In this document: positions 1-64,000 of the stretch, one piece after another
Position numbering within the stretch: position 1 is the stretch's first letter
Layout: each line of letters starts with the position of its first letter
Source: Paludibacteraceae bacterium
GTDB lineage: Bacteria > Bacteroidota > Bacteroidia > Bacteroidales > Paludibacteraceae
Length of the DNA: 64,000 nucleotides
Assembly (NCBI GenBank): GCA_024401555.1
Contig: JAKSKV010000007.1
Coordinates: 1 to 64,000 of the forward strand
Reading direction: 5' to 3'
Program-made: the position numbers and the translations under genes
The notes under the pieces: generated by a model
Database searches by the model: none
The model's input: the letters and a program-made list of their open reading frames with translations, nothing else
What the model was told of the DNA's origin: nothing

Positions 1-616
1 ACTCGTCAGCGGGAATGTGCTTCGCCACGATATCCATGGCCACCTTGCAGAGGTAGAGGTTGGTGCCAATGCCAGCGGTCGCAGTGATGCCTGTCTGCGC
101 CAATACGTCTCGGATCATCGTGGTGGCGAGTTGGTGGGCCGTCATTTTGTAGGTGGCGAGGTAGTTGGTGACATCCATGAAGACCTCGTCGATGGAATAG
201 ACGTGAATATCCTCCGGTGCGATGTATTTCAGATAGGTCTCGTAAACCTTCGTACTGTATTGGATGTAGTAAGCCATGCGGGGTGGGGCGGCGATGTAGT
301 CCACCTCCCAGTCGGGATGTTGCTTCAATTCGTTGTCGTTGTAGGATTTACCTGTCAGACGATAGCCTTGCGTGGCTCTTCTCCGCTCTTGGTTCACCTC
401 CCGCATCCGTTGCACCACTTCAAAGAGACGGGCTCTTCCACCGATGCCATAGGCTTTGAGGGAAGGGGATACAGCCAAGCAAATGGTCTTCTCCGTACGG
501 CTCACGTCCGCCACCACGAGGTTGGTCGTCAGTGGGTCAAGTCCCCTCTCCACGCACTCCACGGAGGCGAAGAAGGATTTTAGGTCAATGGCTATGTAGG
601 TGCGATGCTGATTCAT
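1..616 (-). CDS. Y-family DNA polymerase (DinB/UmuC-like), C-terminus beyond window
   Basis: Translesion DNA polymerase that copies past damaged bases. About 205 N-terminal residues lie in the window; the gene runs off the left edge. The protein starts MNQHRTYIAIDLKSFFASVE, the palm motif with the first catalytic aspartate (D10), and contains HVYSIDEVFMD, the second catalytic acidic motif. TAGIGTNLYLCKVAMD, near the edge, matches the conserved helix-hairpin entry of the family. The ATG at 614-616 is chosen because a TAAGTTTG promoter box sits just upstream. It could be DinB-, UmuC- or ImsB-type; the missing C-terminus (little finger and clamp motif) would decide. Family assignment is confident, subfamily is not. 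Confidence 0.9.
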   Translation of the reverse strand, partial: MNQHRTYIAIDLKSFFASVECVERGLDPLTTNLVVADVSRTEKTICLAVSPSLKAYGIGGRARLFEVVQRMREVNQERRRATQGYRLTGKSYNDNELKQHPDWEVDYIAAPPRMAYYIQYSTKVYETYLKYIAPEDIHVYSIDEVFMDVTNYLATYKMTAHQLATTMIRDVLAQTGITATAGIGTNLYLCKVAMDIVAKHIPADE

Positions 617-620
617 AACG

Positions 621-628
621 CAAACTTA
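621..628 (-). promoter_or_regulatory. Bacteroidetes -7 box upstream of the Y-family polymerase
   Basis: Reading leftward the sequence is TAAGTTTG, a match to TAnnTTTG, 5 bases before the polymerase ATG. That leaves almost no leader, so transcription would be nearly leaderless. No clear TTTG -33 element was found. Confidence 0.4.
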
Positions 629-695
629 CAATATATATTTCAATTGGAAGACTTTGCGTTTTTAAAATCTATTTATGAAACAGTATGTACCGTTC

Positions 696-1550
696 TCATT
701 GGAATAGCACTGTAATGTTATTGATCTCCGGTGAGATTTCCCCCACAATCGGTGAGATGGAGTCGCACACGTTTTGGAACTTGATGTAGCGAACCGATTT
801 CTCAACCCTGAAACTATCTCTCAGCGTATGGTTCATTTGGGGTACGAGCCCCGATGGGGTAGAGAGGTGTGGGTTGAAGTAGGGACCTTGGTGCGCGCGG
901 ATGTAAAGCAAGGGGGCTCCGTTGCTTTGTGGTACGATTTTTTGTTCTACACCATTGATGATTTTTGACCAGATGGCTGTAGTGTCCCAATTGTATGTCA
1001 CCTTGGTATTACAAATCTCCCTAACACCAATTGTTCGGCAAGTGGTGACTGAATCTATCTGCCAAGTGTAGGTGTTGTGACTGGTATTTTGAACGTAAGA
1101 CAATTCCACCATTGGCACTTCGTCCGCATTGATCGCTTGCCAGGTGGTTGCGTCGTTCGACACGGAGACGAGGCAGTAGTTATCGTCGAATCCATTGCCG
1201 TTGAAGCGGAAGGTGTAATCCAGCTCCCTTGGTTCACTTCCCAAATCGATGGTGAGATATCCGCCGAATCCACCCAAGGTGATGTCGCCGCTCTCGGTGG
1301 ACAATATCTGGGCGCATTGCTCTAAGATGTCCGCTTTGGATTCGCAGTTCAAGAAACGCTCTCCGATGAATTGGGAGTAGCCGGGCGCATAGTCGATCAC
1401 TTTGGGTGTGATGATCTGTTCCGAGAGGGTAGAGTCGTTGCTCTCTATGGAATCTTTGTTTTCTTCGATATCCTCCCTCTTCTCTTGACAACCGAAAAGA
1501 AGCATGGCGAACAATGTCGCCATGCTTATCCGTAGAAACTTTTTATTCAT
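696..1550 (-). CDS. Uncharacterised lipoprotein
   Basis: 284 residues. The N-terminus is a lipoprotein signal (hydrophobic segment, then LLFGC with acylated Cys21), followed by an acidic Glu/Asp/Ser linker, so it is probably anchored in the outer membrane. The body is beta-rich; segments such as YLTIDLGSEPRELDYTFRFNG and NDATTWQAI look like a discoidin/F5-F8-type jelly roll that binds a surface ligand, but I am not sure of this. It is the last gene of a leftward run. Its ATG overlaps the stop of the DUF4465 gene by four bases (ATGA), indicating translational coupling. The role is unknown; a surface partner of the DUF4465 protein is inferred only from coupling. Confidence 0.75.
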   Translation of the reverse strand: MNKKFLRISMATLFAMLLFGCQEKREDIEENKDSIESNDSTLSEQIITPKVIDYAPGYSQFIGERFLNCESKADILEQCAQILSTESGDITLGGFGGYLTIDLGSEPRELDYTFRFNGNGFDDNYCLVSVSNDATTWQAINADEVPMVELSYVQNTSHNTYTWQIDSVTTCRTIGVREICNTKVTYNWDTTAIWSKIINGVEQKIVPQSNGAPLLYIRAHQGPYFNPHLSTPSGLVPQMNHTLRDSFRVEKSVRYIKFQNVCDSISPIVGEISPEINNITVLFQ

Positions 1551-2869
1551 CGTGAAATAACAATATCGTCAATGGCCACATAGGCGGGAACGTTTAATCC
1601 GTATTCGCCTGATTGATCCTCGGAAGCGGTGATGTTAATTCTGTAGTGGTCGCATTTGCCCAAAGCGCTGCAATCCACCTTGCTCCATGTGGTGACAGGT
1701 ACGCCATCCTTCACCAAATAGAATACCACGCTTCCTGCGGACTCCTCCTCTTCCGCGTCTCTGTATCCTTCCAAGACAAACATGACTTGAGTCTCCTCGT
1801 CAGCGGCCGTATTGAACTGATCGCCAAAACCAACCGAGTGGAGTAGATAGGTGGAGTTGTTCACATAGAGAGACTCAATCGTGAAGTCTCCGTACATGTT
1901 GCCGATGTAGGGACGACTGTCGTATGAGACCGCTGTCTGTACCACATCATTGTATCCGTAACTCATCAAGAAATTGTCGGAACCATTAGCTCCTCCGTGG
2001 TCGCTCTCCGAATAGACCTCCAATTGAGTCAAGTATCCACCATCCTCAATGGATGAGTTGTAGTAGTTGGATAGTGCTAAACCTCCCGACCAGTAGGCGT
2101 TTCCCCACGAGAGGTCCGCTCCAGTGAATTCACCTTGGAATCCGGACATCAATCCGGAGAATTGGTCGATGAATGTGTAGGTGCAATTGGTGCCATAACC
2201 ATCCTCTCCGTAAAGGAGCATGCCGCCGTATTGAGGGTCATCGATCAGGTCTGACCATTTAAGCGGTTCGTCGCCTGTCGTCAAGGAACCCGTCAAAGGC
2301 AAAGCGATTAGGTCGTCGTCCTCGAAAGAGACTCGGTAGCAAAGATCGCCTTTGTCGTTTCTGAATACCAGTGGATCGATGGTACTCTCTATTTTGATGG
2401 TATCCGTTACCTTGATGTTGATGGTGTCGTGGATTTCAACGATCTTATCCACGATTTTGTCGATGGTGTCATGTACGGTCACCAACTTTTCCACTTCTAC
2501 GGTAACGGTGTCTTTTTTGACGACTTCAACAATCTTCTCCACCTCCACGGTGACGGTGTCTTTTTTGACGACTTCAACGGTCTTCTCCACTTCCACGGTA
2601 ACGGTGTCTTTTTTGATGACTTCAACGGTCTTCTCCACCTCCACGGTGATGGTGTCCTTTTTGATCACCTCAACAATCTTCTCTACTTCCACCTCTTGCA
2701 CGATTACTTCTGGTTGGGTAGGTTCCGAGTCATCGAAAGAGGCCTTTTCGAATTCATCTAAAGAGATGACATAGTTGGAACCGTCCTTCTTTTGGACGTT
2801 CAAGGAGGTCTGTGCCACCATGTGTCCTGATAGGGCGATGGCCAATATACTAACAATATATCTCTTCAT
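1547..2869 (-). CDS. Secreted DUF4465 protein with EVEK/KKDT tandem repeats
   Basis: 440 residues. Residues 1-19 are a signal peptide. Residues about 55-130 form a charged Val/Glu/Lys/Thr region made of four 16-residue repeats (VEVEKTVEVIKKDT-type), encoded by 48-bp tandem repeats and followed by a degenerate VHDTIDKIVDKIVEIHDTI stretch. This is probably an extended stalk. The C-terminal ~280 residues resemble DUF4465, a Bacteroidetes surface domain often seen near TonB-dependent uptake loci; the ending WSKVDCSALGKCDHYRI...VPAYVAIDDIVI is typical. No TonB receptor lies nearby. The ATG overlaps the stop of the preceding gene (TAATG) and the stop overlaps the next start, so it is the middle of a coupled operon. 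Molecular function is unknown. Confidence 0.8.
   Translation of the reverse strand: MKRYIVSILAIALSGHMVAQTSLNVQKKDGSNYVISLDEFEKASFDDSEPTQPEVIVQEVEVEKIVEVIKKDTITVEVEKTVEVIKKDTVTVEVEKTVEVVKKDTVTVEVEKIVEVVKKDTVTVEVEKLVTVHDTIDKIVDKIVEIHDTINIKVTDTIKIESTIDPLVFRNDKGDLCYRVSFEDDDLIALPLTGSLTTGDEPLKWSDLIDDPQYGGMLLYGEDGYGTNCTYTFIDQFSGLMSGFQGEFTGADLSWGNAYWSGGLALSNYYNSSIEDGGYLTQLEVYSESDHGGANGSDNFLMSYGYNDVVQTAVSYDSRPYIGNMYGDFTIESLYVNNSTYLLHSVGFGDQFNTAADEETQVMFVLEGYRDAEEEESAGSVVFYLVKDGVPVTTWSKVDCSALGKCDHYRINITASEDQSGEYGLNVPAYVAIDDIVISR
2490..2681 (-). repeat. Four 48-bp tandem repeats inside the DUF4465 gene
   Basis: Units start at 2490, 2538, 2586 and 2634, with a partial fifth from 2682. Each is exactly 48 bp, so copy-number changes stay in frame and add or remove 16 residues. 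Units differ by a few, mostly synonymous, bases (for example gacgac versus gatgac), which points to older duplication with purifying selection. There are no spacers, so this is not a CRISPR array. Confidence 0.9.
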
Positions 2870-3336
2870 TATTTCGTTACGATTTTAAGGGTTTGACCAT
2901 TGGCGCGGAATACACAGACATAGAGCGCTTGGGGCAGCCCATTAAGATCAATCGTCGCACGCTCTTCCACATTGAATGATTTGCGCAATTGTCCGCCTTG
3001 GAAAAAGAGATCGATTCTTCCCGTGTAGTTGTTTACCTCCAACGTTCTCTCCTCCGCATTGAATCGGACGAAGAAGTTGGCGACATTTTCAGCGGATGTG
3101 ACCACTGATTCCACCTCTTTCACCTCGAATGACGCGACATCGGAAAGTTTCCATTGCGCATGCGCTTTGGGAGAGGAGAGTAGCAGTTGGTCCGCTTGGG
3201 TGGAAAGAGAGACGCCTTCCAAAGCGTAGTTGACGTTTCCTCCTGACTTTAAGTTGATGACTGCGGCTTTGTAATGGTCCGCTTGGGCAAAGGCGATGTT
3301 AAACAGCATCGCGCAGAGTAAAAATCCTTTTTTCAT
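2869..3336 (-). CDS. Small secreted protein with T9SS-like C-terminal domain
   Basis: 155 residues. Residues 1-19 form a signal peptide (LLCAMLFNIAFAQA). The last ~75 residues (NVANFFVRFNAEERTLEVNN...LPQALYVCVFRANGQTLKIVTK) have the beta-strand pattern and terminal Lys typical of type IX secretion type A sorting domains, so export across the outer membrane is likely. The N-terminal part (INLKSGGNVNYALEGVSLS) resembles the start of the downstream DUF4465 protein (KKDGSNYVISLDEFEKASF), suggesting a shared adaptor region. It lies in a leftward operon, one base overlapping the next gene. No enzymatic motif is visible. Confidence 0.75.
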   Translation of the reverse strand: MKKGFLLCAMLFNIAFAQADHYKAAVINLKSGGNVNYALEGVSLSTQADQLLLSSPKAHAQWKLSDVASFEVKEVESVVTSAENVANFFVRFNAEERTLEVNNYTGRIDLFFQGGQLRKSFNVEERATIDLNGLPQALYVCVFRANGQTLKIVTK

Positions 3337-3377
3337 GTGAATCTTTATTTGAATTTTGAATTATTTGTTGTCTTGTT

Positions 3378-3926
3378 TTAAAGTGATAGGGAGAGGGACC
3401 GATAGGTGATGGATTGCCCTGATTGGTTGAAGTAGCTCACCTTTCCATCTTCTTCTCCCTCGTTTTGAGGAGACCAATGGAGACCACCTATCCGAATTGA
3501 GTTTTTGTGGAGTGTGTCTGAAACGTAACGCAACGTATGGTAACCTCCTGGGTTGGGTAGGGCGGTGTACTCCCCCTTGTCGCTGATTTGGAAAATGGAA
3601 TCGCCTTGAGCCCAATAACTTCCCTTGGTATGATAGAGTGCGACGGTACCTTCATTGGGGGAATAGCCTTGTAGGGGGAAAGTTATGCTTTCCTCTCCCT
3701 CCGAAAGGATAACCTGCCCATCGGATAGTGTCATGGTGTTTTGGAAGAGACGTTCAAACTCTTGGATGGTAGGGATTCGCCAGAGAGAATCTTCCGAGAG
3801 GCTATCTTCTCTCTCGATGGGAACAATGTAAGCATTGTTCCCACCTTTGCTTTCTAGATCCTTGTCTATTTGGCATGAGAAGAAATACAATAAACCTAAT
3901 GATATGATATATATATGATTTTTCAT
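3378..3926 (-). CDS. Uncharacterised lipoprotein, FISUMP-like
   Basis: 182 residues. The signal peptide ends in FFSCQ, a lipobox with Cys18. The segment LWRIPTIQEFERLFQN resembles the WRLPT..E...L motif of Fibrobacter succinogenes major paralogous (FISUMP) domains, which also appear in the lipoprotein at 59145. The rest (TFPLQGYSPNEG, GSYWAQGDS, YHTLRYVSDT, HKNSIRIGG) follows the usual order of that domain. It is the first gene of the four-gene leftward run; its stop is about 40 bases from the next ATG. FISUMP proteins are surface-associated and of unknown function; the match is by eye. Confidence 0.7.
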   Translation of the reverse strand: MKNHIYIISLGLLYFFSCQIDKDLESKGGNNAYIVPIEREDSLSEDSLWRIPTIQEFERLFQNTMTLSDGQVILSEGEESITFPLQGYSPNEGTVALYHTKGSYWAQGDSIFQISDKGEYTALPNPGGYHTLRYVSDTLHKNSIRIGGLHWSPQNEGEEDGKVSYFNQSGQSITYRSLSLSL

Positions 3927-4049
3927 TGAAAACTCTTTCTCCTTTGCTGCTATATTCTTAGAGATTGTCTGATTGATAAGCTTTTCTGTGCAAAGTTCTC
4001 TGTTTTTTGTCGTTTCGGCAATATCCTTTAATATTTCGGTAAAATATGC

Positions 4050-4057
4050 TATTTTTG
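4050..4057 (+). promoter_or_regulatory. -7 box for the Lrp-family regulator
   Basis: TATTTTTG matches TAnnTTTG and lies about 48 bases before the Lrp ATG. The window is AT-rich with no second good candidate. Confidence 0.45.
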
Positions 4058-4104
4058 CCGAGTAAATACTTGGATGATGGAAAATTTACTAATGAATTTG
4101 TATT

Positions 4105-4596
4105 ATGAAAGGAAATATTTCTGACGAAATCTTGGATGAGATCGATTTGGATATACTCAGAGCATTGCAGGAGAATGGGAAACTGACCACCAAGGAGTTG
4201 GCCGACCGTGTCCATTTGACGACATCCCCTGTCCACGAACGGCAAAAACGGTTGGAGGAGTTGGGGTATATCAAGAAATATGTTGCTGTATTGGATCCCA
4301 AGAAGTTGGGTTGTGGTATGATTGTTTTATGCAACGTGCGCTTGAAGCAACATTCCAAGGAGAATGGCCTGCATTTCGTAGAGTCCATTAACTCAATGGA
4401 GGAGGTGACGGATTGTTGGAACACTTCGGGCGAGTATGATTTTATGATGAAAATGTATGTGCGTGATATGGATCACTACCAGGATTTGGTGCTTAATACT
4501 TTGGGTGAGATTGATAGTATCGGCAGCTTGCACTCTATTTTTGTGATGGCGGAGGTGAAGCGTTCCAATAGCTTTCCCATGAATCTATCACGATGA
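4105..4596 (+). CDS. Lrp/AsnC-family transcriptional regulator
   Basis: 163 residues, the normal length for this family. Residues about 14-62 are the winged helix-turn-helix (LDILRALQENGKLTTKELAD, then HLTTSPVHERQKRLEELGYI). The remainder is the RAM ligand-binding/oligomerisation domain (VTDCWNTSGEYDFMMKMYVRD). Lrp-type proteins sense amino acids or small metabolites and control transport or metabolic genes. It lies upstream of a large secreted esterase on the same strand but with 124 bases and a separate promoter between, so a regulatory link is not established. The ligand is unknown. Confidence 0.93.
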   Translation: MKGNISDEILDEIDLDILRALQENGKLTTKELADRVHLTTSPVHERQKRLEELGYIKKYVAVLDPKKLGCGMIVLCNVRLKQHSKENGLHFVESINSMEEVTDCWNTSGEYDFMMKMYVRDMDHYQDLVLNTLGEIDSIGSLHSIFVMAEVKRSNSFPMNLSR

Positions 4597-4645
4597 TTTC
4601 TCGGTGAATAGGGAAAAAATCCTATTGCTTGATTGAAAATTCATA

Positions 4646-4674
4646 TTTGAATGGTGGAAGATTCGTTATATTTG
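4646..4674 (+). promoter_or_regulatory. Promoter of the dual esterase gene
   Basis: A TTTG -33 element (4646-4649) and a TATATTTG -7 element (4667-4674) are 17 bases apart, 46 bases before the ATG. This is one of the better matches to the Bacteroidetes promoter in the window. Confidence 0.6.
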
Positions 4675-4720
4675 CGATGTTGAAATATATAGTTTATTCG
4701 TAAAGCCATTATTTATAACC

Positions 4721-7700
4721 ATGAAAAACAACAGACTTTTACGCATCGTTATGATGCTATGTTTTTTGGGAGTGTCTGTGTTCTCGTATGCGGAACCGGA
4801 TCCTAATTTCCACATTTATCTCTGTTTCGGACAATCCAATATGGAGGGTGCGGCCAGTGTGCCTAATTCTGAAAAGCAGGGTATAGATGAGCGTTTTCAA
4901 CTATTATTTTCCGCAAACGATTGTTCTGGCGGCAGAAAGAAGGGGCAATGGTACACCGCCGTTCCGCCTTTGGCACACTGTAGTTCAGGATTTGGCCCTG
5001 TGGACAATTTCGGTAGAACCATGGTGGCGAATCTCGATGAGAGCATCCGTGTGGGTGTCGTTGTCGTTGCCGTAGGTGGTGCTGACATCAAGCTATTCGA
5101 GAGCGGTGCCGAGAGTTATGTCTCTGGTGAGGCTGATTGGTTTAAAAACATCGCAGCCCAATATAACAACAACGGTTACACCCGCCTTGTCGAAATGGGT
5201 AAGCTTGCCCAAAAGGATGGCGTGATCAAGGGTATCTTGGTGCATCAAGGTGAGACTAACACAGGTCAATCCAACTGGCCTAACCGTTTGAAGGCAGTCT
5301 ATGAGAATTTGTTGAAAGACCTAAGTTTGAAGGCATCAGAGGTGCCTTTGTTGGTGGGTGAGGTTCGTTACACAGGACCTTGCAGCAGCCACAACAATGT
5401 GATTCGAAATGTTCCAAGTGTTATTCCTACCGCACATGTCATCTCTGCTAAAGATTGTGAAGCGGCTGGCGACCAATACCACTTTACCGTGAATGGTTAT
5501 AAGACATTGGGTAAGCGCTATGCGGAGAAGATGTTGGAGTTATTGGGAGATAACCCAGTCGCTCAAGTTGATTTGAGACTATCCGCCATCGCTTCCAAAG
5601 AGTCTGAGCCTGGTGAGATTGAAATCAATGTGACCAAGGAGAACAACAACATCAACAAGGTGGAGATTTATGTAGACGACAAGATGGTCGCTTCTAATGT
5701 AGATGCTTATACGGTTGAGAATGTGAAGGAGGGTAGCCATACTGTATATGCAGTAGGATACGATAGTAGCAATAAGAGTTATAAGACATCTGCGGTAACT
5801 GTTAAGATTATGCCTGAACAGAAGCCTTATAATGGATCACCAGCGAAGATTCCTGGAAAGATTGAGGCGGAAGAGTTCGACTTCGGTGGTGAAGGAAACG
5901 CTTACCACGATAACGATGAGGAGAACCGTAACAAGGGTAACCGTAACGAGGGTGTCGATATGAACAACACGGCCGTAGGATACACCCAAACAGGTGAGTG
6001 GATTGAATATACCGTAGAGGTGGAGGAAGATGGCGAATACGAGGTGGAGTCCCGTGTCGCTTCAGGAAACAATGGCGCACAGTTTACGCTATATATGGAT
6101 AACCAATTCATTATCCCTGGTGCGGATGGAACCCCTGGCGGATTCATTGACGTGCCTAATACGGGAGATTGGGAGACCTTTAAGACGGTTACTACCAAAT
6201 TGAATAAGTTGACAAAAGGTGTCCATGTATTGAAGGTGGAGATCACTGGCGATTTTGTGGATATTGACTATTTCAACTTTAAGAAGGCTGGTTCGTCTAG
6301 TCAAGAGCAAGGTTCTCAAGGCCAACAGGGCCAGCAAGGTAGCCAAACACAACCCAAAGAGGAACTTTTGACGGGTGTTACTACTGGTCAATATGTGGAT
6401 ATCAAGGTGCTTAATAGAACCGTCTCCACCTATGCGCCTAAGGGTGCCCATACCAATCGTCCTTTGATGATCTCTTGCCACGGTATGAATCAGGACATTA
6501 AATATCAAAGAGAGTTGACGCAATGGGAGACTGTAGCGGATACGGCTGACTTCATTGTGGCATATCCTTCTTCTGTGGGTTCTACTTGGGAGATCAATGG
6601 TAAGTCAGACTTGGAGTATATCATTGCTATCATTGAGCAATTGGAGAAGACTCATAAGATTGATAGAACCAGAGTCTATATGAGTGGATTCTCCATGGGT
6701 GGTATGCTTACCTATCACTGTATGAATGAGATCCCTGATTACTTTGCCGCATTTGCTCCTATCTCAGGATATATGGGCTCGCGTGTGGAGGCTGGTACAA
6801 GACCCGTACCTTTGATCCACACCCACGGTACGAGCGATGGTGTCGTAAGTTACCCTCCGACCAATGGTTGGATCGGTGCTGAGGCGACCGCTGAAAACTG
6901 GGCAAAACACAATAAGACTACGGAAAAGACTAAATATACAGTGGAGTCCGCCAACATTACCAAGTGGAGCGGCGGTGAGTGTGATGCTGACGTTGTCTTG
7001 GCTTCCGTGCCAGGTCGTGACCATGAACCTACCAACCGTGGTTACCATACGTCCCGTGAGATTTGGAAGTTCGTTAGCCAATATTCAACCGCTTGCGGTA
7101 AGGGCAAGCCTGCTTTGAATATTGAGATTGTCGAGATCAAGAATAACGATCCAGGCGAGGTGGAAGTGAGCGTCTCTATCGTGGATGAGAACATTAAGAG
7201 CATCGTCATCTATGTTGACAACAAAAAGGTAGGCGATGGTAGCAAGGTGGTTACTTTGAGTGATTTGGCCGAGGGTAGCCATACCGTTGTGGCGACTGGA
7301 TATGACAGTAGTAATAAAGAGGTCGGAACCGCAAGCAAGACCATTACCATCTATGAGGCTCAAAAACCATTCAATGGTTCGCCTGCCGCAATCCCAGGCA
7401 CTATCGAGGCAGAGGAATTTGACTTCGGTGGCGAGGGCAACGCTTACCATGACAATGATGAGGAGAACCGCAATAAGGGTAACCGTAACGAGGGTGTCGA
7501 TATGAACAACACTGCGGTGGGTTATACGCAGAAGGGTGAATGGATTGAGTACACGGTTGATGTGGAGAGCGCTGGAACCTACTCTTTTGAGGCGAAGGTC
7601 GCTTCCGGTAACGACGGTTCATCATTTACCCTTTACATGGATAACGAGAACATCATCCCTGGCGGTAAATCCATCAGTGTTCCTAATACGGGTGATTGGG

Positions 7701-8017
7701 AGACATTCACTACCGTTAAGTCTGACCTCAACAAGTTGAGCAAGGGTGTTCACGTCTTGAAGTTGGAGATCACAGGTGACTATGTTGATATCGATAATTT
7801 CACCTTCAAGTTGGTGAAGGCCGATGAGACAGGTCTTGATATGGATCTTGCGGATGATGCGATCATCCCTGACGGCGACTACAAGGCGTACGATGTAATG
7901 GGAAGATTTGTGAAGAATGTCTTGGTTCAGAATGCGCGATGCGAGGATTTGAAGGCCGGTTTCTATGTGTTGGTTAGTGAGGAGGGTAGATCTTTCTCTA
8001 TGCTTATCGGTAAATAA
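4721..8017 (+). CDS. Secreted two-domain carbohydrate esterase (CE6/SASA-like + CE1-like) with two CBM6 modules
   Basis: 1098 residues. Order: signal peptide 1-24; SGNH/sialate-O-acetylesterase-like (CE6-type) domain ~28-275 with FGQSNMEG (Ser39), HQGETN (175-180) and DQYHF (Asp251/His254); Ig-like linker ~283-365; CBM6-like module ~370-522; Gln/Ser/Gly linker ~523-545; CE1/feruloyl-esterase-like alpha/beta hydrolase ~550-795 with GFSMG (Ser658) and HGTSDG (Asp706); second Ig-like linker; second CBM6 ~882-1030; T9SS-like tail ending SFSMLIGK. The predicted role is removal of acetyl and possibly feruloyl esters from xylan-type polysaccharide outside the cell. The two Ig+CBM6 blocks are near-duplicates. 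It is a single-gene unit with its own promoter and terminator. Substrate is inferred, not shown. Confidence 0.88.
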   Translation: MKNNRLLRIVMMLCFLGVSVFSYAEPDPNFHIYLCFGQSNMEGAASVPNSEKQGIDERFQLLFSANDCSGGRKKGQWYTAVPPLAHCSSGFGPVDNFGRTMVANLDESIRVGVVVVAVGGADIKLFESGAESYVSGEADWFKNIAAQYNNNGYTRLVEMGKLAQKDGVIKGILVHQGETNTGQSNWPNRLKAVYENLLKDLSLKASEVPLLVGEVRYTGPCSSHNNVIRNVPSVIPTAHVISAKDCEAAGDQYHFTVNGYKTLGKRYAEKMLELLGDNPVAQVDLRLSAIASKESEPGEIEINVTKENNNINKVEIYVDDKMVASNVDAYTVENVKEGSHTVYAVGYDSSNKSYKTSAVTVKIMPEQKPYNGSPAKIPGKIEAEEFDFGGEGNAYHDNDEENRNKGNRNEGVDMNNTAVGYTQTGEWIEYTVEVEEDGEYEVESRVASGNNGAQFTLYMDNQFIIPGADGTPGGFIDVPNTGDWETFKTVTTKLNKLTKGVHVLKVEITGDFVDIDYFNFKKAGSSSQEQGSQGQQGQQGSQTQPKEELLTGVTTGQYVDIKVLNRTVSTYAPKGAHTNRPLMISCHGMNQDIKYQRELTQWETVADTADFIVAYPSSVGSTWEINGKSDLEYIIAIIEQLEKTHKIDRTRVYMSGFSMGGMLTYHCMNEIPDYFAAFAPISGYMGSRVEAGTRPVPLIHTHGTSDGVVSYPPTNGWIGAEATAENWAKHNKTTEKTKYTVESANITKWSGGECDADVVLASVPGRDHEPTNRGYHTSREIWKFVSQYSTACGKGKPALNIEIVEIKNNDPGEVEVSVSIVDENIKSIVIYVDNKKVGDGSKVVTLSDLAEGSHTVVATGYDSSNKEVGTASKTITIYEAQKPFNGSPAAIPGTIEAEEFDFGGEGNAYHDNDEENRNKGNRNEGVDMNNTAVGYTQKGEWIEYTVDVESAGTYSFEAKVASGNDGSSFTLYMDNENIIPGGKSISVPNTGDWETFTTVKSDLNKLSKGVHVLKLEITGDYVDIDNFTFKLVKADETGLDMDLADDAIIPDGDYKAYDVMGRFVKNVLVQNARCEDLKAGFYVLVSEEGRSFSMLIGK

Positions 8018-8039
8018 TCAATCATTTCTTATATTTGTG

Positions 8040-8069
8040 GACGGGGAGTGTCGCATGACGCTTCCCGTC
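8040..8069 (+). terminator. Terminator after the dual esterase
   Basis: A 13-bp stem (8040-8052 with 8057-8069, some G-T pairs) closes a GCAT loop 22 bases after the esterase stop and is followed by TCTTTAATT. Confidence 0.7.
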
Positions 8070-8109
8070 TTTAATTCTGCGTGAAGCGTGCATCAATCAA
8101 TATTATTTG

Positions 8110-8117
8110 TATCTTTG
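8110..8117 (+). promoter_or_regulatory. -7 box of the VapBC-like operon
   Basis: TATCTTTG, a perfect TAnnTTTG match, lies 22 bases before the antitoxin ATG and after the esterase terminator, marking the toxin-antitoxin pair as a separate unit. Confidence 0.55.
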
Positions 8118-8139
8118 CGTGTAACTAAAATGTGAAACT

Positions 8140-8397
8140 ATGAAAATATTAGAGTTAGATGTTAGAGAAAAGTTGCTGGCAGATATCAGTACGGAGGCAT
8201 TATCTATAAACTCAGGTAATGTGATTGGCATTTTAAAAGAGATGCTTGTTAAGTTAAAGAGCCTTTCGGGAAAAAAACGTAGTGCAAAAGAGTTCTATGG
8301 CATCTGGAAGGATGATTTGATTTCAGATGATGAATTTTTGGATTCTTTGAAACGCTCTCGGAATTTCAAAAATGATATTGAGAAAATGTATGAATAA
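8140..8397 (+). CDS. Probable antitoxin of the VapC-like toxin
   Basis: 85 residues, acidic and Lys-rich with mostly helical predicted composition. The N-terminal part (LLADISTEALSINSGNVIGILKEM) may be the DNA-binding/dimerisation region, while the C-terminal part (SAKEFYGIWKDDLISDDEFLDSLKRSR) is the kind of extended tail that wraps a PIN toxin. It does not match a VapB family I recognise. The assignment rests on position: it precedes the PIN toxin by 14 bases under a shared promoter. In such pairs the antitoxin blocks the nuclease and autoregulates the operon. Function inferred. Confidence 0.7.
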   Translation: MKILELDVREKLLADISTEALSINSGNVIGILKEMLVKLKSLSGKKRSAKEFYGIWKDDLISDDEFLDSLKRSRNFKNDIEKMYE

Positions 8398-8411
8398 ATA
8401 ATAATTAATCT

Positions 8412-8825
8412 ATGGCTAAAAAATACTTGTTAGATACAAATGTTTGCGTTTTTCTTCTTCGTGGTAAATATAATGTAGATCAAAAGATAGATAATGTTGA
8501 TTGGGAAAATTGCTGCATATCCTCTATCACTGCGGCTGAATTAAAATTTGGAGCAGAATTGATGAGGAGAAAAGGAGGAAATTTCCCCAATCAGGGATTA
8601 GCCGACTTTATTGATTCTATTGATGTTGTGACGATTGACTCTGCTTTAGATGTATTTGCCCAAGAGAAGGCAAGATTACAATTGATGGGGACGCCTGTTG
8701 ATGATAACTTTGATCTGTTAATTGGGGCTACAGCTGTCGCAAATCATTTTGTTTTAGTGACAGAAAATATATCGGATTTTGATAGACTTCAAAATGTTGA
8801 AATTGAAAATTGGATAATGCGATAA
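8412..8825 (+). CDS. vapC: VapC-like PIN-domain ribonuclease toxin
   Basis: 137 residues, the normal VapC length. The acidic PIN residues are visible: Asp8 in LLDTN, Glu43 in TAAELKFG, Asp98/Asp101 in PVDDNFDLLIGA and Asp122 in TENISDFDRL. VapC toxins are magnesium-dependent RNases that cut tRNA or rRNA when freed from the antitoxin. The PVDDNFDLLIGATAVAN segment is typical of the FitB/VapC branch. The gene appears intact. The RNA target cannot be read from sequence. Confidence 0.9.
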   Translation: MAKKYLLDTNVCVFLLRGKYNVDQKIDNVDWENCCISSITAAELKFGAELMRRKGGNFPNQGLADFIDSIDVVTIDSALDVFAQEKARLQLMGTPVDDNFDLLIGATAVANHFVLVTENISDFDRLQNVEIENWIMR

Positions 8826-8899
8826 TTAAGATACGACATAGGTCTGAACTTTTGATTTATCGCTCAGTATGATAAATAATTAAAGAGAGAATTTCATAT

Positions 8900-9622
8900 A
8901 TGGATAGATTCAGCATCACGATAGAACGACAGGAACAGTTGGAAAAACTGATACGGGAATGGGGCTTTATGCCTTTCTTCAAGAATGTAATTGGCGGATT
9001 CTCCATCGAGGAGATGACGCCGCCCGAATTACTTTTCGGCGATGAATCATCGAATGGCCCTTGGCAATGGAAGGGGCCGATCATCGGTAACTGGGAGTCT
9101 GCTTACGGCAAATTCCTTCAGAAGAAGGCGGGCTACATCAGTTTGGAGTGGTTGCCCGATTTTATGAACTGGCGGCGATGGCTCTATCCGTTGAAGAAAG
9201 AATCTAAAGACACCCGTCATATCCTCGATGTTTTGGTGGCTAATGAGTCGATGCTTTCCAAACAGTTGAAGGTGGCCAGCGGCTTCACGTTGAGTCGGAA
9301 GAGGGTCTGTTTTAACTCAGATGATTCGACACCGCAAATCAATACGCATAATGGTATGGCTTTCGATGCGTTGATCGCTCAGTTGCAGATGGGAACGCAT
9401 GTATGCATTGCGGATTTTGAATACCTCATCTCCAAGAAGGGAGAACCATACGGTTGGGGCGTTGCCCGTTATTGCACGCCTGAGGCCATGTATCCTGATC
9501 TGTTTCCGCTAAAAGATCGTGTAGAGGGACGTACGCCGAGGCAGTCGAGGGAAAGGATCGTCAACCATCTGCAGGAGTTGTTCCCAGATGTGGAAAGGGG
9601 GAAGATAGAGCGTTTGGTGTGA
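8900..9622 (+). CDS. Conserved uncharacterised protein (AlkZ-related-like)
   Basis: 240 residues, no signal peptide or membrane segment. It begins with an ~25-residue helix-like region leading to GFMPFFKNVIGGFSIEEMTP, then PWQWKGPIIGNWESAYGKFL and GYISLEWLPDFMNWRRWLYP, aromatic-rich blocks that I recall from Bacteroidetes proteins annotated as AlkZ-related. AlkZ/YcaQ proteins are DNA glycosylases for crosslinks, but I cannot see their catalytic residues here, so the name carries no function. It starts 74 bases after the toxin stop on the same strand; GGFTLSRKR-type and TRLVCIADFEYL-type segments suggest a compact soluble fold. Confidence 0.6.
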   Translation: MDRFSITIERQEQLEKLIREWGFMPFFKNVIGGFSIEEMTPPELLFGDESSNGPWQWKGPIIGNWESAYGKFLQKKAGYISLEWLPDFMNWRRWLYPLKKESKDTRHILDVLVANESMLSKQLKVASGFTLSRKRVCFNSDDSTPQINTHNGMAFDALIAQLQMGTHVCIADFEYLISKKGEPYGWGVARYCTPEAMYPDLFPLKDRVEGRTPRQSRERIVNHLQELFPDVERGKIERLV

Positions 9623-9637
9623 AGCCCTCTTTAATAA

Positions 9638-9793
9638 TCATTTTTGCTTGTTCAGGATGACAAGTGCGCCAATGATGCCAGGTATTCCTCCTAAACAGGT
9701 TAGTAAAAATACGATCAGGATAGATCCGCATCCTTGGTCATAGACCGCCAAAGGAGGAAAGATAATGCAAAGCAATACTCTAAGACAAGACAT
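9638..9793 (-). CDS. YqaE/Pmp3-family small membrane protein
   Basis: 51 residues (MSCLRVLLCIIFPPLAVYDQ...NKQK). The pattern is that of the UPF0057/Pmp3 family: a first hydrophobic helix with the conserved FPPLAVY, a Cys/Gly turn (GCGS), then a second hydrophobic helix (LIVFLLTCLGGIPGIIGALVIL). Homologues are stress-linked proteins that affect membrane potential. The ATG is at 9791-9793 and the stop at 9638-9640. It converges on the upstream rightward gene and is followed after about 43 bases by the MFS stop on the same strand. Confidence 0.88.
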   Translation of the reverse strand: MSCLRVLLCIIFPPLAVYDQGCGSILIVFLLTCLGGIPGIIGALVILNKQK

Positions 9794-9835
9794 AAATTCG
9801 TAATATTAAAGATTAAACTATGCAAAGATAATGAT

Positions 9836-11023
9836 TTATTTTTGATTTCGCTCAATGTGGTTATATAATTTCATCGTAAGCAATGCACCTCCAATCATCA
9901 GTAGACCAGCTCCTATCGTTCCGTACCAACCGTAAACACTCCATAAAGTACCCGCTAGGAATGTTCCGCAGCTGGCACCGATGAAGTAGGTGACCATATA
10001 GATGGTATTCATCCTGGATGTCGCTTCTGGACATAGTTTCATGGTGGCGCTCTGGTTGCTCAATTGAATGCATTGCATGCCGATGTCTATTATAACGATA
10101 CCTGCGATCAATCCGATATAGGAGTTATGGAAGAGTGCTAGAATCACCCAGGCTGTCATCTGAAGGTAGAGTCCAAAGTTATTGATCTTCTCTGTTCCGA
10201 ATTTAGGTATATACTTGCCTACATTGGAGGCGGTCAGCGCACCAGCCATACCGCACAATCCCAATAGACCGACCACATCGCTTCCTTCGAAGTAAGGAGC
10301 CTCTTTCATGCGGAAGGCGAGACATCCCCATAGCCCAAGGAATGAGCCGAATGCGAATGCCGCGCGGATGGAATAGAGCAGGGATAGAGGATGCTCTTTG
10401 ATCAGTTGCAGGATGCTCTTCATCAAAGTGGTGAATTTCCCTTTATAGGTGGGTGCCACCTCTGGAAAATAGCGTGCCACCATAAGGGCGGATATGCCGA
10501 TGAGCGCTGCTGCGATGGCGAACATCGCTCGCCAACCGAAAAGGTGTCCGATGTATCCACTCAAAACGCGAGAGCCAAGAATGCCTATCAGCAATCCAGT
10601 TAGTATCATTCCGACCTTCTTCTCCTTCTCTTCCGGACGGGAATAGAGGGCGGCGAAAGGCATCAGCACTTGTGGTGTGACGGAACAGAATCCCGTGAAC
10701 AGCGAGGAGGCTAAAAGCACGCCAATGTTTCTGGACATTGAGATGGACAACAACGACATAACCAATGCGCTACAACTCATTAAAACTGTTTTCCTGCGGT
10801 TGTAAAGATCGCCCATGGGGATGATGATGAGTAGCCCTATGGCGTAGCCTATCTGCGTGAAGACAGGCACAAGGTTTACTTGGAATTCGGATATGTTGAG
10901 ACTCTCTCTGATCATATTCAGCAGTGGCTGACAGTAGTATAGATTGGCTACCGAGATACCTGCCATGATGGCAAGCATCCACATCATAGGAGAGGGTATG
11001 CCTTGATTGGGTTTTAAAATCAT
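9836..11023 (-). CDS. MFS transporter (drug/metabolite efflux type)
   Basis: 395 residues with about 12 hydrophobic helices. The MFS signature between TM2 and TM3 is PMGDLYNRRKTVLM (G-D-x-x-x-R-R-K), and LGSRVLSGYIGHLFGWRAMFAI is the TM5 antiporter-type motif common in drug efflux carriers. The loop about residue 200 is cytoplasmic. It follows the alcohol dehydrogenase gene (15 bases apart, same strand), so both are probably co-transcribed; the exporter may remove a substrate or product of that enzyme. Substrate unknown. Confidence 0.88.
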   Translation of the reverse strand: MILKPNQGIPSPMMWMLAIMAGISVANLYYCQPLLNMIRESLNISEFQVNLVPVFTQIGYAIGLLIIIPMGDLYNRRKTVLMSCSALVMSLLSISMSRNIGVLLASSLFTGFCSVTPQVLMPFAALYSRPEEKEKKVGMILTGLLIGILGSRVLSGYIGHLFGWRAMFAIAAALIGISALMVARYFPEVAPTYKGKFTTLMKSILQLIKEHPLSLLYSIRAAFAFGSFLGLWGCLAFRMKEAPYFEGSDVVGLLGLCGMAGALTASNVGKYIPKFGTEKINNFGLYLQMTAWVILALFHNSYIGLIAGIVIIDIGMQCIQLSNQSATMKLCPEATSRMNTIYMVTYFIGASCGTFLAGTLWSVYGWYGTIGAGLLMIGGALLTMKLYNHIERNQK

Positions 11024-11038
11024 AATGTAGGGCTTGTG

Positions 11039-12103
11039 TTAGACAAGTTCTTTGGGGCAATTTTGTGAATTATTTGTGATGGCCACCTTGATGACGCCAT
11101 CCTCCTTGTCCTCAAAGAGGCGGTAAGCCTCTTCTATTCTGTCAAGTGGATACTGATGCGTGATAAGTGGTGTCGTGTCAATTTTGCCTGCTTCAATGAG
11201 TTGTAGGATCTCTTCGCAGTCGCAGCCATCTACGCCGCCACTTTTGAATGTGAGGTTTTTGCCGTACATCTCAGGCAATGGAAGTGTTTGTGGTTGGTCG
11301 TAAAGAGCGACAATGGTCACGATCGCATTGGGGCGGGCGCACTGCCAGGCTAATTGGAACGTGTCCGTTCCGCCAGCCACCTCCAAGACGCGGTCGGCGC
11401 CTCCATGGTCGCTATGGGCCATGACGAATGCTTCGCAATCCGTTGGGGTGATGACTAAAACATCGGGATAGTGCTGTCGTATGAAGGCACGACGCTGTTC
11501 GCTCTTCTCGCAAACAATGATGCGTTTCGGAGTTTTGAGCATAACGCAGAGCAGGGTGCATATTCCTGTCGGACCCGCACCGATGATTAAGACGGTATCG
11601 TCCTCTGTTATTTCAGATATGCGTGCGGCCCAAAATCCTGTTGCCAGAACATCTCCCACGAAAAGAGCCTGTTCGTCCGTGACGCTTTCGGGAATGCGGT
11701 CTAGCCCTTGATTGGCCAAAGGAACACGCACATATTCGGTTTGCCCTCCATCTATTCTGCAACCCAATGCCCAGCCGCCATTGGGCGAGGTACAGTTGTT
11801 CACATAACCATTTTTGCAGTAGAAACATTCTCCGCAAAAGGTCTCCACATTGACTGTCACGCGATCGCCCACTTTTACTTTTGTTACCTCTTTTCCGACG
11901 GCCTCCACAACACCCACCATCTCGTGTCCGACAGTTATGCCTGGAACGGCACGTGGAACGCTACCATGTTTGATGTGAAGGTCACTGGTGCAGATACTGC
12001 TCAATGTGATGCGGACAATTGCGTCGGAGGGTTCGATGATCTGCGGTTGGGGTTTCTCGATGAGTTGGAATTTTCCCCGTTCAATGTAGGTGTAGGCTAA
12101 CAT
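11039..12103 (-). CDS. Zinc-dependent alcohol dehydrogenase (MDR superfamily)
   Basis: 354 residues. Catalytic zinc site: Cys in SSICTSDLHIKHG with the following GHEMVGVVEAVG. Structural zinc site: CGECFYCKNGYVNNC. Rossmann motif: VLIIGAGPTGICTL. It oxidises alcohols or reduces aldehydes with NAD(P)H; substrate is not readable. The ATG at 12101-12103 opens the leftward operon with the MFS exporter. A GTTTC-gact-GAAAC palindrome lies just upstream (12120-12133) and might be an operator. The gene looks intact. Confidence 0.92.
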   Translation of the reverse strand: MLAYTYIERGKFQLIEKPQPQIIEPSDAIVRITLSSICTSDLHIKHGSVPRAVPGITVGHEMVGVVEAVGKEVTKVKVGDRVTVNVETFCGECFYCKNGYVNNCTSPNGGWALGCRIDGGQTEYVRVPLANQGLDRIPESVTDEQALFVGDVLATGFWAARISEITEDDTVLIIGAGPTGICTLLCVMLKTPKRIIVCEKSEQRRAFIRQHYPDVLVITPTDCEAFVMAHSDHGGADRVLEVAGGTDTFQLAWQCARPNAIVTIVALYDQPQTLPLPEMYGKNLTFKSGGVDGCDCEEILQLIEAGKIDTTPLITHQYPLDRIEEAYRLFEDKEDGVIKVAITNNSQNCPKELV

Positions 12104-12119
12104 ACTTCGCTTTTTTTTT

Positions 12120-12133
12120 GTTTCGACTGAAAC
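12120..12133. promoter_or_regulatory. Small palindrome upstream of the alcohol dehydrogenase
   Basis: GTTTC GACT GAAAC is a perfect inverted repeat 17 bases before the ADH ATG. It could bind a regulator such as a MarR- or TetR-type protein, but no regulator gene is adjacent, so this is speculative. Confidence 0.25.
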
Positions 12134-12235
12134 TTTTCTCGCCGAAATATTTCTTTATTAATCTATTTTGATTACATTTGTCTCAGCGAAGGGTTGTTGT
12201 GGAGATTCGTTCTCCCGCCCTTCATTTTTTTTTGC

Positions 12236-12424
12236 CTAATGAATTGCCTGTGGTTTTGCGGGCTCCAAGTTTCTCAAACACAATGGAAGATTTCCGTGCT
12301 CGCGGTGATGAGCCACGCAGAGGCAACATTTGCCGTGACGAGGGCACTCTTTGGTACATGGACAGTTGATGTTCGCGTTATGAGCGCAAACGGCTTTCGT
12401 TTCTGTGCTGTTATTGGAATTCAT
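12236..12424 (-). CDS. Cys-rich mini-protein (DUF6485-like)
   Basis: 62 residues starting MNSNNSTETKAVC. The core NCPCTKECPRHGKCCLCVAHHREHG contains eight Cys/His candidates in a pattern (CxC-CPRxGxCCxC-HR-G-LPxC) like the DUF6485 mini-protein family, probably a small metal-binding domain. The chosen ATG (12422-12424) is downstream of a terminator hairpin. An upstream start would read through that hairpin and add 28 residues with no family similarity. It faces away from both neighbours. Function unknown. Confidence 0.75.
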   Translation of the reverse strand: MNSNNSTETKAVCAHNANINCPCTKECPRHGKCCLCVAHHREHGNLPLCLRNLEPAKPQAIH

Positions 12425-12455
12425 TGCTGTGTGGTATTTTATGGGTGATATGATA

Positions 12456-12490
12456 CAACAAAGGGAAGCATCATCTGCTCCCCTTTGTTG
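12456..12490 (-). terminator. Hairpin after the HMGL-type aldolase gene
   Basis: CAACAAAGGG (12456-12465) pairs perfectly with CCCTTTGTTG (12481-12490) around a 15-base loop, right after the aldolase stop. The poly-T tract is weak, so it may act as a 3'-end stabiliser rather than a strong terminator. Confidence 0.55.
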
Positions 12491-12507
12491 CTGATGGTAA
12501 TATCTCA

Positions 12508-13455
12508 TTAGATATCTTTTCCGTGCATAACTGACTCGTAGTATGCTACATAGTCATCCTTTTGATCGCTGTCCATCCAAGCCATCGCTGAACGAGGGTG
12601 ATCGTTTTGTGAACCAGTGATCATGTATGGCATGAAGTAACCCCAATCGATTTGCTTTTGCAAAGGAATCATCTCCTCTTGAATGATGCGGAGAATTGGT
12701 TTCAACTTGTATTTAGGGTTCTTCAAGAAGGAGATCAACAACTCCATAGGGCAGTTACCTGCGCCACGTCCGATACCCAACATGGTGGCGTCCAACATGT
12801 TCGCACCCTTGATGATGCACTCGATGGTGTTAGCGAAGGCCAATTGTTGGTTGTTGTGTCCGTGGAAACCGATGGTCTTACCAGGAAGTGCTTTGGTGTA
12901 TTTGTCCATCAATCCGTGGATATCCTCAGAGTACAAGCTTCCGAAGCTGTCAACCAAGTAGAATGTACCTACTCTAGACTTTGCCACGTCCTCCAAAACC
13001 TCGTTCAAGCTACGCTCAGCCACCTTTGATACAGCCATCAAGTTGATGGTAGCCTCATAACCCTTGTCCATCACGTGGTGGGCCAACTCGATAGCCTTGT
13101 CGATTTGGTAATCGTAGCAAGCCACACGGAACAAGTCAACGACGCTCTCAGATTTTGGACGGATATCGTCGAACTTGATACGTCCTATATCAGCCATTAC
13201 GGATAGCTTGGTGTTGGTATTGTTGTCACCTACGATTTCACGAAGCTCCTCCTCCGCACAGAACTTCCATGGTCCATATTGGTCACGTGGGAATTGGTCC
13301 TCGCTACTGATGTAACCGATCTCCATGTAGTCCACACCTGCCTCAACGCATGTGTCGTAAACCTTCTTTACGAAATTCTTGCTGAATTGCCACTTGTTCA
13401 TCAAGCCTCCGTCACGGACGGTGCAATCCAATACTTTTATCTCTTTTCTAAACAT
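12508..13455 (-). CDS. HMGL-like / 4-hydroxy-2-oxovalerate aldolase-type protein
   Basis: 315 residues with a TIM-barrel catalytic domain of the HMG-CoA lyase/aldolase family. Key residues: the metal-binding DCTVRDGG at the N-terminus, EAGVDYMEIGY, and the GFHGHNN metal motif. These enzymes cleave or form C-C bonds with pyruvate- or acetyl-CoA-type donors. It is only 12 bases downstream of a chorismate mutase gene and shares its promoter. The pairing suggests an aromatic or chorismate-derived product, but the substrate cannot be read from sequence. No CoA- or amino-acid-specific domain follows the barrel. Confidence 0.75.
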   Translation of the reverse strand: MFRKEIKVLDCTVRDGGLMNKWQFSKNFVKKVYDTCVEAGVDYMEIGYISSEDQFPRDQYGPWKFCAEEELREIVGDNNTNTKLSVMADIGRIKFDDIRPKSESVVDLFRVACYDYQIDKAIELAHHVMDKGYEATINLMAVSKVAERSLNEVLEDVAKSRVGTFYLVDSFGSLYSEDIHGLMDKYTKALPGKTIGFHGHNNQQLAFANTIECIIKGANMLDATMLGIGRGAGNCPMELLISFLKNPKYKLKPILRIIQEEMIPLQKQIDWGYFMPYMITGSQNDHPRSAMAWMDSDQKDDYVAYYESVMHGKDI

Positions 13456-13467
13456 TGTTTTGGTATA

Positions 13468-13776
13468 TTATAAATTTTTGATTTTCATTTCCTCGCTGAT
13501 GAAGTATTGAATTAATCTGGTGTAGATCTCCTCAATCACGTTGGGATCCAAACCTTGCTCTTCCGCCCATTGTCTTCTTTGGTGAAGCACGACGTTGCGT
13601 CGGTCGGAAGCGACAATACTATCTGGGGTGTTCTCTTTGTATTTGACCACCTCCTTCACATATTGAAAACGCTCACTGAGTAATGTCACAATTACCTTGT
13701 CGATGTTATCGATCTCATTACGCACATCTGTGATGTTGGTACATTCAGATGGTTTTTTGTTGGTGACGTTTAGCAT
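13468..13776 (-). CDS. AroQ-type chorismate mutase
   Basis: 102 residues, all-helical AroQ fold. The segments VRNEIDNIDKVIVTLLSERF, VVKYKE and QRRQWAEEQGLD-NVIEEIYTRLIQYFI match the PchB/AroQ layout, including the arginine of helix 1 and the lysine of KYKE that bind chorismate or isochorismate. Either mutase (prephenate) or isochorismate-lyase activity is possible. A TAATTTTG promoter box lies upstream and the aldolase gene follows closely. It is the first gene of a two-gene unit. Confidence 0.85.
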   Translation of the reverse strand: MLNVTNKKPSECTNITDVRNEIDNIDKVIVTLLSERFQYVKEVVKYKENTPDSIVASDRRNVVLHQRRQWAEEQGLDPNVIEEIYTRLIQYFISEEMKIKNL

Positions 13777-13812
13777 CTTAGCCGTAATTTTTTAGTTATT
13801 ACAAAATGAACG

Positions 13813-13820
13813 CAAAATTA
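13813..13820 (-). promoter_or_regulatory. -7 box of the chorismate mutase/aldolase operon
   Basis: Reading leftward TAATTTTG (TAnnTTTG) lies 36 bases before the chorismate mutase ATG, with no gene between. Confidence 0.5.
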
Positions 13821-13904
13821 GTGATTTTTTTTGTTGAATATGATACAACCCATACTGAATTTCATTGAAATGAATGTGATTTGTCAAAAAATTAAATTCA
13901 CTGA

Positions 13905-14441
13905 TTAAGAATTGGACTCGGACGTACAATCTTCTGCCTCATTGGGTAGTTCCACTACCGTGAAATCATGGTGGATGGCAGGGAGGAATCTCTCCAAGAG
14001 ATCATTGGTCGCCATTTTTAATGTGGCGGTGTTGCGGCATGGGTGGCAACCGATAAAGGCCTCTTGTAGCAAATCTTTGTCGATGATGAGGCGTACCTTG
14101 TTCTCCGTATCGTTCATCAACCCCATAGGGGAGACTGATCCGGGGTGAATATGCAACAGACTCTTCATGTATTCCTCGCCGGCGAAGGAGAGACGCGCGC
14201 ATCCCAATTGCGATGATAAATATTTTGTTTTGAATATTTTATCTCCTGGAATTAACAGTAGATAAAAGTCCGTTTGTTGACGGTTGCATAGAAATAGATT
14301 CTTGCAGATCGGAGCGCCCAATTCCTTTTCGATGCCTTGGCAAATCTCCATGGTGTGCGCCTCCTCATGGTGCATCACCTCGTAAGGAATATTCAGTTGT
14401 TCGAGCAGTGCATAGACTGCGTTTTCTGTCTCTTGATTCAT
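13905..14441 (-). CDS. YbaK/ProX-type prolyl-tRNA deacylase
   Basis: 178 residues. This is the INS/YbaK editing domain that removes misacylated alanine or cysteine from tRNA-Pro in trans. Visible marks: the catalytic lysine region APICKNLFLCN, ...FKTKYLSSQLGCARLSFA and the GSVSPMGLMND motif of ProXp-ala/PrdX-like proteins. It sits at the 3' end of the leftward cluster headed by the flavodoxin (14 bases after the PPOX gene), so it may be co-transcribed. It is a stand-alone editing factor, not part of ProRS. Confidence 0.9.
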   Translation of the reverse strand: MNQETENAVYALLEQLNIPYEVMHHEEAHTMEICQGIEKELGAPICKNLFLCNRQQTDFYLLLIPGDKIFKTKYLSSQLGCARLSFAGEEYMKSLLHIHPGSVSPMGLMNDTENKVRLIIDKDLLQEAFIGCHPCRNTATLKMATNDLLERFLPAIHHDFTVVELPNEAEDCTSESNS

Positions 14442-14454
14442 TGTTTGTAGGGAT

Positions 14455-14970
14455 TTATTCCATTCTTTGCCACTTCATCTCCTCTCCGTTGTCGTCATAT
14501 TGTTTGCGCTTTCCAACGGGAGGTTCCGTAAGGTGGATGCGTACCACGGCGGTGCGTGACAGACTTCTTGCGATGGAGGTCTCGAAGGCATCCATGTGCT
14601 TCGGCAAGAAGCGTTCGCAGATGGCGCGCAAGGCTGCAATTTTCTCCTCGTCTGTTTCTACGATTTCGGCCGTTCCGAAGGCGATGGCTGATTTGAATTC
14701 CAAGGTGAAACTGCCATCCTTGGGGCCAACGGTTGGTTTGCACTTGGTCACGGCGCTAAGGCATACACGGGGATTTTTTTGTAGAATATCCAACTTCTTG
14801 CCCTCTAATGCGCAATGGAAATAGAAGGTCTTTTCGTCCGTTCTTACCAATGAAAGGGGGAGTCCATAAGGCGTTCCGTCCTCTTCCGTCATGCTGACGG
14901 TGATGTAGGGTGCCTTGTCCAACACTTCCATGGCCCATTCGGCGCTCATCTCTCTGCTCTCTTTTCTCAT
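14455..14970 (-). CDS. PPOX-family flavoprotein (NimA-like)
   Basis: 171 residues, pyridoxamine 5'-phosphate oxidase-like split barrel: ITVSMTEEDGTPYGLPLSLV, FYFHCALEGKKLDILQKNPRVC and the SFTLEFKSAIAFGTAEIV strands. The HCALEGKK motif is the flavin- or heme-binding region of NimA-type proteins. NimA homologues reduce nitroimidazoles, but most family members have unknown substrates, so a resistance role is not claimed. Its ATG overlaps the carbonic anhydrase stop (ATGA), indicating translational coupling in a leftward operon. Confidence 0.85.
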   Translation of the reverse strand: MRKESREMSAEWAMEVLDKAPYITVSMTEEDGTPYGLPLSLVRTDEKTFYFHCALEGKKLDILQKNPRVCLSAVTKCKPTVGPKDGSFTLEFKSAIAFGTAEIVETDEEKIAALRAICERFLPKHMDAFETSIARSLSRTAVVRIHLTEPPVGKRKQYDDNGEEMKWQRME

Positions 14971-15512
14971 GCTTCAATTGCTCTTAATGCTCCTGTTTCA
15001 CTATCCATGATATAGCCCTTCACGATAATGTCTTTGGGAACGAGTGGGTGGTTCTTTACTAAATCAACGGTCTCCAAGATGGCTGCGTCCGTGTCGTCGA
15101 AACCGTGCAACCAGGAGTCCAGGTCAATTCCGCAATGCTTCATCAGGGAGATATGCTCTTCGTCAACGCCTCTTTCACGCATCAGGTGGAGCATCTCTTG
15201 GCTATCCATACCTTGCACACCGCAACCTGTATGGCCGATGATCATCACCTCGTTCACGCCCAACTCGTAGATGGCTACCAGTAGGGAGCGGACCGTTGAA
15301 TCGAATGGGTTGGTAATGGTGCCTCCCGCATTCTTGATGATCTTCACGTCGCCGTTCTTGATGCCTAATGCGGCAGGAAGTAACTCCACCAAACGGGTGT
15401 CCATGCAGGTGACGATGGCAATCTTCTTGTCCGGGAATTTACTGGTTTTGTATTGCTCATAAGCCTTCGTTTCCACGAATTGCTTGTTGAACTCCATCAT
15501 TTGATCGATCAT
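14967..15512 (-). CDS. Beta-class carbonic anhydrase
   Basis: 181 residues. It hydrates CO2 to bicarbonate. Zinc ligands are Cys36 (TCMDTR, with Asp38 and Arg40), His94 and Cys97 (GHTGCG). The fold and NAGGTITNPF match short cab-type enzymes. It starts 11 bases after the Bcp stop and overlaps the next gene, so it is part of the redox cluster operon. Confidence 0.94.
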   Translation of the reverse strand: MIDQMMEFNKQFVETKAYEQYKTSKFPDKKIAIVTCMDTRLVELLPAALGIKNGDVKIIKNAGGTITNPFDSTVRSLLVAIYELGVNEVMIIGHTGCGVQGMDSQEMLHLMRERGVDEEHISLMKHCGIDLDSWLHGFDDTDAAILETVDLVKNHPLVPKDIIVKGYIMDSETGALRAIEA

Positions 15513-15522
15513 GGGGTGTCGT

Positions 15523-15981
15523 TTATTTGATGATTTCTAAAATTTGTTCCGCATGGATCTTTGTCTTGATCTCCTTCGGACCCATAATGCGCTCGATGAT
15601 ACCCTCCTCGTTGACGAGGTAGGTGGTACGGAGGATGCCAATGGTTCTTCTGCCGCAGGCCACCTTTTCTCCCCAGCAACCAAGCGTTTGCAAGAGCTCT
15701 GTGGAGGTGTCCGCGATGAGCGGAAACTCCAATCCTTGCGCCTCGGCGAATTTCGCCTGTGTCTCCTGCTTGTCCTTGCTCACACCGATGATGACATAGC
15801 CTTTTGCCTCCAACTCCGCCTTGTGGGCTTGAAGGGAACATGCCTCGGCTGTGCAACCGCTGGTGTTGGCTTTGGGATAACTATAAAGCACTATTTTACG
15901 GCCTCGGTAGTCGCTGCTCTTGATCTCCTTACCGTTTTGGTCAATACCGAGTATCTCTGGAATTCTATCTCCTACGTTCAT
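15523..15981 (-). CDS. bcp: Thiol peroxidase of the Bcp/AhpC family
   Basis: 152 residues. Thioredoxin-dependent peroxiredoxin with peroxidatic Cys43 and possible resolving Cys48 in KANTSGCTAEACSLQ. The GVSKDKQETQAKFAEAQGLEFPLIAD region is characteristic. Its first bases (15965-15988) are repeated at 16421-16444, directly after the flavodoxin gene, indicating the two genes were once adjacent (stop TAA, CC, ATG). A RhuM fragment now separates them, so expression from the original operon promoter may be altered. Confidence 0.93.
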   Translation of the reverse strand: MNVGDRIPEILGIDQNGKEIKSSDYRGRKIVLYSYPKANTSGCTAEACSLQAHKAELEAKGYVIIGVSKDKQETQAKFAEAQGLEFPLIADTSTELLQTLGCWGEKVACGRRTIGILRTTYLVNEEGIIERIMGPKEIKTKIHAEQILEIIK

Positions 15982-15988
15982 GGGTTAT
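15965..15988. repeat. 24-bp direct repeat, left copy
   Basis: The sequence from 15965 to 15988 (CTATCTCCTACGTTCATGGG then TTAT) is identical to 16421-16444. This copy carries the bcp start codon and the stop of the RhuM remnant. The two copies bound a 432-base spacer holding the remnant. Confidence 0.9.
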
Positions 15989-16411
15989 TGTTTATTATTT
16001 GCTTTTAATCTTTTTTGTTCTGCCTCAAACTGGTCGATGAAATGAATTTCTGCGGAAGAGAGGAGGCTCTTTGTTCGTTCTTGGAACTTCGCATGCTCCA
16101 TATCAGCCTTTTGCTTGGCTACTTCTGCGGAAATCTTACCTGCATGAGTGAGCAATTTCGTCTTCGACAGTGCCGCGCATGCCTCGGTTTACGACGCATG
16201 CAAATTTTGCACACGTCGTCTCTTTGGTGAGTTCTCCGTCCTCATAAACAGCCTTTATATGGCGGCTTATAGTGGAACGATTTCGTTGAAACAATTCTGC
16301 CATCTGGTCTATGGAAAGCCATACGGTCTCTTCTTGAAGTTGTACCTCAAGTCGAGTCTCTCCATCTTCCGTTTGGTAGAGAATTATTTGCCCTTTATTA
16401 TCTTCGTTCAT
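15985..16411 (-). pseudogene. RhuM-family virulence protein remnant (internal deletion and frameshift)
   Basis: The N-terminal ~63 residues (ILYQTEDGETRLEVQLQEET, WLSIDQMAELFQRNRSTISR) are a clear RhuM helix-turn-helix start. The frame then changes, and only a C-terminal segment survives (KTKLLTHAGKISAEVAKQKAD, through EAEQKRLKANNKQ). The usual ~330-residue middle is missing, so the gene is not functional. It lies between flavodoxin and bcp and is bounded by 24-bp direct repeats. Confidence 0.85.
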
Positions 16412-16420
16412 GATCGGTTC

Positions 16421-16444
16421 CTATCTCCTACGTTCATGGGTTAT
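16421..16444. repeat. 24-bp direct repeat, right copy
   Basis: Identical to 15965-15988. It overlaps the flavodoxin stop codon and carries an extra copy of the first bcp codons, cut off by the RhuM remnant. Confidence 0.9.
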
Positions 16445-17265
16445 CTAATTACCTGTGTGAAAACTGGGGTAGTGTCACCCTCTTTCGCTACTGTCACATA
16501 GATGGTCGAAAGAGTCTCCTCGTTTGGGCTTTTTGCGGTGAATTCGTAATCTGTGCTTTGGGCAGTCTCGCGAACGGCCACATCCACAGGGTCGCCCAAC
16601 CGGAATTGGTAGTTGCCGCAGGCTTGGTTGAAGATAGCCGCTTCCGCCTCGGTGACAGGTCTATGCTCCATGAAGGCAGGCAAAGCCTCGATTTCACCCT
16701 CTTTATATCCCCATTCAATCAAGAAACGGTTGATCTCCTCCGATGCCTTGTCTATGCGTGCGTTGCGCACACCGTAACCCTCCACGATCTCGCAGTTGGG
16801 TAAGGCTTTTTTCAAACTGTCGGTGCTGGATTGCAGACCGCCGCTGCCAAATGTGCAGAAGGTGACGATTTTCTTTCCTTCCAAGGCGTTTTCTTTGATG
16901 AATCCTGCCACAGGAGGCGCATAAGTGCCGAACCATACAGGATAGCCCAAGAAGATCATGTCGTAGTTCTCCAAATTGATGTTCAACGGCTTTATGGTTG
17001 GTGTTTCGCCCGTCTCCATCTCCTTCTTGCAACGTTCGATGGTCTCTTGGAAGGTGCCATCGTAAGGAATATCGCATACGAGGGAGTCTATGTCGGCGCC
17101 CAATTGCGCTTGTATCTCTTCAGCCACTTTTTGCGTAGCGCCTGTTTGGGAGTAGTAGATGACAAGTGTTTTAGGTGCTTGGTTGCTCTCCTCTTTTTGG
17201 GATGCGGGTGTCGTGCAGGCTGCTAAACCGAGGGAAGCGAGCGCTGCGATGATTGTTTTTTTCAT
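16441..17265 (-). CDS. Flavodoxin-domain lipoprotein
   Basis: 274 residues. The N-terminus is a lipoprotein signal (LGLAACTT, Cys17) followed by a flavodoxin domain: the FMN phosphate loop YSQTGATQ, FLGYPVWFGTYAPP and FCTFGSGGLQSS. After ~190 the C-terminal part (FNQACGNYQFRLGDPVDVAV...TIYVTVAKEGDTTP) is a beta-rich tail seen in flavodoxins of Bacteroidetes. The protein probably carries electrons at a membrane surface. It heads the redox cluster; bcp was originally directly downstream. Confidence 0.88.
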   Translation of the reverse strand: MKKTIIAALASLGLAACTTPASQKEESNQAPKTLVIYYSQTGATQKVAEEIQAQLGADIDSLVCDIPYDGTFQETIERCKKEMETGETPTIKPLNINLENYDMIFLGYPVWFGTYAPPVAGFIKENALEGKKIVTFCTFGSGGLQSSTDSLKKALPNCEIVEGYGVRNARIDKASEEINRFLIEWGYKEGEIEALPAFMEHRPVTEAEAAIFNQACGNYQFRLGDPVDVAVRETAQSTDYEFTAKSPNEETLSTIYVTVAKEGDTTPVFTQVIR

Positions 17266-17272
17266 ATTGTAT

Positions 17273-17416
17273 TTATTGATAATTTTTTAGCACTTCTATA
17301 AATTGGTTGATTCCGATCACATCTATGTGAGGGAACTCAATTCATATGGGGAAGTATTTGCTGTCTCTTTTCAATGATGAGACAAGGCAGTTTGTGTCAA
17401 GAACTATTCTTTCCAT
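17273..17416 (-). pseudogene. Decayed PIN-family toxin
   Basis: Starts one base after the antitoxin stop. It reads MERIVLDTNCLVSSLKRDSK then FPI and a TGA stop; MERIVLDTNCLVSSL is the classic start of PIN toxins (Asp7). After the stop, in the same frame, a short C-terminal piece follows (EFPHIDVIGINQFIEVLKNY) and ends at 17273-17275. The central ~90 residues with the other acidic residues are missing, so the toxin is dead although its antitoxin is intact. Confidence 0.75.
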
Positions 17417-17417
17417 C

Positions 17418-17636
17418 TCAATATTTGTATGGAGTTCTCAAATGTTCTCTTGACCAATCTTCAATAGTTGTAGTATCCAACGCCCCTTTTTCACATAGCA
17501 AATCCATTGCGTCTAATGCCTTTTTTGAAAAATAATCTGCCAATAAATTGCGGATTTCTTTCAATTCTTCTTCATCCTTGACTTGCGATATGCAGTCAAG
17601 AATTTGCATTTGGTATGTTGATATTGCTTGTGTCAT
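17418..17636 (-). CDS. Orphaned antitoxin of a PIN toxin
   Basis: 72 residues (MTQAISTYQMQILDCISQVK...SREHLRTPYKY). Helical, acidic, with an Arg-rich end, matching small antitoxins encoded just before PIN-family toxins in Bacteroidetes. The toxin reading frame behind it is a deletion remnant, one base away. With no active toxin the gene is either relict or could neutralise homologous toxins elsewhere. Identity inferred from context and recollection of the family. Confidence 0.7.
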   Translation of the reverse strand: MTQAISTYQMQILDCISQVKDEEELKEIRNLLADYFSKKALDAMDLLCEKGALDTTTIEDWSREHLRTPYKY

Positions 17637-17697
17637 AGGTCTCGATTTTATTGTATTGTCTTGTGCAAATTTATAAAAAATTGTCCATTAATCCTAA

Positions 17698-17982
17698 CTA
17701 TAATTCTTTCGCAAATTGTTGGTCCAGTGAGGATTGTGGGAAAGGGCACGGCTCATTGCGGAGTTTCGCCAGCTGGAACTGGTTGCAGGCGTTGATGACC
17801 GATTGTTCCTCGAAACATTTGAACAATGAACTTTTCAGTTCATCCAAACGCGCGGCGTCTTCGGAAGAAAATCTCCCGTAAGATTGGTAACTGCGGTTAG
17901 GCTCCGGAAGAATACCGTGGTAGTAGTATGACCATACGAGGAATCGCATGCATACATCCGGTGTCATGAGTATCTCGTCCAT
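17698..17982 (-). CDS. Uncharacterised 94-residue protein
   Basis: MDEILMTPDVCMRFLVWSYY... No signal peptide and no recognised domain; two Cys residues and several aromatics, mostly helical. It begins four bases after the rhodanese-MBL stop on the same strand and is the last gene of that leftward unit. Conserved function unknown. I could not link it to sulfur metabolism beyond position. Confidence 0.6.
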   Translation of the reverse strand: MDEILMTPDVCMRFLVWSYYYHGILPEPNRSYQSYGRFSSEDAARLDELKSSLFKCFEEQSVINACNQFQLAKLRNEPCPFPQSSLDQQFAKEL

Positions 17983-17985
17983 CTC

Positions 17986-19041
17986 TTATTGATATTGCCT
18001 GATTCTTACCTCAATACCGCTTCCCTCCAAAAGTTTCACCACTTGTTGGATATCGGTTTGTCCGTAGTGGTAAGGGAATAATACTTTGGGTTTAATAGTC
18101 TTGGCAGCTTTGGCCAATTGCTCCGGTGTCATCGTGTAAGGGAGGTTGCAAGGCAAGAAGGCCACATCGATTCCCTTGAGTTTCTTCATCTCCTCAATAT
18201 CCTCGGTGTCCCCCGCAATGTAGATATTCATTCCCTCTATGGTCAATACATAACCATTGTCACGTCCCTTCGGGTGGAATTGTTGCTTGTCGGCGGAGGT
18301 GTTGTAGGCAGGAACCGCGTTGATGCTCCAATTCTTCTCCAATTTCTTCTTGTCTCCGTTCTTCATTACATCTCCCGCACCGCCTAAAATCTCGCTGCTG
18401 CGAGGATTGATGATGAGTTGGGTGCCCTCTTTGGTCAGTTGACGGATGGCCACTGAATCAAGATGGTCAAAATGTTCGTGGGTGACGAGGATGTAATCCG
18501 CCTTCGGCATCTTTGTGAAATCAGTCGTAGGTTGCACGGCACTGATGACAGGGTCCACATAGATCCATTTGTCGCCAATCTGCATTCTGACCGTTCCGTG
18601 TTTGATGCAGTGCATCTTCACCAAAGTTCCTTTCGGTGTGGAGAAGAGATCCACCTCCTCCTTGGTTATAGGTTGTCCCGCACGGGTCCAGCCCATGATA
18701 CCGCTATTCAATTCAACGAGTTGATAACCCTTCTTGGCCAAAATGTCAGCCGCCATTTTACTGCGTTTGCCGCTTCTGCAATAGAGGGCGATGGGTTTCT
18801 CCTTGGGTAATGTTTGGAGTGATTGAGCCTCGAAATTGGGCTTGCGCACATCGATGTTGATGGCACCTTCAATGTGTCCTGTCGCATATTCCTCTGCGCT
18901 GCGCACGTCTAGACGCACAGTGTTGTTGTCTGCGATAGCTTTGTTGAATTCTTCAACTTCAACGCTTTTGTAAGCGGTTTGGGCATTGCAACTGATCAAG
19001 GAACAGAGCATTGCCATAAGTGTGGTGGAAAACTGTTTCAT
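17986..19041 (-). CDS. Rhodanese + UPF0173-type metallo-beta-lactamase fusion lipoprotein
   Basis: 351 residues. Residues 1-20 are a signal with a lipobox (LISC, Cys18). Residues ~24-130 are a rhodanese domain with the active CRSGKRS loop (Cys88). Residues ~140-351 are a metallo-beta-lactamase fold with HEHFDH (188-193) and AGDTEDIEEM, like UPF0173/YtkL hydrolases. Rhodaneses transfer sulfane sulfur; MBL proteins of persulfide-dioxygenase type oxidise persulfide, but this UPF0173-type MBL may have another substrate. The adjacent UPF0324 transporter supports a sulfur-linked or sulfite-related role, still an inference. Confidence 0.85.
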   Translation of the reverse strand: MKQFSTTLMAMLCSLISCNAQTAYKSVEVEEFNKAIADNNTVRLDVRSAEEYATGHIEGAINIDVRKPNFEAQSLQTLPKEKPIALYCRSGKRSKMAADILAKKGYQLVELNSGIMGWTRAGQPITKEEVDLFSTPKGTLVKMHCIKHGTVRMQIGDKWIYVDPVISAVQPTTDFTKMPKADYILVTHEHFDHLDSVAIRQLTKEGTQLIINPRSSEILGGAGDVMKNGDKKKLEKNWSINAVPAYNTSADKQQFHPKGRDNGYVLTIEGMNIYIAGDTEDIEEMKKLKGIDVAFLPCNLPYTMTPEQLAKAAKTIKPKVLFPYHYGQTDIQQVVKLLEGSGIEVRIRQYQ

Positions 19042-19053
19042 ATCTTTTATTAG

Positions 19054-20124
19054 TTATATCCAAAGAATATAGGCGAGGGATACACCGCTGATGATGATCC
19101 AAAGCAAAATGCCTTGAATCAATGGTCGGATGCCTACCGCCTTCAAGGTCGCCTTGGTGAGCCCCGCTCCGATGAAGAAGAGGGAGAGGGTGATCATCTG
19201 TTTCGCCAATAGGTTCACGGCGCTACTGAAAGCCGAACCGATTTTAGCGGCCTCTTCACCGATCAAGGCGCTGTTGGAGAGAATGTAGGTGTTGAATAGG
19301 ATGGCCACGATAAACCAGATGATGAAGGTGGGCACGCATTTGTGCCAAGGCTTCTTCTCTCCCTCCGAAACGCTATGGCGGAAAAAGAATGGGGTGGCTA
19401 ATACTAATGCTATAATCCACAAGGCTCTCGTCAGTTTAATGGTAGTGGCCACCTCCAAGGCGGAGACGCCCTCGCTCTCCATCAAGGCGCTGTGCATCTG
19501 GTCGTATGCCGCGCCTGCACCCACCACCGAACTGGTGTCGTGGATGGCGATGGCCGCCCACATACCGAATTGCTTCATGCTCATACCGATGAAGTCTCCG
19601 ATGTGCGGAAAAATGAAGAGCGCCACTGCATTGAGGATGAATACAACGCCCAAGGCTACGCTCATGGATTCCGATTTCGCCTTGATGGTAGGGCCGATCG
19701 CTGCAATGGCGGAGCCTCCACAGATGGCTGTTCCCGAAGAGATGAGGTAACTGGTCTCGGTATCCACTTTTAGCAGTTTACGGCCAAGCAGGTAACCGAT
19801 GCCCAAGGTGCCGAATACGCTGACGATGGTGAAGAGCATTCCTTCGCTGCCGGAGGCGATCGCCTTGTTCACATTCATGCCGAATCCCAATCCTATGACT
19901 GAGTATTGGAGCATCTTCTTGGACATCAGTTTGGTGAAGTCACCGTAGGTGGCGCCGAAAATAAGGGCGAATAGGATACCCAGAAGAAGTGCGATCGGAG
20001 AGGATACCCAATCTCCTATCCATGCGCAGGCACCAAGGTCTATCCCAAATTGCTTTATTGCGAAACCAATTAGCAAAGAGATGGCTAAAATCGCCACGAT
20101 TGCGATGTATATGATCTTGTTCAT
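19054..20124 (-). CDS. YeiH/UPF0324-family putative sulfur-anion exporter
   Basis: 356 residues with about 10 hydrophobic helices. The family signature GTAICGGSAIAAIGPTIKAK and AALSVALGVVFILNAVALFIFP (here MSVALGVV..) is visible. UPF0324 members are described as sulfate/sulfite-type exporters. It is the first gene of a leftward unit; the rhodanese-MBL gene starts 12 bases after its stop. A sulfonate or sulfite efflux partner for the downstream enzyme is inferred from position. Confidence 0.88.
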   Translation of the reverse strand: MNKIIYIAIVAILAISLLIGFAIKQFGIDLGACAWIGDWVSSPIALLLGILFALIFGATYGDFTKLMSKKMLQYSVIGLGFGMNVNKAIASGSEGMLFTIVSVFGTLGIGYLLGRKLLKVDTETSYLISSGTAICGGSAIAAIGPTIKAKSESMSVALGVVFILNAVALFIFPHIGDFIGMSMKQFGMWAAIAIHDTSSVVGAGAAYDQMHSALMESEGVSALEVATTIKLTRALWIIALVLATPFFFRHSVSEGEKKPWHKCVPTFIIWFIVAILFNTYILSNSALIGEEAAKIGSAFSSAVNLLAKQMITLSLFFIGAGLTKATLKAVGIRPLIQGILLWIIISGVSLAYILWI

Positions 20125-20215
20125 TGTCTATTATCATTGTTTCCTGTTGAATGCAAAATTAGGTTATTATTGATAAATATGCAATTGATTATTCGAGAGG
20201 ATGATGTGCAATCTA

Positions 20216-20247
20216 TTTGATTGATGTAGAGAAATCATGTATATTTG
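20216..20247 (+). promoter_or_regulatory. Promoter of the iron alcohol dehydrogenase
   Basis: TTTG (20216-20219) and TATATTTG (20240-20247) are 20 bases apart, 24 bases before the ATG at 20271. The box excludes a start further upstream. Confidence 0.65.
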
Positions 20248-20270
20248 CGATATGTAAAACACTCTTCCGT

Positions 20271-21452
20271 ATGGCAAATAAATTATTTTGTAAAATATTT
20301 CAAGGCGTATATGCCGTTGTAAATCAAATTATTCCACATCGTCAGCCTGTTTTGGTAAAGGGAAGAGGTTGTTCCTCTTTGATACCGGAATTGTTGAGTG
20401 ACCATGATGTCAAGAGGCCGATGATTGTGACGGGGCCAAGGGTGGGAAAGTCCCCGCTTGTCGCTTCATTGTTAGAGGCAATGCCCCAAGCCTATCTCTT
20501 TTCGGAGGTTTTGTCAGATCCGCCCGCATCCCAGATTATGAAGATGGCGGAATTGTATAAGCAGCATCAGTGTGATGGTATCGTGGCGATTGGTGGAGGC
20601 TCCAATATGGATGCCGCCAAGGCGATGGGGGCCCTTATCGTAAGACCAAACAAGACGGTGCAGGAGTTGGATGGTGTCTTGAAGGTGCGTCGTAAACTGC
20701 CCTTCTTCGTGGCGGTGCCAACAACGGCGGGCACCGGTTCGGAGTGTACCATCGCCGCTGTGGTGACCGATGATACGATTGGCCGCAAGTATGCCATTGC
20801 GGATTTTGCGCTTTGCCCGGATGTGGCGGTGTTGGATCCTGATTTAACGGTGACGTTGCCTTCCGCTTTGACGGCCTATACGGGTATGGACGCGCTTACC
20901 CATGCGGTGGAGTGTTATCTCAACAAACTATACCATATCCAAGATACGAAAGCGTTGGCCCTCTCTGCTATACGTGATATTTTCACCTATCTGCCCCGTG
21001 CCTATCAGGATGGCAACGACATCGAGGCGCGTGAGAAGATGCTGCAAGCCTCTTATAACGCCGGTATTGCATTTACTGTAGCGGGTGTAGGGTATGTCCA
21101 TTCGATTGCGCACGCCTTTGGTGGACAATATCATATCCAACATGGATTGGCCAATGCGGTGATCTTGCCGCATGTCTTGGAAGCCTATCGCCCGAAAGCT
21201 GACCAGGCCTATGCGCGTTTGGCCGATGTGCTGCGCTTGGATTGCCAAGGTGGTGATAAGGCGGCGGCCTTTATCGAGGCTATTCGTCAATTGAACAAGC
21301 GGTTGGATATCCCGGAAAAGTTCAATGTGTTGGAGGAGAGCAATGTGGAGAAGATGGCGGCTTGGGCCGACAAAGATGCGCATCCTCTCTATCCTTGCCC
21401 AGTCTTTTTCAAGAAGGAGGATTTCGCTAGAATTATGCGGATTGTGGGATAA
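20271..21452 (+). CDS. Iron-containing alcohol dehydrogenase
   Basis: 393 residues starting MANKLFCKIFQGVY. Cofactor motif VAIGGGSNMDAAKAMGA and metal-binding signature GMDALTHAVECYL plus HSIAHAFGGQYHIQHGLANA with the conserved histidines. Oxidises or reduces short alcohols or aldehydes; these enzymes often use Fe2+ and NAD(P)H. A longer reading frame exists upstream, but the promoter box lies inside it, so the ATG at 20271 is chosen. Divergent from the UPF0324 gene. Substrate not readable. Confidence 0.92.
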   Translation: MANKLFCKIFQGVYAVVNQIIPHRQPVLVKGRGCSSLIPELLSDHDVKRPMIVTGPRVGKSPLVASLLEAMPQAYLFSEVLSDPPASQIMKMAELYKQHQCDGIVAIGGGSNMDAAKAMGALIVRPNKTVQELDGVLKVRRKLPFFVAVPTTAGTGSECTIAAVVTDDTIGRKYAIADFALCPDVAVLDPDLTVTLPSALTAYTGMDALTHAVECYLNKLYHIQDTKALALSAIRDIFTYLPRAYQDGNDIEAREKMLQASYNAGIAFTVAGVGYVHSIAHAFGGQYHIQHGLANAVILPHVLEAYRPKADQAYARLADVLRLDCQGGDKAAAFIEAIRQLNKRLDIPEKFNVLEESNVEKMAAWADKDAHPLYPCPVFFKKEDFARIMRIVG

Positions 21453-21517
21453 TGGTAATTTGAGAATTAAGAGTTAAGAAACGATAGTTCGACGAAGTCA
21501 ATTAAGAGTTAATTAAT

Positions 21518-21817
21518 ATGGCTGAATTTAAGGATTTGATAAAAGAGGTGGATTTGACATTGGTGGATTTCTATGCTACATGGTGCCAACCTTGTCAGAT
21601 GATGCACCCCGTTTTGATGGAGACGAAACAACATTTCGGCGATAGACTCCGTGTCATCACGATTGATATTGATAAGAACAAGGATCTTGCCGCTCAATAC
21701 CAAGTCCATGCGGTTCCTACCTTGATGATTTTCCGTCAAGGAGAGATGGTCTGGCGCCAGAGTGGGGCGATGCCTTACGAGGAATTGGTGGCCGTGGTGG
21801 ACTCTATAGCGTTGTAG
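21518..21817 (+). CDS. Small thioredoxin
   Basis: 99 residues with the active site TWCQPCQM (Cys-Gln-Pro-Cys rather than CGPC) and the conserved cis-proline motif AVPTLMIF. Cytoplasmic thiol reductant. The CQPC motif is unusual and may shift redox potential or partner choice. Preceded by heptad-type intergenic repeats and followed by a terminator shared with the TonB-like gene. Confidence 0.9.
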   Translation: MAEFKDLIKEVDLTLVDFYATWCQPCQMMHPVLMETKQHFGDRLRVITIDIDKNKDLAAQYQVHAVPTLMIFRQGEMVWRQSGAMPYEELVAVVDSIAL

Positions 21818-21821
21818 AGAC

Positions 21822-21854
21822 GTTGGGCCCAATATACTCTCCATTAGGCCCAAC
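21822..21854 (+). terminator. Terminator between thioredoxin and TonB-like gene
   Basis: GTTGGGCC (21822-21829) pairs with GGCCCAAC (21847-21854), then AATTTTTTTA. It sits between convergent genes and probably ends both transcripts. Confidence 0.7.
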
Positions 21855-21862
21855 CAATTTTT

Positions 21863-22381
21863 TTATCTCTTTTTAGGTTTGGTTTTGGATGGACTATCCA
21901 CAAGTTTGAATGTGATAGGCAGCGTATAGTAACTATTCACTTTTTTGCCACCATCGATTTCTGCGGGAATCCAGTCGGGCATTTTCCCTACAAAACGGAG
22001 AGCCTCTTCGTCGAGCAAAGGATCTACACTTCTGATAACTACCGGATTTTTGACTTCCCCCTGTTGGGTGATGACAAATCTTACAATGACTATTCCTTGT
22101 GTACCTTCCATGAGAGCCTTCTCTGGATATTGGATGTTCTCTTTCATAAAATTCATAAGGGCTGATTTACCTCCTTTGAATTCAGCATTTTTCATGATGC
22201 TTCTTACGTATACTTCCTCCCCATCGCAGAATATTTTTGTGGTCAGTTTGTGGTAAACGCCGCCGTCGTCCACTTCTTGAGTGATAGTTGCTTGCTGTTC
22301 CTTCTCCTTTTCAACCATATCAGCATGACTTGCGAACCCGCATGCGAAAATTAAAAAGGTGGTTGCTATTGTTTTCTTCAT
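21863..22381 (-). CDS. Secreted TonB C-terminal domain protein
   Basis: 172 residues. Residues 1-20 are a signal peptide, not a membrane anchor, so it is periplasmic rather than a classical TonB. The C-terminal half (YPEKALMEGTQGIVIVRFVI, RSVDPLLDEEALRFVGKMPDW, PITFKL) is the TonB_C domain that contacts TonB boxes. It has no Pro-rich span and cannot itself reach the inner membrane. It follows the M16 peptidase gene in the same direction (54 bases). Possible role: recruits or modulates outer membrane receptors. Inferred. Confidence 0.8.
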   Translation of the reverse strand: MKKTIATTFLIFACGFASHADMVEKEKEQQATITQEVDDGGVYHKLTTKIFCDGEEVYVRSIMKNAEFKGGKSALMNFMKENIQYPEKALMEGTQGIVIVRFVITQQGEVKNPVVIRSVDPLLDEEALRFVGKMPDWIPAEIDGGKKVNSYYTLPITFKLVDSPSKTKPKKR

Positions 22382-22435
22382 ATCTAATGTGTTTCTTAAT
22401 ATTATGTTGAACTAACGTTTCTTAAATCTTAAATC

Positions 22436-25255
22436 TTAATTTTCTTCCGGTTTCATCACCACCTCTATCACGTTGTTTTTGTTGCGCAACGCCTCTAAGG
22501 TTTGACGAAGATCCTCTTGGCTGATGCTCTCCAGGATGTTGAGGTAGTCTTTGATGATCTCCTCTCCATGTTGGTAATAGGCCACCATTGCGCTCATCTG
22601 CCAGTTATTCTTTTTTTGTCCCTCCTCGAATTTGTTTCTCAGATTCTCCTTCGCTTTGTTGAAATCCACACTGTTTGGACCATTTGCGATGAAGCTGTCG
22701 ATCTCCGCGTGGACCAATTGCTGCAACTTGTCGAACATTTTCGGATCGGTGTCGTAGCGCATTTGGAGTGATGCGTAAGGAATCGGTTTGTCGGCTACTG
22801 ATCCGCGCACGGAGACGCCGTAAGTGCCACCCTCGTTTTCTCGCATCGATTCGAAGTAGCGGATGTCGAGGATATCACCGATCAATTGCATTTTGAGCCG
22901 GTTTTTCAGCGTGTAGTCCATCTCCGCACCCATTAAGACATAGCTGGAGGTCTTTTTGATCTCCATTGGTCGGGTGAAGATATTCTTCACGATTCCCTTT
23001 GGCTTTCTGATCTGTCGGTCAATGAATTGCTCTTTCTTCATCTTCTTTTGTGCGGGAATACCTCCTAAATAGCGGACAATAGGCTCTTTCATCTTTTCGG
23101 TGTCCACATTTCCCACTATATAAACCGTGAAATCCTTCGGATCTTTGAAACGGTTGTCGAAAATCTCCAAAGCCTTCTCCTGTTTTACCTCTGCCAATTG
23201 ATTCAAGCCGAAAGGCACGGTACGAGGATGGTGTCCGGAAACTGTCACTTGGATAGAGTCGTTGAAACTGCGGTTAGGATCTTTGTTGGCGTTGATCAGT
23301 ACGGTGTTGTATTGGTTGATCAATGCTTGGAAACTTTCATCGTCCGAGCGTGTTCCCGTGAAGAGAAGGTAAACCAACTGCATCAGCGTCTCAAAGTCCT
23401 TGACAGAAGAGCTGCCAGAGAAGGATTCGTTGTAGGTGCTGACCGATGGAGACAACCTAGCCACCTTTCCCGCTAATTTCTTGCACATGTCGATGACGTT
23501 GTAGTTACCCATGCCATTGTTTTGGGCAACCGTTACGCAGACATTGGCGGATGGCATCTCTTTCAGATCCTCCACCATCGAGAGCCCGCCTTCGCTGTAT
23601 CCGTAGAGGACAATTTCATCCTCTTTAAGTTGGGTAGGTTGGATGATGATGCGCATGCCATTGCTCAATGTCCATTCGGTTACATGGGGTTGGTAGTTTG
23701 ATTTCGCAATCTTTTTTAACTTCGCCTTTTGTGGTTGTGTGTTCAAAAGTGGTGCGCTTAGGTTGCTCTCGCTGTAAGAAGCCACCTCCATCTGTTCTGC
23801 GTTCTGAAGAAGTTCGATCACCCGTTCCTTGGAAGGGAATTTCACCTCTTTTTTCTTCGGCCCTGTCATCGTGACGGCGATTTCGTGGTTGGCTTTGGCC
23901 TGTGAGGCGTAATGATTGACGATGTCCAAAGTGATGGTGGTCGCGAATAGGTCCTTTACTGTATTGAGCTCCCATTCGATGCCTGGAATAGGTTCATGGT
24001 CGAGGAAATTGCGGATGTACTCCTGCACATAAGAACCGTTAGGAGTCTTGTTTCGTTCGTTGTAAGCCTTCTCAAGCCCACTGAGCATGCTCTCCTTCGC
24101 ACGGTCCAATTCGCTTTGGGTAAATCCGTGACGGATCATACGTTCTGTCTCCTCCAAGAGGGCGATGAAGGCCTCCTCTTCTCTTCCTTCGAATGGCACC
24201 GCCAAGGTGATGAAAGCATCTTTGGATCTGACAATCTCCCCGTAACCGACAGAGGCGGCTGCGAAAGGAGCGTCTGATTTCTGTGACAATTCATCCAAAC
24301 GGTCGCTGAACATATTTTCGATCAGGTCACGGAGCAGCGAGTTTAGGTAGCCATAGAGGCTCTCCTGTTGGCGAATGTTGGGTTTGTCGATTCTGTAGTC
24401 GATCCTGATATTGGAATTCTTCGCCTCTTCGTCTGTTAGGATAGCTACGATAGGCTCTGTTGGACGTTCAAGTTCGTAAATGGGCCTTGGGGTAGGATTC
24501 TTCCTCTGGGGAATGTCCGACCACATCTGTTTGATGCTCTTCTCCACATGGTCCACATCCACATCTCCGACAATGACGATCGCTTGAAGGTCTGGTCTAT
24601 ACCACTTGTGGTAGTAGGCGCGGAGGGTGTCGTGCGCGAAGTTGGCGATGATGGCGGTGTCGCCGATGATGTCACGTTTCGCGTATTGGGAATTGTGGTA
24701 GAGAATCGGCAAGGATCTCTTCCAAAGTCTTCTGTTCGCATTTTGTCTGCTGCGCCACTCCTCGCGGATTACGCCACGCTCCTTGTCGATCTCTTCTCCT
24801 TTGAGGGAGATGAATCCTGACCAGTCGTGCAGGATGAGTAGGGCGGTGTCCACGATGCCTTCACGGAAAGTTGGCACCGATTTCAGGTTATAGACGGTTT
24901 CGTCCAGGGAGGTATAGGCGTTCACATTGTTGCCGAATTGTACGCCAATGGTCTCCAGGTAGTTGATGATACCCTTGTCTGGAAAGTTCTTGGTTCCGTT
25001 GAAGGCCATGTGTTCCAAGAAGTGGGCCAGTCCGTTTTGGTTATCCTCCTCAAGGATCGCGCCTACATTCTGGGCGATGTAGAAATCGGCCCGTTGAGGC
25101 AACTCCTCGTTGTGTCTGATATAGTAGGTGAGTCCATTATCCAAGAGTCCGTATCGGATGGCGCTATCTTTCGGGATAGGGTCGTAGAGGTTATTTTGTC
25201 CCATTGCTGACCATACGTTGAGGATGGTCAATGCTGTGATGATGATCTTCTTCAT
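22436..25255 (-). CDS. M16-family metallopeptidase (pitrilysin-like)
   Basis: 939 residues starting MKKIIITALTILNVWSAMGQ (signal peptide). Tandem M16 layout: active half with zinc motif HFLEHMAFNG (HxxEH), partner half in the second ~450 residues (LSNGMRIIIQPTQLKEDEI, GGTYGVSVRG). It degrades peptides in the periplasm or at the cell surface. A longer reading frame runs 50 residues upstream, but it crosses the NhaD terminator; the promoter box at 25271-25278 supports the ATG at 25255. Its stop overlaps heptad repeats. Intact length is normal for the family. Confidence 0.92.
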   Translation of the reverse strand: MKKIIITALTILNVWSAMGQNNLYDPIPKDSAIRYGLLDNGLTYYIRHNEELPQRADFYIAQNVGAILEEDNQNGLAHFLEHMAFNGTKNFPDKGIINYLETIGVQFGNNVNAYTSLDETVYNLKSVPTFREGIVDTALLILHDWSGFISLKGEEIDKERGVIREEWRSRQNANRRLWKRSLPILYHNSQYAKRDIIGDTAIIANFAHDTLRAYYHKWYRPDLQAIVIVGDVDVDHVEKSIKQMWSDIPQRKNPTPRPIYELERPTEPIVAILTDEEAKNSNIRIDYRIDKPNIRQQESLYGYLNSLLRDLIENMFSDRLDELSQKSDAPFAAASVGYGEIVRSKDAFITLAVPFEGREEEAFIALLEETERMIRHGFTQSELDRAKESMLSGLEKAYNERNKTPNGSYVQEYIRNFLDHEPIPGIEWELNTVKDLFATTITLDIVNHYASQAKANHEIAVTMTGPKKKEVKFPSKERVIELLQNAEQMEVASYSESNLSAPLLNTQPQKAKLKKIAKSNYQPHVTEWTLSNGMRIIIQPTQLKEDEIVLYGYSEGGLSMVEDLKEMPSANVCVTVAQNNGMGNYNVIDMCKKLAGKVARLSPSVSTYNESFSGSSSVKDFETLMQLVYLLFTGTRSDDESFQALINQYNTVLINANKDPNRSFNDSIQVTVSGHHPRTVPFGLNQLAEVKQEKALEIFDNRFKDPKDFTVYIVGNVDTEKMKEPIVRYLGGIPAQKKMKKEQFIDRQIRKPKGIVKNIFTRPMEIKKTSSYVLMGAEMDYTLKNRLKMQLIGDILDIRYFESMRENEGGTYGVSVRGSVADKPIPYASLQMRYDTDPKMFDKLQQLVHAEIDSFIANGPNSVDFNKAKENLRNKFEEGQKKNNWQMSAMVAYYQHGEEIIKDYLNILESISQEDLRQTLEALRNKNNVIEVVMKPEEN

Positions 25256-25270
25256 ATTGATTGTTTTTTG

Positions 25271-25278
25271 CAAAGGTA
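25271..25278 (-). promoter_or_regulatory. -7 box of the M16 peptidase
   Basis: Reading leftward TACCTTTG, 15 bases before the ATG. It settles the start choice. Confidence 0.6.
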
Positions 25279-25284
25279 GTAAAA

Positions 25285-25314
25285 AAAAGCCGCAACCCGT
25301 AAGTCGCGGCTTTT
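25285..25314 (-). terminator. Terminator of nhaD
   Basis: AAAAGCCGC (25285-25293) pairs with GCGGCTTTT (25306-25314) around a 12-base loop, followed leftward by a T-run. It ends the leftward nhaD transcript just before the M16 promoter. Confidence 0.8.
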
Positions 25315-25334
25315 GTACGATATATGTCTCGAAA

Positions 25335-26741
25335 TTATAGACCGAGCAAAGGAAGGATGATCTCCTCTTGCAAGTAGTAGAATGCGGCACCTGAAAGGTA
25401 ACCAACGAATGCCAAGAGCGAAATGTTCTTCAAATACCATACGAAATCTACCTTCTCAAGACCCATGACGATAACACCTGCAGCTGAACCTACGATCAAT
25501 ACGGAGCCACCCACACCGGCACAGTATGCGAGGAATGTCCAGAACATACCGTCGGTCGCCATAACGCCAACCTCTTCGATAGGGTACATTCCCATAGAAC
25601 CAGCTACCAATGGCACATTGTCGATGATGGAAGAGAGGATACCGATGATGAAGTCGATCGCATATTTGTTTCCGATAGACGCGTCCAAATAGAGTGCCAA
25701 CTCTCTCAATATGCCAGCGCATTGCAAAGCGTTAACGGCCATCAAAATACCAAGGAAGAATAGGATGGTTGTGAAATCGACTCTCTTCAATACGGAAGAG
25801 ATTCTTGCCTTCTCGTTCTCTGGAATGGATTTTTTCTTGTGGTACAGCACCTCAGTGTAGATCCACAAGATGCTCAAGCCCAACAATACACCGATAAATG
25901 GAGGAAGATGGGTGAATGTCTTGAAGATAGGTACGAATACCAATGAACCGATACCCATAAAGAAGATGATCTTCTTTTCACTTTCTGTGATGAAGTTGTT
26001 AGTCGCACTGTTTGAGGCGTTGTTAGGAGTGGTCAATTCACCCTTGAAACTCATACCTGCGATGATAAGAGGAACCAACATTGCCAACAAAGAAGGGATG
26101 AACAAGTTGGTGATAACGGAACCGGAGGTGATATTGCCCTTCACCCACAACATGATGGTCGTCACATCTCCGATAGGAGAGAAGGCTCCACCCGCATTGG
26201 CTGCGATGACGATAATTCCCGCGTATTTCCACCTTTCGGTCTTGTCTGCCACCAATTTACGAAGCAACATCACCATTACGATTGTTGTGGTAAGGTTGTC
26301 CAAAACGGCTGACATGAAGAAGGTTACAAAAGAGAGCAACCACAACAATTTTTTCTTGTTGTTAGTGGCGATTTTGTCTGTGATGATAGAGAAACCTCTG
26401 TGAGCGTCGATCAACTCCACGATTGTCATCGCACCCATCAAGAAGAAGAGGGTAGAGGCTACATCACCCAAGCCCTCGATGATTTGGACTTCTGTGACAT
26501 ACTTGATTACCTTCTCGTGCAAGTCTGGCAATGCGGATGTGAACTCACCTATCTTTTCTAAATTGAAGTGAGCCAAGAATTCTTCTGAAGAGAGAAGAAC
26601 TTCATCGGCATGAAAGATGTAAATTGTCCAAAGTAGAGCGCATAGCAAAAGCGCCGTCGCTGCTTTGTTAACTTTTAATGGGTGTTCCATCACGATACCT
26701 GCGTAACCTGCGACGAACACGGCAATCATAAGTAGTTCCAT
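25335..26741 (-). CDS. nhaD: NhaD-type Na+/H+ antiporter
   Basis: 468 residues with about 11-12 hydrophobic helices. The conserved NhaD blocks are visible: AVLDNLTTTIVMVMLLRKLV, AANAGGAFSPIGDVTTIMLW and SSIIDNVPLVAGSMGMYPIE. It exports Na+ or Li+ in exchange for protons. Single-gene unit with promoter 26773-26780 and terminator 25285-25314. Confidence 0.93.
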   Translation of the reverse strand: MELLMIAVFVAGYAGIVMEHPLKVNKAATALLLCALLWTIYIFHADEVLLSSEEFLAHFNLEKIGEFTSALPDLHEKVIKYVTEVQIIEGLGDVASTLFFLMGAMTIVELIDAHRGFSIITDKIATNNKKKLLWLLSFVTFFMSAVLDNLTTTIVMVMLLRKLVADKTERWKYAGIIVIAANAGGAFSPIGDVTTIMLWVKGNITSGSVITNLFIPSLLAMLVPLIIAGMSFKGELTTPNNASNSATNNFITESEKKIIFFMGIGSLVFVPIFKTFTHLPPFIGVLLGLSILWIYTEVLYHKKKSIPENEKARISSVLKRVDFTTILFFLGILMAVNALQCAGILRELALYLDASIGNKYAIDFIIGILSSIIDNVPLVAGSMGMYPIEEVGVMATDGMFWTFLAYCAGVGGSVLIVGSAAGVIVMGLEKVDFVWYLKNISLLAFVGYLSGAAFYYLQEEIILPLLGL

Positions 26742-26772
26742 TGCAAATGATAATTATGTGTTATATGTTTTT

Positions 26773-26780
26773 CAAAAATA
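26773..26780 (-). promoter_or_regulatory. -7 box of nhaD
   Basis: Reading leftward TATTTTTG, 31 bases before the ATG. Confidence 0.5.
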
Positions 26781-26861
26781 TTTTACGCGAATTTAATATT
26801 TTTTTGCATTGTATAATTATTCGGCCGTATGAATTTTTCGTATATGATATCAATAATAAAA

Positions 26862-26889
26862 AAAGGAGGAATGATAGCATTCCTCCTTT
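26862..26889 (-). terminator. Terminator of the TonB gene
   Basis: A perfect 12-bp stem (AAAGGAGGAATG with CATTCCTCCTTT) around an ATAG loop, 20 bases after the tonB stop and followed leftward by TTTTATTATTG. Confidence 0.85.
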
Positions 26890-26909
26890 CGAATTGTATG
26901 TGGGATTGA

Positions 26910-27623
26910 TTAGTTATCTTTCAATCTAAAGTTGACTGGCAATGTAAAGTATGAGTTACATGGCTTGTTGTGTTGCTCAGCTGGCGTCCACTTAGGCATG
27001 GATTGTACCACACGGATAGCCTCTTGGTCCAAACTTGGGTCAACTGGACGTGTAACCTTTACATCCTTGATCTCTCCTGTTCTTGAAACGACGAACTTAA
27101 CCACAACGTTACCTTGGATGTTGTTATCGATCGCGATTTGAGGGTAACTCAAGTTCTTTTTCAAGAATTTGGTCAATTCAGCCTTTCCACCAGGGAACTC
27201 AGCCTTCTTGTCCACTTTGGTATAGATGATCTTCTCCTCTTCCTCGTCGTCATCGCTGTTTGATGCTGCAGGTGGTGGCGGAGGAGCGATGGTGTCATTC
27301 AGACTTCCCTCGTTAGATTCGATGGTACCTGTTGTCTCTTTGTCGTTGTCAACGACATTGATGGCGGTCTCCAACTCCTCTATGAGTTCCTCTTGTGGTT
27401 GCTCTGGCTCTGGCTCAGGTTCTTCTTCCTGAGTCGTGTTGTCAATGACGTCAACCTCGTCATTTCCCGTGGCAATCATGTCCCTCTCGTCGATCTTCTC
27501 CACCTTGCTGTCTGACCATTCAAAGCAGATATAGGCGAATCCGAATGCGAGCACAAGACCGATTAGCGTGTACAGTGAGCGTTTGTTGCTCAAGTCCGCT
27601 TCCTCTGTTTTCTTAATTCTCAT
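26910..27623 (-). CDS. tonB: TonB energy transducer
   Basis: 237 residues in the classic order: cytoplasmic start, one membrane helix (LYTLIGLVLAFGFAYICFEW, ~18-37), an acidic Pro/Glu/Gln-rich periplasmic span (EEEPEPEPEQPQEEL, APPPPPAAS), and a TonB_C domain (FPGGKAELTKFLKKNLSYPQ, QEAIRVVQSMPKWTPAEQ). It couples the proton motive force to outer membrane receptors. Own promoter and terminator. Bacteroidetes carry many tonB copies; the receptor served is unknown. Confidence 0.92.
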   Translation of the reverse strand: MRIKKTEEADLSNKRSLYTLIGLVLAFGFAYICFEWSDSKVEKIDERDMIATGNDEVDVIDNTTQEEEPEPEPEQPQEELIEELETAINVVDNDKETTGTIESNEGSLNDTIAPPPPPAASNSDDDEEEEKIIYTKVDKKAEFPGGKAELTKFLKKNLSYPQIAIDNNIQGNVVVKFVVSRTGEIKDVKVTRPVDPSLDQEAIRVVQSMPKWTPAEQHNKPCNSYFTLPVNFRLKDN

Positions 27624-27671
27624 GATCGTTATTTTTATTATTTATTATTTCTCGCTATAGTCTTTGTTGTG

Positions 27672-27679
27672 CAAAAATA
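27672..27679 (-). promoter_or_regulatory. -7 box of tonB
   Basis: Reading leftward TATTTTTG, 48 bases before the ATG. Confidence 0.45.
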
Positions 27680-27764
27680 GCATTATTTATGGAATATTCT
27701 ACCTTTCCCTCCGATTTTTTTAGAGAGTGTTGATAAAAATCCTTTGCCTCCTCGAAGAAAGAGC

Positions 27765-29819
27765 TTAGTTCATTGTTGGTAATGAGGAGTATTCTTTCGC
27801 ATAGCGGAGCATTTGCTGTTCGAAAGTCTCTTCGTATTTCACCTTCACGTCGATGATGTTGCCCTCCTTATCCATGATAGGTTCGTATGTTGGATTGACG
27901 AAACCTTTGTATGGCGCGATGTTCAAAGCAGCATAACGCTCTCTGATCTCTTTGTGGATATCCAAATCGACCTTTACGGCGTAGGTCTCCACCAATTTTT
28001 TAGCACCTTCGAAGTCTCCTTCCGATTTGATGCGTTGTATTTCCGCCAACAGCTGGCCGATCAACCCCCTCATCGCCTCGTAGTCGTTGATGACCACAAA
28101 GGTTTTGCCGTCGCGTTTTTTCAGTTCCACAACCTTATCCTCTTTGCCATGTTCGAATACCCATTTGGCGATCAACTGACGGTTCCTCATGTGAGCCTCC
28201 TCAATGTTATTGCCCAATTCGATACGGGTGAGTTGTGTGAGGAGTCCGTTCATCATGTATTTGTAGTATTCGGCTTTGTATGCTTCCATGTTAGGCAACA
28301 ATCCCAATTCCACCATCTTCTCGTCTGCTGCGTAGTAGAGGCCGAACAGGTCTGCGCGGGCCTCTTCGATGGTCGCCCCGTAAGCTTTGAGGGTATCTTG
28401 GCTCACGCCTGGCAACATTTGTCCGGAACCATGGCCCAAACACTCGTGGAGGTCGGTGTGTAGGTTGTCGGATTGAAAACCATATTTCTTGATGCGTTCA
28501 CGCTCCTCGTCGTTCCAGACAAACTCCTCACTGAATCCATTGCCTTGCGCCGCTTGGTCGTAGGCGGATGTGATGTTTTCGATGGTTACTGATTTTGAAC
28601 CATGCATTTGACGGATCCAGTTGGCGTTTGGCAAGTTGATGCCGATTGGGGTGGCCGGGTGGCAATCACCGCCCAACATAGCCGCCGTGATCACCTTGGC
28701 GGTCACACCGTTCACGCTATCCTTCTTAAAGCGGGGATCGACAGGAGAGTGGTCTTCGAACCATTGCGCGTTCTCGCTGATGGTGATGGTTCTTTTGGTC
28801 GCCTCCAAATTCTTGAAGTTGACGACAGATTCCCAGCTGGCCTTCATGCCCAACGGGTCTCCGTAGGTCTCGATAAATCCATTGACGAAGTCAACGCGCG
28901 ACTCCGTGTCCTCCACCCAAAGGATGCTGTATTCGTCAAAGGTGAGCAAGTCGCCTGTCTCATAGAAATCGATCAATGAATGGATTACGCTCTTTTGCTC
29001 ATCGTTTTCCGCTACTTCGGCGGCCTTCTCCAACCAACCCACAATCTTTTCGATGGCGTCGCTGTACATGCCACCCACCTTCCATACTTTCTCTACGATT
29101 TTGCCGTTCTCCTTCATTAATTTGCTGTTCAAACCATAGGAGATAGGGGTGGTGTCGTTCGGATCCCTCATTTTATTGTAGAAATCATCCACCTCTTTTT
29201 CGGACACTCCCTCGTAGTAATTGTTGGCGGAGGTCTTGATCAAATCTGCCCCTTCCGCTTGGTTAACCCTTTTCGCATAGAGGTTTTTGTCGAAGATGAC
29301 AGGTGTGATCTTCTGCAAAAGATTCTCCACGTTGTTGTTGAAAGGCTTGAGCGGCAACTTCTCGGCAGGAATGCTTCGAACCGCCTTCTCGAAGAAGGAT
29401 TGGCTGAACGTAGGTTCGAACTTATCGGTCGCATAGTGGTGGTGGATACCATTCGAGAACCAAACACGTTTCAGGTAAACCACCATCTCTTGAAACTCCT
29501 TCTCGTCACGAGGGCCTTCGTAGTTGAGGTAAACTGCCTCCAAGGTTCTCCTGATGGCGAGGTTGTATTTGTTGTTCTGGTCGTAGAGGATATCTCTTCC
29601 CTCCAAAGCTGCTTGGGAGAGGAAGTAGATCAATTTCTTTTGGTTGAGTGATAGACTCTCGAAATCGGGAACTTGGTATCTGAGGATTTCGAGATCCGCG
29701 AATTTGTCCACCTTGTACTCGAAGTTGTCGGCGGGACAATTAACGCTTTGTCCGTTATTGCCCGAACAAGCGGTTATCATTGATGTAGCCATGAGTATGA
29801 ATGCTGTTTTTATATTCAT
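27765..29819 (-). CDS. M49-type dipeptidyl peptidase III lipoprotein
   Basis: 684 residues. Signal with lipobox (TACSG, Cys18). The zinc motif HECLGHGSGQ (HExxGH) with EEARADLFGLYY (third ligand Glu) identifies M49 peptidases, which remove dipeptides from peptide N-termini. The large preceding region is the substrate-binding lobe. It probably works at the cell surface in peptide use. The leftward tonB gene is 141 bases away under its own promoter; the next gene upstream ends 12 bases before its start, so co-transcription with the 29832 gene is likely. Confidence 0.93.
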   Translation of the reverse strand: MNIKTAFILMATSMITACSGNNGQSVNCPADNFEYKVDKFADLEILRYQVPDFESLSLNQKKLIYFLSQAALEGRDILYDQNNKYNLAIRRTLEAVYLNYEGPRDEKEFQEMVVYLKRVWFSNGIHHHYATDKFEPTFSQSFFEKAVRSIPAEKLPLKPFNNNVENLLQKITPVIFDKNLYAKRVNQAEGADLIKTSANNYYEGVSEKEVDDFYNKMRDPNDTTPISYGLNSKLMKENGKIVEKVWKVGGMYSDAIEKIVGWLEKAAEVAENDEQKSVIHSLIDFYETGDLLTFDEYSILWVEDTESRVDFVNGFIETYGDPLGMKASWESVVNFKNLEATKRTITISENAQWFEDHSPVDPRFKKDSVNGVTAKVITAAMLGGDCHPATPIGINLPNANWIRQMHGSKSVTIENITSAYDQAAQGNGFSEEFVWNDEERERIKKYGFQSDNLHTDLHECLGHGSGQMLPGVSQDTLKAYGATIEEARADLFGLYYAADEKMVELGLLPNMEAYKAEYYKYMMNGLLTQLTRIELGNNIEEAHMRNRQLIAKWVFEHGKEDKVVELKKRDGKTFVVINDYEAMRGLIGQLLAEIQRIKSEGDFEGAKKLVETYAVKVDLDIHKEIRERYAALNIAPYKGFVNPTYEPIMDKEGNIIDVKVKYEETFEQQMLRYAKEYSSLPTMN

Positions 29820-29831
29820 TTTAATTGATGA

Positions 29832-30635
29832 TTAACGTGAGTTGCGTGCGTCTATGTTCTCCTCCAGACTCCAGATGCCCTTTTTGAGATTGTAGGCGTC
29901 GTAGGTGAAGTCGGGACCGTAATAAACCCTGAGATCCTTGTAACCCGGTTCGATGGGGGAGAGGTGGTCGAAGATGATGCGTTTGGCGGATGGATCGTAG
30001 CTCAGGGCAATCTTCGCCTCGGCGCCATATTCCAAAACGATACGGCTATCGTTCTTTCCCCTCTTTTCGAATACCATTTTGCCCAATGAGGCATTGCCTT
30101 TTCCGTCGAGGGTGATGGTCTCGATGACTTTGAAATCTGACGCTGCGTTGTACCCCGACCAGCCTAAGGCGACATAATATTTTTCTTTCCTGTTCTTTAC
30201 TAAAAAGAGGTTGTAATAAAGGGATCCATACCAATTGCTGGCATTGATTCTGCCTTGTTGGTTGGGCCGATAAGCCTCTTGGGCGATGATAAGCGGTGTG
30301 GTCACCACTTTATCCTTGATTAGGGTTTGGATAAATCCTCCGTAACCGTTGGTTCGGTCGGTGTAGGGGTATGACCAAGTGTAGATCCTTACCTTTTTGT
30401 CGTCGGAATAGATCTTGCCCAAGTTCACCAGCTTGTCGAACGGATATCTGAATGATTCCGGATTTTGCAGTATTTCTCCCAGTTGGTTATGGATTTTTTG
30501 GCTCAATTCACTCTTCAAACTATCCTTTTCGCAGGTGCGTAGGGAGTCGAAAAGGAGAACGAGTGGTTCCTCCTTGATTTCCGCTTGCGCAAGGCTTGCG
30601 AAGAATAGGGATAATATGAAGATGATCTTACGCAT
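29832..30635 (-). CDS. Uncharacterised secreted protein
   Basis: 267 residues starting MRKIIFILSLFFASLAQAEI (signal peptide). It has alternating beta-rich blocks (VRIYTWSYPYTDRTNGYGG, YNLFLVKNRKEKYYVALGWSG, RIVLEYGAEAKIALSYD, RVYYGPDFTYDAYNLKKG). No catalytic motif is visible. The start at 30635 is chosen because a longer upstream reading would erase the signal peptide. It overlaps the end of the pseudouridine synthase gene by eight bases and is followed by the M49 gene, suggesting one operon. Confidence 0.7.
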   Translation of the reverse strand: MRKIIFILSLFFASLAQAEIKEEPLVLLFDSLRTCEKDSLKSELSQKIHNQLGEILQNPESFRYPFDKLVNLGKIYSDDKKVRIYTWSYPYTDRTNGYGGFIQTLIKDKVVTTPLIIAQEAYRPNQQGRINASNWYGSLYYNLFLVKNRKEKYYVALGWSGYNAASDFKVIETITLDGKGNASLGKMVFEKRGKNDSRIVLEYGAEAKIALSYDPSAKRIIFDHLSPIEPGYKDLRVYYGPDFTYDAYNLKKGIWSLEENIDARNSR

Positions 30636-31323
30636 GTTCTTCTGGCGTTGGTGCAAGTTGCTCGAATGCCTTCCATAATGTATCATCGGGAACGGGAGCG
30701 ACGATGTCGATCTCCTTCTGGGATACGGGGTGTATGAATTTCACGTTGCGGGCGTGGAGACTGATGCCTCCATCTTTGTTGGAACGGTCGAACCCATACT
30801 TAAGGTCACCCTTGATCGGACAACCAATGTGGGCGAGTTGCGCACGGATTTGGTGGTGACGTCCTGTCATCAAGTCAATCTCCAAAAGGTAGTAGTTCTC
30901 CGACTTAGCAATCACCTTATAGCTTAGTTTGGAGAGTTTTCCCTCCTTCACTTGCTTGTCATAGACAAAGGTTTTGTTCATGCGCTCGTTTCTGACAAGG
31001 TAGTTGGTGAGCAACTCCTCCTCTTTGGGTGGCATGTTCTTCACGATGGCCCAATAACGCTTGGTGAGGTTATGGGTGCGAAACATTTCATTGAGTCGGC
31101 TGAGCGCTTTGGATGTTTTGGCGAATACCACCAATCCGCTGACGGGACGGTCCAACCGGTGTGTGACACCGATGAATACATTCCCTGGTTTGGCGTACTT
31201 CTCCTTGAGGTACTCCTGTACCATTTCAGAGAGGGGTTTGTCGCCCGTCTTGTCGCCTTGCACGATTTCAGAACAGGTTTTGTTCACGACAATGATATGG
31301 TTGTCCTCGTAAAGAATCTCCAT
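30628..31323 (-). CDS. RluA-type pseudouridine synthase
   Basis: 231 residues. Catalytic motif HRLDRPVSGLVVFAKT with Asp58, and the RluA fold (LLEIDLMTGRHHQIRAQLAHIGCPIKGD). Isomerises uridines in rRNA or tRNA; exact site unknown. It lies directly downstream of rlmB (11 bases), so the operon runs rimM, rlmB, this gene. Confidence 0.9.
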   Translation of the reverse strand: MEILYEDNHIIVVNKTCSEIVQGDKTGDKPLSEMVQEYLKEKYAKPGNVFIGVTHRLDRPVSGLVVFAKTSKALSRLNEMFRTHNLTKRYWAIVKNMPPKEEELLTNYLVRNERMNKTFVYDKQVKEGKLSKLSYKVIAKSENYYLLEIDLMTGRHHQIRAQLAHIGCPIKGDLKYGFDRSNKDGGISLHARNVKFIHPVSQKEIDIVAPVPDDTLWKAFEQLAPTPEEHA

Positions 31324-31333
31324 GGTGTTCGGG

Positions 31334-32077
31334 TTATTCGTTACCTCTCTGTCTTACTGCCTCGTAGATCATGACGCCTGCTGCGACAGATACGTTGAGT
31401 GATGAAATTTTACCGTTGATCGGAATGCTGACCATTTCGTCGCAGATGCGCAAAACCTCTGGTGATACACCTTTGTCTTCCGCTCCCATCACAATGGCGA
31501 CTGGGTCCTTCATGTTAGACTCCGTATAGGGTTTGGTACCCTTTTCGCTGGCGGCGATGATGCGTATGCCGCATTTCTTCATGAATTTCAAGGCTGAGGT
31601 GAGGCTGCTCTCTTTGCATACGGGAAGGGTGTGTAGAGCGCCTGCGGAGGTCTTGATAGCGTCGGCGTTGACCGACACGCCACCTTTGACGGGAATGACG
31701 ATCGCATCGGCTCCTGCGCATTCGCAAGTTCTGGCGATGGCGCCGAAGTTGCGTACGTCAGTTACGCCGTCCAATACGATAAAGAAGGGAACCTTTCCCT
31801 CTTCGTATAGGAAAGGCACGAGATCCGCCACCAACTGATAATCGGTCTGGCTCACGAAGGCGATGGCGCCTTGGTGGTTCTTGTGCGTGTATCGGTTGAG
31901 TCGTTCGATTGGAACGCGTTGGATCTGGATGCCATGATGCCCTTTCACGGTGTTTAGCAACTCCTTGGCCAACTCGCTCTGAAGATCATTCTTTACCATA
32001 ATCTTGTCGATCTTCTTGTCTGAGTTGATGGCTTCGATGATGGCGCGTATGCCAAAAATCATCTCGTTCTCTTTCAT
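31334..32077 (-). CDS. rlmB: 23S rRNA 2'-O-methyltransferase RlmB (SpoU/TrmH family)
   Basis: 247 residues. SPOUT methyltransferase: N-terminal RNA-binding part (FGIRAIIEAINSDKKIDKI), then the catalytic knot with VRNFGAIARTCECAGADAIV, VMGAEDKGVSPEVLRICDE and ISSLNVSVAAGVMIYEAVRQ. In E. coli RlmB methylates G2251 of 23S rRNA. Middle of a leftward RNA-maturation unit with rimM upstream (15 bases) and the RluA-type gene downstream. Confidence 0.9.
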   Translation of the reverse strand: MKENEMIFGIRAIIEAINSDKKIDKIMVKNDLQSELAKELLNTVKGHHGIQIQRVPIERLNRYTHKNHQGAIAFVSQTDYQLVADLVPFLYEEGKVPFFIVLDGVTDVRNFGAIARTCECAGADAIVIPVKGGVSVNADAIKTSAGALHTLPVCKESSLTSALKFMKKCGIRIIAASEKGTKPYTESNMKDPVAIVMGAEDKGVSPEVLRICDEMVSIPINGKISSLNVSVAAGVMIYEAVRQRGNE

Positions 32078-32091
32078 GCGTTATTTTTTTT

Positions 32092-32625
32092 TTATTTGTA
32101 TAAATCCAATAAACCTTCGGGCAAATCCATGCTCATCGTCTTCTCTTCGTCGTTGATTTCGATGATGTATTCATCGGTGGCGGGGATGTATAACTCCTCG
32201 TCGTCGGGGCTCATGACCAAAAATAGGACATTGTCCGACGAATCGTCCACCCCTTCGATGGTGCCGATTAGATCGCCCTTCTCGTCAAAAACGCGGAATC
32301 CGAGGTAGTAGTCCACTCCCTCCACTTCGCTCTGTTCGACATCTTCTGGTACAAAAGTCTTCTCGATATATAGGTTTGCCTTGATCAGTTCCTTCGCCTC
32401 GTCGGCAGAGTTGACTCCCTCGAATTTCACGAGTGCGGTCTCGTCATTTTTGAAGCGGTAACTCTCTATGAAGAAGGGAACGAATATGCCGTCCAATTCG
32501 CAGATGAAGCATGGCGGCTCCGTTTCGTCGAAAATGTCGGAGGTAAAGGTGAAGGCCACTTCTCCTTGAAGGCCATGAGGCTTCACGATTTGTCCGATTT
32601 GCATGAGGTCGTCCCTTGTGATCAT
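32092..32625 (-). CDS. rimM: Ribosome maturation factor RimM
   Basis: 177 residues. N-terminal beta-barrel (IGQIVKPHGLQGEVAFTFTS) and C-terminal PRC barrel (YYLGFRVFDEKGDLIGTIEG, YIPATDEYIIEINDEEKTM). It acts in 30S subunit assembly. First gene of the rimM-rlmB-RluA unit with a TACCTTTG box upstream, divergent from the gene at 32718. Confidence 0.95.
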   Translation of the reverse strand: MITRDDLMQIGQIVKPHGLQGEVAFTFTSDIFDETEPPCFICELDGIFVPFFIESYRFKNDETALVKFEGVNSADEAKELIKANLYIEKTFVPEDVEQSEVEGVDYYLGFRVFDEKGDLIGTIEGVDDSSDNVLFLVMSPDDEELYIPATDEYIIEINDEEKTMSMDLPEGLLDLYK

Positions 32626-32646
32626 AATCCTTTTATATTTATTTCA

Positions 32647-32654
32647 CAAAGGTA
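32647..32654 (-). promoter_or_regulatory. -7 box of rimM
   Basis: Reading leftward TACCTTTG, 21 bases before the ATG; divergent from the box at 32688-32695. Confidence 0.55.
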
Positions 32655-32687
32655 GTAATTAAATTAAGAATTAAGAATGAAGATTTG

Positions 32688-32695
32688 CTATCTTT
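32688..32695 (+). promoter_or_regulatory. -7 box of the 32718 gene
   Basis: TATCTTTG, 22 bases before the ATG at 32718. It rules out a start upstream of the box. Confidence 0.6.
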
Positions 32696-32717
32696 GTTAA
32701 ATAATACTTTATATATA

Positions 32718-33908
32718 ATGGCGAAAACTCATATTTTAGATATATATATGCGTTATTATGCCCCCGATAGCGAAGTGAAGTACACTCCGAAATTGGAGGT
32801 TGGCGACTTTGTTGTACTGCTCTCCCTCGATCCTACCGCTTGCCCTCCCTCTCTGAGCATCAGAGGAAGACGCCTAAAAGGCGTTTTTCAGTCAGGGAAT
32901 ATATCGAAACAGACTTTTTTATCCTATTGCAATGCCTTGGTGAAGGGAAAATATTTGCAGTGGCTCATTGATCATCGCGCGGAGATTGTGGTGGATTGTG
33001 ATGACGCGAAGTTAGACAACTCTGAACGAGTCACAGAAGCCCTCTTTTGGTTTGATTACAACAAACCCTATTTGACGGAGAAACAGATCAACCAATACAC
33101 TGTGGCGCAACTGTTCGAACTATACGAGGAGCTTCAACATACGGATCTACGTCTTCTCCACGAGATAGGGAAGGCGAATGCCAAGGATGCCGAATTGGTC
33201 TATTTTGATGAGGATTGGGCATTGGTGATTCCGAAAACTTTTGAGGCGAGCTGTTATTACGGACAGTTCACGAAATGGTGCACCACAGAACGAAAAAATC
33301 CCTCGCTTTTCTACAACTATAGTAAGAAGGGACCCTTGTATATTTTGATTGAACGTCATGGCCATCACAAGTACCAGCTCTATTTTGTGGAAGGTGAGTA
33401 TGATTTCAGGGATGAGGAGGATGTTTCTGTCTATCCGTGGGACATTCCTATGTCTGAAGGTGCGAAGAATTATTTGTTGAAGATCACTGGTTTACGAGGA
33501 TATACGACCGAACTGATCAATCGTATATTAGAGTGGGGTGCGCCGCCTGAAAGGGTTTTCGACCAGGTGAATGAGGAACACGACGGATTCTGCTTGGTAA
33601 AGATTGATATGCGTTACAACTTTATGGATAAGAAGCGTTACCAATTGGTCGGCGACACCTGGTATTACTTCGCCATGGATTATTCCGACGGGAAAGCCCG
33701 TGTCTGGAATATGCGCTTCTCCTCTAATTATTTGGATACGCAAAATCATCTGGTGTTTGAAGAGTGGCGCAAGGGTGACGATGCTTGGAACTATTCCGAA
33801 TTCCCGACGAAGGTTCTCGTAGATCCGGTGTTTGGTTCCAATAATTCTTTAGATGTGAGAATGGAAGTAGATAGGAATAACATACCAGATGATAACTTGC
33901 CATTTTGA
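32718..33908 (+). CDS. Uncharacterised protein with WCTT-type core
   Basis: 396 residues, no signal peptide. The central block FTKWCTTERKNPSLFYNYSK followed by GPLYILIER is shared, in my recollection, with a family of phage and bacterial proteins of unknown function; the rest is mixed alpha/beta with an acidic C-terminus. The start at 32718 is set by the -7 box. It stands alone between divergent rimM and the TtcA-like gene (29 bases downstream), with which it may be co-transcribed. Function unknown. Confidence 0.7.
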   Translation: MAKTHILDIYMRYYAPDSEVKYTPKLEVGDFVVLLSLDPTACPPSLSIRGRRLKGVFQSGNISKQTFLSYCNALVKGKYLQWLIDHRAEIVVDCDDAKLDNSERVTEALFWFDYNKPYLTEKQINQYTVAQLFELYEELQHTDLRLLHEIGKANAKDAELVYFDEDWALVIPKTFEASCYYGQFTKWCTTERKNPSLFYNYSKKGPLYILIERHGHHKYQLYFVEGEYDFRDEEDVSVYPWDIPMSEGAKNYLLKITGLRGYTTELINRILEWGAPPERVFDQVNEEHDGFCLVKIDMRYNFMDKKRYQLVGDTWYYFAMDYSDGKARVWNMRFSSNYLDTQNHLVFEEWRKGDDAWNYSEFPTKVLVDPVFGSNNSLDVRMEVDRNNIPDDNLPF

Positions 33909-33937
33909 TTATTATATTTGTCGAAAAATAGAAAAGT

Positions 33938-34705
33938 ATGTCAAATACGAAAGAGGGCTTGCTATTGCATAAACTCTATAAAAACTTTAAGGAGGCGATC
34001 GAGTCTTATGGTCTGATCGACGAGGGTGACCATATTTTGGTGGGCCTTTCGGGCGGAAAGGACTCCCTTGCGTTGTTGGAGTTGTTAGGGCAGTACCATA
34101 GGACAGGGAAGGTGCATTTCCAGTTCACCGCAATCCATGTCACCATGGAGAATATCCCTTATCAATCGAATATTGAATATCTTCGTACTTTTGCGGAGCG
34201 GTGCGGAGCGGGTTTTGTCCACTCGACCACCTCGTTCGATATGTCCACCGATAAGCGTAAGGCGCCCTGTTTCCTATGTTCGTGGAGCCGCCGCAAGCGT
34301 TTCTTCGAAGTGGCAAGGGAATTGGGATGCCGAAAATTGGCTTTGGGCCACCACAAAGACGATGTTTTACGGACCTTGATGATGAATCTCACCTTTCAAG
34401 GCTCTTTCGGCACGATGCCGCCGCTCTTGAAGATGGATAAGTTTGATTTGACGGTGATTCGTCCTTTGTCGCTCATCGAGGAGGCGGACTTGAAAGCTTT
34501 GGCTCAGGAGCATGCCTATATGAAACAGAATAAATATTGCCCCTACGAAACGGTTTCCCACCGTTCCACCATGAAAGAGGTGATGGATAAATTGCAGGAG
34601 ATGAATCCCCATGTGAAGAGCAGCATGTGGAACGCTATGCTCAATGTGCAGACGGATTATCTTCCCCAACTAATAAAAGAGAAAGATGCGAAAAAACACT
34701 CATGA
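33938..34705 (+). CDS. TtcA/TilS-type PP-loop ATPase (tRNA thiolation-like)
   Basis: 255 residues. ATP PP-loop SGGKDS (38-43) plus CFLCSWSRRK with Cys-x-x-Cys and a later YCPYE cysteine, the pattern of TtcA, which makes 2-thiocytidine in tRNA using an iron-sulfur cluster. The cluster cysteines are consistent, but substrate nucleotide cannot be confirmed. It shares 20 bases with the start of the T9SS plug gene, so translation of the two may be coupled. Confidence 0.85.
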   Translation: MSNTKEGLLLHKLYKNFKEAIESYGLIDEGDHILVGLSGGKDSLALLELLGQYHRTGKVHFQFTAIHVTMENIPYQSNIEYLRTFAERCGAGFVHSTTSFDMSTDKRKAPCFLCSWSRRKRFFEVARELGCRKLALGHHKDDVLRTLMMNLTFQGSFGTMPPLLKMDKFDLTVIRPLSLIEEADLKALAQEHAYMKQNKYCPYETVSHRSTMKEVMDKLQEMNPHVKSSMWNAMLNVQTDYLPQLIKEKDAKKHS

Positions 34706-35987
34706 AAATCGTTTGGTGAACATTGCCACGAATTTAGCTCTCCATGTCATCATGTCGCTTGGTCTGGTTCTGTATGCGTCTGAGTCGATGGCACAGCGTT
34801 ACATGAATCGTTCTTTTGCGGAGGATATCAAGACGATCCAATCCTATCTGAACAGCAATCAGTTGGATTATCCTGTGCTGAAGATGGGAACGGATGATCG
34901 TGTGACCATCTCTTTTGATTGGATGTCGCACGATTTCAAGCATCTTGCCTATCGAGTCAGGTATTGTGATGCGGATTGGACTCTTTCCGCGCTGACCGAG
35001 ATGGAGTATTTAGAGGGGTTGAATGAGGTGGTGATCGAGGATCCTGTGATGTCCATGAATACCACTTTCGATTATTCGCATTACGAATTTACGTTGCCCC
35101 ATGAGGAGATGAGGCTGACGCTTCCGGGCAACTATGTGGTGCAGGTCTTTGATACCGATGAACCCTCCTCAATCTTGATGACCGCTTGCTTCTCGCAAGT
35201 GGACCCCAAGGTGATTTTGTCGGGGGCGGTGGATGGTAATTCCGTTTATGGGGTGAAAAAAGAGTACCAACACCTCTCGTTTGAACTCCTTTATAAGAAC
35301 GGTTTCGCCGCATTGCCGGACGAATTGAAGGTTGTCGTTCGCCAGAATGGGCGACATGACAATGAGGTGTACGGTTTGAAGCCCACCTATACAAAGCCCG
35401 AATCTTTGGTCTATGAGGATGAACGACGCCTCTCTTTTGAGGCGGGCCGAGAGTTCAATGTGGCTGATTTTTCCCATCGTTACCGTTACAGCGGACGCAT
35501 TGAACGCATCACTTACCATGCGCCCTATTATCATGTGGAGATGTTGCCAGGTAAGTGGAACCATGGCCGCAATACGGCCTACGAGCATGATGTGGACGGC
35601 GGATATATTGTCAATCAGCAGGATACGTGGAGTAATGCGGAAATAGATTACTCGGTGGTCCATTTCGCCTATCCAAAGGAAGAACCTTGGTTGGATGGCG
35701 CACTGTATGTCTCAGGCCGTTTTTGCGATGGCCGTTTGGGCGAAATGAACAAGATGACCTATAATTTTGAGCGTCACCAATATGAGTTGGATATGGTCTT
35801 AAAGAATGGCGGCTACAATTTTCAGTACCTTTTTGTGCCCGCAGGTTCGAAGGTGGGTTACCCTTCCCGTGCGGAGGGTAGTATTTGGGAGACGGGAAAT
35901 GAGTACCAAATCTACGTTTACTATCGTCCGCTAGGATCCAATTACGACCGTCTCATTGGCTTTGAAAGAATTAAGACGGATTTTTAG
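34686..35987 (+). CDS. Type IX secretion plug-type protein (DUF5103)
   Basis: 433 residues. N-terminal ~38 residues contain a hydrophobic signal-like segment, then DUF5103, which occupies and controls the SprA/T9SS outer membrane channel in Bacteroidetes. Typical sections are RYMNRSFAEDIKTIQSYLNS, YRVRYCDADW and the repeated beta-sandwich blocks. The start overlaps the upstream TtcA-like gene by 20 bases. Together with PorV at 57804 this shows the cell carries T9SS. The overlapping start may be a later ATG; length beyond the signal is uncertain. Confidence 0.85.
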   Translation: MRKNTHENRLVNIATNLALHVIMSLGLVLYASESMAQRYMNRSFAEDIKTIQSYLNSNQLDYPVLKMGTDDRVTISFDWMSHDFKHLAYRVRYCDADWTLSALTEMEYLEGLNEVVIEDPVMSMNTTFDYSHYEFTLPHEEMRLTLPGNYVVQVFDTDEPSSILMTACFSQVDPKVILSGAVDGNSVYGVKKEYQHLSFELLYKNGFAALPDELKVVVRQNGRHDNEVYGLKPTYTKPESLVYEDERRLSFEAGREFNVADFSHRYRYSGRIERITYHAPYYHVEMLPGKWNHGRNTAYEHDVDGGYIVNQQDTWSNAEIDYSVVHFAYPKEEPWLDGALYVSGRFCDGRLGEMNKMTYNFERHQYELDMVLKNGGYNFQYLFVPAGSKVGYPSRAEGSIWETGNEYQIYVYYRPLGSNYDRLIGFERIKTDF

Positions 35988-36148
35988 ATGTTGGGTTCTA
36001 GTAGTTTGCCAGGGTATCCCATTATGGAATAAAAAGGTATGTTACCAGCACTCCGTTTTAGAAAGAATTAGCAAAGTCTGGAAATACAGGAGCATTGACC
36101 GGACTACATCTGCTGCAAGGCACTTCAGTATAAACAGTCAATCAATTC
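35988..36148. other. Gene-free junction of the accessory insert
   Basis: 161 bases between the plug gene stop and the end of the 311-residue gene. It is AT-rich with no start codon followed by a convincing frame. A short reading of SGNTGALTGLHLLQGTSV type on the plus strand ends at a stop and may be a protein fragment. Confidence 0.4.
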
Positions 36149-37084
36149 TTAATATTCAGAATAAGAAGTACCGTCTGTAAGGAACTTCTTACCTGTAGCA
36201 TGATCTTTGATTATCTGTCCGAGAAAATTACACTCGCGTTTATCCCATTCCCAAGAAAAATCTCCGATGCGGTATTCTGTGAGTTGTTCTCCTTCTATGC
36301 TGTAGAATGCGCTTTCATTGCCTTTGAATACTTGAATGCCAGCGCCATTGAAATTAGCTTTGCAGTTATCGATTGGAAAATCCGTCAGACATTCGCCAGT
36401 GTTCATATTTATTATGTACAGGTCATCACCTTTAGCGGAAAAGGCATAATCTGGTAACGGATCAAATATAGATAATATTTCGTATTGAGGGTAACGCTTT
36501 TTTATTGCATCAAGTACAGCGAAGCATTCCTTGTAATTATCATGATACTTTGATCTGTAATCAGCCAATTCCTGATAGGATGGATCCGTACCTACAAAAT
36601 CGTTTACATCAAATTCATACACACGTCTATCTTCAATGTCTCTACCATACGCCAACCAGTCCTCAAAAGTAGAGTGTTCACCATCTAAAAGACTATTCCA
36701 ACTATGATATTCATCACATATCCATCCTTCTTTTTGTCCAAAGGCTAATAAAGTATTAAAACATACTTCCCTCGGCCATATTCTTGGTTTGCCATACATA
36801 TCATTCTTGTATGAATAGAAATACTGATTATAATTTGCAACTGGCCATATATCCCAATAACCAGAACGCATATAGGCTGTAATGTTAAGAATTGGAATTT
36901 CAAAACTGTATTCAATATCCTCATCCGACTCATTGCGTATGGTAATCTCGGTAATTAAGTGCTTACGACCAAGAAAATATTCAGTTATAGTTTCAACAGT
37001 TTCGTTGAAACATTTCATTGATTCCTCTTTGTTACGGATGGATCGACACTTATTTGGTATTATTAAAGATAAATCTAAACTCAT
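36149..37084 (-). CDS. Uncharacterised 311-residue protein of the accessory insert
   Basis: MSLDLSLIIPNKCRS... or a start at MKCFNETVETITEYF are possible; the second is a shorter alternative. Soluble, aromatic- and acidic-rich (FYSYKNDMYGKPRIWPREVC, YKECFAVLDAIKKRYPQYEI, YIINMNTGECLTDFPIDNC). No known domain recognised. It and the following pseudogene appear AT-rich and lie between core genes plug and mnmE, so they look inserted. Immunity or toxin-neutralising proteins often have this style, but I cannot support that. Confidence 0.6.
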   Translation of the reverse strand: MSLDLSLIIPNKCRSIRNKEESMKCFNETVETITEYFLGRKHLITEITIRNESDEDIEYSFEIPILNITAYMRSGYWDIWPVANYNQYFYSYKNDMYGKPRIWPREVCFNTLLAFGQKEGWICDEYHSWNSLLDGEHSTFEDWLAYGRDIEDRRVYEFDVNDFVGTDPSYQELADYRSKYHDNYKECFAVLDAIKKRYPQYEILSIFDPLPDYAFSAKGDDLYIINMNTGECLTDFPIDNCKANFNGAGIQVFKGNESAFYSIEGEQLTEYRIGDFSWEWDKRECNFLGQIIKDHATGKKFLTDGTSYSEY

Positions 37085-37116
37085 ACGTTAATAGTTGTTT
37101 TCTCATTATTTACAAC

Positions 37117-37439
37117 TTAAATACAATATTCATTGAATCCTTTGTTATATTTTGATAAGAGTGAATACATACTTTCATGAGCAACCCATCCTATAAGGTC
37201 TATCAAATCTATATCATTGTCAGCATTAAGTGTACGTTGCTTTCTATCAATGAAATTTCTTGTAGCAGAGTACTTAGGAAATCGCATTCTGCTCCAATTC
37301 TGCTTAGACAAGAACTCTCATCTTCTTCTGTAAACTCACAATCTGGGTGAGCTCCTAATTTAAAGAGTCTTTCTGCTTCAATGAAATCAAATTTATTTCC
37401 CGATGCAGAAATGCTTGAATATATTTCCCAAAACCTCAT
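37117..37439 (-). pseudogene. Probable frameshifted ankyrin-like accessory gene
   Basis: One frame gives FDFIEAERLFKLGAHPDCEF, an ankyrin-type EAERLFKLGA-P pattern, and ends soon after FLSTLLQE; another frame continues with NFIDRKQRTLNADNDIDLID to a stop at 37117. Together they read as one decayed protein. The 5' end overlaps the 3' end of mnmE, so its original start may have been lost. Could be two unrelated readings; confidence is moderate. Confidence 0.45.
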
Positions 37440-38805
37440 CGTTGGTGATCTCTCCGCCCGTGATGTCTCCCAAGAAGAATAGACAGTCTCGCAAGTCGCG
37501 GCTGAGAAGATCTCCCGATAGGTTGGCTGTTAGGCCATCGCTTACACGGATGATGGCGCTGAGGGCATTCTTCAATGCCTCATAGTGCCTGAGGTTGGTG
37601 ACCACCACGCTTTCCGTGTCGGCTTTCTCCACCCCTGAACGATGGGTGAGTTCTGTTAATACAGACTCCTTGTTGATGTCTTTCTTCGCGGAGATGGCCA
37701 ATGCTTCAAGTTGGTAGGTTGAGGCTAATTCCAGCAAAGATCTCTTTTGCTGCTCGTCGATCAAATCTATCTTATTTAGTAAAGCGAAGGCCTCTTTCCC
37801 CGTCCAGTATTGCTGGTTTTGCTCCAAAAATTCCCGGTTTTTATTCACGCTTTCCGTACCATCCATCACCACCATGACGATTCTGGCCTCGTCAATCTTC
37901 TTAAAGGTACGTTCGATACCCAAGGCCTCCACCTTGTCGTCGGTCTTTCGTATTCCAGCCGTGTCGATGAAGCGGAAGAGGATGCCATTTACCTGCATGG
38001 TGTCCTCGATGACGTCACGGGTGGTGCCATGCACATCACTGACAATGGCGCGGTCTTCGTTCAATAGCCAGTTGAGAAGGGTGGATTTGCCTACGTTGGT
38101 CTCTCCGACGATGGCTACGGGGATACCGTTCTTGATGGCATTGCCATACTGGAACGAGTGGGCGAGAGAGCTGATTTTCTGCTCGATCTCATCCACTAAA
38201 TCCCGTAAATCCTGACGGTCGGCAAACTCCACATCTTCTTCGCTGAAGTCCAATTCCAACTCCACCAGGGAGACAAACTGCAACAATTTGTCGCGGAGCA
38301 ACGATAACTCTTTAGAGAATCCACCCCTCATCTGTTTGATGGCTAATCTGTGGGCTGCCGATGAACTGGATGAGATGACGTCCGCTACCGCCTCCGCTTG
38401 GGAAAGATCCATTCTGCCGTTCATGAAGGCTCGTTGGGTGAATTCGCCTGGAAGTGCCATGCGGCACCCCTGTGCGATCAGCAGCTCGATGATCCTTTGT
38501 TGGATGAATGTGGAACCGTGGCACGACAACTCTACGGAGTCTTCACCCGTAAAGGAGTGGGGACCACGGAAAAGGGTAGCCACCACTTCGTCCACAATCT
38601 CCCCTGAAGGGCTTTTGATGACACCGAAGTTGGCTGTGTGACTCTTGGCGGAAGCCAAGCGTTTCCCCTCTTTCACGGAGGTGAAAATCGAATCGGTGAT
38701 CTCAATCGCCTTCTCTCCTGACAAACGGATAACCGCTATCGCACCCATTCCTGGTGCTGTCGATACTGCGCAGATAGTTCCCTCTGATATATTGAATCTT
38801 TCCAT
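37393..38805 (-). CDS. mnmE: tRNA modification GTPase MnmE
   Basis: 470 residues. N-terminal tetrahydrofolate-binding domain (ICAVSTAPGMGAIAVIRLSG), GTPase domain with GETNVGKSTLLN, DTAGIR, NKIDL and the C-terminal CIGK that completes the active site (FKHFCIGK). With MnmG it adds 5-carboxymethylaminomethyl groups to U34 of tRNA. Intact; the overlap at its 3' end with the ankyrin-like remnant suggests insertion right behind the stop. Confidence 0.96.
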   Translation of the reverse strand: MERFNISEGTICAVSTAPGMGAIAVIRLSGEKAIEITDSIFTSVKEGKRLASAKSHTANFGVIKSPSGEIVDEVVATLFRGPHSFTGEDSVELSCHGSTFIQQRIIELLIAQGCRMALPGEFTQRAFMNGRMDLSQAEAVADVISSSSSAAHRLAIKQMRGGFSKELSLLRDKLLQFVSLVELELDFSEEDVEFADRQDLRDLVDEIEQKISSLAHSFQYGNAIKNGIPVAIVGETNVGKSTLLNWLLNEDRAIVSDVHGTTRDVIEDTMQVNGILFRFIDTAGIRKTDDKVEALGIERTFKKIDEARIVMVVMDGTESVNKNREFLEQNQQYWTGKEAFALLNKIDLIDEQQKRSLLELASTYQLEALAISAKKDINKESVLTELTHRSGVEKADTESVVVTNLRHYEALKNALSAIIRVSDGLTANLSGDLLSRDLRDCLFFLGDITGGEITNDEVLGNIFKHFCIGK

Positions 38806-38817
38806 TCCGTATCACTA

Positions 38818-40293
38818 TTATTCCCAGCCTTCGAAAATCTCCTCTCCGTACACGTTGTGCTCCTCTTTGCTATGGTTAGGGTACCATACCTGTGCGAAGA
38901 ATGGATTTCCTTTGGCGATTTCGTCGTAGTTCCAAGGGGTTGGCAAACACTCTGGACACCAGTGTCCACCCTCTAAGATGAGGGCTGGTGAGGCTTTGAA
39001 CTTATGCCCGAATTGGCACTCCCATTCCAATGGGGTGCGGAAATCTCCTTTGACCATGGATTCGCTTAGGCATTTTCCTCCTCTGAAAGCGGCTGCCTGA
39101 CGCATATCCTCGATGTCCCACTCCTCGCGAGGTTTGCTCTCGTCGTAACCGTGATCCAGGATGACCGGTTCTTCTGTTGGGTGGGAGAGGTCTTGGTGTT
39201 TCCAATCTGGAATGTTCTTCCATGCCTCGACGGATCCGTAATAGGCGCTGATTCTGTTCTGGTCATTGTTCTTGATCCACCATTGTGTTCCCCAACGCTT
39301 TTTGTAGGCCAATGGACGGATAAACGCCTTGATAAGGAAGCTTGGCACGATGGCGGCCAAATGGTAGAACCAAGGCACGCTTTTACCCATTTGCTTGAAG
39401 TATTCATCCACAGGCACATTGCCGCGGAAGTGGAGGTAATCCTCCAATTTTTGAGAGTCTAAATACCACATGCCGTGGAAGTTACGAAGTACAAACCACT
39501 CAGGATTGAAGATCTTTTCCGGTTTCGGACAACTGATCGCTTTGAGCAGTTTGCATTCGAATTCGTAGTTACTCATTCGGTATTCAGGACCGCTACCGAT
39601 ATTGTAGAAGTGGTTCCAGAACTCGTCGGGAACGCTCTCTTCGCAGATGTTCGCGAGCAAGCGTCCACTATCCTCTATGGTGGCCCATTCCAATACGCCC
39701 CTCAAAGGAACGTGGAACATGATAGGGTCGAAGTTTTTGAGAATAGCGGGGTATAGGATGCCTGATTGACGGAGGCATACCCAATTTTTGATGCCGGATT
39801 CCACGATGGTTCGCTCGGCGATGGTCTTGCTGATGCCGTAGTGGTCGTAAACGCTGACGCTGATCGGGTCGCCGGATCTACCCCAATGGATAGGTTCGTT
39901 GCGGTCGCTTAATTGGGCGACGGATCCGATATAGCAAACCTTTATGTTGTCTGCGTTAGGTTGTGCTAATACCGCTTTGGCCACGTTTTCCGCAGCTGTG
40001 CGGTTAACCCTTCTGGTCTTGTTCGGATAGTAGTCGGCAGAGGGGGAAACCATACCGCCGACATGAAGGACAAAGTCCGCGTCTTTGGTCGCTTCAAGGA
40101 CATCCTCGTAGCAGGTTAAGTCTCCCCAGACGATTCTCACTTTGTCCGCGTAAGGGGCCAATTTCTTTTTGTTGGTGGCGCTTGGGCGCGCAAGTACAGT
40201 AAGGTCGAAACGGTCTTGTTTCTTCAGCAGTTCTTGTAAACCCGCCCATCCCATGGAACCGGTCGCTCCGGTAAGGAATATTCTCTTCTTCAT
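38818..40293 (-). CDS. NAD(P)-dependent epimerase/dehydratase with C-terminal zinc ribbon
   Basis: 491 residues. N-terminal extended SDR fold: MKKRIFLTGATGSMGWAGLQ (nucleotide motif), VLHVGGMVSPSADYY, YDHYGISKTIAERTIVE (YxxxK with Tyr and Lys). Beyond ~330 the tail is unusual: ECQFGHKFKASPALILEGGH-WCPEC (about 425-449) gives a Cys-x-x-x-His ... Cys-x-x-Cys pattern of a treble-clef or zinc-ribbon domain like those found next to endonucleases. It lies 12 bases upstream of mnmE on the same strand. Substrate unknown; the domain pairing is odd and worth testing. Confidence 0.85.
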   Translation of the reverse strand: MKKRIFLTGATGSMGWAGLQELLKKQDRFDLTVLARPSATNKKKLAPYADKVRIVWGDLTCYEDVLEATKDADFVLHVGGMVSPSADYYPNKTRRVNRTAAENVAKAVLAQPNADNIKVCYIGSVAQLSDRNEPIHWGRSGDPISVSVYDHYGISKTIAERTIVESGIKNWVCLRQSGILYPAILKNFDPIMFHVPLRGVLEWATIEDSGRLLANICEESVPDEFWNHFYNIGSGPEYRMSNYEFECKLLKAISCPKPEKIFNPEWFVLRNFHGMWYLDSQKLEDYLHFRGNVPVDEYFKQMGKSVPWFYHLAAIVPSFLIKAFIRPLAYKKRWGTQWWIKNNDQNRISAYYGSVEAWKNIPDWKHQDLSHPTEEPVILDHGYDESKPREEWDIEDMRQAAAFRGGKCLSESMVKGDFRTPLEWECQFGHKFKASPALILEGGHWCPECLPTPWNYDEIAKGNPFFAQVWYPNHSKEEHNVYGEEIFEGWE

Positions 40294-40322
40294 ATTGTAT
40301 TTTCAAAAATGGTTAGGTTATA

Positions 40323-40338
40323 ACGATCAGATGATCGT
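40323..40338. promoter_or_regulatory. Palindrome in the leader of the epimerase gene
   Basis: ACGATCA-GA-TGATCGT is a perfect 7-bp inverted repeat between the -7 box and the ATG. It could be an operator or a leader hairpin. Confidence 0.4.
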
Positions 40339-40351
40339 AAATCTCCTTCCG

Positions 40352-40359
40352 CAAAGATA
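40352..40359 (-). promoter_or_regulatory. -7 box of the epimerase/mnmE unit
   Basis: Reading leftward TATCTTTG, 58 bases before the ATG, leaving a leader that contains the palindrome at 40323-40338. Confidence 0.5.
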
Positions 40360-40654
40360 GAAAATTATTTGAAATGGGTGTCGCTCCCCCGGTATGGTAT
40401 GCCTCTCTTTTTTCGAAATGAAAGAGTGTATGGTAAATTTATTGTGTTGATGTTTCGTAAACTTATTTTTATTGTATTGTAAAATGGTTGTGTTGACAAT
40501 TATTTGCTCAATAGATTTCTGTTTTGAGGTTAAATCAATTAAAAAATATGTCACAATTAAAAAATTATGGTGCACAATGCGTTAGTTTTCAAATAAAATT
40601 ATAATTTTGTATAAAACGTTTTGGAAATTATTAACTGTTAAATATTGTATTAAT
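40360..40654. other. Intergenic region between epimerase and winged-helix genes
   Basis: The full gap is 361 bases (40294-40654). It is AT-rich with no plausible gene. A TAATTTTG box at about 40597-40604 suits the winged-helix gene. No RNA gene is recognised, though the length would allow a small RNA. Confidence 0.4.
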
Positions 40655-40855
40655 ATGCTGAAGGATGTTATTGGAGAGAACTCCGGAAAAGTATGGCACT
40701 TATTGAATGATAAGGGTGAGTTGACTTTCAATCAAATCAAGAAGGATTTGAAGATGAAGAACGAGGAGATTTACCTCGCTTTGGGATGGTTGTTCCGTGA
40801 GGATGTTATTTACGCATACGAGAAAGAGGAGACTCTTTACTACGGACGTCGTTAA
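40655..40855 (+). CDS. Small winged helix-turn-helix protein
   Basis: 66 residues starting MLKDVIGENSGKVWHLLNDK. The pattern GELTFNQIKKDLKMKNEEIY (recognition helix region) then LALGWLFREDVIYAYEKEET matches small Bacteroidetes wHTH proteins (DUF2582-like). It probably binds DNA. Highly charged, no signal. A longer upstream start is less likely because the promoter box lies inside that extension. Single gene with a strong terminator. Confidence 0.8.
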   Translation: MLKDVIGENSGKVWHLLNDKGELTFNQIKKDLKMKNEEIYLALGWLFREDVIYAYEKEETLYYGRR

Positions 40856-40871
40856 TAATTTGAGTTAATAT

Positions 40872-40902
40872 GAAAAGGGAAGATGCCCAGCATCTTCCCT
40901 TT
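40872..40902 (+). terminator. Terminator of the winged-helix gene
   Basis: A perfect 14-bp stem (AAAAGGGAAGATGC with GCATCTTCCCTTTT) around a CCA loop, then further T residues. One of the strongest hairpins in the window. Confidence 0.9.
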
Positions 40903-40984
40903 TTTGTTTCCCTTTGTTGGTTCGTATTCCTAATGTGGGTGTGTCATCTAAGGTCGTATTCAATACGCCTTTACATAATCCCTC

Positions 40985-42427
40985 CTACAATTTCTTCAAT
41001 TCGAATACCTTGTCGATGCAGCTCGGAATCTCCTCACGACGGTGTGTGACATAGATGAGGCTCTTTTTCGGTTGTTCGCAGAAGCGCTCGATCACATTCC
41101 TTGCCCACGCTTTGTGTTGCATATCCAGTCCGTGTAGAGGCTCGTCTAAAATGAGAAGGTCTGGATTCTTCACCAAGGTACGGGTGAGTAGTACCATGCG
41201 TTGTTCCCCGCTTGAAATCTTCATATAGGGTTGGTCTTGCAAATGGCTGATGCCTAGGAGTCTCATCCACATCCTCGCATGCTCCAATTGCTCTTCCGTA
41301 CAGGTTCTGAAGAGTCCTACCGTATCGAATAGTCCCGAAGCGACGATCTTTTCGCAGCTCTGGTTCTCCTGAAAATAGAGGTGCATTTCAGATGAAATGT
41401 AGCCAATAGGTCGCTTGATGTCCCAGATACTCTCTCCTGTGCCTCTTTTGCGGTCGAAGATGGTGATGTCTTGTGAGTAGGCGTTGGGATTATCTGCGGC
41501 CAAAAGACTCAATAGTGTGGATTTTCCCGCACCGTTAGGACCGAGTAGGGCCCACTTTTCTCCTCGTTTGATATCCCAGTTCAAATCCCTGAATACATCA
41601 TGTCCCTGATGCGAGAGGTTGATGTTCTTCATGCGAAGGACGTATTCATATTCACGGCTCTCTTTGTTGACGCTCTCTGGTAATACCTTAGGAGCCTCTT
41701 GGGTATTAGGAGCCAACCATTCGCTGTATTTTTCCGCAAAGAGGGCGGGGGAACCGGTTGCCTCATAAACCATCTTGTCAGCCTTGAGTATATGGGTAGT
41801 GGCCGTTGGAATTTCGTTGATGGCAGGCACCACGAAGAGCATGGATTGGATGGCAGACAACTCCACGAAGAAATCATCCAACTCCTTGCGCATCTTCGCA
41901 TCCAATCCGATGAATGGATTGTCGAAAATGATGAGTTCGGGGCGTTGGGAGAGGAAGAGGACGATCAACACGCGTCTTAACTCACCGGAAGAGAGCATGA
42001 TAAGTCGTTTCTCCAAGAGTGGGGTGATGTTCAATTTTTGGAACAACATCTCCATGTACTCCTTCTCCGTCTCGTGCTTGCTGAGCATTTCGGCCACCGT
42101 AGGCGTGGTTTCGTTCTCCAAAGCGTTGAAGCGCTGTTGGTAGTACATGTTCTTGTAGTCCGCTAATAGATAGGCAGATTCGAAGCAGACCTTCTTGATG
42201 CGGTCGGTAGGGTAGAATTTGCCCTTGAATCCGTAATCGATGGAGCCTGCTTTGGTGGCATATTTCCCTGCCACATAATCTGCTAAGAAACTCTTTCCAG
42301 AACCGTTCGGACCAATGATACACCATTGCTCTCCTTTGTTGACTCTCCAGTTGATGGGTTGTACGGGAGCCATGCCGAATACACGGGGTACAGCCTCTTT
42401 GAATTCAAATAATAGTTCCTTTTCCAT
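40985..42427 (-). CDS. Tandem-ATPase ABC protein (ModF/PhrA-like)
   Basis: 480 residues with two ABC ATPase domains and no membrane segments. First: GPNGSGKSFLADY, LSSGELRRVLIVLFL, PELIIFDNPFIGLD. Second: GPNGAGKSTLLSLLA, ISSGEQRMVLLTRTLVKNPD, LLILDEPLHGLD. Such proteins act in transport regulation or molybdate-linked functions in E. coli (ModF-like); here no transporter is adjacent. It starts two bases after the smpB stop, in the order Yip1-smpB-ABC. Confidence 0.9.
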   Translation of the reverse strand: MEKELLFEFKEAVPRVFGMAPVQPINWRVNKGEQWCIIGPNGSGKSFLADYVAGKYATKAGSIDYGFKGKFYPTDRIKKVCFESAYLLADYKNMYYQQRFNALENETTPTVAEMLSKHETEKEYMEMLFQKLNITPLLEKRLIMLSSGELRRVLIVLFLSQRPELIIFDNPFIGLDAKMRKELDDFFVELSAIQSMLFVVPAINEIPTATTHILKADKMVYEATGSPALFAEKYSEWLAPNTQEAPKVLPESVNKESREYEYVLRMKNINLSHQGHDVFRDLNWDIKRGEKWALLGPNGAGKSTLLSLLAADNPNAYSQDITIFDRKRGTGESIWDIKRPIGYISSEMHLYFQENQSCEKIVASGLFDTVGLFRTCTEEQLEHARMWMRLLGISHLQDQPYMKISSGEQRMVLLTRTLVKNPDLLILDEPLHGLDMQHKAWARNVIERFCEQPKKSLIYVTHRREEIPSCIDKVFELKKL

Positions 42428-42429
42428 GA

Positions 42430-42888
42430 TTATCTTTTCATCGCCCGATCCATTTGGCGTCTATCATCCTTTTCCTTAAGGGAATCTCTCTTGTCATACT
42501 CTTTTTTACCCTTGGCCACGGCAATCTCCAATTTGGCGTACCCCTTCTCGTTGAAGAATAGTTTTACAGGTACGATGGTGAAGCCGGTCTCTTTGGTTTG
42601 CCTGCGGAGCTTCATTAACTCTCTGCGGGTAAGCAGCAACTTTCTGTCCCTTTTGGGGAGGTGGTTGTTGTAAGTGCCGTAAAAGTATTCCGACACGTTC
42701 ATGTTTTTCACCCAAAGTTCATCGTCGTTGAAGTAACAAAAGGTGTCCACCAGACTTGCTTTGCCCAAACGAATAGATTTAATCTCGGTGCCAACCAATA
42801 CGATACCCGCTTGGTATTTGTCGATTAATTCGTAATCGAACGTGGCTCTCTTATTTTTTATGACAATGTCATTTTTCAGTTTTTCCAT
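42430..42888 (-). CDS. smpB: SsrA-binding protein SmpB
   Basis: 152 residues. The tmRNA partner for trans-translation: [40 protein letters not shown] and the basic C-terminal tail ([14 protein letters not shown]). Nine bases after the Yip1 gene and two before the ABC gene; operon with both. No ssrA gene was recognised in the window. Confidence 0.96.
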
Positions 42889-42897
42889 ACGTCAGAA

Positions 42898-43485
42898 TCA
42901 ATGTTTCATTAAGAAAAGCATAATCTTTTCCATGAGAAGTGGTGCTAGGCAAATGATGGCTGAGGTGTAGAGCGTGAACTTTTGACGCTGCTCTTCCTCG
43001 ATCTCAGGGAAGATGGATGGTACACCAAACCATGTCAAATATACGAGGTATAATATCAATGCCTTCAGCAAGAATAATATCGGGAATAATGTGGTTATAA
43101 GGTCGATAATGAGATAGTAACTGAATATGTAGGAGGTCATAATCGCACTGTCTTGATACGATGGCCTTGTTTTGAAAAGCTTCTCTGTCAGAGGTCCGCT
43201 GATGACGAGAGTGGCGACATGGTAACCCACGAATGTACTACAGATACATACGACGATCTCCTTGCAACAAATCTTTAATAGGTATTCGTAGAATTCCTCC
43301 TCGTAGGCGAATGCGATGAACTCATTTGTGCATTTTAAGACGGTTGCGATGATCAGACAGAGTATCAAAGGCGTGATATAGTTAATGCGAAGATCGCTGG
43401 GTTGGGGGCGTTCTTCCGCTATAACTTTCCATTCCGATTCAGGGAACCTAGCCAGCTGTATGAGTCGTTTCACTTTTGGGTCCAT
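42898..43485 (-). CDS. Yip1-family membrane protein
   Basis: 195 residues with about five hydrophobic helices (ITPLILCLIIATVLKC, VVCICSTFVGYHVATLVIS, SYIFSYYLIIDLITTLFPIL, LYVLYLTWFGVPSIF-like, LYTSAIICLAPLLMEKIML). The N-terminal cytoplasmic part is short and basic. Yip1-type proteins in bacteria have no settled role. First gene of the smpB unit; divergent from DUF4380. Confidence 0.75.
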   Translation of the reverse strand: MDPKVKRLIQLARFPESEWKVIAEERPQPSDLRINYITPLILCLIIATVLKCTNEFIAFAYEEEFYEYLLKICCKEIVVCICSTFVGYHVATLVISGPLTEKLFKTRPSYQDSAIMTSYIFSYYLIIDLITTLFPILFLLKALILYLVYLTWFGVPSIFPEIEEEQRQKFTLYTSAIICLAPLLMEKIMLFLMKH

Positions 43486-43507
43486 GCGTTTCTTTTTATT
43501 CTTTCCG

Positions 43508-43515
43508 CAAAATTA
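43508..43515 (-). promoter_or_regulatory. -7 box of the Yip1-smpB-ABC unit
   Basis: Reading leftward TAATTTTG, 22 bases before the Yip1 ATG; paired with the divergent box at 43537-43544. Confidence 0.55.
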
Positions 43516-43536
43516 GGGATTTTTGCTTTAAAAAGT

Positions 43537-43544
43537 TATTTTTG
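43537..43544 (+). promoter_or_regulatory. -7 box of the DUF4380 gene
   Basis: TATTTTTG, 38 bases before the ATG at 43583. Confidence 0.45.
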
Positions 43545-43582
43545 TAAGAATAAAAGTGTTACTGACTTTTCTGCGGAAGTAT

Positions 43583-44497
43583 ATGGCATTGATTCAATTA
43601 AAAAATTGTGGTGTGGAGGCGTTGGTGCTGACCGATGTGGGCGGCCGTATCGTCTCGTTCCATCGGACAGGCAAACCGAATGTGTTGGAGAGTGATCCGA
43701 AGATGTGGGATGAACCGAGAAGCGAACGATTTGTCCCTTCTCCGTTTTTGATGGATTTTAAGGGTTACAATGGCCATGAGGTCTGGGTTGGTCCGCAGAG
43801 TCAATGGTGGAAACAGCAGACGCTCAATCCCGAAAAGATTGACTCCGACCTTTTTTGGCCGCCTGATCCCTACATTAGTTTTGGATCGTACGAAGTGGTG
43901 GAACAGTCGGAAAGTTCCGTTACCATATTGGGAGAGTCCTCTCCGATCAGTGGTGTCCGAATGGAGAAGCGTGTCTCGTTGGAGGCGGATGGTTCTCTCT
44001 ATTTTGAGGTGTCGGCCGAAAATATGCGTGAGACGGCGGTTTCGTGGGATTTGTGGCTCATTACCCGTGTCAACGGACACAATCCTAATTTCGTACCGGT
44101 GGCTTCCGAATCGGATGTCTTCCTTGGTGAGCCCTCGCATCCTTGGCAGGGCCGTCCAACCTATAAGGTGGAGAATGGTTACTTCTCCTTCACGCCGTTG
44201 GTTAATGACGGTAAATACGAGGAGTGTACCGGAAAGGCCTATATCAAGGCGGTGAAGCCGATTATTATCGCCCATTGTGGTGATGAGCGGTTGACCTTGG
44301 AGTTTGAACACCACGATGAGGAGTTGATTCATCCTGAGCAGGCGGAGATTGAACTGTATAACTTTGTCCATAAGGAAGCTGAAAAGTCGTTGCTTGAGTT
44401 GGAATACCATACACCCTACAAGTGCTTGGCTCCACACGAGAAGATCTCCACTTGGTCAAGATGGCGATTGTCTCCTTTGGAAAAGGGTGAAATATAG
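43583..44497 (+). CDS. DUF4380-like protein
   Basis: 304 residues starting MALIQLKNCGVEALVLTDVG. It has the galactose-mutarotase-like DUF4380 pattern (GGRIVSFHRTGKPNVLE, LMDFKGYNGHEVWVGPQSQWW, DLWLITRVNGHNP) without a signal peptide. A beta-sandwich that may bind a sugar; catalytic residues are not obvious. A longer upstream start (43556) is less likely. Next to a secreted protein gene 48 bases on. Confidence 0.78.
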   Translation: MALIQLKNCGVEALVLTDVGGRIVSFHRTGKPNVLESDPKMWDEPRSERFVPSPFLMDFKGYNGHEVWVGPQSQWWKQQTLNPEKIDSDLFWPPDPYISFGSYEVVEQSESSVTILGESSPISGVRMEKRVSLEADGSLYFEVSAENMRETAVSWDLWLITRVNGHNPNFVPVASESDVFLGEPSHPWQGRPTYKVENGYFSFTPLVNDGKYEECTGKAYIKAVKPIIIAHCGDERLTLEFEHHDEELIHPEQAEIELYNFVHKEAEKSLLELEYHTPYKCLAPHEKISTWSRWRLSPLEKGEI

Positions 44498-44545
44498 TTG
44501 AAAATGGTGATGTAATAGAATGGGTGAATATAAAATTTAATAGTT

Positions 44546-45784
44546 ATGAAATCTCTTTTTTTATCTGCGCTAATGGTAATGGCGTCATTTCTTTCCTCTT
44601 TTGCGCAGGCGGAGATGAGTGATGCCTTCTACATTATAAAGGATGGTAAGTTGCAGCCTGGCGTTACCGTCGCCAATACCTACTGTCCCTTGGAGATGAC
44701 CGAGTATGAAGGATACCTTTCGTTTAAGAAGAAAGGTCTATATTATCAAAACATCCGATTTAATTTGCCGGCTGACCATCCATTGTTTTTGGACAATAAG
44801 AATTTGGTTGTGGAATATATGTTGCCGGAGACCGCAATTTGTGACACAAGCCATAAAGAGAACATTTACAACAACGTTTGCGCCTATAAAGAGGCCGCGA
44901 CGATGTCTGTTCAAGCTCTGGACACGACAGGAAGGTGGTGTTCCAGAATATATATCGATGGAAAATTCGATGCGAATTCAGCTAAGGATTTTGTCTCTTA
45001 CAACCGTTTCGCGTTTGCCCGTAACAAAAGTAGGATAGCGTCCGTTGTGCTTTCTTATATCGATAGGTGGCAGTGGTTCGAGGAGGATAATGAGCCTATG
45101 CCCGATTCTTTGAAAATCAAGAATTTATATTATGCGAAGCCTAAGACGAATTCTTCCGTATTCTTCTCCTCGCAGTTTGATGGCACCAATACGTGGGATG
45201 AGTATCAATCGCTCTTCTATTCCTACAGTGGGGTGGAAGTCGTTTCTAACAATGAGGATGACTATATTCCTCGTTTGAAAATGATGTATATGAATCAACG
45301 TTACAATTGGACTGGTTCGGATGGCTCTGGGTACTTGCCTAGTGAGTTGTTCCATGGTTTGTTGGTGAAGAATCGGGCACTTTACAAATCGGATCACGTG
45401 TTGGATACGGATACGCTATTCATTCGTCCTATCGCACTTCCGAAGAATGCGAAAAGTATTGATGTGGAGGCCCTTGTCCGTGTGGATCGACGGGTGAGAG
45501 AGGGTGCGCGGACGGAACCGTTAACCGCCTATATCAAATTTAATAATTCGAAGCAGTTGGTGAAGTTGTTTAACGACACCATTCCGAATATATACACTTT
45601 GGAACGGACTACCGTGGCAGTCCCTGCTGGCGCGAAGAGTTGCTCCTTGATTTTCTTGCAAGCGCCGACAGCAACCTATGTGGTTGATAACCTAATTATG
45701 TCTTATAAGAATACAATTGTCGCTACGAAACCCAAGACGGGTCCTGTGGCTGGAAAGCCAGTGGTGTTGCCACAAAAGAAATAA
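44546..45784 (+). CDS. Uncharacterised secreted protein
   Basis: 412 residues. Signal peptide (MKSLFLSALMVMASFLSSFA), then beta-rich repeats (YCPLEMTEYEGYLSFKKKGL, FDGTNTWDEYQSLFYSYSG, DTIPNIYTLERTTVAVPAGA). No catalytic motif or anchor seen; the tail is Lys/Pro-rich (KPKTGPVAGKPVVLPQKK), unlike a T9SS domain. 48 bases after DUF4380, so probably co-transcribed. Function unknown. Confidence 0.7.
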   Translation: MKSLFLSALMVMASFLSSFAQAEMSDAFYIIKDGKLQPGVTVANTYCPLEMTEYEGYLSFKKKGLYYQNIRFNLPADHPLFLDNKNLVVEYMLPETAICDTSHKENIYNNVCAYKEAATMSVQALDTTGRWCSRIYIDGKFDANSAKDFVSYNRFAFARNKSRIASVVLSYIDRWQWFEEDNEPMPDSLKIKNLYYAKPKTNSSVFFSSQFDGTNTWDEYQSLFYSYSGVEVVSNNEDDYIPRLKMMYMNQRYNWTGSDGSGYLPSELFHGLLVKNRALYKSDHVLDTDTLFIRPIALPKNAKSIDVEALVRVDRRVREGARTEPLTAYIKFNNSKQLVKLFNDTIPNIYTLERTTVAVPAGAKSCSLIFLQAPTATYVVDNLIMSYKNTIVATKPKTGPVAGKPVVLPQKK

Positions 45785-45838
45785 ATGAATCGAACGGGTT
45801 TCGAAACTTTGCCTATGCGGCAGGTGATCTGTTGTTCG

Positions 45839-45870
45839 ATGGATTAAAATAACAATGGATTAAAATAACA
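45839..45870. repeat. Tandem duplication of a 16-base unit
   Basis: ATGGATTAAAATAACA is present twice head to tail, directly before the terminator stem. A recent local duplication. Confidence 0.85.
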
Positions 45871-45898
45871 AAGGCGGTCTCGTAAGAAACCGCCTTTG
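45869..45898. terminator. Bidirectional terminator
   Basis: CAAAGGCGGT (45869-45878) pairs with ACCGCCTTTG (45889-45898) between convergent genes. Confidence 0.75.
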
Positions 45899-45917
45899 CT
45901 GTTATGATGCGTTGTGA

Positions 45918-46685
45918 TTAGTTTTTCTTGCTCATCTCCTCAGCCGCCAACTCTGGGTCGATAAGGATACGTCCACAGTACTCACAAACGATGATCTTCT
46001 TTCTGATACGGATATCCAACTGTCTTTGAGGTGGAATCTTGTTGAAGCATCCACCGCAAGCGTCACGCTCTACTGCGACAACTGCCAAACCGTTTCTTGC
46101 GTTCTTTCTGATTCTCTTGAATGCGGTAAGCAATCTCTCCTCGATCATACCCTCGATCTCCTTTGCTTTGTCGCGGAGGTTCTCCTCCTCTTGCTTAGTC
46201 TCAGAAATCACCTCATCCAACTCCTTCTTCTTCAACTCCAAGTCCTCGTTTCTCTCAGAGATAAGGGTCTTAGCCTTCTCCAATTCCTCTTTGCGGACGC
46301 CTGACAAGTTGATGGCCTCGTTGATACGCTTCTCGCTCAACTCGATTTCGAGTGTTTGGAACTCGATCTCCTTGGCAAGGTTCTCGTATTCACGGTTGTT
46401 GCGGACATTGTCTTGTTGCTCCTTGTACTTAGCGATAAGAGACTTTGAATTCTCGATGTCGGCCTTTCTTCCAGTGATAGAAGAGTCGATTTGTTGAATC
46501 TCCTCTGTCAAGTTAGCCACACGTGTGTTCAAACCTGCGATCTCGTCCTCCAAGTCTTGAACTTCCAATGGAAGGTCACCCCTCAATGTCTTGATCTTGT
46601 CGATCTCGGAGTTGACTAATTGAAGGTCGTAGAGCGCCTTAAGCTTCTCCTCTACGGTAATCTCTTTCGAATCTTTCTCTGACAT
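45918..46685 (-). CDS. Coiled-coil zinc ribbon protein (CdsZ-like)
   Basis: 255 residues. Residues ~10-190 form a long coiled coil (LQLVNSEIDKIKTLRG..., EQQDNVRNNREYENLAKEIE), and the C-terminus has a four-Cys ribbon (CGGC...CEYCG). Such proteins have been linked to RNA polymerase or secretion in other bacteria, but function in Bacteroidetes is unclear. Last gene of the rlmD-phosphoesterase-Nif3 unit, four bases from Nif3. Confidence 0.8.
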   Translation of the reverse strand: MSEKDSKEITVEEKLKALYDLQLVNSEIDKIKTLRGDLPLEVQDLEDEIAGLNTRVANLTEEIQQIDSSITGRKADIENSKSLIAKYKEQQDNVRNNREYENLAKEIEFQTLEIELSEKRINEAINLSGVRKEELEKAKTLISERNEDLELKKKELDEVISETKQEEENLRDKAKEIEGMIEERLLTAFKRIRKNARNGLAVVAVERDACGGCFNKIPPQRQLDIRIRKKIIVCEYCGRILIDPELAAEEMSKKN

Positions 46686-46688
46686 ACT

Positions 46689-47477
46689 TTATAAGTAATT
46701 TATCGGATTTGTTTTACTTTCTGATATATAGACTGCAAATTTAGGATTTATTTTTGAAATTATCTCAAAAAATATCTCTTTTGTGAATTGTTCTGACTCA
46801 AAATGTCCAATATCCGCTACAATAATGCGCTCTTCCACATCAAAGAATTGGTGGTATTTGACATCTGCGGTGACGAAAACATCCGCTTGGGCTTTGATTG
46901 CGTTGTCTATGAATTCTGCCGATGAGCCTCCGCACAAAGCGATTTTTTTTACGCTTTTCCCCTCTGTGAAGGCTGTGTGACGTACGCTTCCTACCTGAAA
47001 AGTCTCCTTTACCCGTAGCAGGAATTGACGTGCCTCCTCCGGTTGAGGCAGGTGACCGATGACGCCCAACCCGATCTCTTCTCCGTTCACCTTTTCGATC
47101 TCCAATGGCGAATCGATTGACACACCTAATTTCTCCGCCATTTTAGCGCTGACACCGTTGGCGGCTTTGTCCATGCAGGTGTGGCTGGCGTAGATGGCGA
47201 TGTCGTTTTTGATCGCTTTGATGATGCATCGTTCGACATAGTTCCTTCCGCAAATCTTCTTTGGTCCATGGAAAATAAGCGGGTGATGGGCGATGATGAG
47301 GTTACATCCCTTTCGGATTGCCTCGTCGATTACCGTTTCCGTCACGTCCAGTGTGATCAAGACACCTGACACCTCCATCTCTGGATCTCCCACCTGCATG
47401 CCGCAGTTGTCGTAGCTCTCTTGGTAGTGGAGTGGGGCGTGTGCCTCTATGAGATGGTTTATATCATTGACCTTCAT
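46689..47477 (-). CDS. Nif3/YbgI-family metal-binding protein
   Basis: 262 residues. Dinuclear metal site residues appear in IIAHHPLIFHGPKKI, and the C-terminal DIGHFESEQF block is typical. Described as GTP-cyclohydrolase-like or hexameric metal hydrolases; role unclear. It overlaps the metallophosphoesterase gene by 14 bases. Part of the leftward operon. Confidence 0.88.
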   Translation of the reverse strand: MKVNDINHLIEAHAPLHYQESYDNCGMQVGDPEMEVSGVLITLDVTETVIDEAIRKGCNLIIAHHPLIFHGPKKICGRNYVERCIIKAIKNDIAIYASHTCMDKAANGVSAKMAEKLGVSIDSPLEIEKVNGEEIGLGVIGHLPQPEEARQFLLRVKETFQVGSVRHTAFTEGKSVKKIALCGGSSAEFIDNAIKAQADVFVTADVKYHQFFDVEERIIVADIGHFESEQFTKEIFFEIISKINPKFAVYISESKTNPINYL

Positions 47478-48702
47478 CGTTATTCTTCTTTTTAAGGGTG
47501 ATCACTGTATATTGAGGAGCCATGCCCAGCCGGGCAGGTAGTCCGACACATCCCAAACCACGCGATACATAGATGCTTTTGTCGCCTTCTGTGTATAGTC
47601 CGTCCCAATACCTGCAGATGAAATAGGTCTTGATTTTGTCCTCCAAAGAACGCAACTGTTTGAGAATCGGAAGCTTGCTGATTTTTCCGAAGTCTAACCC
47701 GAATTGCGCACCGTGCGTATGGCCACATAGGGTAAGCTGAATGTCCGTCGTGTCTTTGATCTGTTTGCGGTGCCAAACCACTGGCTCGTGTGAAAGCAAT
47801 ATCTTTACAGGGTAAGGCTCCGTTCCTTTGTATGCTTTGGGGAAGTCCGCTGTACTGTTCCAGACGTGGGAGGTGCCCCAGTTCTCAATGCCGATGAAGG
47901 CGATGGTATCTTCGCCTCTGTTTACGAGGTAGTGGTCGTTTAACAATAATTCGAATCCGAAATCCCTGATTTTCTGTCGGATAGCGATTTCATTCATTGA
48001 TTTCAGATCTTCGTCGTCCCATTCGTAGTACAAGCCGTAATCGTGGTTGCCTAAGATCGCCAATTTTTTCTCTTCGCTTTGCAATTTATCGAAAACATAA
48101 TTCCATCCATTGCATTCTGTGGCGAAGTTGTTGACCATGTCGCCGGTGAAGACGATGATGTCGGCGTGTTGGGCGTTTATAGAGTCAAACAGTGGTTCCA
48201 GCCTTTTCTGCGATTTGGCGAAACTGCCTAAGTGCAAGTCGCTCATCTGTAGAATTTTGTAGCCGTCGAAAGAGTCGGGCAGTCCCTTTATTTCTATGGT
48301 CTCTTCTGTTTTCTGAAAGTCGAACCTTCCGTAATTGATTGCATAGAAGGATGCGAGAAAGGCTAATGTCGCCGCTCCATAGCCCGCATATTGGATTTTT
48401 CTCCACCGTTTGCCTGTTTTGTAAAAAATAAGGTCAAAGGTGCAGAAAGTCAATTTAGTGGCGTAAACCATCACGAGCACACATACAAACATGGTCATCT
48501 GATAATGTGTCGTGGGGGATACGATATGGTTGATATTTAAGAATATCGCAAAGGATGCCGCCAAGAAATAGGAGGAGATGATCCAGTGCAAAATCTTAGT
48601 GGATTTGTTGACTCTATTGCGCATAAACCTGCTGTAGAGGTAGATGTCCGGCAATAGGACCAACAATATGATCATAATGACGGTGATGGGATAGACGTGC
48701 AT
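47464..48702 (-). CDS. Membrane-anchored metallophosphoesterase
   Basis: 412 residues. About four N-terminal hydrophobic helices, then a phosphoesterase core: DLHLGS, GDMVNN, GNHDYG, ILLSHEP and GHTHGAQFG, all metal-ligand motifs. Likely an outer-face hydrolase for nucleotides or lipids like the YkuE type, substrate unknown. Operon between rlmD and Nif3. Confidence 0.88.
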   Translation of the reverse strand: MHVYPITVIMIILLVLLPDIYLYSRFMRNRVNKSTKILHWIISSYFLAASFAIFLNINHIVSPTTHYQMTMFVCVLVMVYATKLTFCTFDLIFYKTGKRWRKIQYAGYGAATLAFLASFYAINYGRFDFQKTEETIEIKGLPDSFDGYKILQMSDLHLGSFAKSQKRLEPLFDSINAQHADIIVFTGDMVNNFATECNGWNYVFDKLQSEEKKLAILGNHDYGLYYEWDDEDLKSMNEIAIRQKIRDFGFELLLNDHYLVNRGEDTIAFIGIENWGTSHVWNSTADFPKAYKGTEPYPVKILLSHEPVVWHRKQIKDTTDIQLTLCGHTHGAQFGLDFGKISKLPILKQLRSLEDKIKTYFICRYWDGLYTEGDKSIYVSRGLGCVGLPARLGMAPQYTVITLKKKNNDEGQ

Positions 48703-48712
48703 ACCGGAATGA

Positions 48713-50125
48713 TTATTGTTCCTTTAATTCAAGCGCTACCACATTCTCCACATGGTGGGTGTGAGGGAACATATCCACTGGTTGCACCTTGGTCACCTTG
48801 TACTTGCAGTCGAGCAGATTAAGGTCTCTCGCTTGCGTGGCTGGGTTGCAACTTACGTAAACGATTCGCTTAGGCTCCGCATCGAGGATGACATCCACTA
48901 CGTCTGGGTGCATGCCGTCGCGAGGCGGATCGGTGATGATGACGTCTGGTCTGCCGTGTTGCGCCACGAACTCCTTGGTGAGGATGTTCTTCATGTCGCC
49001 TGCGTAGAAGAGGGTGTTGTTGATGTGGTTGTTCTCCGCATTCACCTTTGCGTCCTCTATCGCCTCCGGCACATATTCGATACCGATCACTTGCTTGGCC
49101 ATCTTCGCCACGAAGCAGGCGATGGTACCCGTTCCTGTGTAGAGATCGTACACCAATTCGTTGCCAGTGAGTTGTGCGAAGTTTCTTGCCACTTTATATA
49201 GTTCGTAGGCTTGTTTGCTATTGGTTTGGTAGAAGGATTTCGGACCGATCTTGAATTTCAATCCCTCCATCTCCTCGAAGATATGGTCACGACCTTTGAA
49301 TACGAATGTCTCTTGGTCGGTGATGGTGTCGTTGCACTTTCCGTTGATGACATAGATGAGGGAGGTGATCTGAGGGAATTGCTCTACGAGGTGGTTGAGC
49401 AATCCTTCACGTTTCTCCTTGTCCTCGTGGTAGAATACGACGGTGAGCATCACCTCGCCTGTGCTGGCGGTGCGGACCACGATTGTACGGAGGAATCCCT
49501 CTTTGTTTCTAAGATCAAAGAATGGCAGGTCGTTGGCGAAGGCGTATGCCTTGATGCAATCACGGATTTGGTCGCAGATCTCGTGCTGAAGGTGGCACTT
49601 GTCGATGTCCAAAACCTTGTCGAACATACCTGGAATATGGAATCCGAGGGCGTTCATATTGTCGAATTTCTCTCCTGCGGCCACCTGTTCATAAGTCAAC
49701 CATTTTTTGTTGGAGAAGGTGAATTCGAGTTTGTTGCGGTAGCGGATGATATCCTCCGATCCGAGGATAGGGGAGATCTCCGGCAACTCTACCTTGCCTA
49801 TTCTGGTAAGGTTGTTGTAAACTTGCTCTTGTTTCGCTTTGATTTGGTCTTCGTAAGGAAGGATCTGCCATTTGCAACCTCCGCAGATTCCATAGTGGGA
49901 GCAAAATGCCTCTGCGCGACGTTCGGAGAATTTGTGGATTTTCACTACGCGGCCCTCCATGTAACTGTTTTTCTTGCGTGTTACCTGTAGGTCCACGATG
50001 TCGCCGGGTACGACAAACTGGGTGAATACGACCATGTCATTTACGCGGGCGATCGCTTTGCCTTCGTTGGCTACGCCTGTGATTTCAATATTTTCCAACA
50101 ACGGAAGTTCCTTCTTTCGTGCCAT
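48713..50125 (-). CDS. rlmD: 23S rRNA uracil-C5 methyltransferase (RlmD/RumA-like)
   Basis: 470 residues starting MARKKELPLLENIEITGVAN. TRAM domain at the start, an Fe-S cluster motif CSHYGICGGCKWQ, and a methyltransferase domain with DLYTGTGTIACFVA, DPPRDGMHP and the catalytic VYVSCNPATQARDL (Cys). The enzyme makes m5U in 23S rRNA, as RlmD does at U1939; the closely related RlmCD type is possible. ATG at 50125 chosen because a TTG-start extension has no similarity. First gene of the operon. Confidence 0.9.
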   Translation of the reverse strand: MARKKELPLLENIEITGVANEGKAIARVNDMVVFTQFVVPGDIVDLQVTRKKNSYMEGRVVKIHKFSERRAEAFCSHYGICGGCKWQILPYEDQIKAKQEQVYNNLTRIGKVELPEISPILGSEDIIRYRNKLEFTFSNKKWLTYEQVAAGEKFDNMNALGFHIPGMFDKVLDIDKCHLQHEICDQIRDCIKAYAFANDLPFFDLRNKEGFLRTIVVRTASTGEVMLTVVFYHEDKEKREGLLNHLVEQFPQITSLIYVINGKCNDTITDQETFVFKGRDHIFEEMEGLKFKIGPKSFYQTNSKQAYELYKVARNFAQLTGNELVYDLYTGTGTIACFVAKMAKQVIGIEYVPEAIEDAKVNAENNHINNTLFYAGDMKNILTKEFVAQHGRPDVIITDPPRDGMHPDVVDVILDAEPKRIVYVSCNPATQARDLNLLDCKYKVTKVQPVDMFPHTHHVENVVALELKEQ

Positions 50126-50159
50126 TTCTCTTGTTGTCAAGTTATACAATAATGCCTTG

Positions 50160-50167
50160 CAAAGATA
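50160..50167 (-). promoter_or_regulatory. -7 box of the rlmD operon
   Basis: Reading leftward TATCTTTG, 34 bases before the ATG. Confidence 0.55.
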
Positions 50168-50594
50168 GGGAAGATTTGAGAATTAAGAGTCATGAATTTA
50201 GAATAATTTGTACACCAATTTGCTGCATTTTCTTGATTTAGAATGTTTCTTGACATATAGAAGTAGCAATTGAGCCATCTTATTTTATGTGTATGCGTGT
50301 GTGTTGACATCTCTATAGTCAAAAGTTTGACGAAATAATCAAAAATTTTTTATAAATATTTAATCAAATAGACCAATACTTCGCTTGTTTTTGGTAACTT
50401 AGCAGCCAAAGGCTGCGAGTCCACATCAATCATGTGCTTTGGAAAGGCTCGCAACCCAATCTTGAAACGATGATGCAAATTGTAAGAGTCCTCGAAACAC
50501 AGGTAGATGATCTGTTGCGATTTGATGAATTGCCAGAGATAGAACCAAACGTAGAGTAACCATTGGATTAAATTCAAATGACTTCAAAAGAAAT
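50168..50594. other. Gap at the left edge of the accessory island
   Basis: 427 bases without a convincing gene. It contains heptad-type repeats near 50179, a very AT-rich stretch near 50330-50370, and short readings in both directions (for example a 75-residue minus reading at 50350-50577, and SLVFGNLAAKGCE on plus) that look like fragments. Confidence 0.4.
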
Positions 50595-51311
50595 ATGAAG
50601 ATAGACAACAACACCGATATACAGGGCATGAAGGTTATTGTCCTCCAAAAGACAGGTCTTGTAGAGAAAAGTAGACAAGGTGTTGACCGCATGTTTGCTA
50701 TCTGCATCTCTGAAGGCAAGCCTATTCCCGATTACTCTCTGACCGATGAATGGCAGGTATGCCTACGTCTGCACGGAACAATTCAAGACCCTGCTCTCTT
50801 GCTTCTGATACACGATATTCAGCATAATCGTTCTACGACGGAAAAACGGAATGCCTCTGATCTTCTTGCCCTCTATCGCGTATCACGAGGCGAAAGTATA
50901 CGCAATATTGATAGTGCGACCCTAAAGAAACTGTTATCTCAGGGGCTCTTGATAGAAACAGACAACGGAATAAAGCTCACACCCCTGTATGAGGAGATGA
51001 AGCTTCGTGCAAGTGTTATTGACAGAATAGAAGATCAGAATATCCATTTAAATGATATGGTAAATGTCCCAGTAAATGATACGGTAAAGTTTTCACAACT
51101 TACTGAAAGACAGAAGAAGATTTATCATATCATAAAAGATGGTACGATAAATGATACTGCAAATGATACTGCAACCGCCAAAACATTATCAGAATCATTA
51201 GGCACCAGTATTATAACCATAAAACGTGATCTTGCTGCCATGCAATCCGTGGGTGTCATAAAGCGTGTCGGAAGTGATAAGACTGGACATTGGGAAGCAA
51301 TCGTTAAATAA
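50595..51311 (+). pseudogene. C-terminal half of an AlbA/RecG-like ATP-binding protein
   Basis: 238 residues in frame but lacking the N-terminal AlbA_2 and ATPase regions. What is left starts with GLVEKSRQGVDRMFAICISE, a boundary segment of this family, followed by PDYSLTDEWQVCLRLHG and a C-terminal winged helix (QKKIYHIIKDG, TSIITIKRDLAAMQSVGVIK). A Thr/Asn/Asp repeat (NDTANDTATA) forms the hinge. Intact members are ~450-500 residues. It may still be expressed as a short DNA-binding protein, so pseudogene is my best reading. Confidence 0.65.
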
Positions 51312-51328
51312 ACATACAAAGATTTTAA

Positions 51329-52324
51329 ATGGCATTCGGAATAGACATAAAGGAGGAAGTAATGCGGTCTTGGGGACACGGAATCCTTGAGACGCTACTT
51401 CGCGATCACACTACGGGCGAAAATATAATCTGGGCAACCGATGATTATGCTGAACGTGGTGAGGGTTACACCTTCTATGACCAGATAACGGCACAAAAAA
51501 TCTGCTGTAATGAGAGTCGTGTGATCGTACCAAGAGTCTTAAAGGACAAGGATTGTCAAAAGAACAGGGCACGAAAGATGGCAGAGGTGTTCACACCTTC
51601 TTGGTTGTGCAACCAGATGCTCAATGATGTTGATGAGCGTTTGTTTGGACGCAAGGATGTATTCAATACTTGCACCGAAATGGGTAAGGTTTGGCGACCA
51701 ACAGAAGCACCGGTATTTAAAGAAACAGACACATTAAAATGGAAAGAGTACGTCACCAAGACAGTAATGGAAATCACATGCGGTGAGGCTCCTTTCATTG
51801 TCAGCCGTTACGATACTGTGTCAGGACGTTTCTTTGATAATGTTAATCAACGAATTGGATTCCTCGACCGCAAACTTCGTGTTGTTACAGAGAACGTCAA
51901 GGAGAAAGAAGAGTGGATACATTGGGTAAAGATCGCCTATAAGTGTTCTTTCGGCTACGAGTGGCAAGGTGACAACTTGCTCTTGGCAAGACAAAACCTC
52001 TTGATGACGTTCTTTGACTATTACGAGACGGTTTGGAACGAACAGCCATCTTGGGAGTTAGTCGCAGAAATGGCAGAGATCATTTCTTGGAACATCTGGC
52101 AGATGGATGGTTTAAAGTACGTGCTGCCTAAAAGTTGTAAGACACAAGTCATCGAAGAATCTGACATCTTCGGTGAGATTACTCGCAAGGAAATTCCATG
52201 TGAAGGCTGCCTAAAGGATTTGAAGCATAAGCACAACGGAATCTATGCCAAGATGATGGATTGGTCGAAAAATGAGGTCGTTGATGCTATAACATTCTTA
52301 AACCAAAAGGACAATGACAAATAG
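51329..52324 (+). CDS. Restriction-modification subunit (degenerate methyltransferase-like)
   Basis: 331 residues. Blocks resemble proteins annotated as restriction endonuclease subunit M: AEVFTPSWLCNQMLNDVD (an FTP-type N-terminus of adenine methyltransferases), MEITCGEAPFIVSRYDTVSG (position of motif I, but not a normal SAM motif), GYEWQGDNLLLARQNLLMTF. No NPPY motif is visible, so methyltransferase activity is doubtful. It overlaps the start of the large RM gene by 11 bases, indicating translational coupling and joint function as an accessory or DNA-recognition subunit. Confidence 0.75.
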   Translation: MAFGIDIKEEVMRSWGHGILETLLRDHTTGENIIWATDDYAERGEGYTFYDQITAQKICCNESRVIVPRVLKDKDCQKNRARKMAEVFTPSWLCNQMLNDVDERLFGRKDVFNTCTEMGKVWRPTEAPVFKETDTLKWKEYVTKTVMEITCGEAPFIVSRYDTVSGRFFDNVNQRIGFLDRKLRVVTENVKEKEEWIHWVKIAYKCSFGYEWQGDNLLLARQNLLMTFFDYYETVWNEQPSWELVAEMAEIISWNIWQMDGLKYVLPKSCKTQVIEESDIFGEITRKEIPCEGCLKDLKHKHNGIYAKMMDWSKNEVVDAITFLNQKDNDK

Positions 52325-55300
52325 TGCTATCATAGAAAAATTTATCGTAGGACGTGTGGAACCTCACATCTATGCGTTCGAGACAGGCACTGTGCCAAAC
52401 TATCTGAAGATTGGTGACACGTATCGTCCTGTTGAAACGCGTTTGAATGAGTGGCGACGCTACTTTGCTGACCTGCAAAAGAAATACGATGAACCAGCAA
52501 CCGCTGGCGATGAATACTTCCGTGACCTCTCGGTTCACGAATACATCATCCGCGAGAAGGGACGCAAGCGTCTCGAAAAAACAACCCTTCCGGACATTCC
52601 TTACTACTCGAACGAGTTCTTTGAGAATGCCACAACGGGGGATGTGGATGAAGCTATTCAAGACATCAGGAAGAGTGCCACTGATAAAGATGGACGTTAC
52701 AAGCTCTATTCGATGAAGGATGGCAGAGTGCCTGTTGACTTCCATTACGTAAGAGGTGAAGAGCCTATAGTATTGCGACCTAACCAGGAAGCGGTAGTCA
52801 AGAGATTCATTGAAGCCAAGAATCATCGTCGGACCCATTTGCTCATGTATGCCGTTATGCGATTTGGCAAATCCATCACGGCCATGAGTTGCGCAAAGGC
52901 TATGGATGCACACCTTGTAGTCGTTGTTTCAGCCAAAGCCGATGTCAAGACAGAATGGAAGAAGACGGTAGAGAGTTTCAAGAACTTTGAAGGCTATGAG
53001 TTTGCCGACAGCGACGACTTGAAACGAAACGATTCTCTGATAAAGCAAGCAAAAAGGGAACGTAAGAACCTTGTTGTATGCCTAACGCTCCAAGACCTTA
53101 GCAGCAAGGAGGTGAAGGCACGCCATAAGGATTTGTTCCGTCAGAGCATAGACCTTCTGATTGTTGACGAAACGCACTTTGGAGCTCGTGCAGAACATTA
53201 TGGCAAGGTGCTTCCTCCTGTAGGCGCAACACCTAAACAAGAGCGCAAATATGACGCAGAATCCGCTGATGAACTGGACATCCAAGTCAAGCAGCTTAAT
53301 GCCAAAATGCAATTACACTTGTCTGGCACGCCATACAGAATCCTTATGGGTGATGAATTTACGGACGAGGACGTTATCTGCTACTGCCAGTTCTCTGACA
53401 TTGCACAGGCAAGCGAAGAGTGGGATAAGGCGAATCTTGACACCAAGGACGAATGGGAGAATCCTTACTATGGTTTCCCTCAAATGGTGCGTTTTGCCTT
53501 CAATCCCAACGAATCGTCCTTGCGAAAGCTGGCAGAACTGCAGAAGAACGGCATAACGATTGCTTTCAGCGAGTTGTTCAAGCCTAAATCAATCACGAAG
53601 TCAGCAGAGGGGCTGCATCAAAAGTTCGAGCATGAGGCTGAAATACTTGATTTCCTTCATGCCATAGACGGAACAGAAGAGGATGGAAATATTCTTTCAT
53701 TTCTTGCCAACGAGAGAATTCAAAACGGCAAACTCTGTCGCCACATAGTTTGTGTACTGCCTTATCGTGCTTCATGTGATGCTATGGAACAACTCCTTGT
53801 CAATCATGCCAACGAGTTCAAGCATCTTTCAAACTACACAATACTGAACATTTCTGGCGTAGAAAACGAACGACTTTTCCCCAATGTGGATTCTGTGAAG
53901 AAGCGAATCTCCGATTTTGAAGCGAACGATCAAAAGACTATAACGCTTACCGTATCAAGAATGATGACAGGTGTTACGGTTCCAGAATGGGACACGATGC
54001 TCTATCTAAAAGATACGGCTTCTCCACAGGAATACGATCAAGCCATCTTCCGTCTGCAAAGTCCTTACGTTAAGACCTATAAGGATGAGGAAGGTAACGA
54101 GATAAGGTACAACATGAAACCACAGACGCTTCTTGTTGACTTCGACCCAAATCGTATGTTTATTCTCCAGGAGTTACGCGCTCACATTTACGACATCAAC
54201 ACAGATGCCAATGGCAATAGCAACCTAGAAAGGCGCATAGAACGTGAGTTGCAAGTTTCGCCTATCATCTGGATGAACAAGCAACACTTGCAAGAGGTAA
54301 CTCCAGCTAATATTCTTGATGCAGTTCGTGCATACTCCAACGAGCGGAGCGTTCTTGATGAAGCAAAGGAAGTACCTGCGGATTTGTCGCTTGGTGACAT
54401 TGACGAACTGAACGCTATCATCATGCGTCAGCAACCTATTGGTTCTCGCGGAGGTTTGAAAGTAAAACCAGCTGAGGAGGAAGGTGACGATGATTTGGAT
54501 GTGCCAGACGTACCTGATTCGGGTGAACCATCCGAAAAGAAGCCCAAAGAAGAGAGCGAGACAAAGGAAGACAATAGTTTTGAAAAACGCCTTCAAACGC
54601 TCTATTCAAGGATTCTTCTTTACGCATTCCTCACAAACGACGAAGTCATCTCGCTTGAAGCAATGGTACTTTCGGCATGTAGCGGCAGTAACAACAAACG
54701 AATACTTGTAAATCTCGGATTGGACGTAAAGACATTGAAACTCCTGTTCAAGCACCTGAATCCAAACGTTCTTCACCAGCTCGACTACAAGATTCACAAT
54801 ATCAATTCGCTTGCTCACGATGAATCACTTTCGCCTATTGAGCGAGTAGAGAATGCCATGAGGAAGTTCGGTCGATGGTCAACTTCTGAGATTGTTACTC
54901 CGAATCACTTGGCGACACAGATGCTGTCAGAACTCCCTCGCAAGCAGATTACAGCAGACACCAAGTTCATGGACATTGCGTCGAAGGAAGGTGAGTTTGC
55001 ATACGCGATCATTCAAACATTCGGCGAGCATTACAAGGACAAGATTTATTCCATCCCGACATCAACCATTGCCTACGAGTTCACCCGCAAGGTTTACGAG
55101 GCACTTGGAATGCCAATAGAGAACATAGAAAACGAATTTAATTCATACGACCTCATCGGTGAAAACGCTGAGGTTCATATAAACAAGATAAAGAGTATGT
55201 GTATAAACATAGCAGTAGGTAATCCTCCTTATCAGGACGAAGGTGGTTCTGGCGGCACTAATGATGCACCTATTTATCAGAAATTCTGCAAGGTGGCAAA

Positions 55301-56201
55301 GGAAAACACTTCAAGTATGTCATCGCTTGTAATTCCAGCAAAGTGGTTTACTGGAGGTCGTGAGCATTTGCTTGGAGAATTCCGTAGAGACATGCTCAGT
55401 TCAAATGAGGTGTCATGTCTAACTGCATATCCAAATCACAAGGAATTGTTCCCTGAGGTTGAATTGAAAGGTGGAGTATGTTATTTTGTGCGAGGAAAGA
55501 AATATGATGGTGCTTGTAACTACTCTACAATTTCAAACGGAGTCATTGAAACAGCAGAGGTTAATCTTAGCGAAATGGATGTTTTTGTTAGAGAACCATT
55601 GAAGGCTAAAATTGTGGCAAAGGTCCTTGCTGTAGCAAAAAACGAAGGGCAGAAATTTGTCAGCGAGATACTCTCTTCTGATACTCCATTTGGTGTTCCA
55701 ACAAATCCAACCAAGAATAAGAAAGTCGTTTATGAGGTTCAAAATAGTAAAGATGACGAATTCTCTGTAGAGCTTCATTATCTTATCAACAATAAAAGAC
55801 ATACGGGTTACATTAAGAAAGACTCAATTAAGAAGAATTCGGATGATATTGACAAGATAAAAGTTTATGTACCAGCTGCTGGTGGCTCAGGTAATGACAA
55901 AATTGTCTTAGGCAAACCTATAATAGCAATGCCTCCTTCAGTTTGTTCTCAAACATACCTATACGCTACATTCGCTTCGCTCAACGAAGCAGAAAATTTC
56001 GTTTCTTATCTAAAGACACGATTCTTCCGCTTCCTTGTATCTGCCATAAAGATCACCCAGCACGCCCAATCTTCTGTTTACAAGTTCGTTCCTGTTCATG
56101 ATTTCTCTGAAGTATGGACGGACGAGAGACTTTTCGCAAAATATGGAATAATAGAAGACGAGAAAGAATACATTATGGCAGGAATAAATGTTATGGAATA
56201 A
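52314..56201 (+). CDS. Single-chain restriction-modification enzyme: GIY-YIG + helicase + adenine methyltransferase
   Basis: 1295 residues. Order: GIY-YIG-like segment ~17-80 (PHIYAFETGTVPNYLKIGDT, LSVHEYI); superfamily 2 helicase ~150-620 with AVMRFGKSITA (~180-190), VDETHFGA (284-291), LSGTPYR (336-342), QAIFRLQSPY (576-585); acidic Glu/Asp/Pro linker ~719-755; adenine methyltransferase ~850-1000 with KFMDIASKEGEFA (motif I region) and VGNPPYQ (968-974, N6-adenine motif IV); C-terminal specificity-like region to the end. The layout (nuclease, translocase, methyltransferase, recognition in one chain) recalls type ISP/type IIL enzymes but with GIY-YIG. Helicase and methyltransferase calls are solid; nuclease assignment by eye. 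Confidence 0.85.
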   Translation: MTNSAIIEKFIVGRVEPHIYAFETGTVPNYLKIGDTYRPVETRLNEWRRYFADLQKKYDEPATAGDEYFRDLSVHEYIIREKGRKRLEKTTLPDIPYYSNEFFENATTGDVDEAIQDIRKSATDKDGRYKLYSMKDGRVPVDFHYVRGEEPIVLRPNQEAVVKRFIEAKNHRRTHLLMYAVMRFGKSITAMSCAKAMDAHLVVVVSAKADVKTEWKKTVESFKNFEGYEFADSDDLKRNDSLIKQAKRERKNLVVCLTLQDLSSKEVKARHKDLFRQSIDLLIVDETHFGARAEHYGKVLPPVGATPKQERKYDAESADELDIQVKQLNAKMQLHLSGTPYRILMGDEFTDEDVICYCQFSDIAQASEEWDKANLDTKDEWENPYYGFPQMVRFAFNPNESSLRKLAELQKNGITIAFSELFKPKSITKSAEGLHQKFEHEAEILDFLHAIDGTEEDGNILSFLANERIQNGKLCRHIVCVLPYRASCDAMEQLLVNHANEFKHLSNYTILNISGVENERLFPNVDSVKKRISDFEANDQKTITLTVSRMMTGVTVPEWDTMLYLKDTASPQEYDQAIFRLQSPYVKTYKDEEGNEIRYNMKPQTLLVDFDPNRMFILQELRAHIYDINTDANGNSNLERRIERELQVSPIIWMNKQHLQEVTPANILDAVRAYSNERSVLDEAKEVPADLSLGDIDELNAIIMRQQPIGSRGGLKVKPAEEEGDDDLDVPDVPDSGEPSEKKPKEESETKEDNSFEKRLQTLYSRILLYAFLTNDEVISLEAMVLSACSGSNNKRILVNLGLDVKTLKLLFKHLNPNVLHQLDYKIHNINSLAHDESLSPIERVENAMRKFGRWSTSEIVTPNHLATQMLSELPRKQITADTKFMDIASKEGEFAYAIIQTFGEHYKDKIYSIPTSTIAYEFTRKVYEALGMPIENIENEFNSYDLIGENAEVHINKIKSMCINIAVGNPPYQDEGGSGGTNDAPIYQKFCKVAKENTSSMSSLVIPAKWFTGGREHLLGEFRRDMLSSNEVSCLTAYPNHKELFPEVELKGGVCYFVRGKKYDGACNYSTISNGVIETAEVNLSEMDVFVREPLKAKIVAKVLAVAKNEGQKFVSEILSSDTPFGVPTNPTKNKKVVYEVQNSKDDEFSVELHYLINNKRHTGYIKKDSIKKNSDDIDKIKVYVPAAGGSGNDKIVLGKPIIAMPPSVCSQTYLYATFASLNEAENFVSYLKTRFFRFLVSAIKITQHAQSSVYKFVPVHDFSEVWTDERLFAKYGIIEDEKEYIMAGINVME

Positions 56202-56204
56202 ACT

Positions 56205-56396
56205 ATGGGTACAGATTCTTTTGAAAGATACAATTACAAGGTAGAAGGACTCGTCTGTAGTAAGCCAGATGGATATCAAGTGTGGCTTGGTTACAGAACC
56301 GAGATCTTCTCACTGCGAGATTGGACAAGGTTCTATAATTGGGACGAAGATGAATGGCATCAAATCGAAGAGAGTAATTACCGACATTTGAATTAG
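56205..56396 (+). CDS. Small uncharacterised protein of the RM island
   Basis: 63 residues (MGTDSFERYNYKVEGLVCSK...), aromatic and acidic, no recognised motif. Begins four bases after the RM stop, so it is in the same operon. Could be a regulator, an inhibitor of the enzyme, or a cofactor. No similarity is claimed. Confidence 0.5.
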   Translation: MGTDSFERYNYKVEGLVCSKPDGYQVWLGYRTEIFSLRDWTRFYNWDEDEWHQIEESNYRHLN

Positions 56397-56449
56397 TATT
56401 TGAATTCCGTTCTGATCAAGACGGTGATGATGAAGAATAAATATAAACA

Positions 56450-57592
56450 ATGAGCGAAGAACAGAAATATATTGACTTTGAATCTTACCAGCGTGTGGCT
56501 GAGCCGCATAAGCGTGAGAAGGCTTTGGCTTGGCGTACTGCGATAGGTCTTCAGGATGTGGACGGACTTCGAGTGTCCGAATATCTGAAGGAAACCGCTG
56601 TTAAGCACATCGAGGGTGACATTACCATCGATGAGGTTAGAGAGCAACTTCGATCATACTATGTGAATAAGACAACGCATGACGCTGACGACGCTGAAAA
56701 GGAAGAGGCTGACCGTGTAGCGGCAAATATTACAAAACTCCTAAATGAGAAGTCGTTCTCTTTTACTCCTTTGGAGTTCTTGAATATCCATCGTCATTTA
56801 TTTGAGGGCGTTTTTAAGCACGCTGGTGAAATTCGTCCTTTTGACATTAGTAAAAAGGAATGGGTGTTACAAGGCGACTCAGTTGTATATGGACGAGCTG
56901 CGGACATCCATGCAACATTGAAATATGACATACAGAATGAACGTGATTTTATCTATAAAGGCTTGCCCACAGATGAAATCATCTCTCATATTGTGGATTT
57001 TGTGTCTTTGCTTTGGCAGAACCATCCATTCCGTGAAGGTAACACTCGCACAACTGCTGTGTTCGTCATCAAATATCTGCGTTCTTGTGGTTTCAAAGTG
57101 AACAATGAACTGTTTGCAGATAATTCTTGGTATTTTCGCAATGCCCTTGTGCGTGCCAATTACAGTAATCCGCAGAAGGGAATACAACCAGACAACTCTT
57201 TTCTCGTGAAGTTCTTCCGAAATCTGTTGCTCGGTGAGAACAACGAACTGAAGAATCGTTATATGCTGATTGGGTATAAGGAGGACGAGGGTGATACCCA
57301 TACAACCACCCATACAACCACCCATACAAGTTCAAATGATATACAACCTTCATCAGATAATGTGATGCGTTTGGTATTGGCAATCGGCAAAGAAGAGATG
57401 AGTGTTAAGGATATGATGGAAGCTGTAGGTTTGAAGAATCGCCCTAATTTTCTGGATTATTCACTCACACCAGCCATTCATGAGGGATTCGTGTGTATGA
57501 AGTACCCAGACAACCCCCATCATCCTCGTCAACGTTATTCGCTGACCGTTAAAGGAATGATGTTGTTGGACGTGAACAATATTAGAAACTAA
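56450..57592 (+). CDS. Fic-domain AMPylase-type protein with fused inhibitory helix
   Basis: 380 residues. Core motif HPFREGNTR (192-200), a clear Fic active site (H192, E196, N198, R200), which transfers AMP or a related group to protein hydroxyls. Before it, ~40-70 (SEYLKETAVKHIEGDITIDE) resembles the VbhA-type antitoxin/inhibitory helix, so it may be self-inhibited. The C-terminus is a winged helix (YSLTVKGMMLLD). Between them a Thr/His linker (THTTTHTTTHTS) comes from 12-bp repeats. It ends the island; association with the RM enzyme is by position only. Confidence 0.88.
   Translation: MSEEQKYIDFESYQRVAEPHKREKALAWRTAIGLQDVDGLRVSEYLKETAVKHIEGDITIDEVREQLRSYYVNKTTHDADDAEKEEADRVAANITKLLNEKSFSFTPLEFLNIHRHLFEGVFKHAGEIRPFDISKKEWVLQGDSVVYGRAADIHATLKYDIQNERDFIYKGLPTDEIISHIVDFVSLLWQNHPFREGNTRTTAVFVIKYLRSCGFKVNNELFADNSWYFRNALVRANYSNPQKGIQPDNSFLVKFFRNLLLGENNELKNRYMLIGYKEDEGDTHTTTHTTTHTSSNDIQPSSDNVMRLVLAIGKEEMSVKDMMEAVGLKNRPNFLDYSLTPAIHEGFVCMKYPDNPHHPRQRYSLTVKGMMLLDVNNIRN
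57296..57329 (+). repeat. 12-bp tandem repeats in the Fic linker
   Basis: ACCCATACAACC occurs at 57296, 57308 and, as a partial copy, 57320. In frame, encoding His-Thr-Thr-Thr units; slippage would alter linker length without breaking the frame. Confidence 0.85.
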
Positions 57593-57803
57593 CAATCAGA
57601 TTTTGGATACATGACGAGTTCTGTAAACGAGTGTTAGGAGATAGATGGTCAAAGTATGTGAATGTTTCAAGAAGCGTTTCTCTTTTATTGTCAAATATTT
57701 TTCCCCCTTTTTGCAATAAATATCCAATTATAGAGTTATCTTTACGGAGGGATTTTCCCTTCGGATATATTTAGTTGAATTATATATTTATTTAATAGAG
57801 AAA

Positions 57804-59060
57804 ATGAGAAAGCTTAATATGCGTGCGGCGCTTGTTTCCGCGGCTTTGTGTATTTCTATGTCAGCTGCAGCCAGTGGTACCGCAAATACTAATGGAACAT
57901 TTACGGATGCTAACGGGTCTCAATATAACCCGCTTCAGACTGCTATCCCTTCATTGTCAATCGCTCCAGACGCCGTTGGTGGTGGTATGGGTGATGTGGG
58001 CGCCGCAACAAGACCTGATAACCAGTCACAACATTGGAACCCTTCAAAGTACGCTTTGGCGGAGAGCAAGGGTGGTTTCTCCGTATCATATACGCCTTGG
58101 TTGCGTAAGATCGTGAACGACATCGATTTGGCCTACTTGTCAGGATACTACAAACCGACTGAGAAAACAGCGATTGGAGCCTCCTTCCGTTATTTCTCCC
58201 TTGGTGAGATCACTTTGACAGGTGCCCCTGATTACAGTGGTAATCCTCTCCCAATTGGTACTGCGAAGCCTTATGAGTTGGCGGTGGACGCCAGCTTTTC
58301 AATGATGCTTTCGGAGTATTGGTCAGGAGGTGTGGCTTTGCGTTTCATCTGTTCCGACCTCTTCAATGGTGTGGACGACGATGATTATTCAAAGGGTGTC
58401 GGTATGGGCGCGGACATCGCGTTCTCATTCAGAAAACCTGTCCAGACCGGTAATACCACCTCTTACGGAGCCTTTGGTGTCGCCATCACCAATATTGGTA
58501 ACAAAGTGTCGTATGACAATGACGCTACCCGTCAGTTTATCCCTACCAACTTTAGAATGGGAGGTTCGTTCGAGTATTCATTCGATGACTACAACTCATT
58601 GATGATGGCGGTGGATATCAACAAGTTGTTGGTGCCAACCCCTTATGGAAGCAGCGACCAATACGAAAGCGAGGAAGCATGGGAAGCAGCCCGAGATGAG
58701 TATTACAAGACAACTTCCATCGGTGGTATGTTCAAGTCTTTGGGTGACGCTCCCGGCGGATTCAAGGAGGAGCTAAGAGAGTTCAATTTCTCTGTAGGTC
58801 TCGAATATGCTTATAAGAGAAAATTCTTGGTGAGAGCCGGTTATTTCAACGAGAACAAGTATAAGGGTAACCGTAAATACTTCTCCGTGGGTGCGGGATT
58901 CAATTTGAGTATCTTCCAATTGAACGCTGCCTATGTGATCACCAAATCTCCAACCAATCCGTTGGACCGTACCTTGCGTTTCACGCTCGGATTCGACATG
59001 GGTGGCTTGAGGGATATCTTCGGCGTGAAGGCTAAATCAAGCGAGAAATCCGATGATTAA
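57804..59060 (+). CDS. porV: Type IX secretion outer membrane protein PorV (LptO-like)
   Basis: 418 residues. Signal peptide ending about 24 (CISMSAAAS), then an outer membrane beta-barrel: PSLSIAPDAVGGGMGDVGAA, NPSKYALAESKGGFSVSYTP, SGYYKPTEKTAIGASFRYF and the C-terminal strands FNLSIFQLNAAYVI and TLRFTLGFDMGG. This matches PorV/LptO, which carries T9SS cargo to the sortase at the cell surface. Own promoter region (a TATCTTTA box near 57738) and terminator. Confidence 0.9.
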   Translation: MRKLNMRAALVSAALCISMSAAASGTANTNGTFTDANGSQYNPLQTAIPSLSIAPDAVGGGMGDVGAATRPDNQSQHWNPSKYALAESKGGFSVSYTPWLRKIVNDIDLAYLSGYYKPTEKTAIGASFRYFSLGEITLTGAPDYSGNPLPIGTAKPYELAVDASFSMMLSEYWSGGVALRFICSDLFNGVDDDDYSKGVGMGADIAFSFRKPVQTGNTTSYGAFGVAITNIGNKVSYDNDATRQFIPTNFRMGGSFEYSFDDYNSLMMAVDINKLLVPTPYGSSDQYESEEAWEAARDEYYKTTSIGGMFKSLGDAPGGFKEELREFNFSVGLEYAYKRKFLVRAGYFNENKYKGNRKYFSVGAGFNLSIFQLNAAYVITKSPTNPLDRTLRFTLGFDMGGLRDIFGVKAKSSEKSDD

Positions 59061-59085
59061 GAGCGCTTCGTGAGAAAATAATAGG

Positions 59086-59115
59086 AGAGGTGCGGCTAAG
59101 GCTGCGCCTCTTTTT
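59086..59115 (+). terminator. Terminator of porV
   Basis: AGAGGTGCGGC (59086-59096) pairs with GCTGCGCCTCT (59101-59111, two G-T pairs) around TAAG, then TTTTT. Confidence 0.85.
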
Positions 59116-59144
59116 GTAGGTAATGTTATGTGAAAAACAAGAAA

Positions 59145-59867
59145 ATGATGAAAAGATTTTGTGTCTATATGATGCCTATCCTCTCTCTCTTCTGTGTAGT
59201 GTCATGCTCAAATGAGGGGGATGATAAGGAGGTGAACCATTACGGTGAGAATATGTCGGCCTCCGTCAGTGGCGAAATCGACGGTTACGGATATGTTGAT
59301 CTTGGGCTGAGCGTGAAGTGGGCGACCTGCAATGTGGGAGCTACCCAACCGTTGGAATATGGAGATCTTTTCTCTTGGGGTGAGACGCAAGCCAAGGGCC
59401 TCTATAAATGGAGCACCTATAAGTGGTGCAAAGGAGACTTTGATCAGTTGACAAAGTATTGTGATTCAGTCCAATATGGTAAGGTTGATAATATTGGTGT
59501 GCTAATGTCGGAAGATGATGCCGCAACGGTCAATATGGGCGAATCCTGGAGAACGCCGACCTTGAAAGAGATGACGGAGTTGGTGAAGGGCTGCGATTGG
59601 GCTTGGAGCGATAATTTCAATGGCAAGGGCATCGCAGGTCAGGTTGGCGTTTCGAAAGTGAATGGCAATGTCATCTTCCTACCAGCAGCCGGTTATAGTA
59701 ACGGTACGGAAATCATCGACAAAGGATCTTATGGCGGCTACTGGACATCGACGGTTAATTCCGTGAATTCCTATAATGCGTACGTCTTTATTTTTTATGA
59801 CCACCAAATATCTGGCTTCAATTATTATCGAAGCGACGGACGAAGTGTTAGGGCGGTTCTGAATTAA
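59145..59867 (+). CDS. FISUMP-domain lipoprotein
   Basis: 240 residues starting MMKRFCVYMMPILSLFCVVS (lipobox VVSC). The body begins YVDLGLSVKWATCNVGA and continues with YGDLFSWGETQAK, ESWRTPTLKEMTELVKGCDW and GYWTSTV, the standard Fibrobacter-type paralogous domain. Surface-exposed, function unknown. A GTG start at 59130 would add five residues; ATG is preferred. Related to the lipoprotein at 3378. Confidence 0.8.
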   Translation: MMKRFCVYMMPILSLFCVVSCSNEGDDKEVNHYGENMSASVSGEIDGYGYVDLGLSVKWATCNVGATQPLEYGDLFSWGETQAKGLYKWSTYKWCKGDFDQLTKYCDSVQYGKVDNIGVLMSEDDAATVNMGESWRTPTLKEMTELVKGCDWAWSDNFNGKGIAGQVGVSKVNGNVIFLPAAGYSNGTEIIDKGSYGGYWTSTVNSVNSYNAYVFIFYDHQISGFNYYRSDGRSVRAVLN

Positions 59868-59898
59868 GTAGGTGTTCCCACATCCAAAATATCTTGTT

Positions 59899-61107
59899 AT
59901 GGAGGGTACAAAGGATAGATTGTTTACGATGAGCTTTATTTGCTCTTGTGGAGCGAATTTTCTCCTCTTCTTCTCTTTTTACCTGATCATGCCTATTATG
60001 GCGATCTATTTGATCCATAACTTCTCCGTGCCGGAATCCACCGCAGGTGCCGTTTTGGCGTGCTATACGCTCGCATGCCTCTTTATCAGGCCATTTTCCG
60101 GCTATCTGGTAGATACATTTCAGCGGAAGCCACTCTATCTGATGGCCTTGTCCCTCTTTGTGGTGCTCTTCATCGGGTATCCTATTGCCCAGTCCGTTCT
60201 GATGTTCGCCTTTTTGCGCCTGTTGCATGGTTTGGCCTTCGGTATGGTCTCCATTTCCAGCAATACGATTTTGATTGATATCATGCCTTCGAGCCGTAGG
60301 GGAGAGGGGTTAGGCTATTTCGGCCTCTCCAACAACTTCGCAATGGCCACAGGTCCAATGGTCGGTATGTGGCTCTTGGAACATTATAGTTACGAGACCA
60401 TTTTCTACACTTCGTTTGGCGTGAGCCTCTGCTCCTTTGCGATCGGAACCTTGATTAAGACAAAGTATCGCCCGACGATGGTGGCGAAGGAGAAGATCTC
60501 CTTGGATCGTTTTATCCTCATCAATGGAATACCCGCCGGATTCAATATGATCTGTTTGGCGGTTCCTTATGGTGTGATGACCTCCTTCATTGCTATTTAC
60601 GCAAAAGAGCTGGAACTCGACGGAAAACCCACCTCCTTTTATCTCTTCTTGGCGGCGGGAATCGCCCTGTCGCGTATCTTCTCCGGAAAATTGGTGGATA
60701 GGGGAAAGATGCTCTGGGTTATCAAGGTGGGTGTGGCAGCCGGCGGTCTTGCCTTCTTCCTGATGGGAACTCTCCCTTATTGGGGAATTCCGAAGGACTC
60801 CTTGTCCATGGCTTTGTACCTCTCCGCGCTGATGATTGGCATCGGATATGGTACGCTTTTCCCTGCGATGAACTCGCTTTTTGTGGCTTTGGCGCCCAAC
60901 AACAAACGAGGAACCGCCACCTCCACCTATCTGACCACATGGGATTTGGGCATAGGCATTGGTTTGTTGGGAGGTGGTTGCCTCAGTGAGCAGACCTCCT
61001 TTTCCACAACCTTCATGGTAGGCGGACTTCTGGTGCTTCTTTCTTGGGTATTCTTCACCTTTTTCACGGCAGACCATTTCCTCCGCAACCGTATCAAAGA
61101 ATCCTGA
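59899..61107 (+). CDS. MFS transporter
   Basis: 402 residues, about 12 membrane helices. MFS motifs: PFSGYLVDTFQRKPLYLMAL (loop 2-3), RLLHGLAFGMVSISSNTILI, ALSRIFSGKLVDRGKMLWVI (loop 8-9). The start at 59899 (MEGTKDRL) removes a poorly supported upstream extension. Drug or metabolite carrier; substrate unknown. 32 bases after the FISUMP gene, with no obvious promoter, so they may be co-transcribed. miaA follows under its own promoter. Confidence 0.9.
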   Translation: MEGTKDRLFTMSFICSCGANFLLFFSFYLIMPIMAIYLIHNFSVPESTAGAVLACYTLACLFIRPFSGYLVDTFQRKPLYLMALSLFVVLFIGYPIAQSVLMFAFLRLLHGLAFGMVSISSNTILIDIMPSSRRGEGLGYFGLSNNFAMATGPMVGMWLLEHYSYETIFYTSFGVSLCSFAIGTLIKTKYRPTMVAKEKISLDRFILINGIPAGFNMICLAVPYGVMTSFIAIYAKELELDGKPTSFYLFLAAGIALSRIFSGKLVDRGKMLWVIKVGVAAGGLAFFLMGTLPYWGIPKDSLSMALYLSALMIGIGYGTLFPAMNSLFVALAPNNKRGTATSTYLTTWDLGIGIGLLGGGCLSEQTSFSTTFMVGGLLVLLSWVFFTFFTADHFLRNRIKES

Positions 61108-61116
61108 AAAATTTTT

Positions 61117-61124
61117 TAACTTTG
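61117..61124 (+). promoter_or_regulatory. -7 box of miaA
   Basis: TAACTTTG, 23 bases before the ATG. Confidence 0.55.
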
Positions 61125-61147
61125 ATTTATCATAAAACAAATACGAT

Positions 61148-62056
61148 ATGGCATACGACATGATCACGATATTGGGCCCGACGGCCAGCGGAAAGACGAC
61201 TCTTGCCGCCCATTTGGCTCATCGGATGGGCGCTGAAATCATCAGTGCGGATTCCCGCCAGATTTATCGTCGTATGGATATCGGCACTGGCAAGGATCTT
61301 TCCGATTACACCGTGGAGGGGAAGCAGATACCCTACCATCTGATCGACATTGCCGAACCAGGCTACAAATACAATCTGTTTGAGTACCAACGAGATTTCT
61401 TGAAGGCCTACGAAGATATCCGAGGACGAGGCGTCATCCCCATCTTGTGCGGAGGAACGGGACTCTACATCGAATCGGTGTTGAAGGGCTACAAGATGAT
61501 GCCTGTACCGCAAAATGATGAGCTGCGCAATCGTTTGGCGGATCGATCCTTGGAGGAGTTGACGCAATTGCTATCCACCTATAAAACGCTCCACAACACA
61601 ACCGATGTCGATACCGTGAAGCGTGCGATCCGCGCCATTGAAATATGCGAGTATTACCGTGAGCATCCGCAGGAGTTTGTCGATTTCCCTCATATCAATA
61701 GCCTGATCATCGGTGTCGATATTGAACGAGATTTGAGACGTGAGAAGATCTCGAAGCGTTTGCGTGCCCGTTTGGATGAGGGTATGGTGGAGGAGGTTCG
61801 TGCCATTCTCGATTCGGGAGTCTCTGCGGAGGATATGATCTATTATGGCCTTGAATATAAGTTTCTCACCAACTATATCATCGGGGTTTTGACCTATGAT
61901 CAAATGGTCTCCGAACTGGAGATCGCTATTCACCAATTCGCGAAGCGCCAGATGACTTGGTTCCGGGGAATGGAACGGCGCGGATTTACCATTCATTGGA
62001 TCGATGCCTGTTTGCCGATGGAGGAGAAGGAGGAGAGGATTTTGGGGATGATTTAG
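61148..62056 (+). CDS. miaA: tRNA dimethylallyltransferase MiaA
   Basis: 302 residues. ATP loop GPTASGKTTLAAH, DSRQIYRRMDIGTGK and the conserved GGTGLYIESVLKGYKMMP. It adds the isopentenyl group to A37 of tRNAs. The stop lies inside the first unit of a heptad repeat array (62050-62091). Normal length. Confidence 0.95.
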   Translation: MAYDMITILGPTASGKTTLAAHLAHRMGAEIISADSRQIYRRMDIGTGKDLSDYTVEGKQIPYHLIDIAEPGYKYNLFEYQRDFLKAYEDIRGRGVIPILCGGTGLYIESVLKGYKMMPVPQNDELRNRLADRSLEELTQLLSTYKTLHNTTDVDTVKRAIRAIEICEYYREHPQEFVDFPHINSLIIGVDIERDLRREKISKRLRARLDEGMVEEVRAILDSGVSAEDMIYYGLEYKFLTNYIIGVLTYDQMVSELEIAIHQFAKRQMTWFRGMERRGFTIHWIDACLPMEEKEERILGMI

Positions 62057-62091
62057 GATTTAGGATTTAGGATTTACAATTTACGATTTGT
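62050..62091 (+). repeat. Heptad tandem repeats at the miaA stop
   Basis: GATTTAG three times, then GATTTAC, AATTTAC and GATTTGT: six consecutive 7-base units, the first overlapping the miaA stop codon. Confidence 0.9.
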
Positions 62092-62229
62092 GAATCGTAT
62101 TTTGGGAGGGAATTTTTTCGTTTTTTTTGTTGCGCTTGTTAATCCATAAAAAAGGCCTTAAACCGTGTTTGTTTTATGATTTTTAAAAAATACCCCTTCG
62201 AAAATAGGGGTGGCTTCCGTGAAATTATG

Positions 62230-62237
62230 TAATTTTG
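62230..62237 (+). promoter_or_regulatory. -7 box of glutamine synthetase III
   Basis: TAATTTTG, 59 bases before the ATG. It leaves a leader that contains a small hairpin. Confidence 0.5.
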
Positions 62238-62244
62238 CGTCGAT

Positions 62245-62262
62245 CCCCCTTCCTTTAGGGGG
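62245..62262 (+). promoter_or_regulatory. Leader hairpin before glutamine synthetase
   Basis: CCCCCT and AGGGGG (6-bp stem) around TCCTTT, between the -7 box and the ATG. Possible control element or chance G/C block; no riboswitch signature was recognised. Confidence 0.4.
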
Positions 62263-62296
62263 TGCTGCTAATAAAGAGGACTTAAATTAATATTTT

Positions 62297-64000
62297 ATGG
62301 CAATTATGAGATTCGACGCATTGCGAGAGTTGTATCGCAGACGTCCCATGGTGGTGAACACCCCTTCGGATAGGTTGTCTGACTACTTCGGTATCAATGT
62401 GTTCACAAAGGAGAAGATGCGCGAGTATCTCTCGAAAGATGCCTTCAATGCTTTCATAGCGGCGGTGGATCGTGGTGTGTTATTTGATAGAAATGTGGCT
62501 GACCAGATCGCCACTGGTATGCGTAAGTGGGCCAGAGAGCGTGGCGCAACCCACTATACCCACTGGTTCCAACCCTTGACCGATGGTACGGCGGAGAAAC
62601 ATGATGGGTTCATCGACTTTGATGAGAATGGTGATGTGATTGAGCGTTTCTCAGGAAAATTGCTTATCCAACAAGAGCCAGACGCCTCTTCCTTCCCTAA
62701 TGGAGGCATCCGTAACACTTTTGAGGCCCGCGGATATACCGCATGGGATCTTTCTTCCCCCGCTTTTGTCGTAGGTTCCACCCTTTGCATTCCAACGATC
62801 TTCATCTCCTACACAGGTGAGGCTTTGGACTACAAGACACCTTTGTTGAAGGCGATCTCTTCTGTGGATAAGGCTGCTGTGGCGGTTTGCCAATATTTTG
62901 ATAAGAATATTACAAAGGTAAATACCAACTTGGGTTGGGAACAAGAGTATTTCTTGGTGGATGCCGCCCTGTACAACGCGCGTCCTGATTTGTGCATGAC
63001 GGGTAGAACCTTGATGGGACATGCCTCTGCCAAAGACCAACAGTTGGACGACCACTATTTTGGATCAATTCCTGAGCGTGTCACCGAATTTATGCGTGAC
63101 ATCGAAATTGAGGCGCACAAGTTGGGTATTCCTTTGAAGACGCGCCACAATGAGGTGGCTCCTAACCAATTTGAGTTTGCCCCTATCTATGAGGAGGCCA
63201 ATTTGGCTAACGACCACAACCAATTGGTCATGGATTTGATGAAGCGTATCGCCCGTAAGCACCATTTCCAAGTGCTTTTGCACGAGAAACCTTTCTCCAG
63301 TGTGAACGGATCAGGAAAGCATAACAACTGGTCTTTGACCACCGACACTGGCGTGAATTTGCTCTCTCCTGCGAAGAATCCAAAGGGGAATATGCTCTTC
63401 ATCACCTTCTTGGTGAATGTGATGACTGCCGTGTTTAAACACCAAGATCTGCTTCGCGCCTCTATCATGAGCGCGGGTAACACCTATCGTTTGGGCGCGA
63501 ACGAAGCTCCTCCTGCTATTCTCTCCGTATTCTTGGGCCGCAACCTCTCTATGATGTTGGACAACTTGGCGAACCAAGTGGGCGATAGCAAAATGACTCC
63601 AGAGGAGAAGACCGCTTTGAAATTGGGTATCGCGCGTATTCCAGATATTATGTTGGATAATACGGACCGTAACCGAACCTCGCCGTTTGCCTTTACTGGC
63701 AACCGTTTTGAGTTCCGTGCTGTCGGCTCTTCCGCTAACTGCGCCGCCTCCATTATCGCTTTGAATGCGGCGGTAGCTCACCAATTAAACGCCTTCCGTG
63801 CGGAGGTGGATGGTTTGATCAATGCCGGCAAGGGTAGGGATGAGGCAATTTTCCAAGTTCTGAAGAAACTCATCATCCAGTCTAAGCCTGTCCGTTTTGA
63901 AGGTGATGGATACTCTGAGGAGTGGAAGAAGGAGGCGAAGAAGCGTGGCTTGACCAATATCACCAGTGCGCCAGAGGCGATCAGCAAATATTTGGACAAG
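62297..64000 (+). CDS. Group III glutamine synthetase (GSIII), C-terminus beyond window
   Basis: 568 residues of the ~730-residue enzyme are in the window. It makes glutamine from glutamate and ammonia. GSIII marks are FRAVGSSANCAASIIALNAA, THWFQPLTDGTAEKHDGFID, LGWEQEYFLVD (catalytic Glu) and KTRHNEVAPNQFEFAPIYEE. ATG at 62297 is followed closely by a second ATG at 62306. GSIII is common in Bacteroidetes and often nitrogen-regulated; the leader hairpin and promoter are noted separately. No other genes share its direction downstream. Confidence 0.95.
   Translation, partial: MAIMRFDALRELYRRRPMVVNTPSDRLSDYFGINVFTKEKMREYLSKDAFNAFIAAVDRGVLFDRNVADQIATGMRKWARERGATHYTHWFQPLTDGTAEKHDGFIDFDENGDVIERFSGKLLIQQEPDASSFPNGGIRNTFEARGYTAWDLSSPAFVVGSTLCIPTIFISYTGEALDYKTPLLKAISSVDKAAVAVCQYFDKNITKVNTNLGWEQEYFLVDAALYNARPDLCMTGRTLMGHASAKDQQLDDHYFGSIPERVTEFMRDIEIEAHKLGIPLKTRHNEVAPNQFEFAPIYEEANLANDHNQLVMDLMKRIARKHHFQVLLHEKPFSSVNGSGKHNNWSLTTDTGVNLLSPAKNPKGNMLFITFLVNVMTAVFKHQDLLRASIMSAGNTYRLGANEAPPAILSVFLGRNLSMMLDNLANQVGDSKMTPEEKTALKLGIARIPDIMLDNTDRNRTSPFAFTGNRFEFRAVGSSANCAASIIALNAAVAHQLNAFRAEVDGLINAGKGRDEAIFQVLKKLIIQSKPVRFEGDGYSEEWKKEAKKRGLTNITSAPEAISKYLDK

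Follow-up and report, generated by a model that had tools for sequence, protein, structure and literature searches.

A GIY-YIG, helicase and methyltransferase chain paired with a separate half-methyltransferase: a predicted two-protein restriction-modification system in a Paludibacteraceae bacterium

In a window of 64,000 nucleotides from a Paludibacteraceae contig (the whole stretch of DNA that was analysed), we identified two overlapping genes, encoding proteins here called P2 and P1, that on balance probably form a two-protein, ATP-dependent restriction-modification system. In it, P2 would act as a separate SAM-binding half for the catalytic methyltransferase (MTase) half of P1. As proposed, P1 would recognise its site through a C-terminal TRD and would combine a GIY-YIG nuclease and an SF2 motor with two MTase parts, a SAM-domain half of its own (MN) and the NPPY-bearing catalytic half (MC). 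P2 would dock on MC as the SAM-binding half required for methylation, presumably of adenine. Modified sites would be spared and, at unmodified sites, the motor would run and the GIY-YIG domain would cut the DNA, with defence as the presumed outcome. The assignment to restriction-modification rests on PADLOC models of both chains, the pairing of P2 with the GIY-YIG module among relatives and TRD divergence, and the role given to P2 on P2-MC fusions, the phage PTm1, sister operons, the predicted P2 fold and in-register SAM residues. The open reading frames (ORFs) predicted in an earlier note on this DNA were all confirmed on re-checking the window, and the locus is laid out as follows.

50595-51311, + strand: 238-aa ORF, the C-terminal part of an SLFN_AlbA_2 / HATPase_c_4 type protein (589-aa homologue in locus L024)
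51329-52324, + strand: P2 (331 aa), predicted SAM-binding N-half of a gamma-class DNA adenine MTase, stopping short of motif IV
51581-51604, + strand: P2 motif X, AEVFTPSW
51770-51796, + strand: P2 motif I, EITCGEAPF
51950-51994, + strand: P2 motif II region
52082-52117, + strand: P2 motif III region
52314-56201, + strand: P1 (1295 aa), GIY-YIG / SF2 helicase / MTase / TRD protein (PADLOC REase_MTase_IIG, PDLC03626)
52365-52664, + strand: GIY-YIG domain of T5orf172 type, P1 residues 18-117 (Pfam, conserved residues, predicted structure)
52767-54233, + strand: SF2 helicase, P1 residues about 152-640, with MRFGKS (Walker A position), DETH, SGTP and QxxxRxQ (ResIII)
54831-55199, + strand: MN, first MTase half within P1, with motif X-like VTP and motif I-like ASKEG
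55200-56198, + strand: MC, catalytic MTase half plus TRD (NPPY at 55221-55232; TRD at about 55554-56033)
56205-56396, + strand: 63-aa ORF, remnant of a gene 141 aa long in L024 (comparison with L024)
56450-57592, + strand: intact Fic gene, 380 aa (Pfam; PADLOC PDC-S72)

By genome scan, P2 relatives were found to be encoded in at least 561 stretches. The best-scoring 80 of these loci were analysed using module profiles for P2, GIY-YIG (NT), helicase (HEL), MN and MC; they include some duplicates (e.g., L035/L036) and, having been chosen by score, represent close relatives and not a random sample. Among these best 80 loci, a GIY-YIG module lay within 7 kb of P2 in 79, and within 150 bp in 73, the sole exception being a locus whose sequence stops 189 bp after P2. 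The earlier note had named neighbours that are not conserved together as grounds for doubt; in this survey the P2 and P1 genes stayed together in 79 of the 80 loci. All four P1 modules occurred on one ORF in 66 of the 80. Close P2 matches (E below 1e-60) were present in 7/395 genomes of the phylum and 7/61 genomes of the relatives set, the source genome included in both counts. Seventeen plasmid records (Enterococcus, 8; Lactiplantibacillus, 3; Bifidobacterium, 2; Pediococcus, 2; Treponema, 1; Loigolactobacillus, 1) and seven phage records also matched P2, whose relatives bear the NCBI record name "restriction endonuclease subunit M". Copies with frame breaks or an internal deletion were seen at L048, L056, L061, L100 and L101, which suggests that some genomes are losing the system, unless these are MAG errors.

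The earlier note had read a GIY-YIG-like segment, an SF2 motor and an NPPY MTase in the single 1295-aa chain, and profile searches bore this out. PADLOC model PDLC03626 (REase_MTase_IIG) matched P1 with 1081 bits across residues 6-1294, and Pfam ResIII (44.5 bits, residues 152-342) and Eco57I (38.7 bits, with NPPY at residues 970-973) matched the motor and the MTase. The T5orf172 family (PF10544) scored 24 bits against the isolated N-terminus, above the cut-off of 20, and 19.8 bits, slightly below it, in whole P1. Among the N-termini of family members, 26/42 matched T5orf172 and 6/42 matched MUG113 (E<=0.01); no PD-ExK domain was detected in P1 by Pfam. Structures were predicted from alignments of 42 rows for the N-terminus and 44 rows for P2, chosen from the best 80 loci. 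In place of the missing GIY-YIG fold that would have told against the earlier reading, the N-terminus was predicted to have a GIY-YIG-like order of elements, its structural matches being weak. The P1 alignment was built with 64 relatives from the best 80 of at least 561 loci, each with a partner of at least 1250 aa. Helicase positions M182-K186, D285, E286, H288, S337-P340, Q576, R580 and Q582 were each retained in 64-65 of its 65 rows, and GNPPY in 64.

To compare recognition regions, we considered pairs with a helicase identity of 60-97%, the top 40 of which were listed; these pairs are not independent of one another. In 38 of the 40 listed pairs of highest helicase identity (88-95%), TRD identity was at most 30% (12-30%). 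The two exceptions were L102/L027 (82%) and the window with L024, i.e., Prevotella sp. P5-92 (TRD 93%, helicase 95%), to which positions 50640-56379 of the window show 90% DNA identity. By these comparisons, the part of P1 that follows the MTase core has the character of a TRD exchanged among relatives.

P2 matched PADLOC model PDLC03390 (MTase_II) with 365 bits over nearly its full length. No Pfam family matched P2, and across 47 members of its family a Pfam scan produced nothing beyond isolated single hits. SAM-binding motifs X, I, II and III were all detected, with the glycine loop of motif I altered to CGEAP. An NPPY-type motif IV was found in none of 79 aligned rows (78 relatives with a single P2 hit of 300-410 aa, from the best 80 of at least 561 loci, L056 and L062 being excluded). 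The earlier note had called this 331-aa partner a degenerate methyltransferase-like subunit. A conserved partner that lacks the catalytic motif is indeed what we found, but plain degeneration does not describe P2, whose SAM-pocket positions hardly vary among relatives. The first 29 structural matches listed for the predicted P2 fold (VIA rows) were all DNA MTases. Residues E148, C151, G152, D215, N255 and D260 stood in register with stand-alone halves bearing the canonical EPACGxGNF. Eight distant P2 relatives are such stand-alone halves, with a canonical motif I. In a profile comparison of P2 with MN, motif X alone was aligned (hhalign probability 61). Together, fold and motifs lead us to predict that P2 represents the SAM-binding half of a gamma-class MTase. 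PDB sequence searches with P1, P2, the N-terminus or the P2 profile retrieved no related protein; P2-MC fusions gave weak HemK methyltransferase rows around NPPY only (E 0.6), and MC a 25-residue match to DrdV only (E 1.8). NCBIfam matches were all below cut-off. Naturally split m5C MTases, e.g., M.AquI, assemble one MTase from two polypeptides, as P2 and MC would do, but these are cytosine-5 enzymes and are split elsewhere.

The relatives in which the modules are rearranged bear on the partner of P2, since in all rearranged classes a P2-type first half goes with the catalytic half, hence our view that P2 serves MC. In four loci, P2 and MC form a single open frame (L062, 663 aa; L109, 630 aa; L121, 728 aa; L124, 678 aa), followed in L062, L121 and L124 by a second frame, NT-HEL-MN. 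The Eco57I domain begins 3-28 residues ahead of MC in these three fusions. L109 is the Fusobacterium phage FNU4, with its P2-MC frame at L109:6980-8872; no MN was found in the entire record (44,440 bases), and NT and HEL were not found in the 14.8 kb examined. In this fusion, Eco57I scored 88.9 bits over residues 178-371 and MC starts near 282, placing about 100 residues of the domain in P2. In Tenacibaculum phage PTm1 the P2 and MC frames are open and MN is split over two frames. We also recognised a sister class, in which a short canonical half, MN-MC and GIY-helicase are encoded by adjoining genes in 5/5 widened loci, of 8 seen; L209 and L210 have one or two extra ORFs between the three genes, and a sixth region retrieved along with them is a P2-P1 locus. 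Further orders were P2, MN-MC, NT-HEL in L058, and P2, IS element, MC, NT-HEL-MN in the Bifidobacterium plasmid L105.

The main rival to this assignment is that MN-MC within P1 is already complete and that P2 acts as a pseudo-MTase subunit with a structural or regulatory role, a non-catalytic helper that aids DNA binding or senses SAM, much as METTL14 accompanies METTL3. We regard this as possible though on the unlikely side. It draws on the altered glycine loop, on the conservation of MN across P1 relatives and on the presence of MN and MC on one ORF in 70 of the best 80 loci; MN is retained in most bacterial copies, which counts against P2 serving MC. Moreover, truncation is possible in FNU4, the only fusion in a phage for which no MN was found: the earliest start codon of the frame lies at residue 85, just past motif X, and the record annotates the protein from there. 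Viral contigs of 40-412 kb (L125, L126, L128, L129, L131, L132 and L133) also encode P2-like proteins of about 255 aa that stand alone and retain the SAM motifs, with no MC up to 7 kb on either side. In six whole phage records of this kind, which may be fragments, a search for MC gave a strong match in two, a weak one in a third and none in the remaining three, and these lone proteins are a further point against P2 serving MC. Against a helper role speak the fusion of P2 to MC in four loci, an Eco57I domain that runs continuously across one of them (L109), the open P2 and MC frames of PTm1 beside its broken MN, and the canonical motif I of distant P2 relatives. A rather improbable extension, offered tentatively, is a holoenzyme with two interchangeable SAM-binding halves per catalytic half, in which P2+MC would carry out modification and the helicase-tied MN+MC restriction or sensing, half-swapping picking between methylating and cutting.

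Two other alternatives concern the activity of the system. In one, methylation marks self but exclusion follows another route, as in BREX, with no cutting by the GIY-YIG domain. Glu is the expected catalytic acid of GIY-YIG nucleases, and here that position is Asp (D71) in 65/65 P1 rows and in the aligned sister-class sequences; the weak structural matches also fit a domain that does not cut. Set against this, K32, G34, R43, D71 and E101 were each retained in 65/65 P1 rows (best 80 of at least 561 loci) and H75 in 64/65, Y20 was conserved as judged by eye, and none of five scanned window proteins matched a BREX component (PADLOC, E<=0.01). We consider a non-cutting domain very unlikely. The other alternative, that the locus is an inactive remnant or an orphan MTase in the source strain, has the shortened flanking ORFs (relative to L024) in its favour, but both the P1 and P2 frames remain open, with an 11-nt overlap and with their conserved motifs in place, and the helicase is nearly that of L024; the likelihood of this reading appears slight indeed.

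The flanking genes appear to be separate from the pair. The 238-aa ORF corresponds to the C-terminus of the 589-aa SLFN_AlbA_2 protein in L024 (98 aa in L025) and was matched in 5/80 of the best-scoring loci, i.e., it flanks the system and is not conserved with it. The earlier note had pointed to a 63-residue protein behind the pair; as a candidate subunit it was discarded, since the ORF is the cut-off start of the 141-aa L024 gene. The Fic gene that it placed behind the pair is open and intact. Its product has Fic (105-210) and Fic-like_C (303-366) domains, a VbhA-like stretch (29-68) under the Pfam cut-off and an HTTTHTTTH linker, and matched PADLOC candidate PDC-S72 with 418.6 bits. Membership of the operon was rejected: DNA similarity to L024 ends at 56379, 71 nt ahead of Fic; no Fic match was found among predicted genes of the best 80 P2 loci; and P2 was found in the flanks (up to 1.5 kb) of 0/19 Fic loci from relatives, the source locus aside. 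Fic itself was matched in 29/61 relatives (source genome included), 17 of these matches spanning at least 270 residues. The Fic gene looks like a separate arrival next to the system, and we take it to be an independent gene with a toxin or signalling role. The ends of the island were not located. The genes porV and the following MFS gene adjoin in 9/16 genomes of the genus (source genome included), and the site upstream of porV (in the window, upstream of 57804) may be a variable junction, because the preceding gene differs among the six relatives viewed.

Next to the system, some relatives have one or two additional MC cassettes, in the following regions.

L031:12950-16997: extra MC cassette region, Prevotella corporis
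L038:2014-6027: extra MC cassette region, Capnocytophaga bilenii
L112:10952-14936: extra MC cassette region, viral contig

In all three, inverted repeats of 28-37 nt, 96-97% complementary, lie on the NPPY codons (in L112 a repeat pair links the two extra cassettes), and related tyrosine recombinases adjoin the cassettes (Phage_integrase, 92 bits by Pfam, in L031). Judged by its parts, this arrangement looks like a specificity inversion switch. It was seen in 2/80 genome loci (best of at least 561) and 1/24 viral loci; the window has a single MC and no inverted repeat of this kind. Separately, DUF1016/YhcG-type nuclease genes were noted beside or within the operon at L038:3989-5026 (Pfam) and, by eye, in L034, L060, L209, L015 and L020, and a protein cluster resembling this nuclease type touches 8 of the best 80 loci.

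With respect to known systems, the P2-P1 pair is, by its profile matches, already catalogued as restriction-modification, because PADLOC-DB holds near-full-length models of both chains: PDLC03626, a Type IIG restriction enzyme-methyltransferase, and PDLC03390, a Type II methyltransferase. A single-chain arrangement without precedent is excluded by these models, so that the arrangement is less unusual than the earlier note had suggested, although the GIY-YIG nuclease is uncommon and the partner does lack a catalytic motif. The short PADLOC-DB descriptions mention neither a half-MTase for PDLC03390 nor a GIY-YIG nuclease. The type ISP enzymes LlaGI and LlaBIII are described, in the accessible part of the source, as one chain with an Mrr-like nuclease, translocase, gamma-MTase and TRD in that order (PMC3874165). 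P1 follows the same order, with translocase, gamma-MTase and TRD in one chain, and the P2 model resembles the ISP MTase part, but P1 has a GIY-YIG in place of the N-terminal Mrr-like nuclease, and a conserved partner. P1 resembles Type IIG enzymes in having its nuclease and its gamma-MTase on one polypeptide served by a single TRD, but lacks the prototype PD-ExK nuclease. The Type IIG-like OspHL35III, compared by description, shares GIY-YIG nuclease, translocase and MTase with TRD, but distributes them over three separate proteins and has an MmeI-like MTase (PMC4752239, in part). GIY-YIG also serves as the restriction nuclease in the Type II enzymes Eco29kI, Cfr42I and Hpy188I, of which Eco29kI and Hpy188I differ from P1 in being Type IIP homodimers (PMC4081073, in part). 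In the accessible sections of a 2006 GIY-YIG survey (PMC1564403), no GIY-YIG / SF2 helicase / MTase chain was seen, and no description of the P2-P1 pair was recognised in the portions available of the open-access literature searched, REBASE lying outside that search.

P2-P1 is an under-described, widespread restriction-modification family with an uncommon nuclease, and its main interest lies in the separate half-methyltransferase. For the widespread P2, the label of degenerate subunit gives way to a testable role, and separate, exchangeable SAM-binding and catalytic modules would offer a direct handle on the choice between methylating and cutting in fused restriction-modification enzymes.
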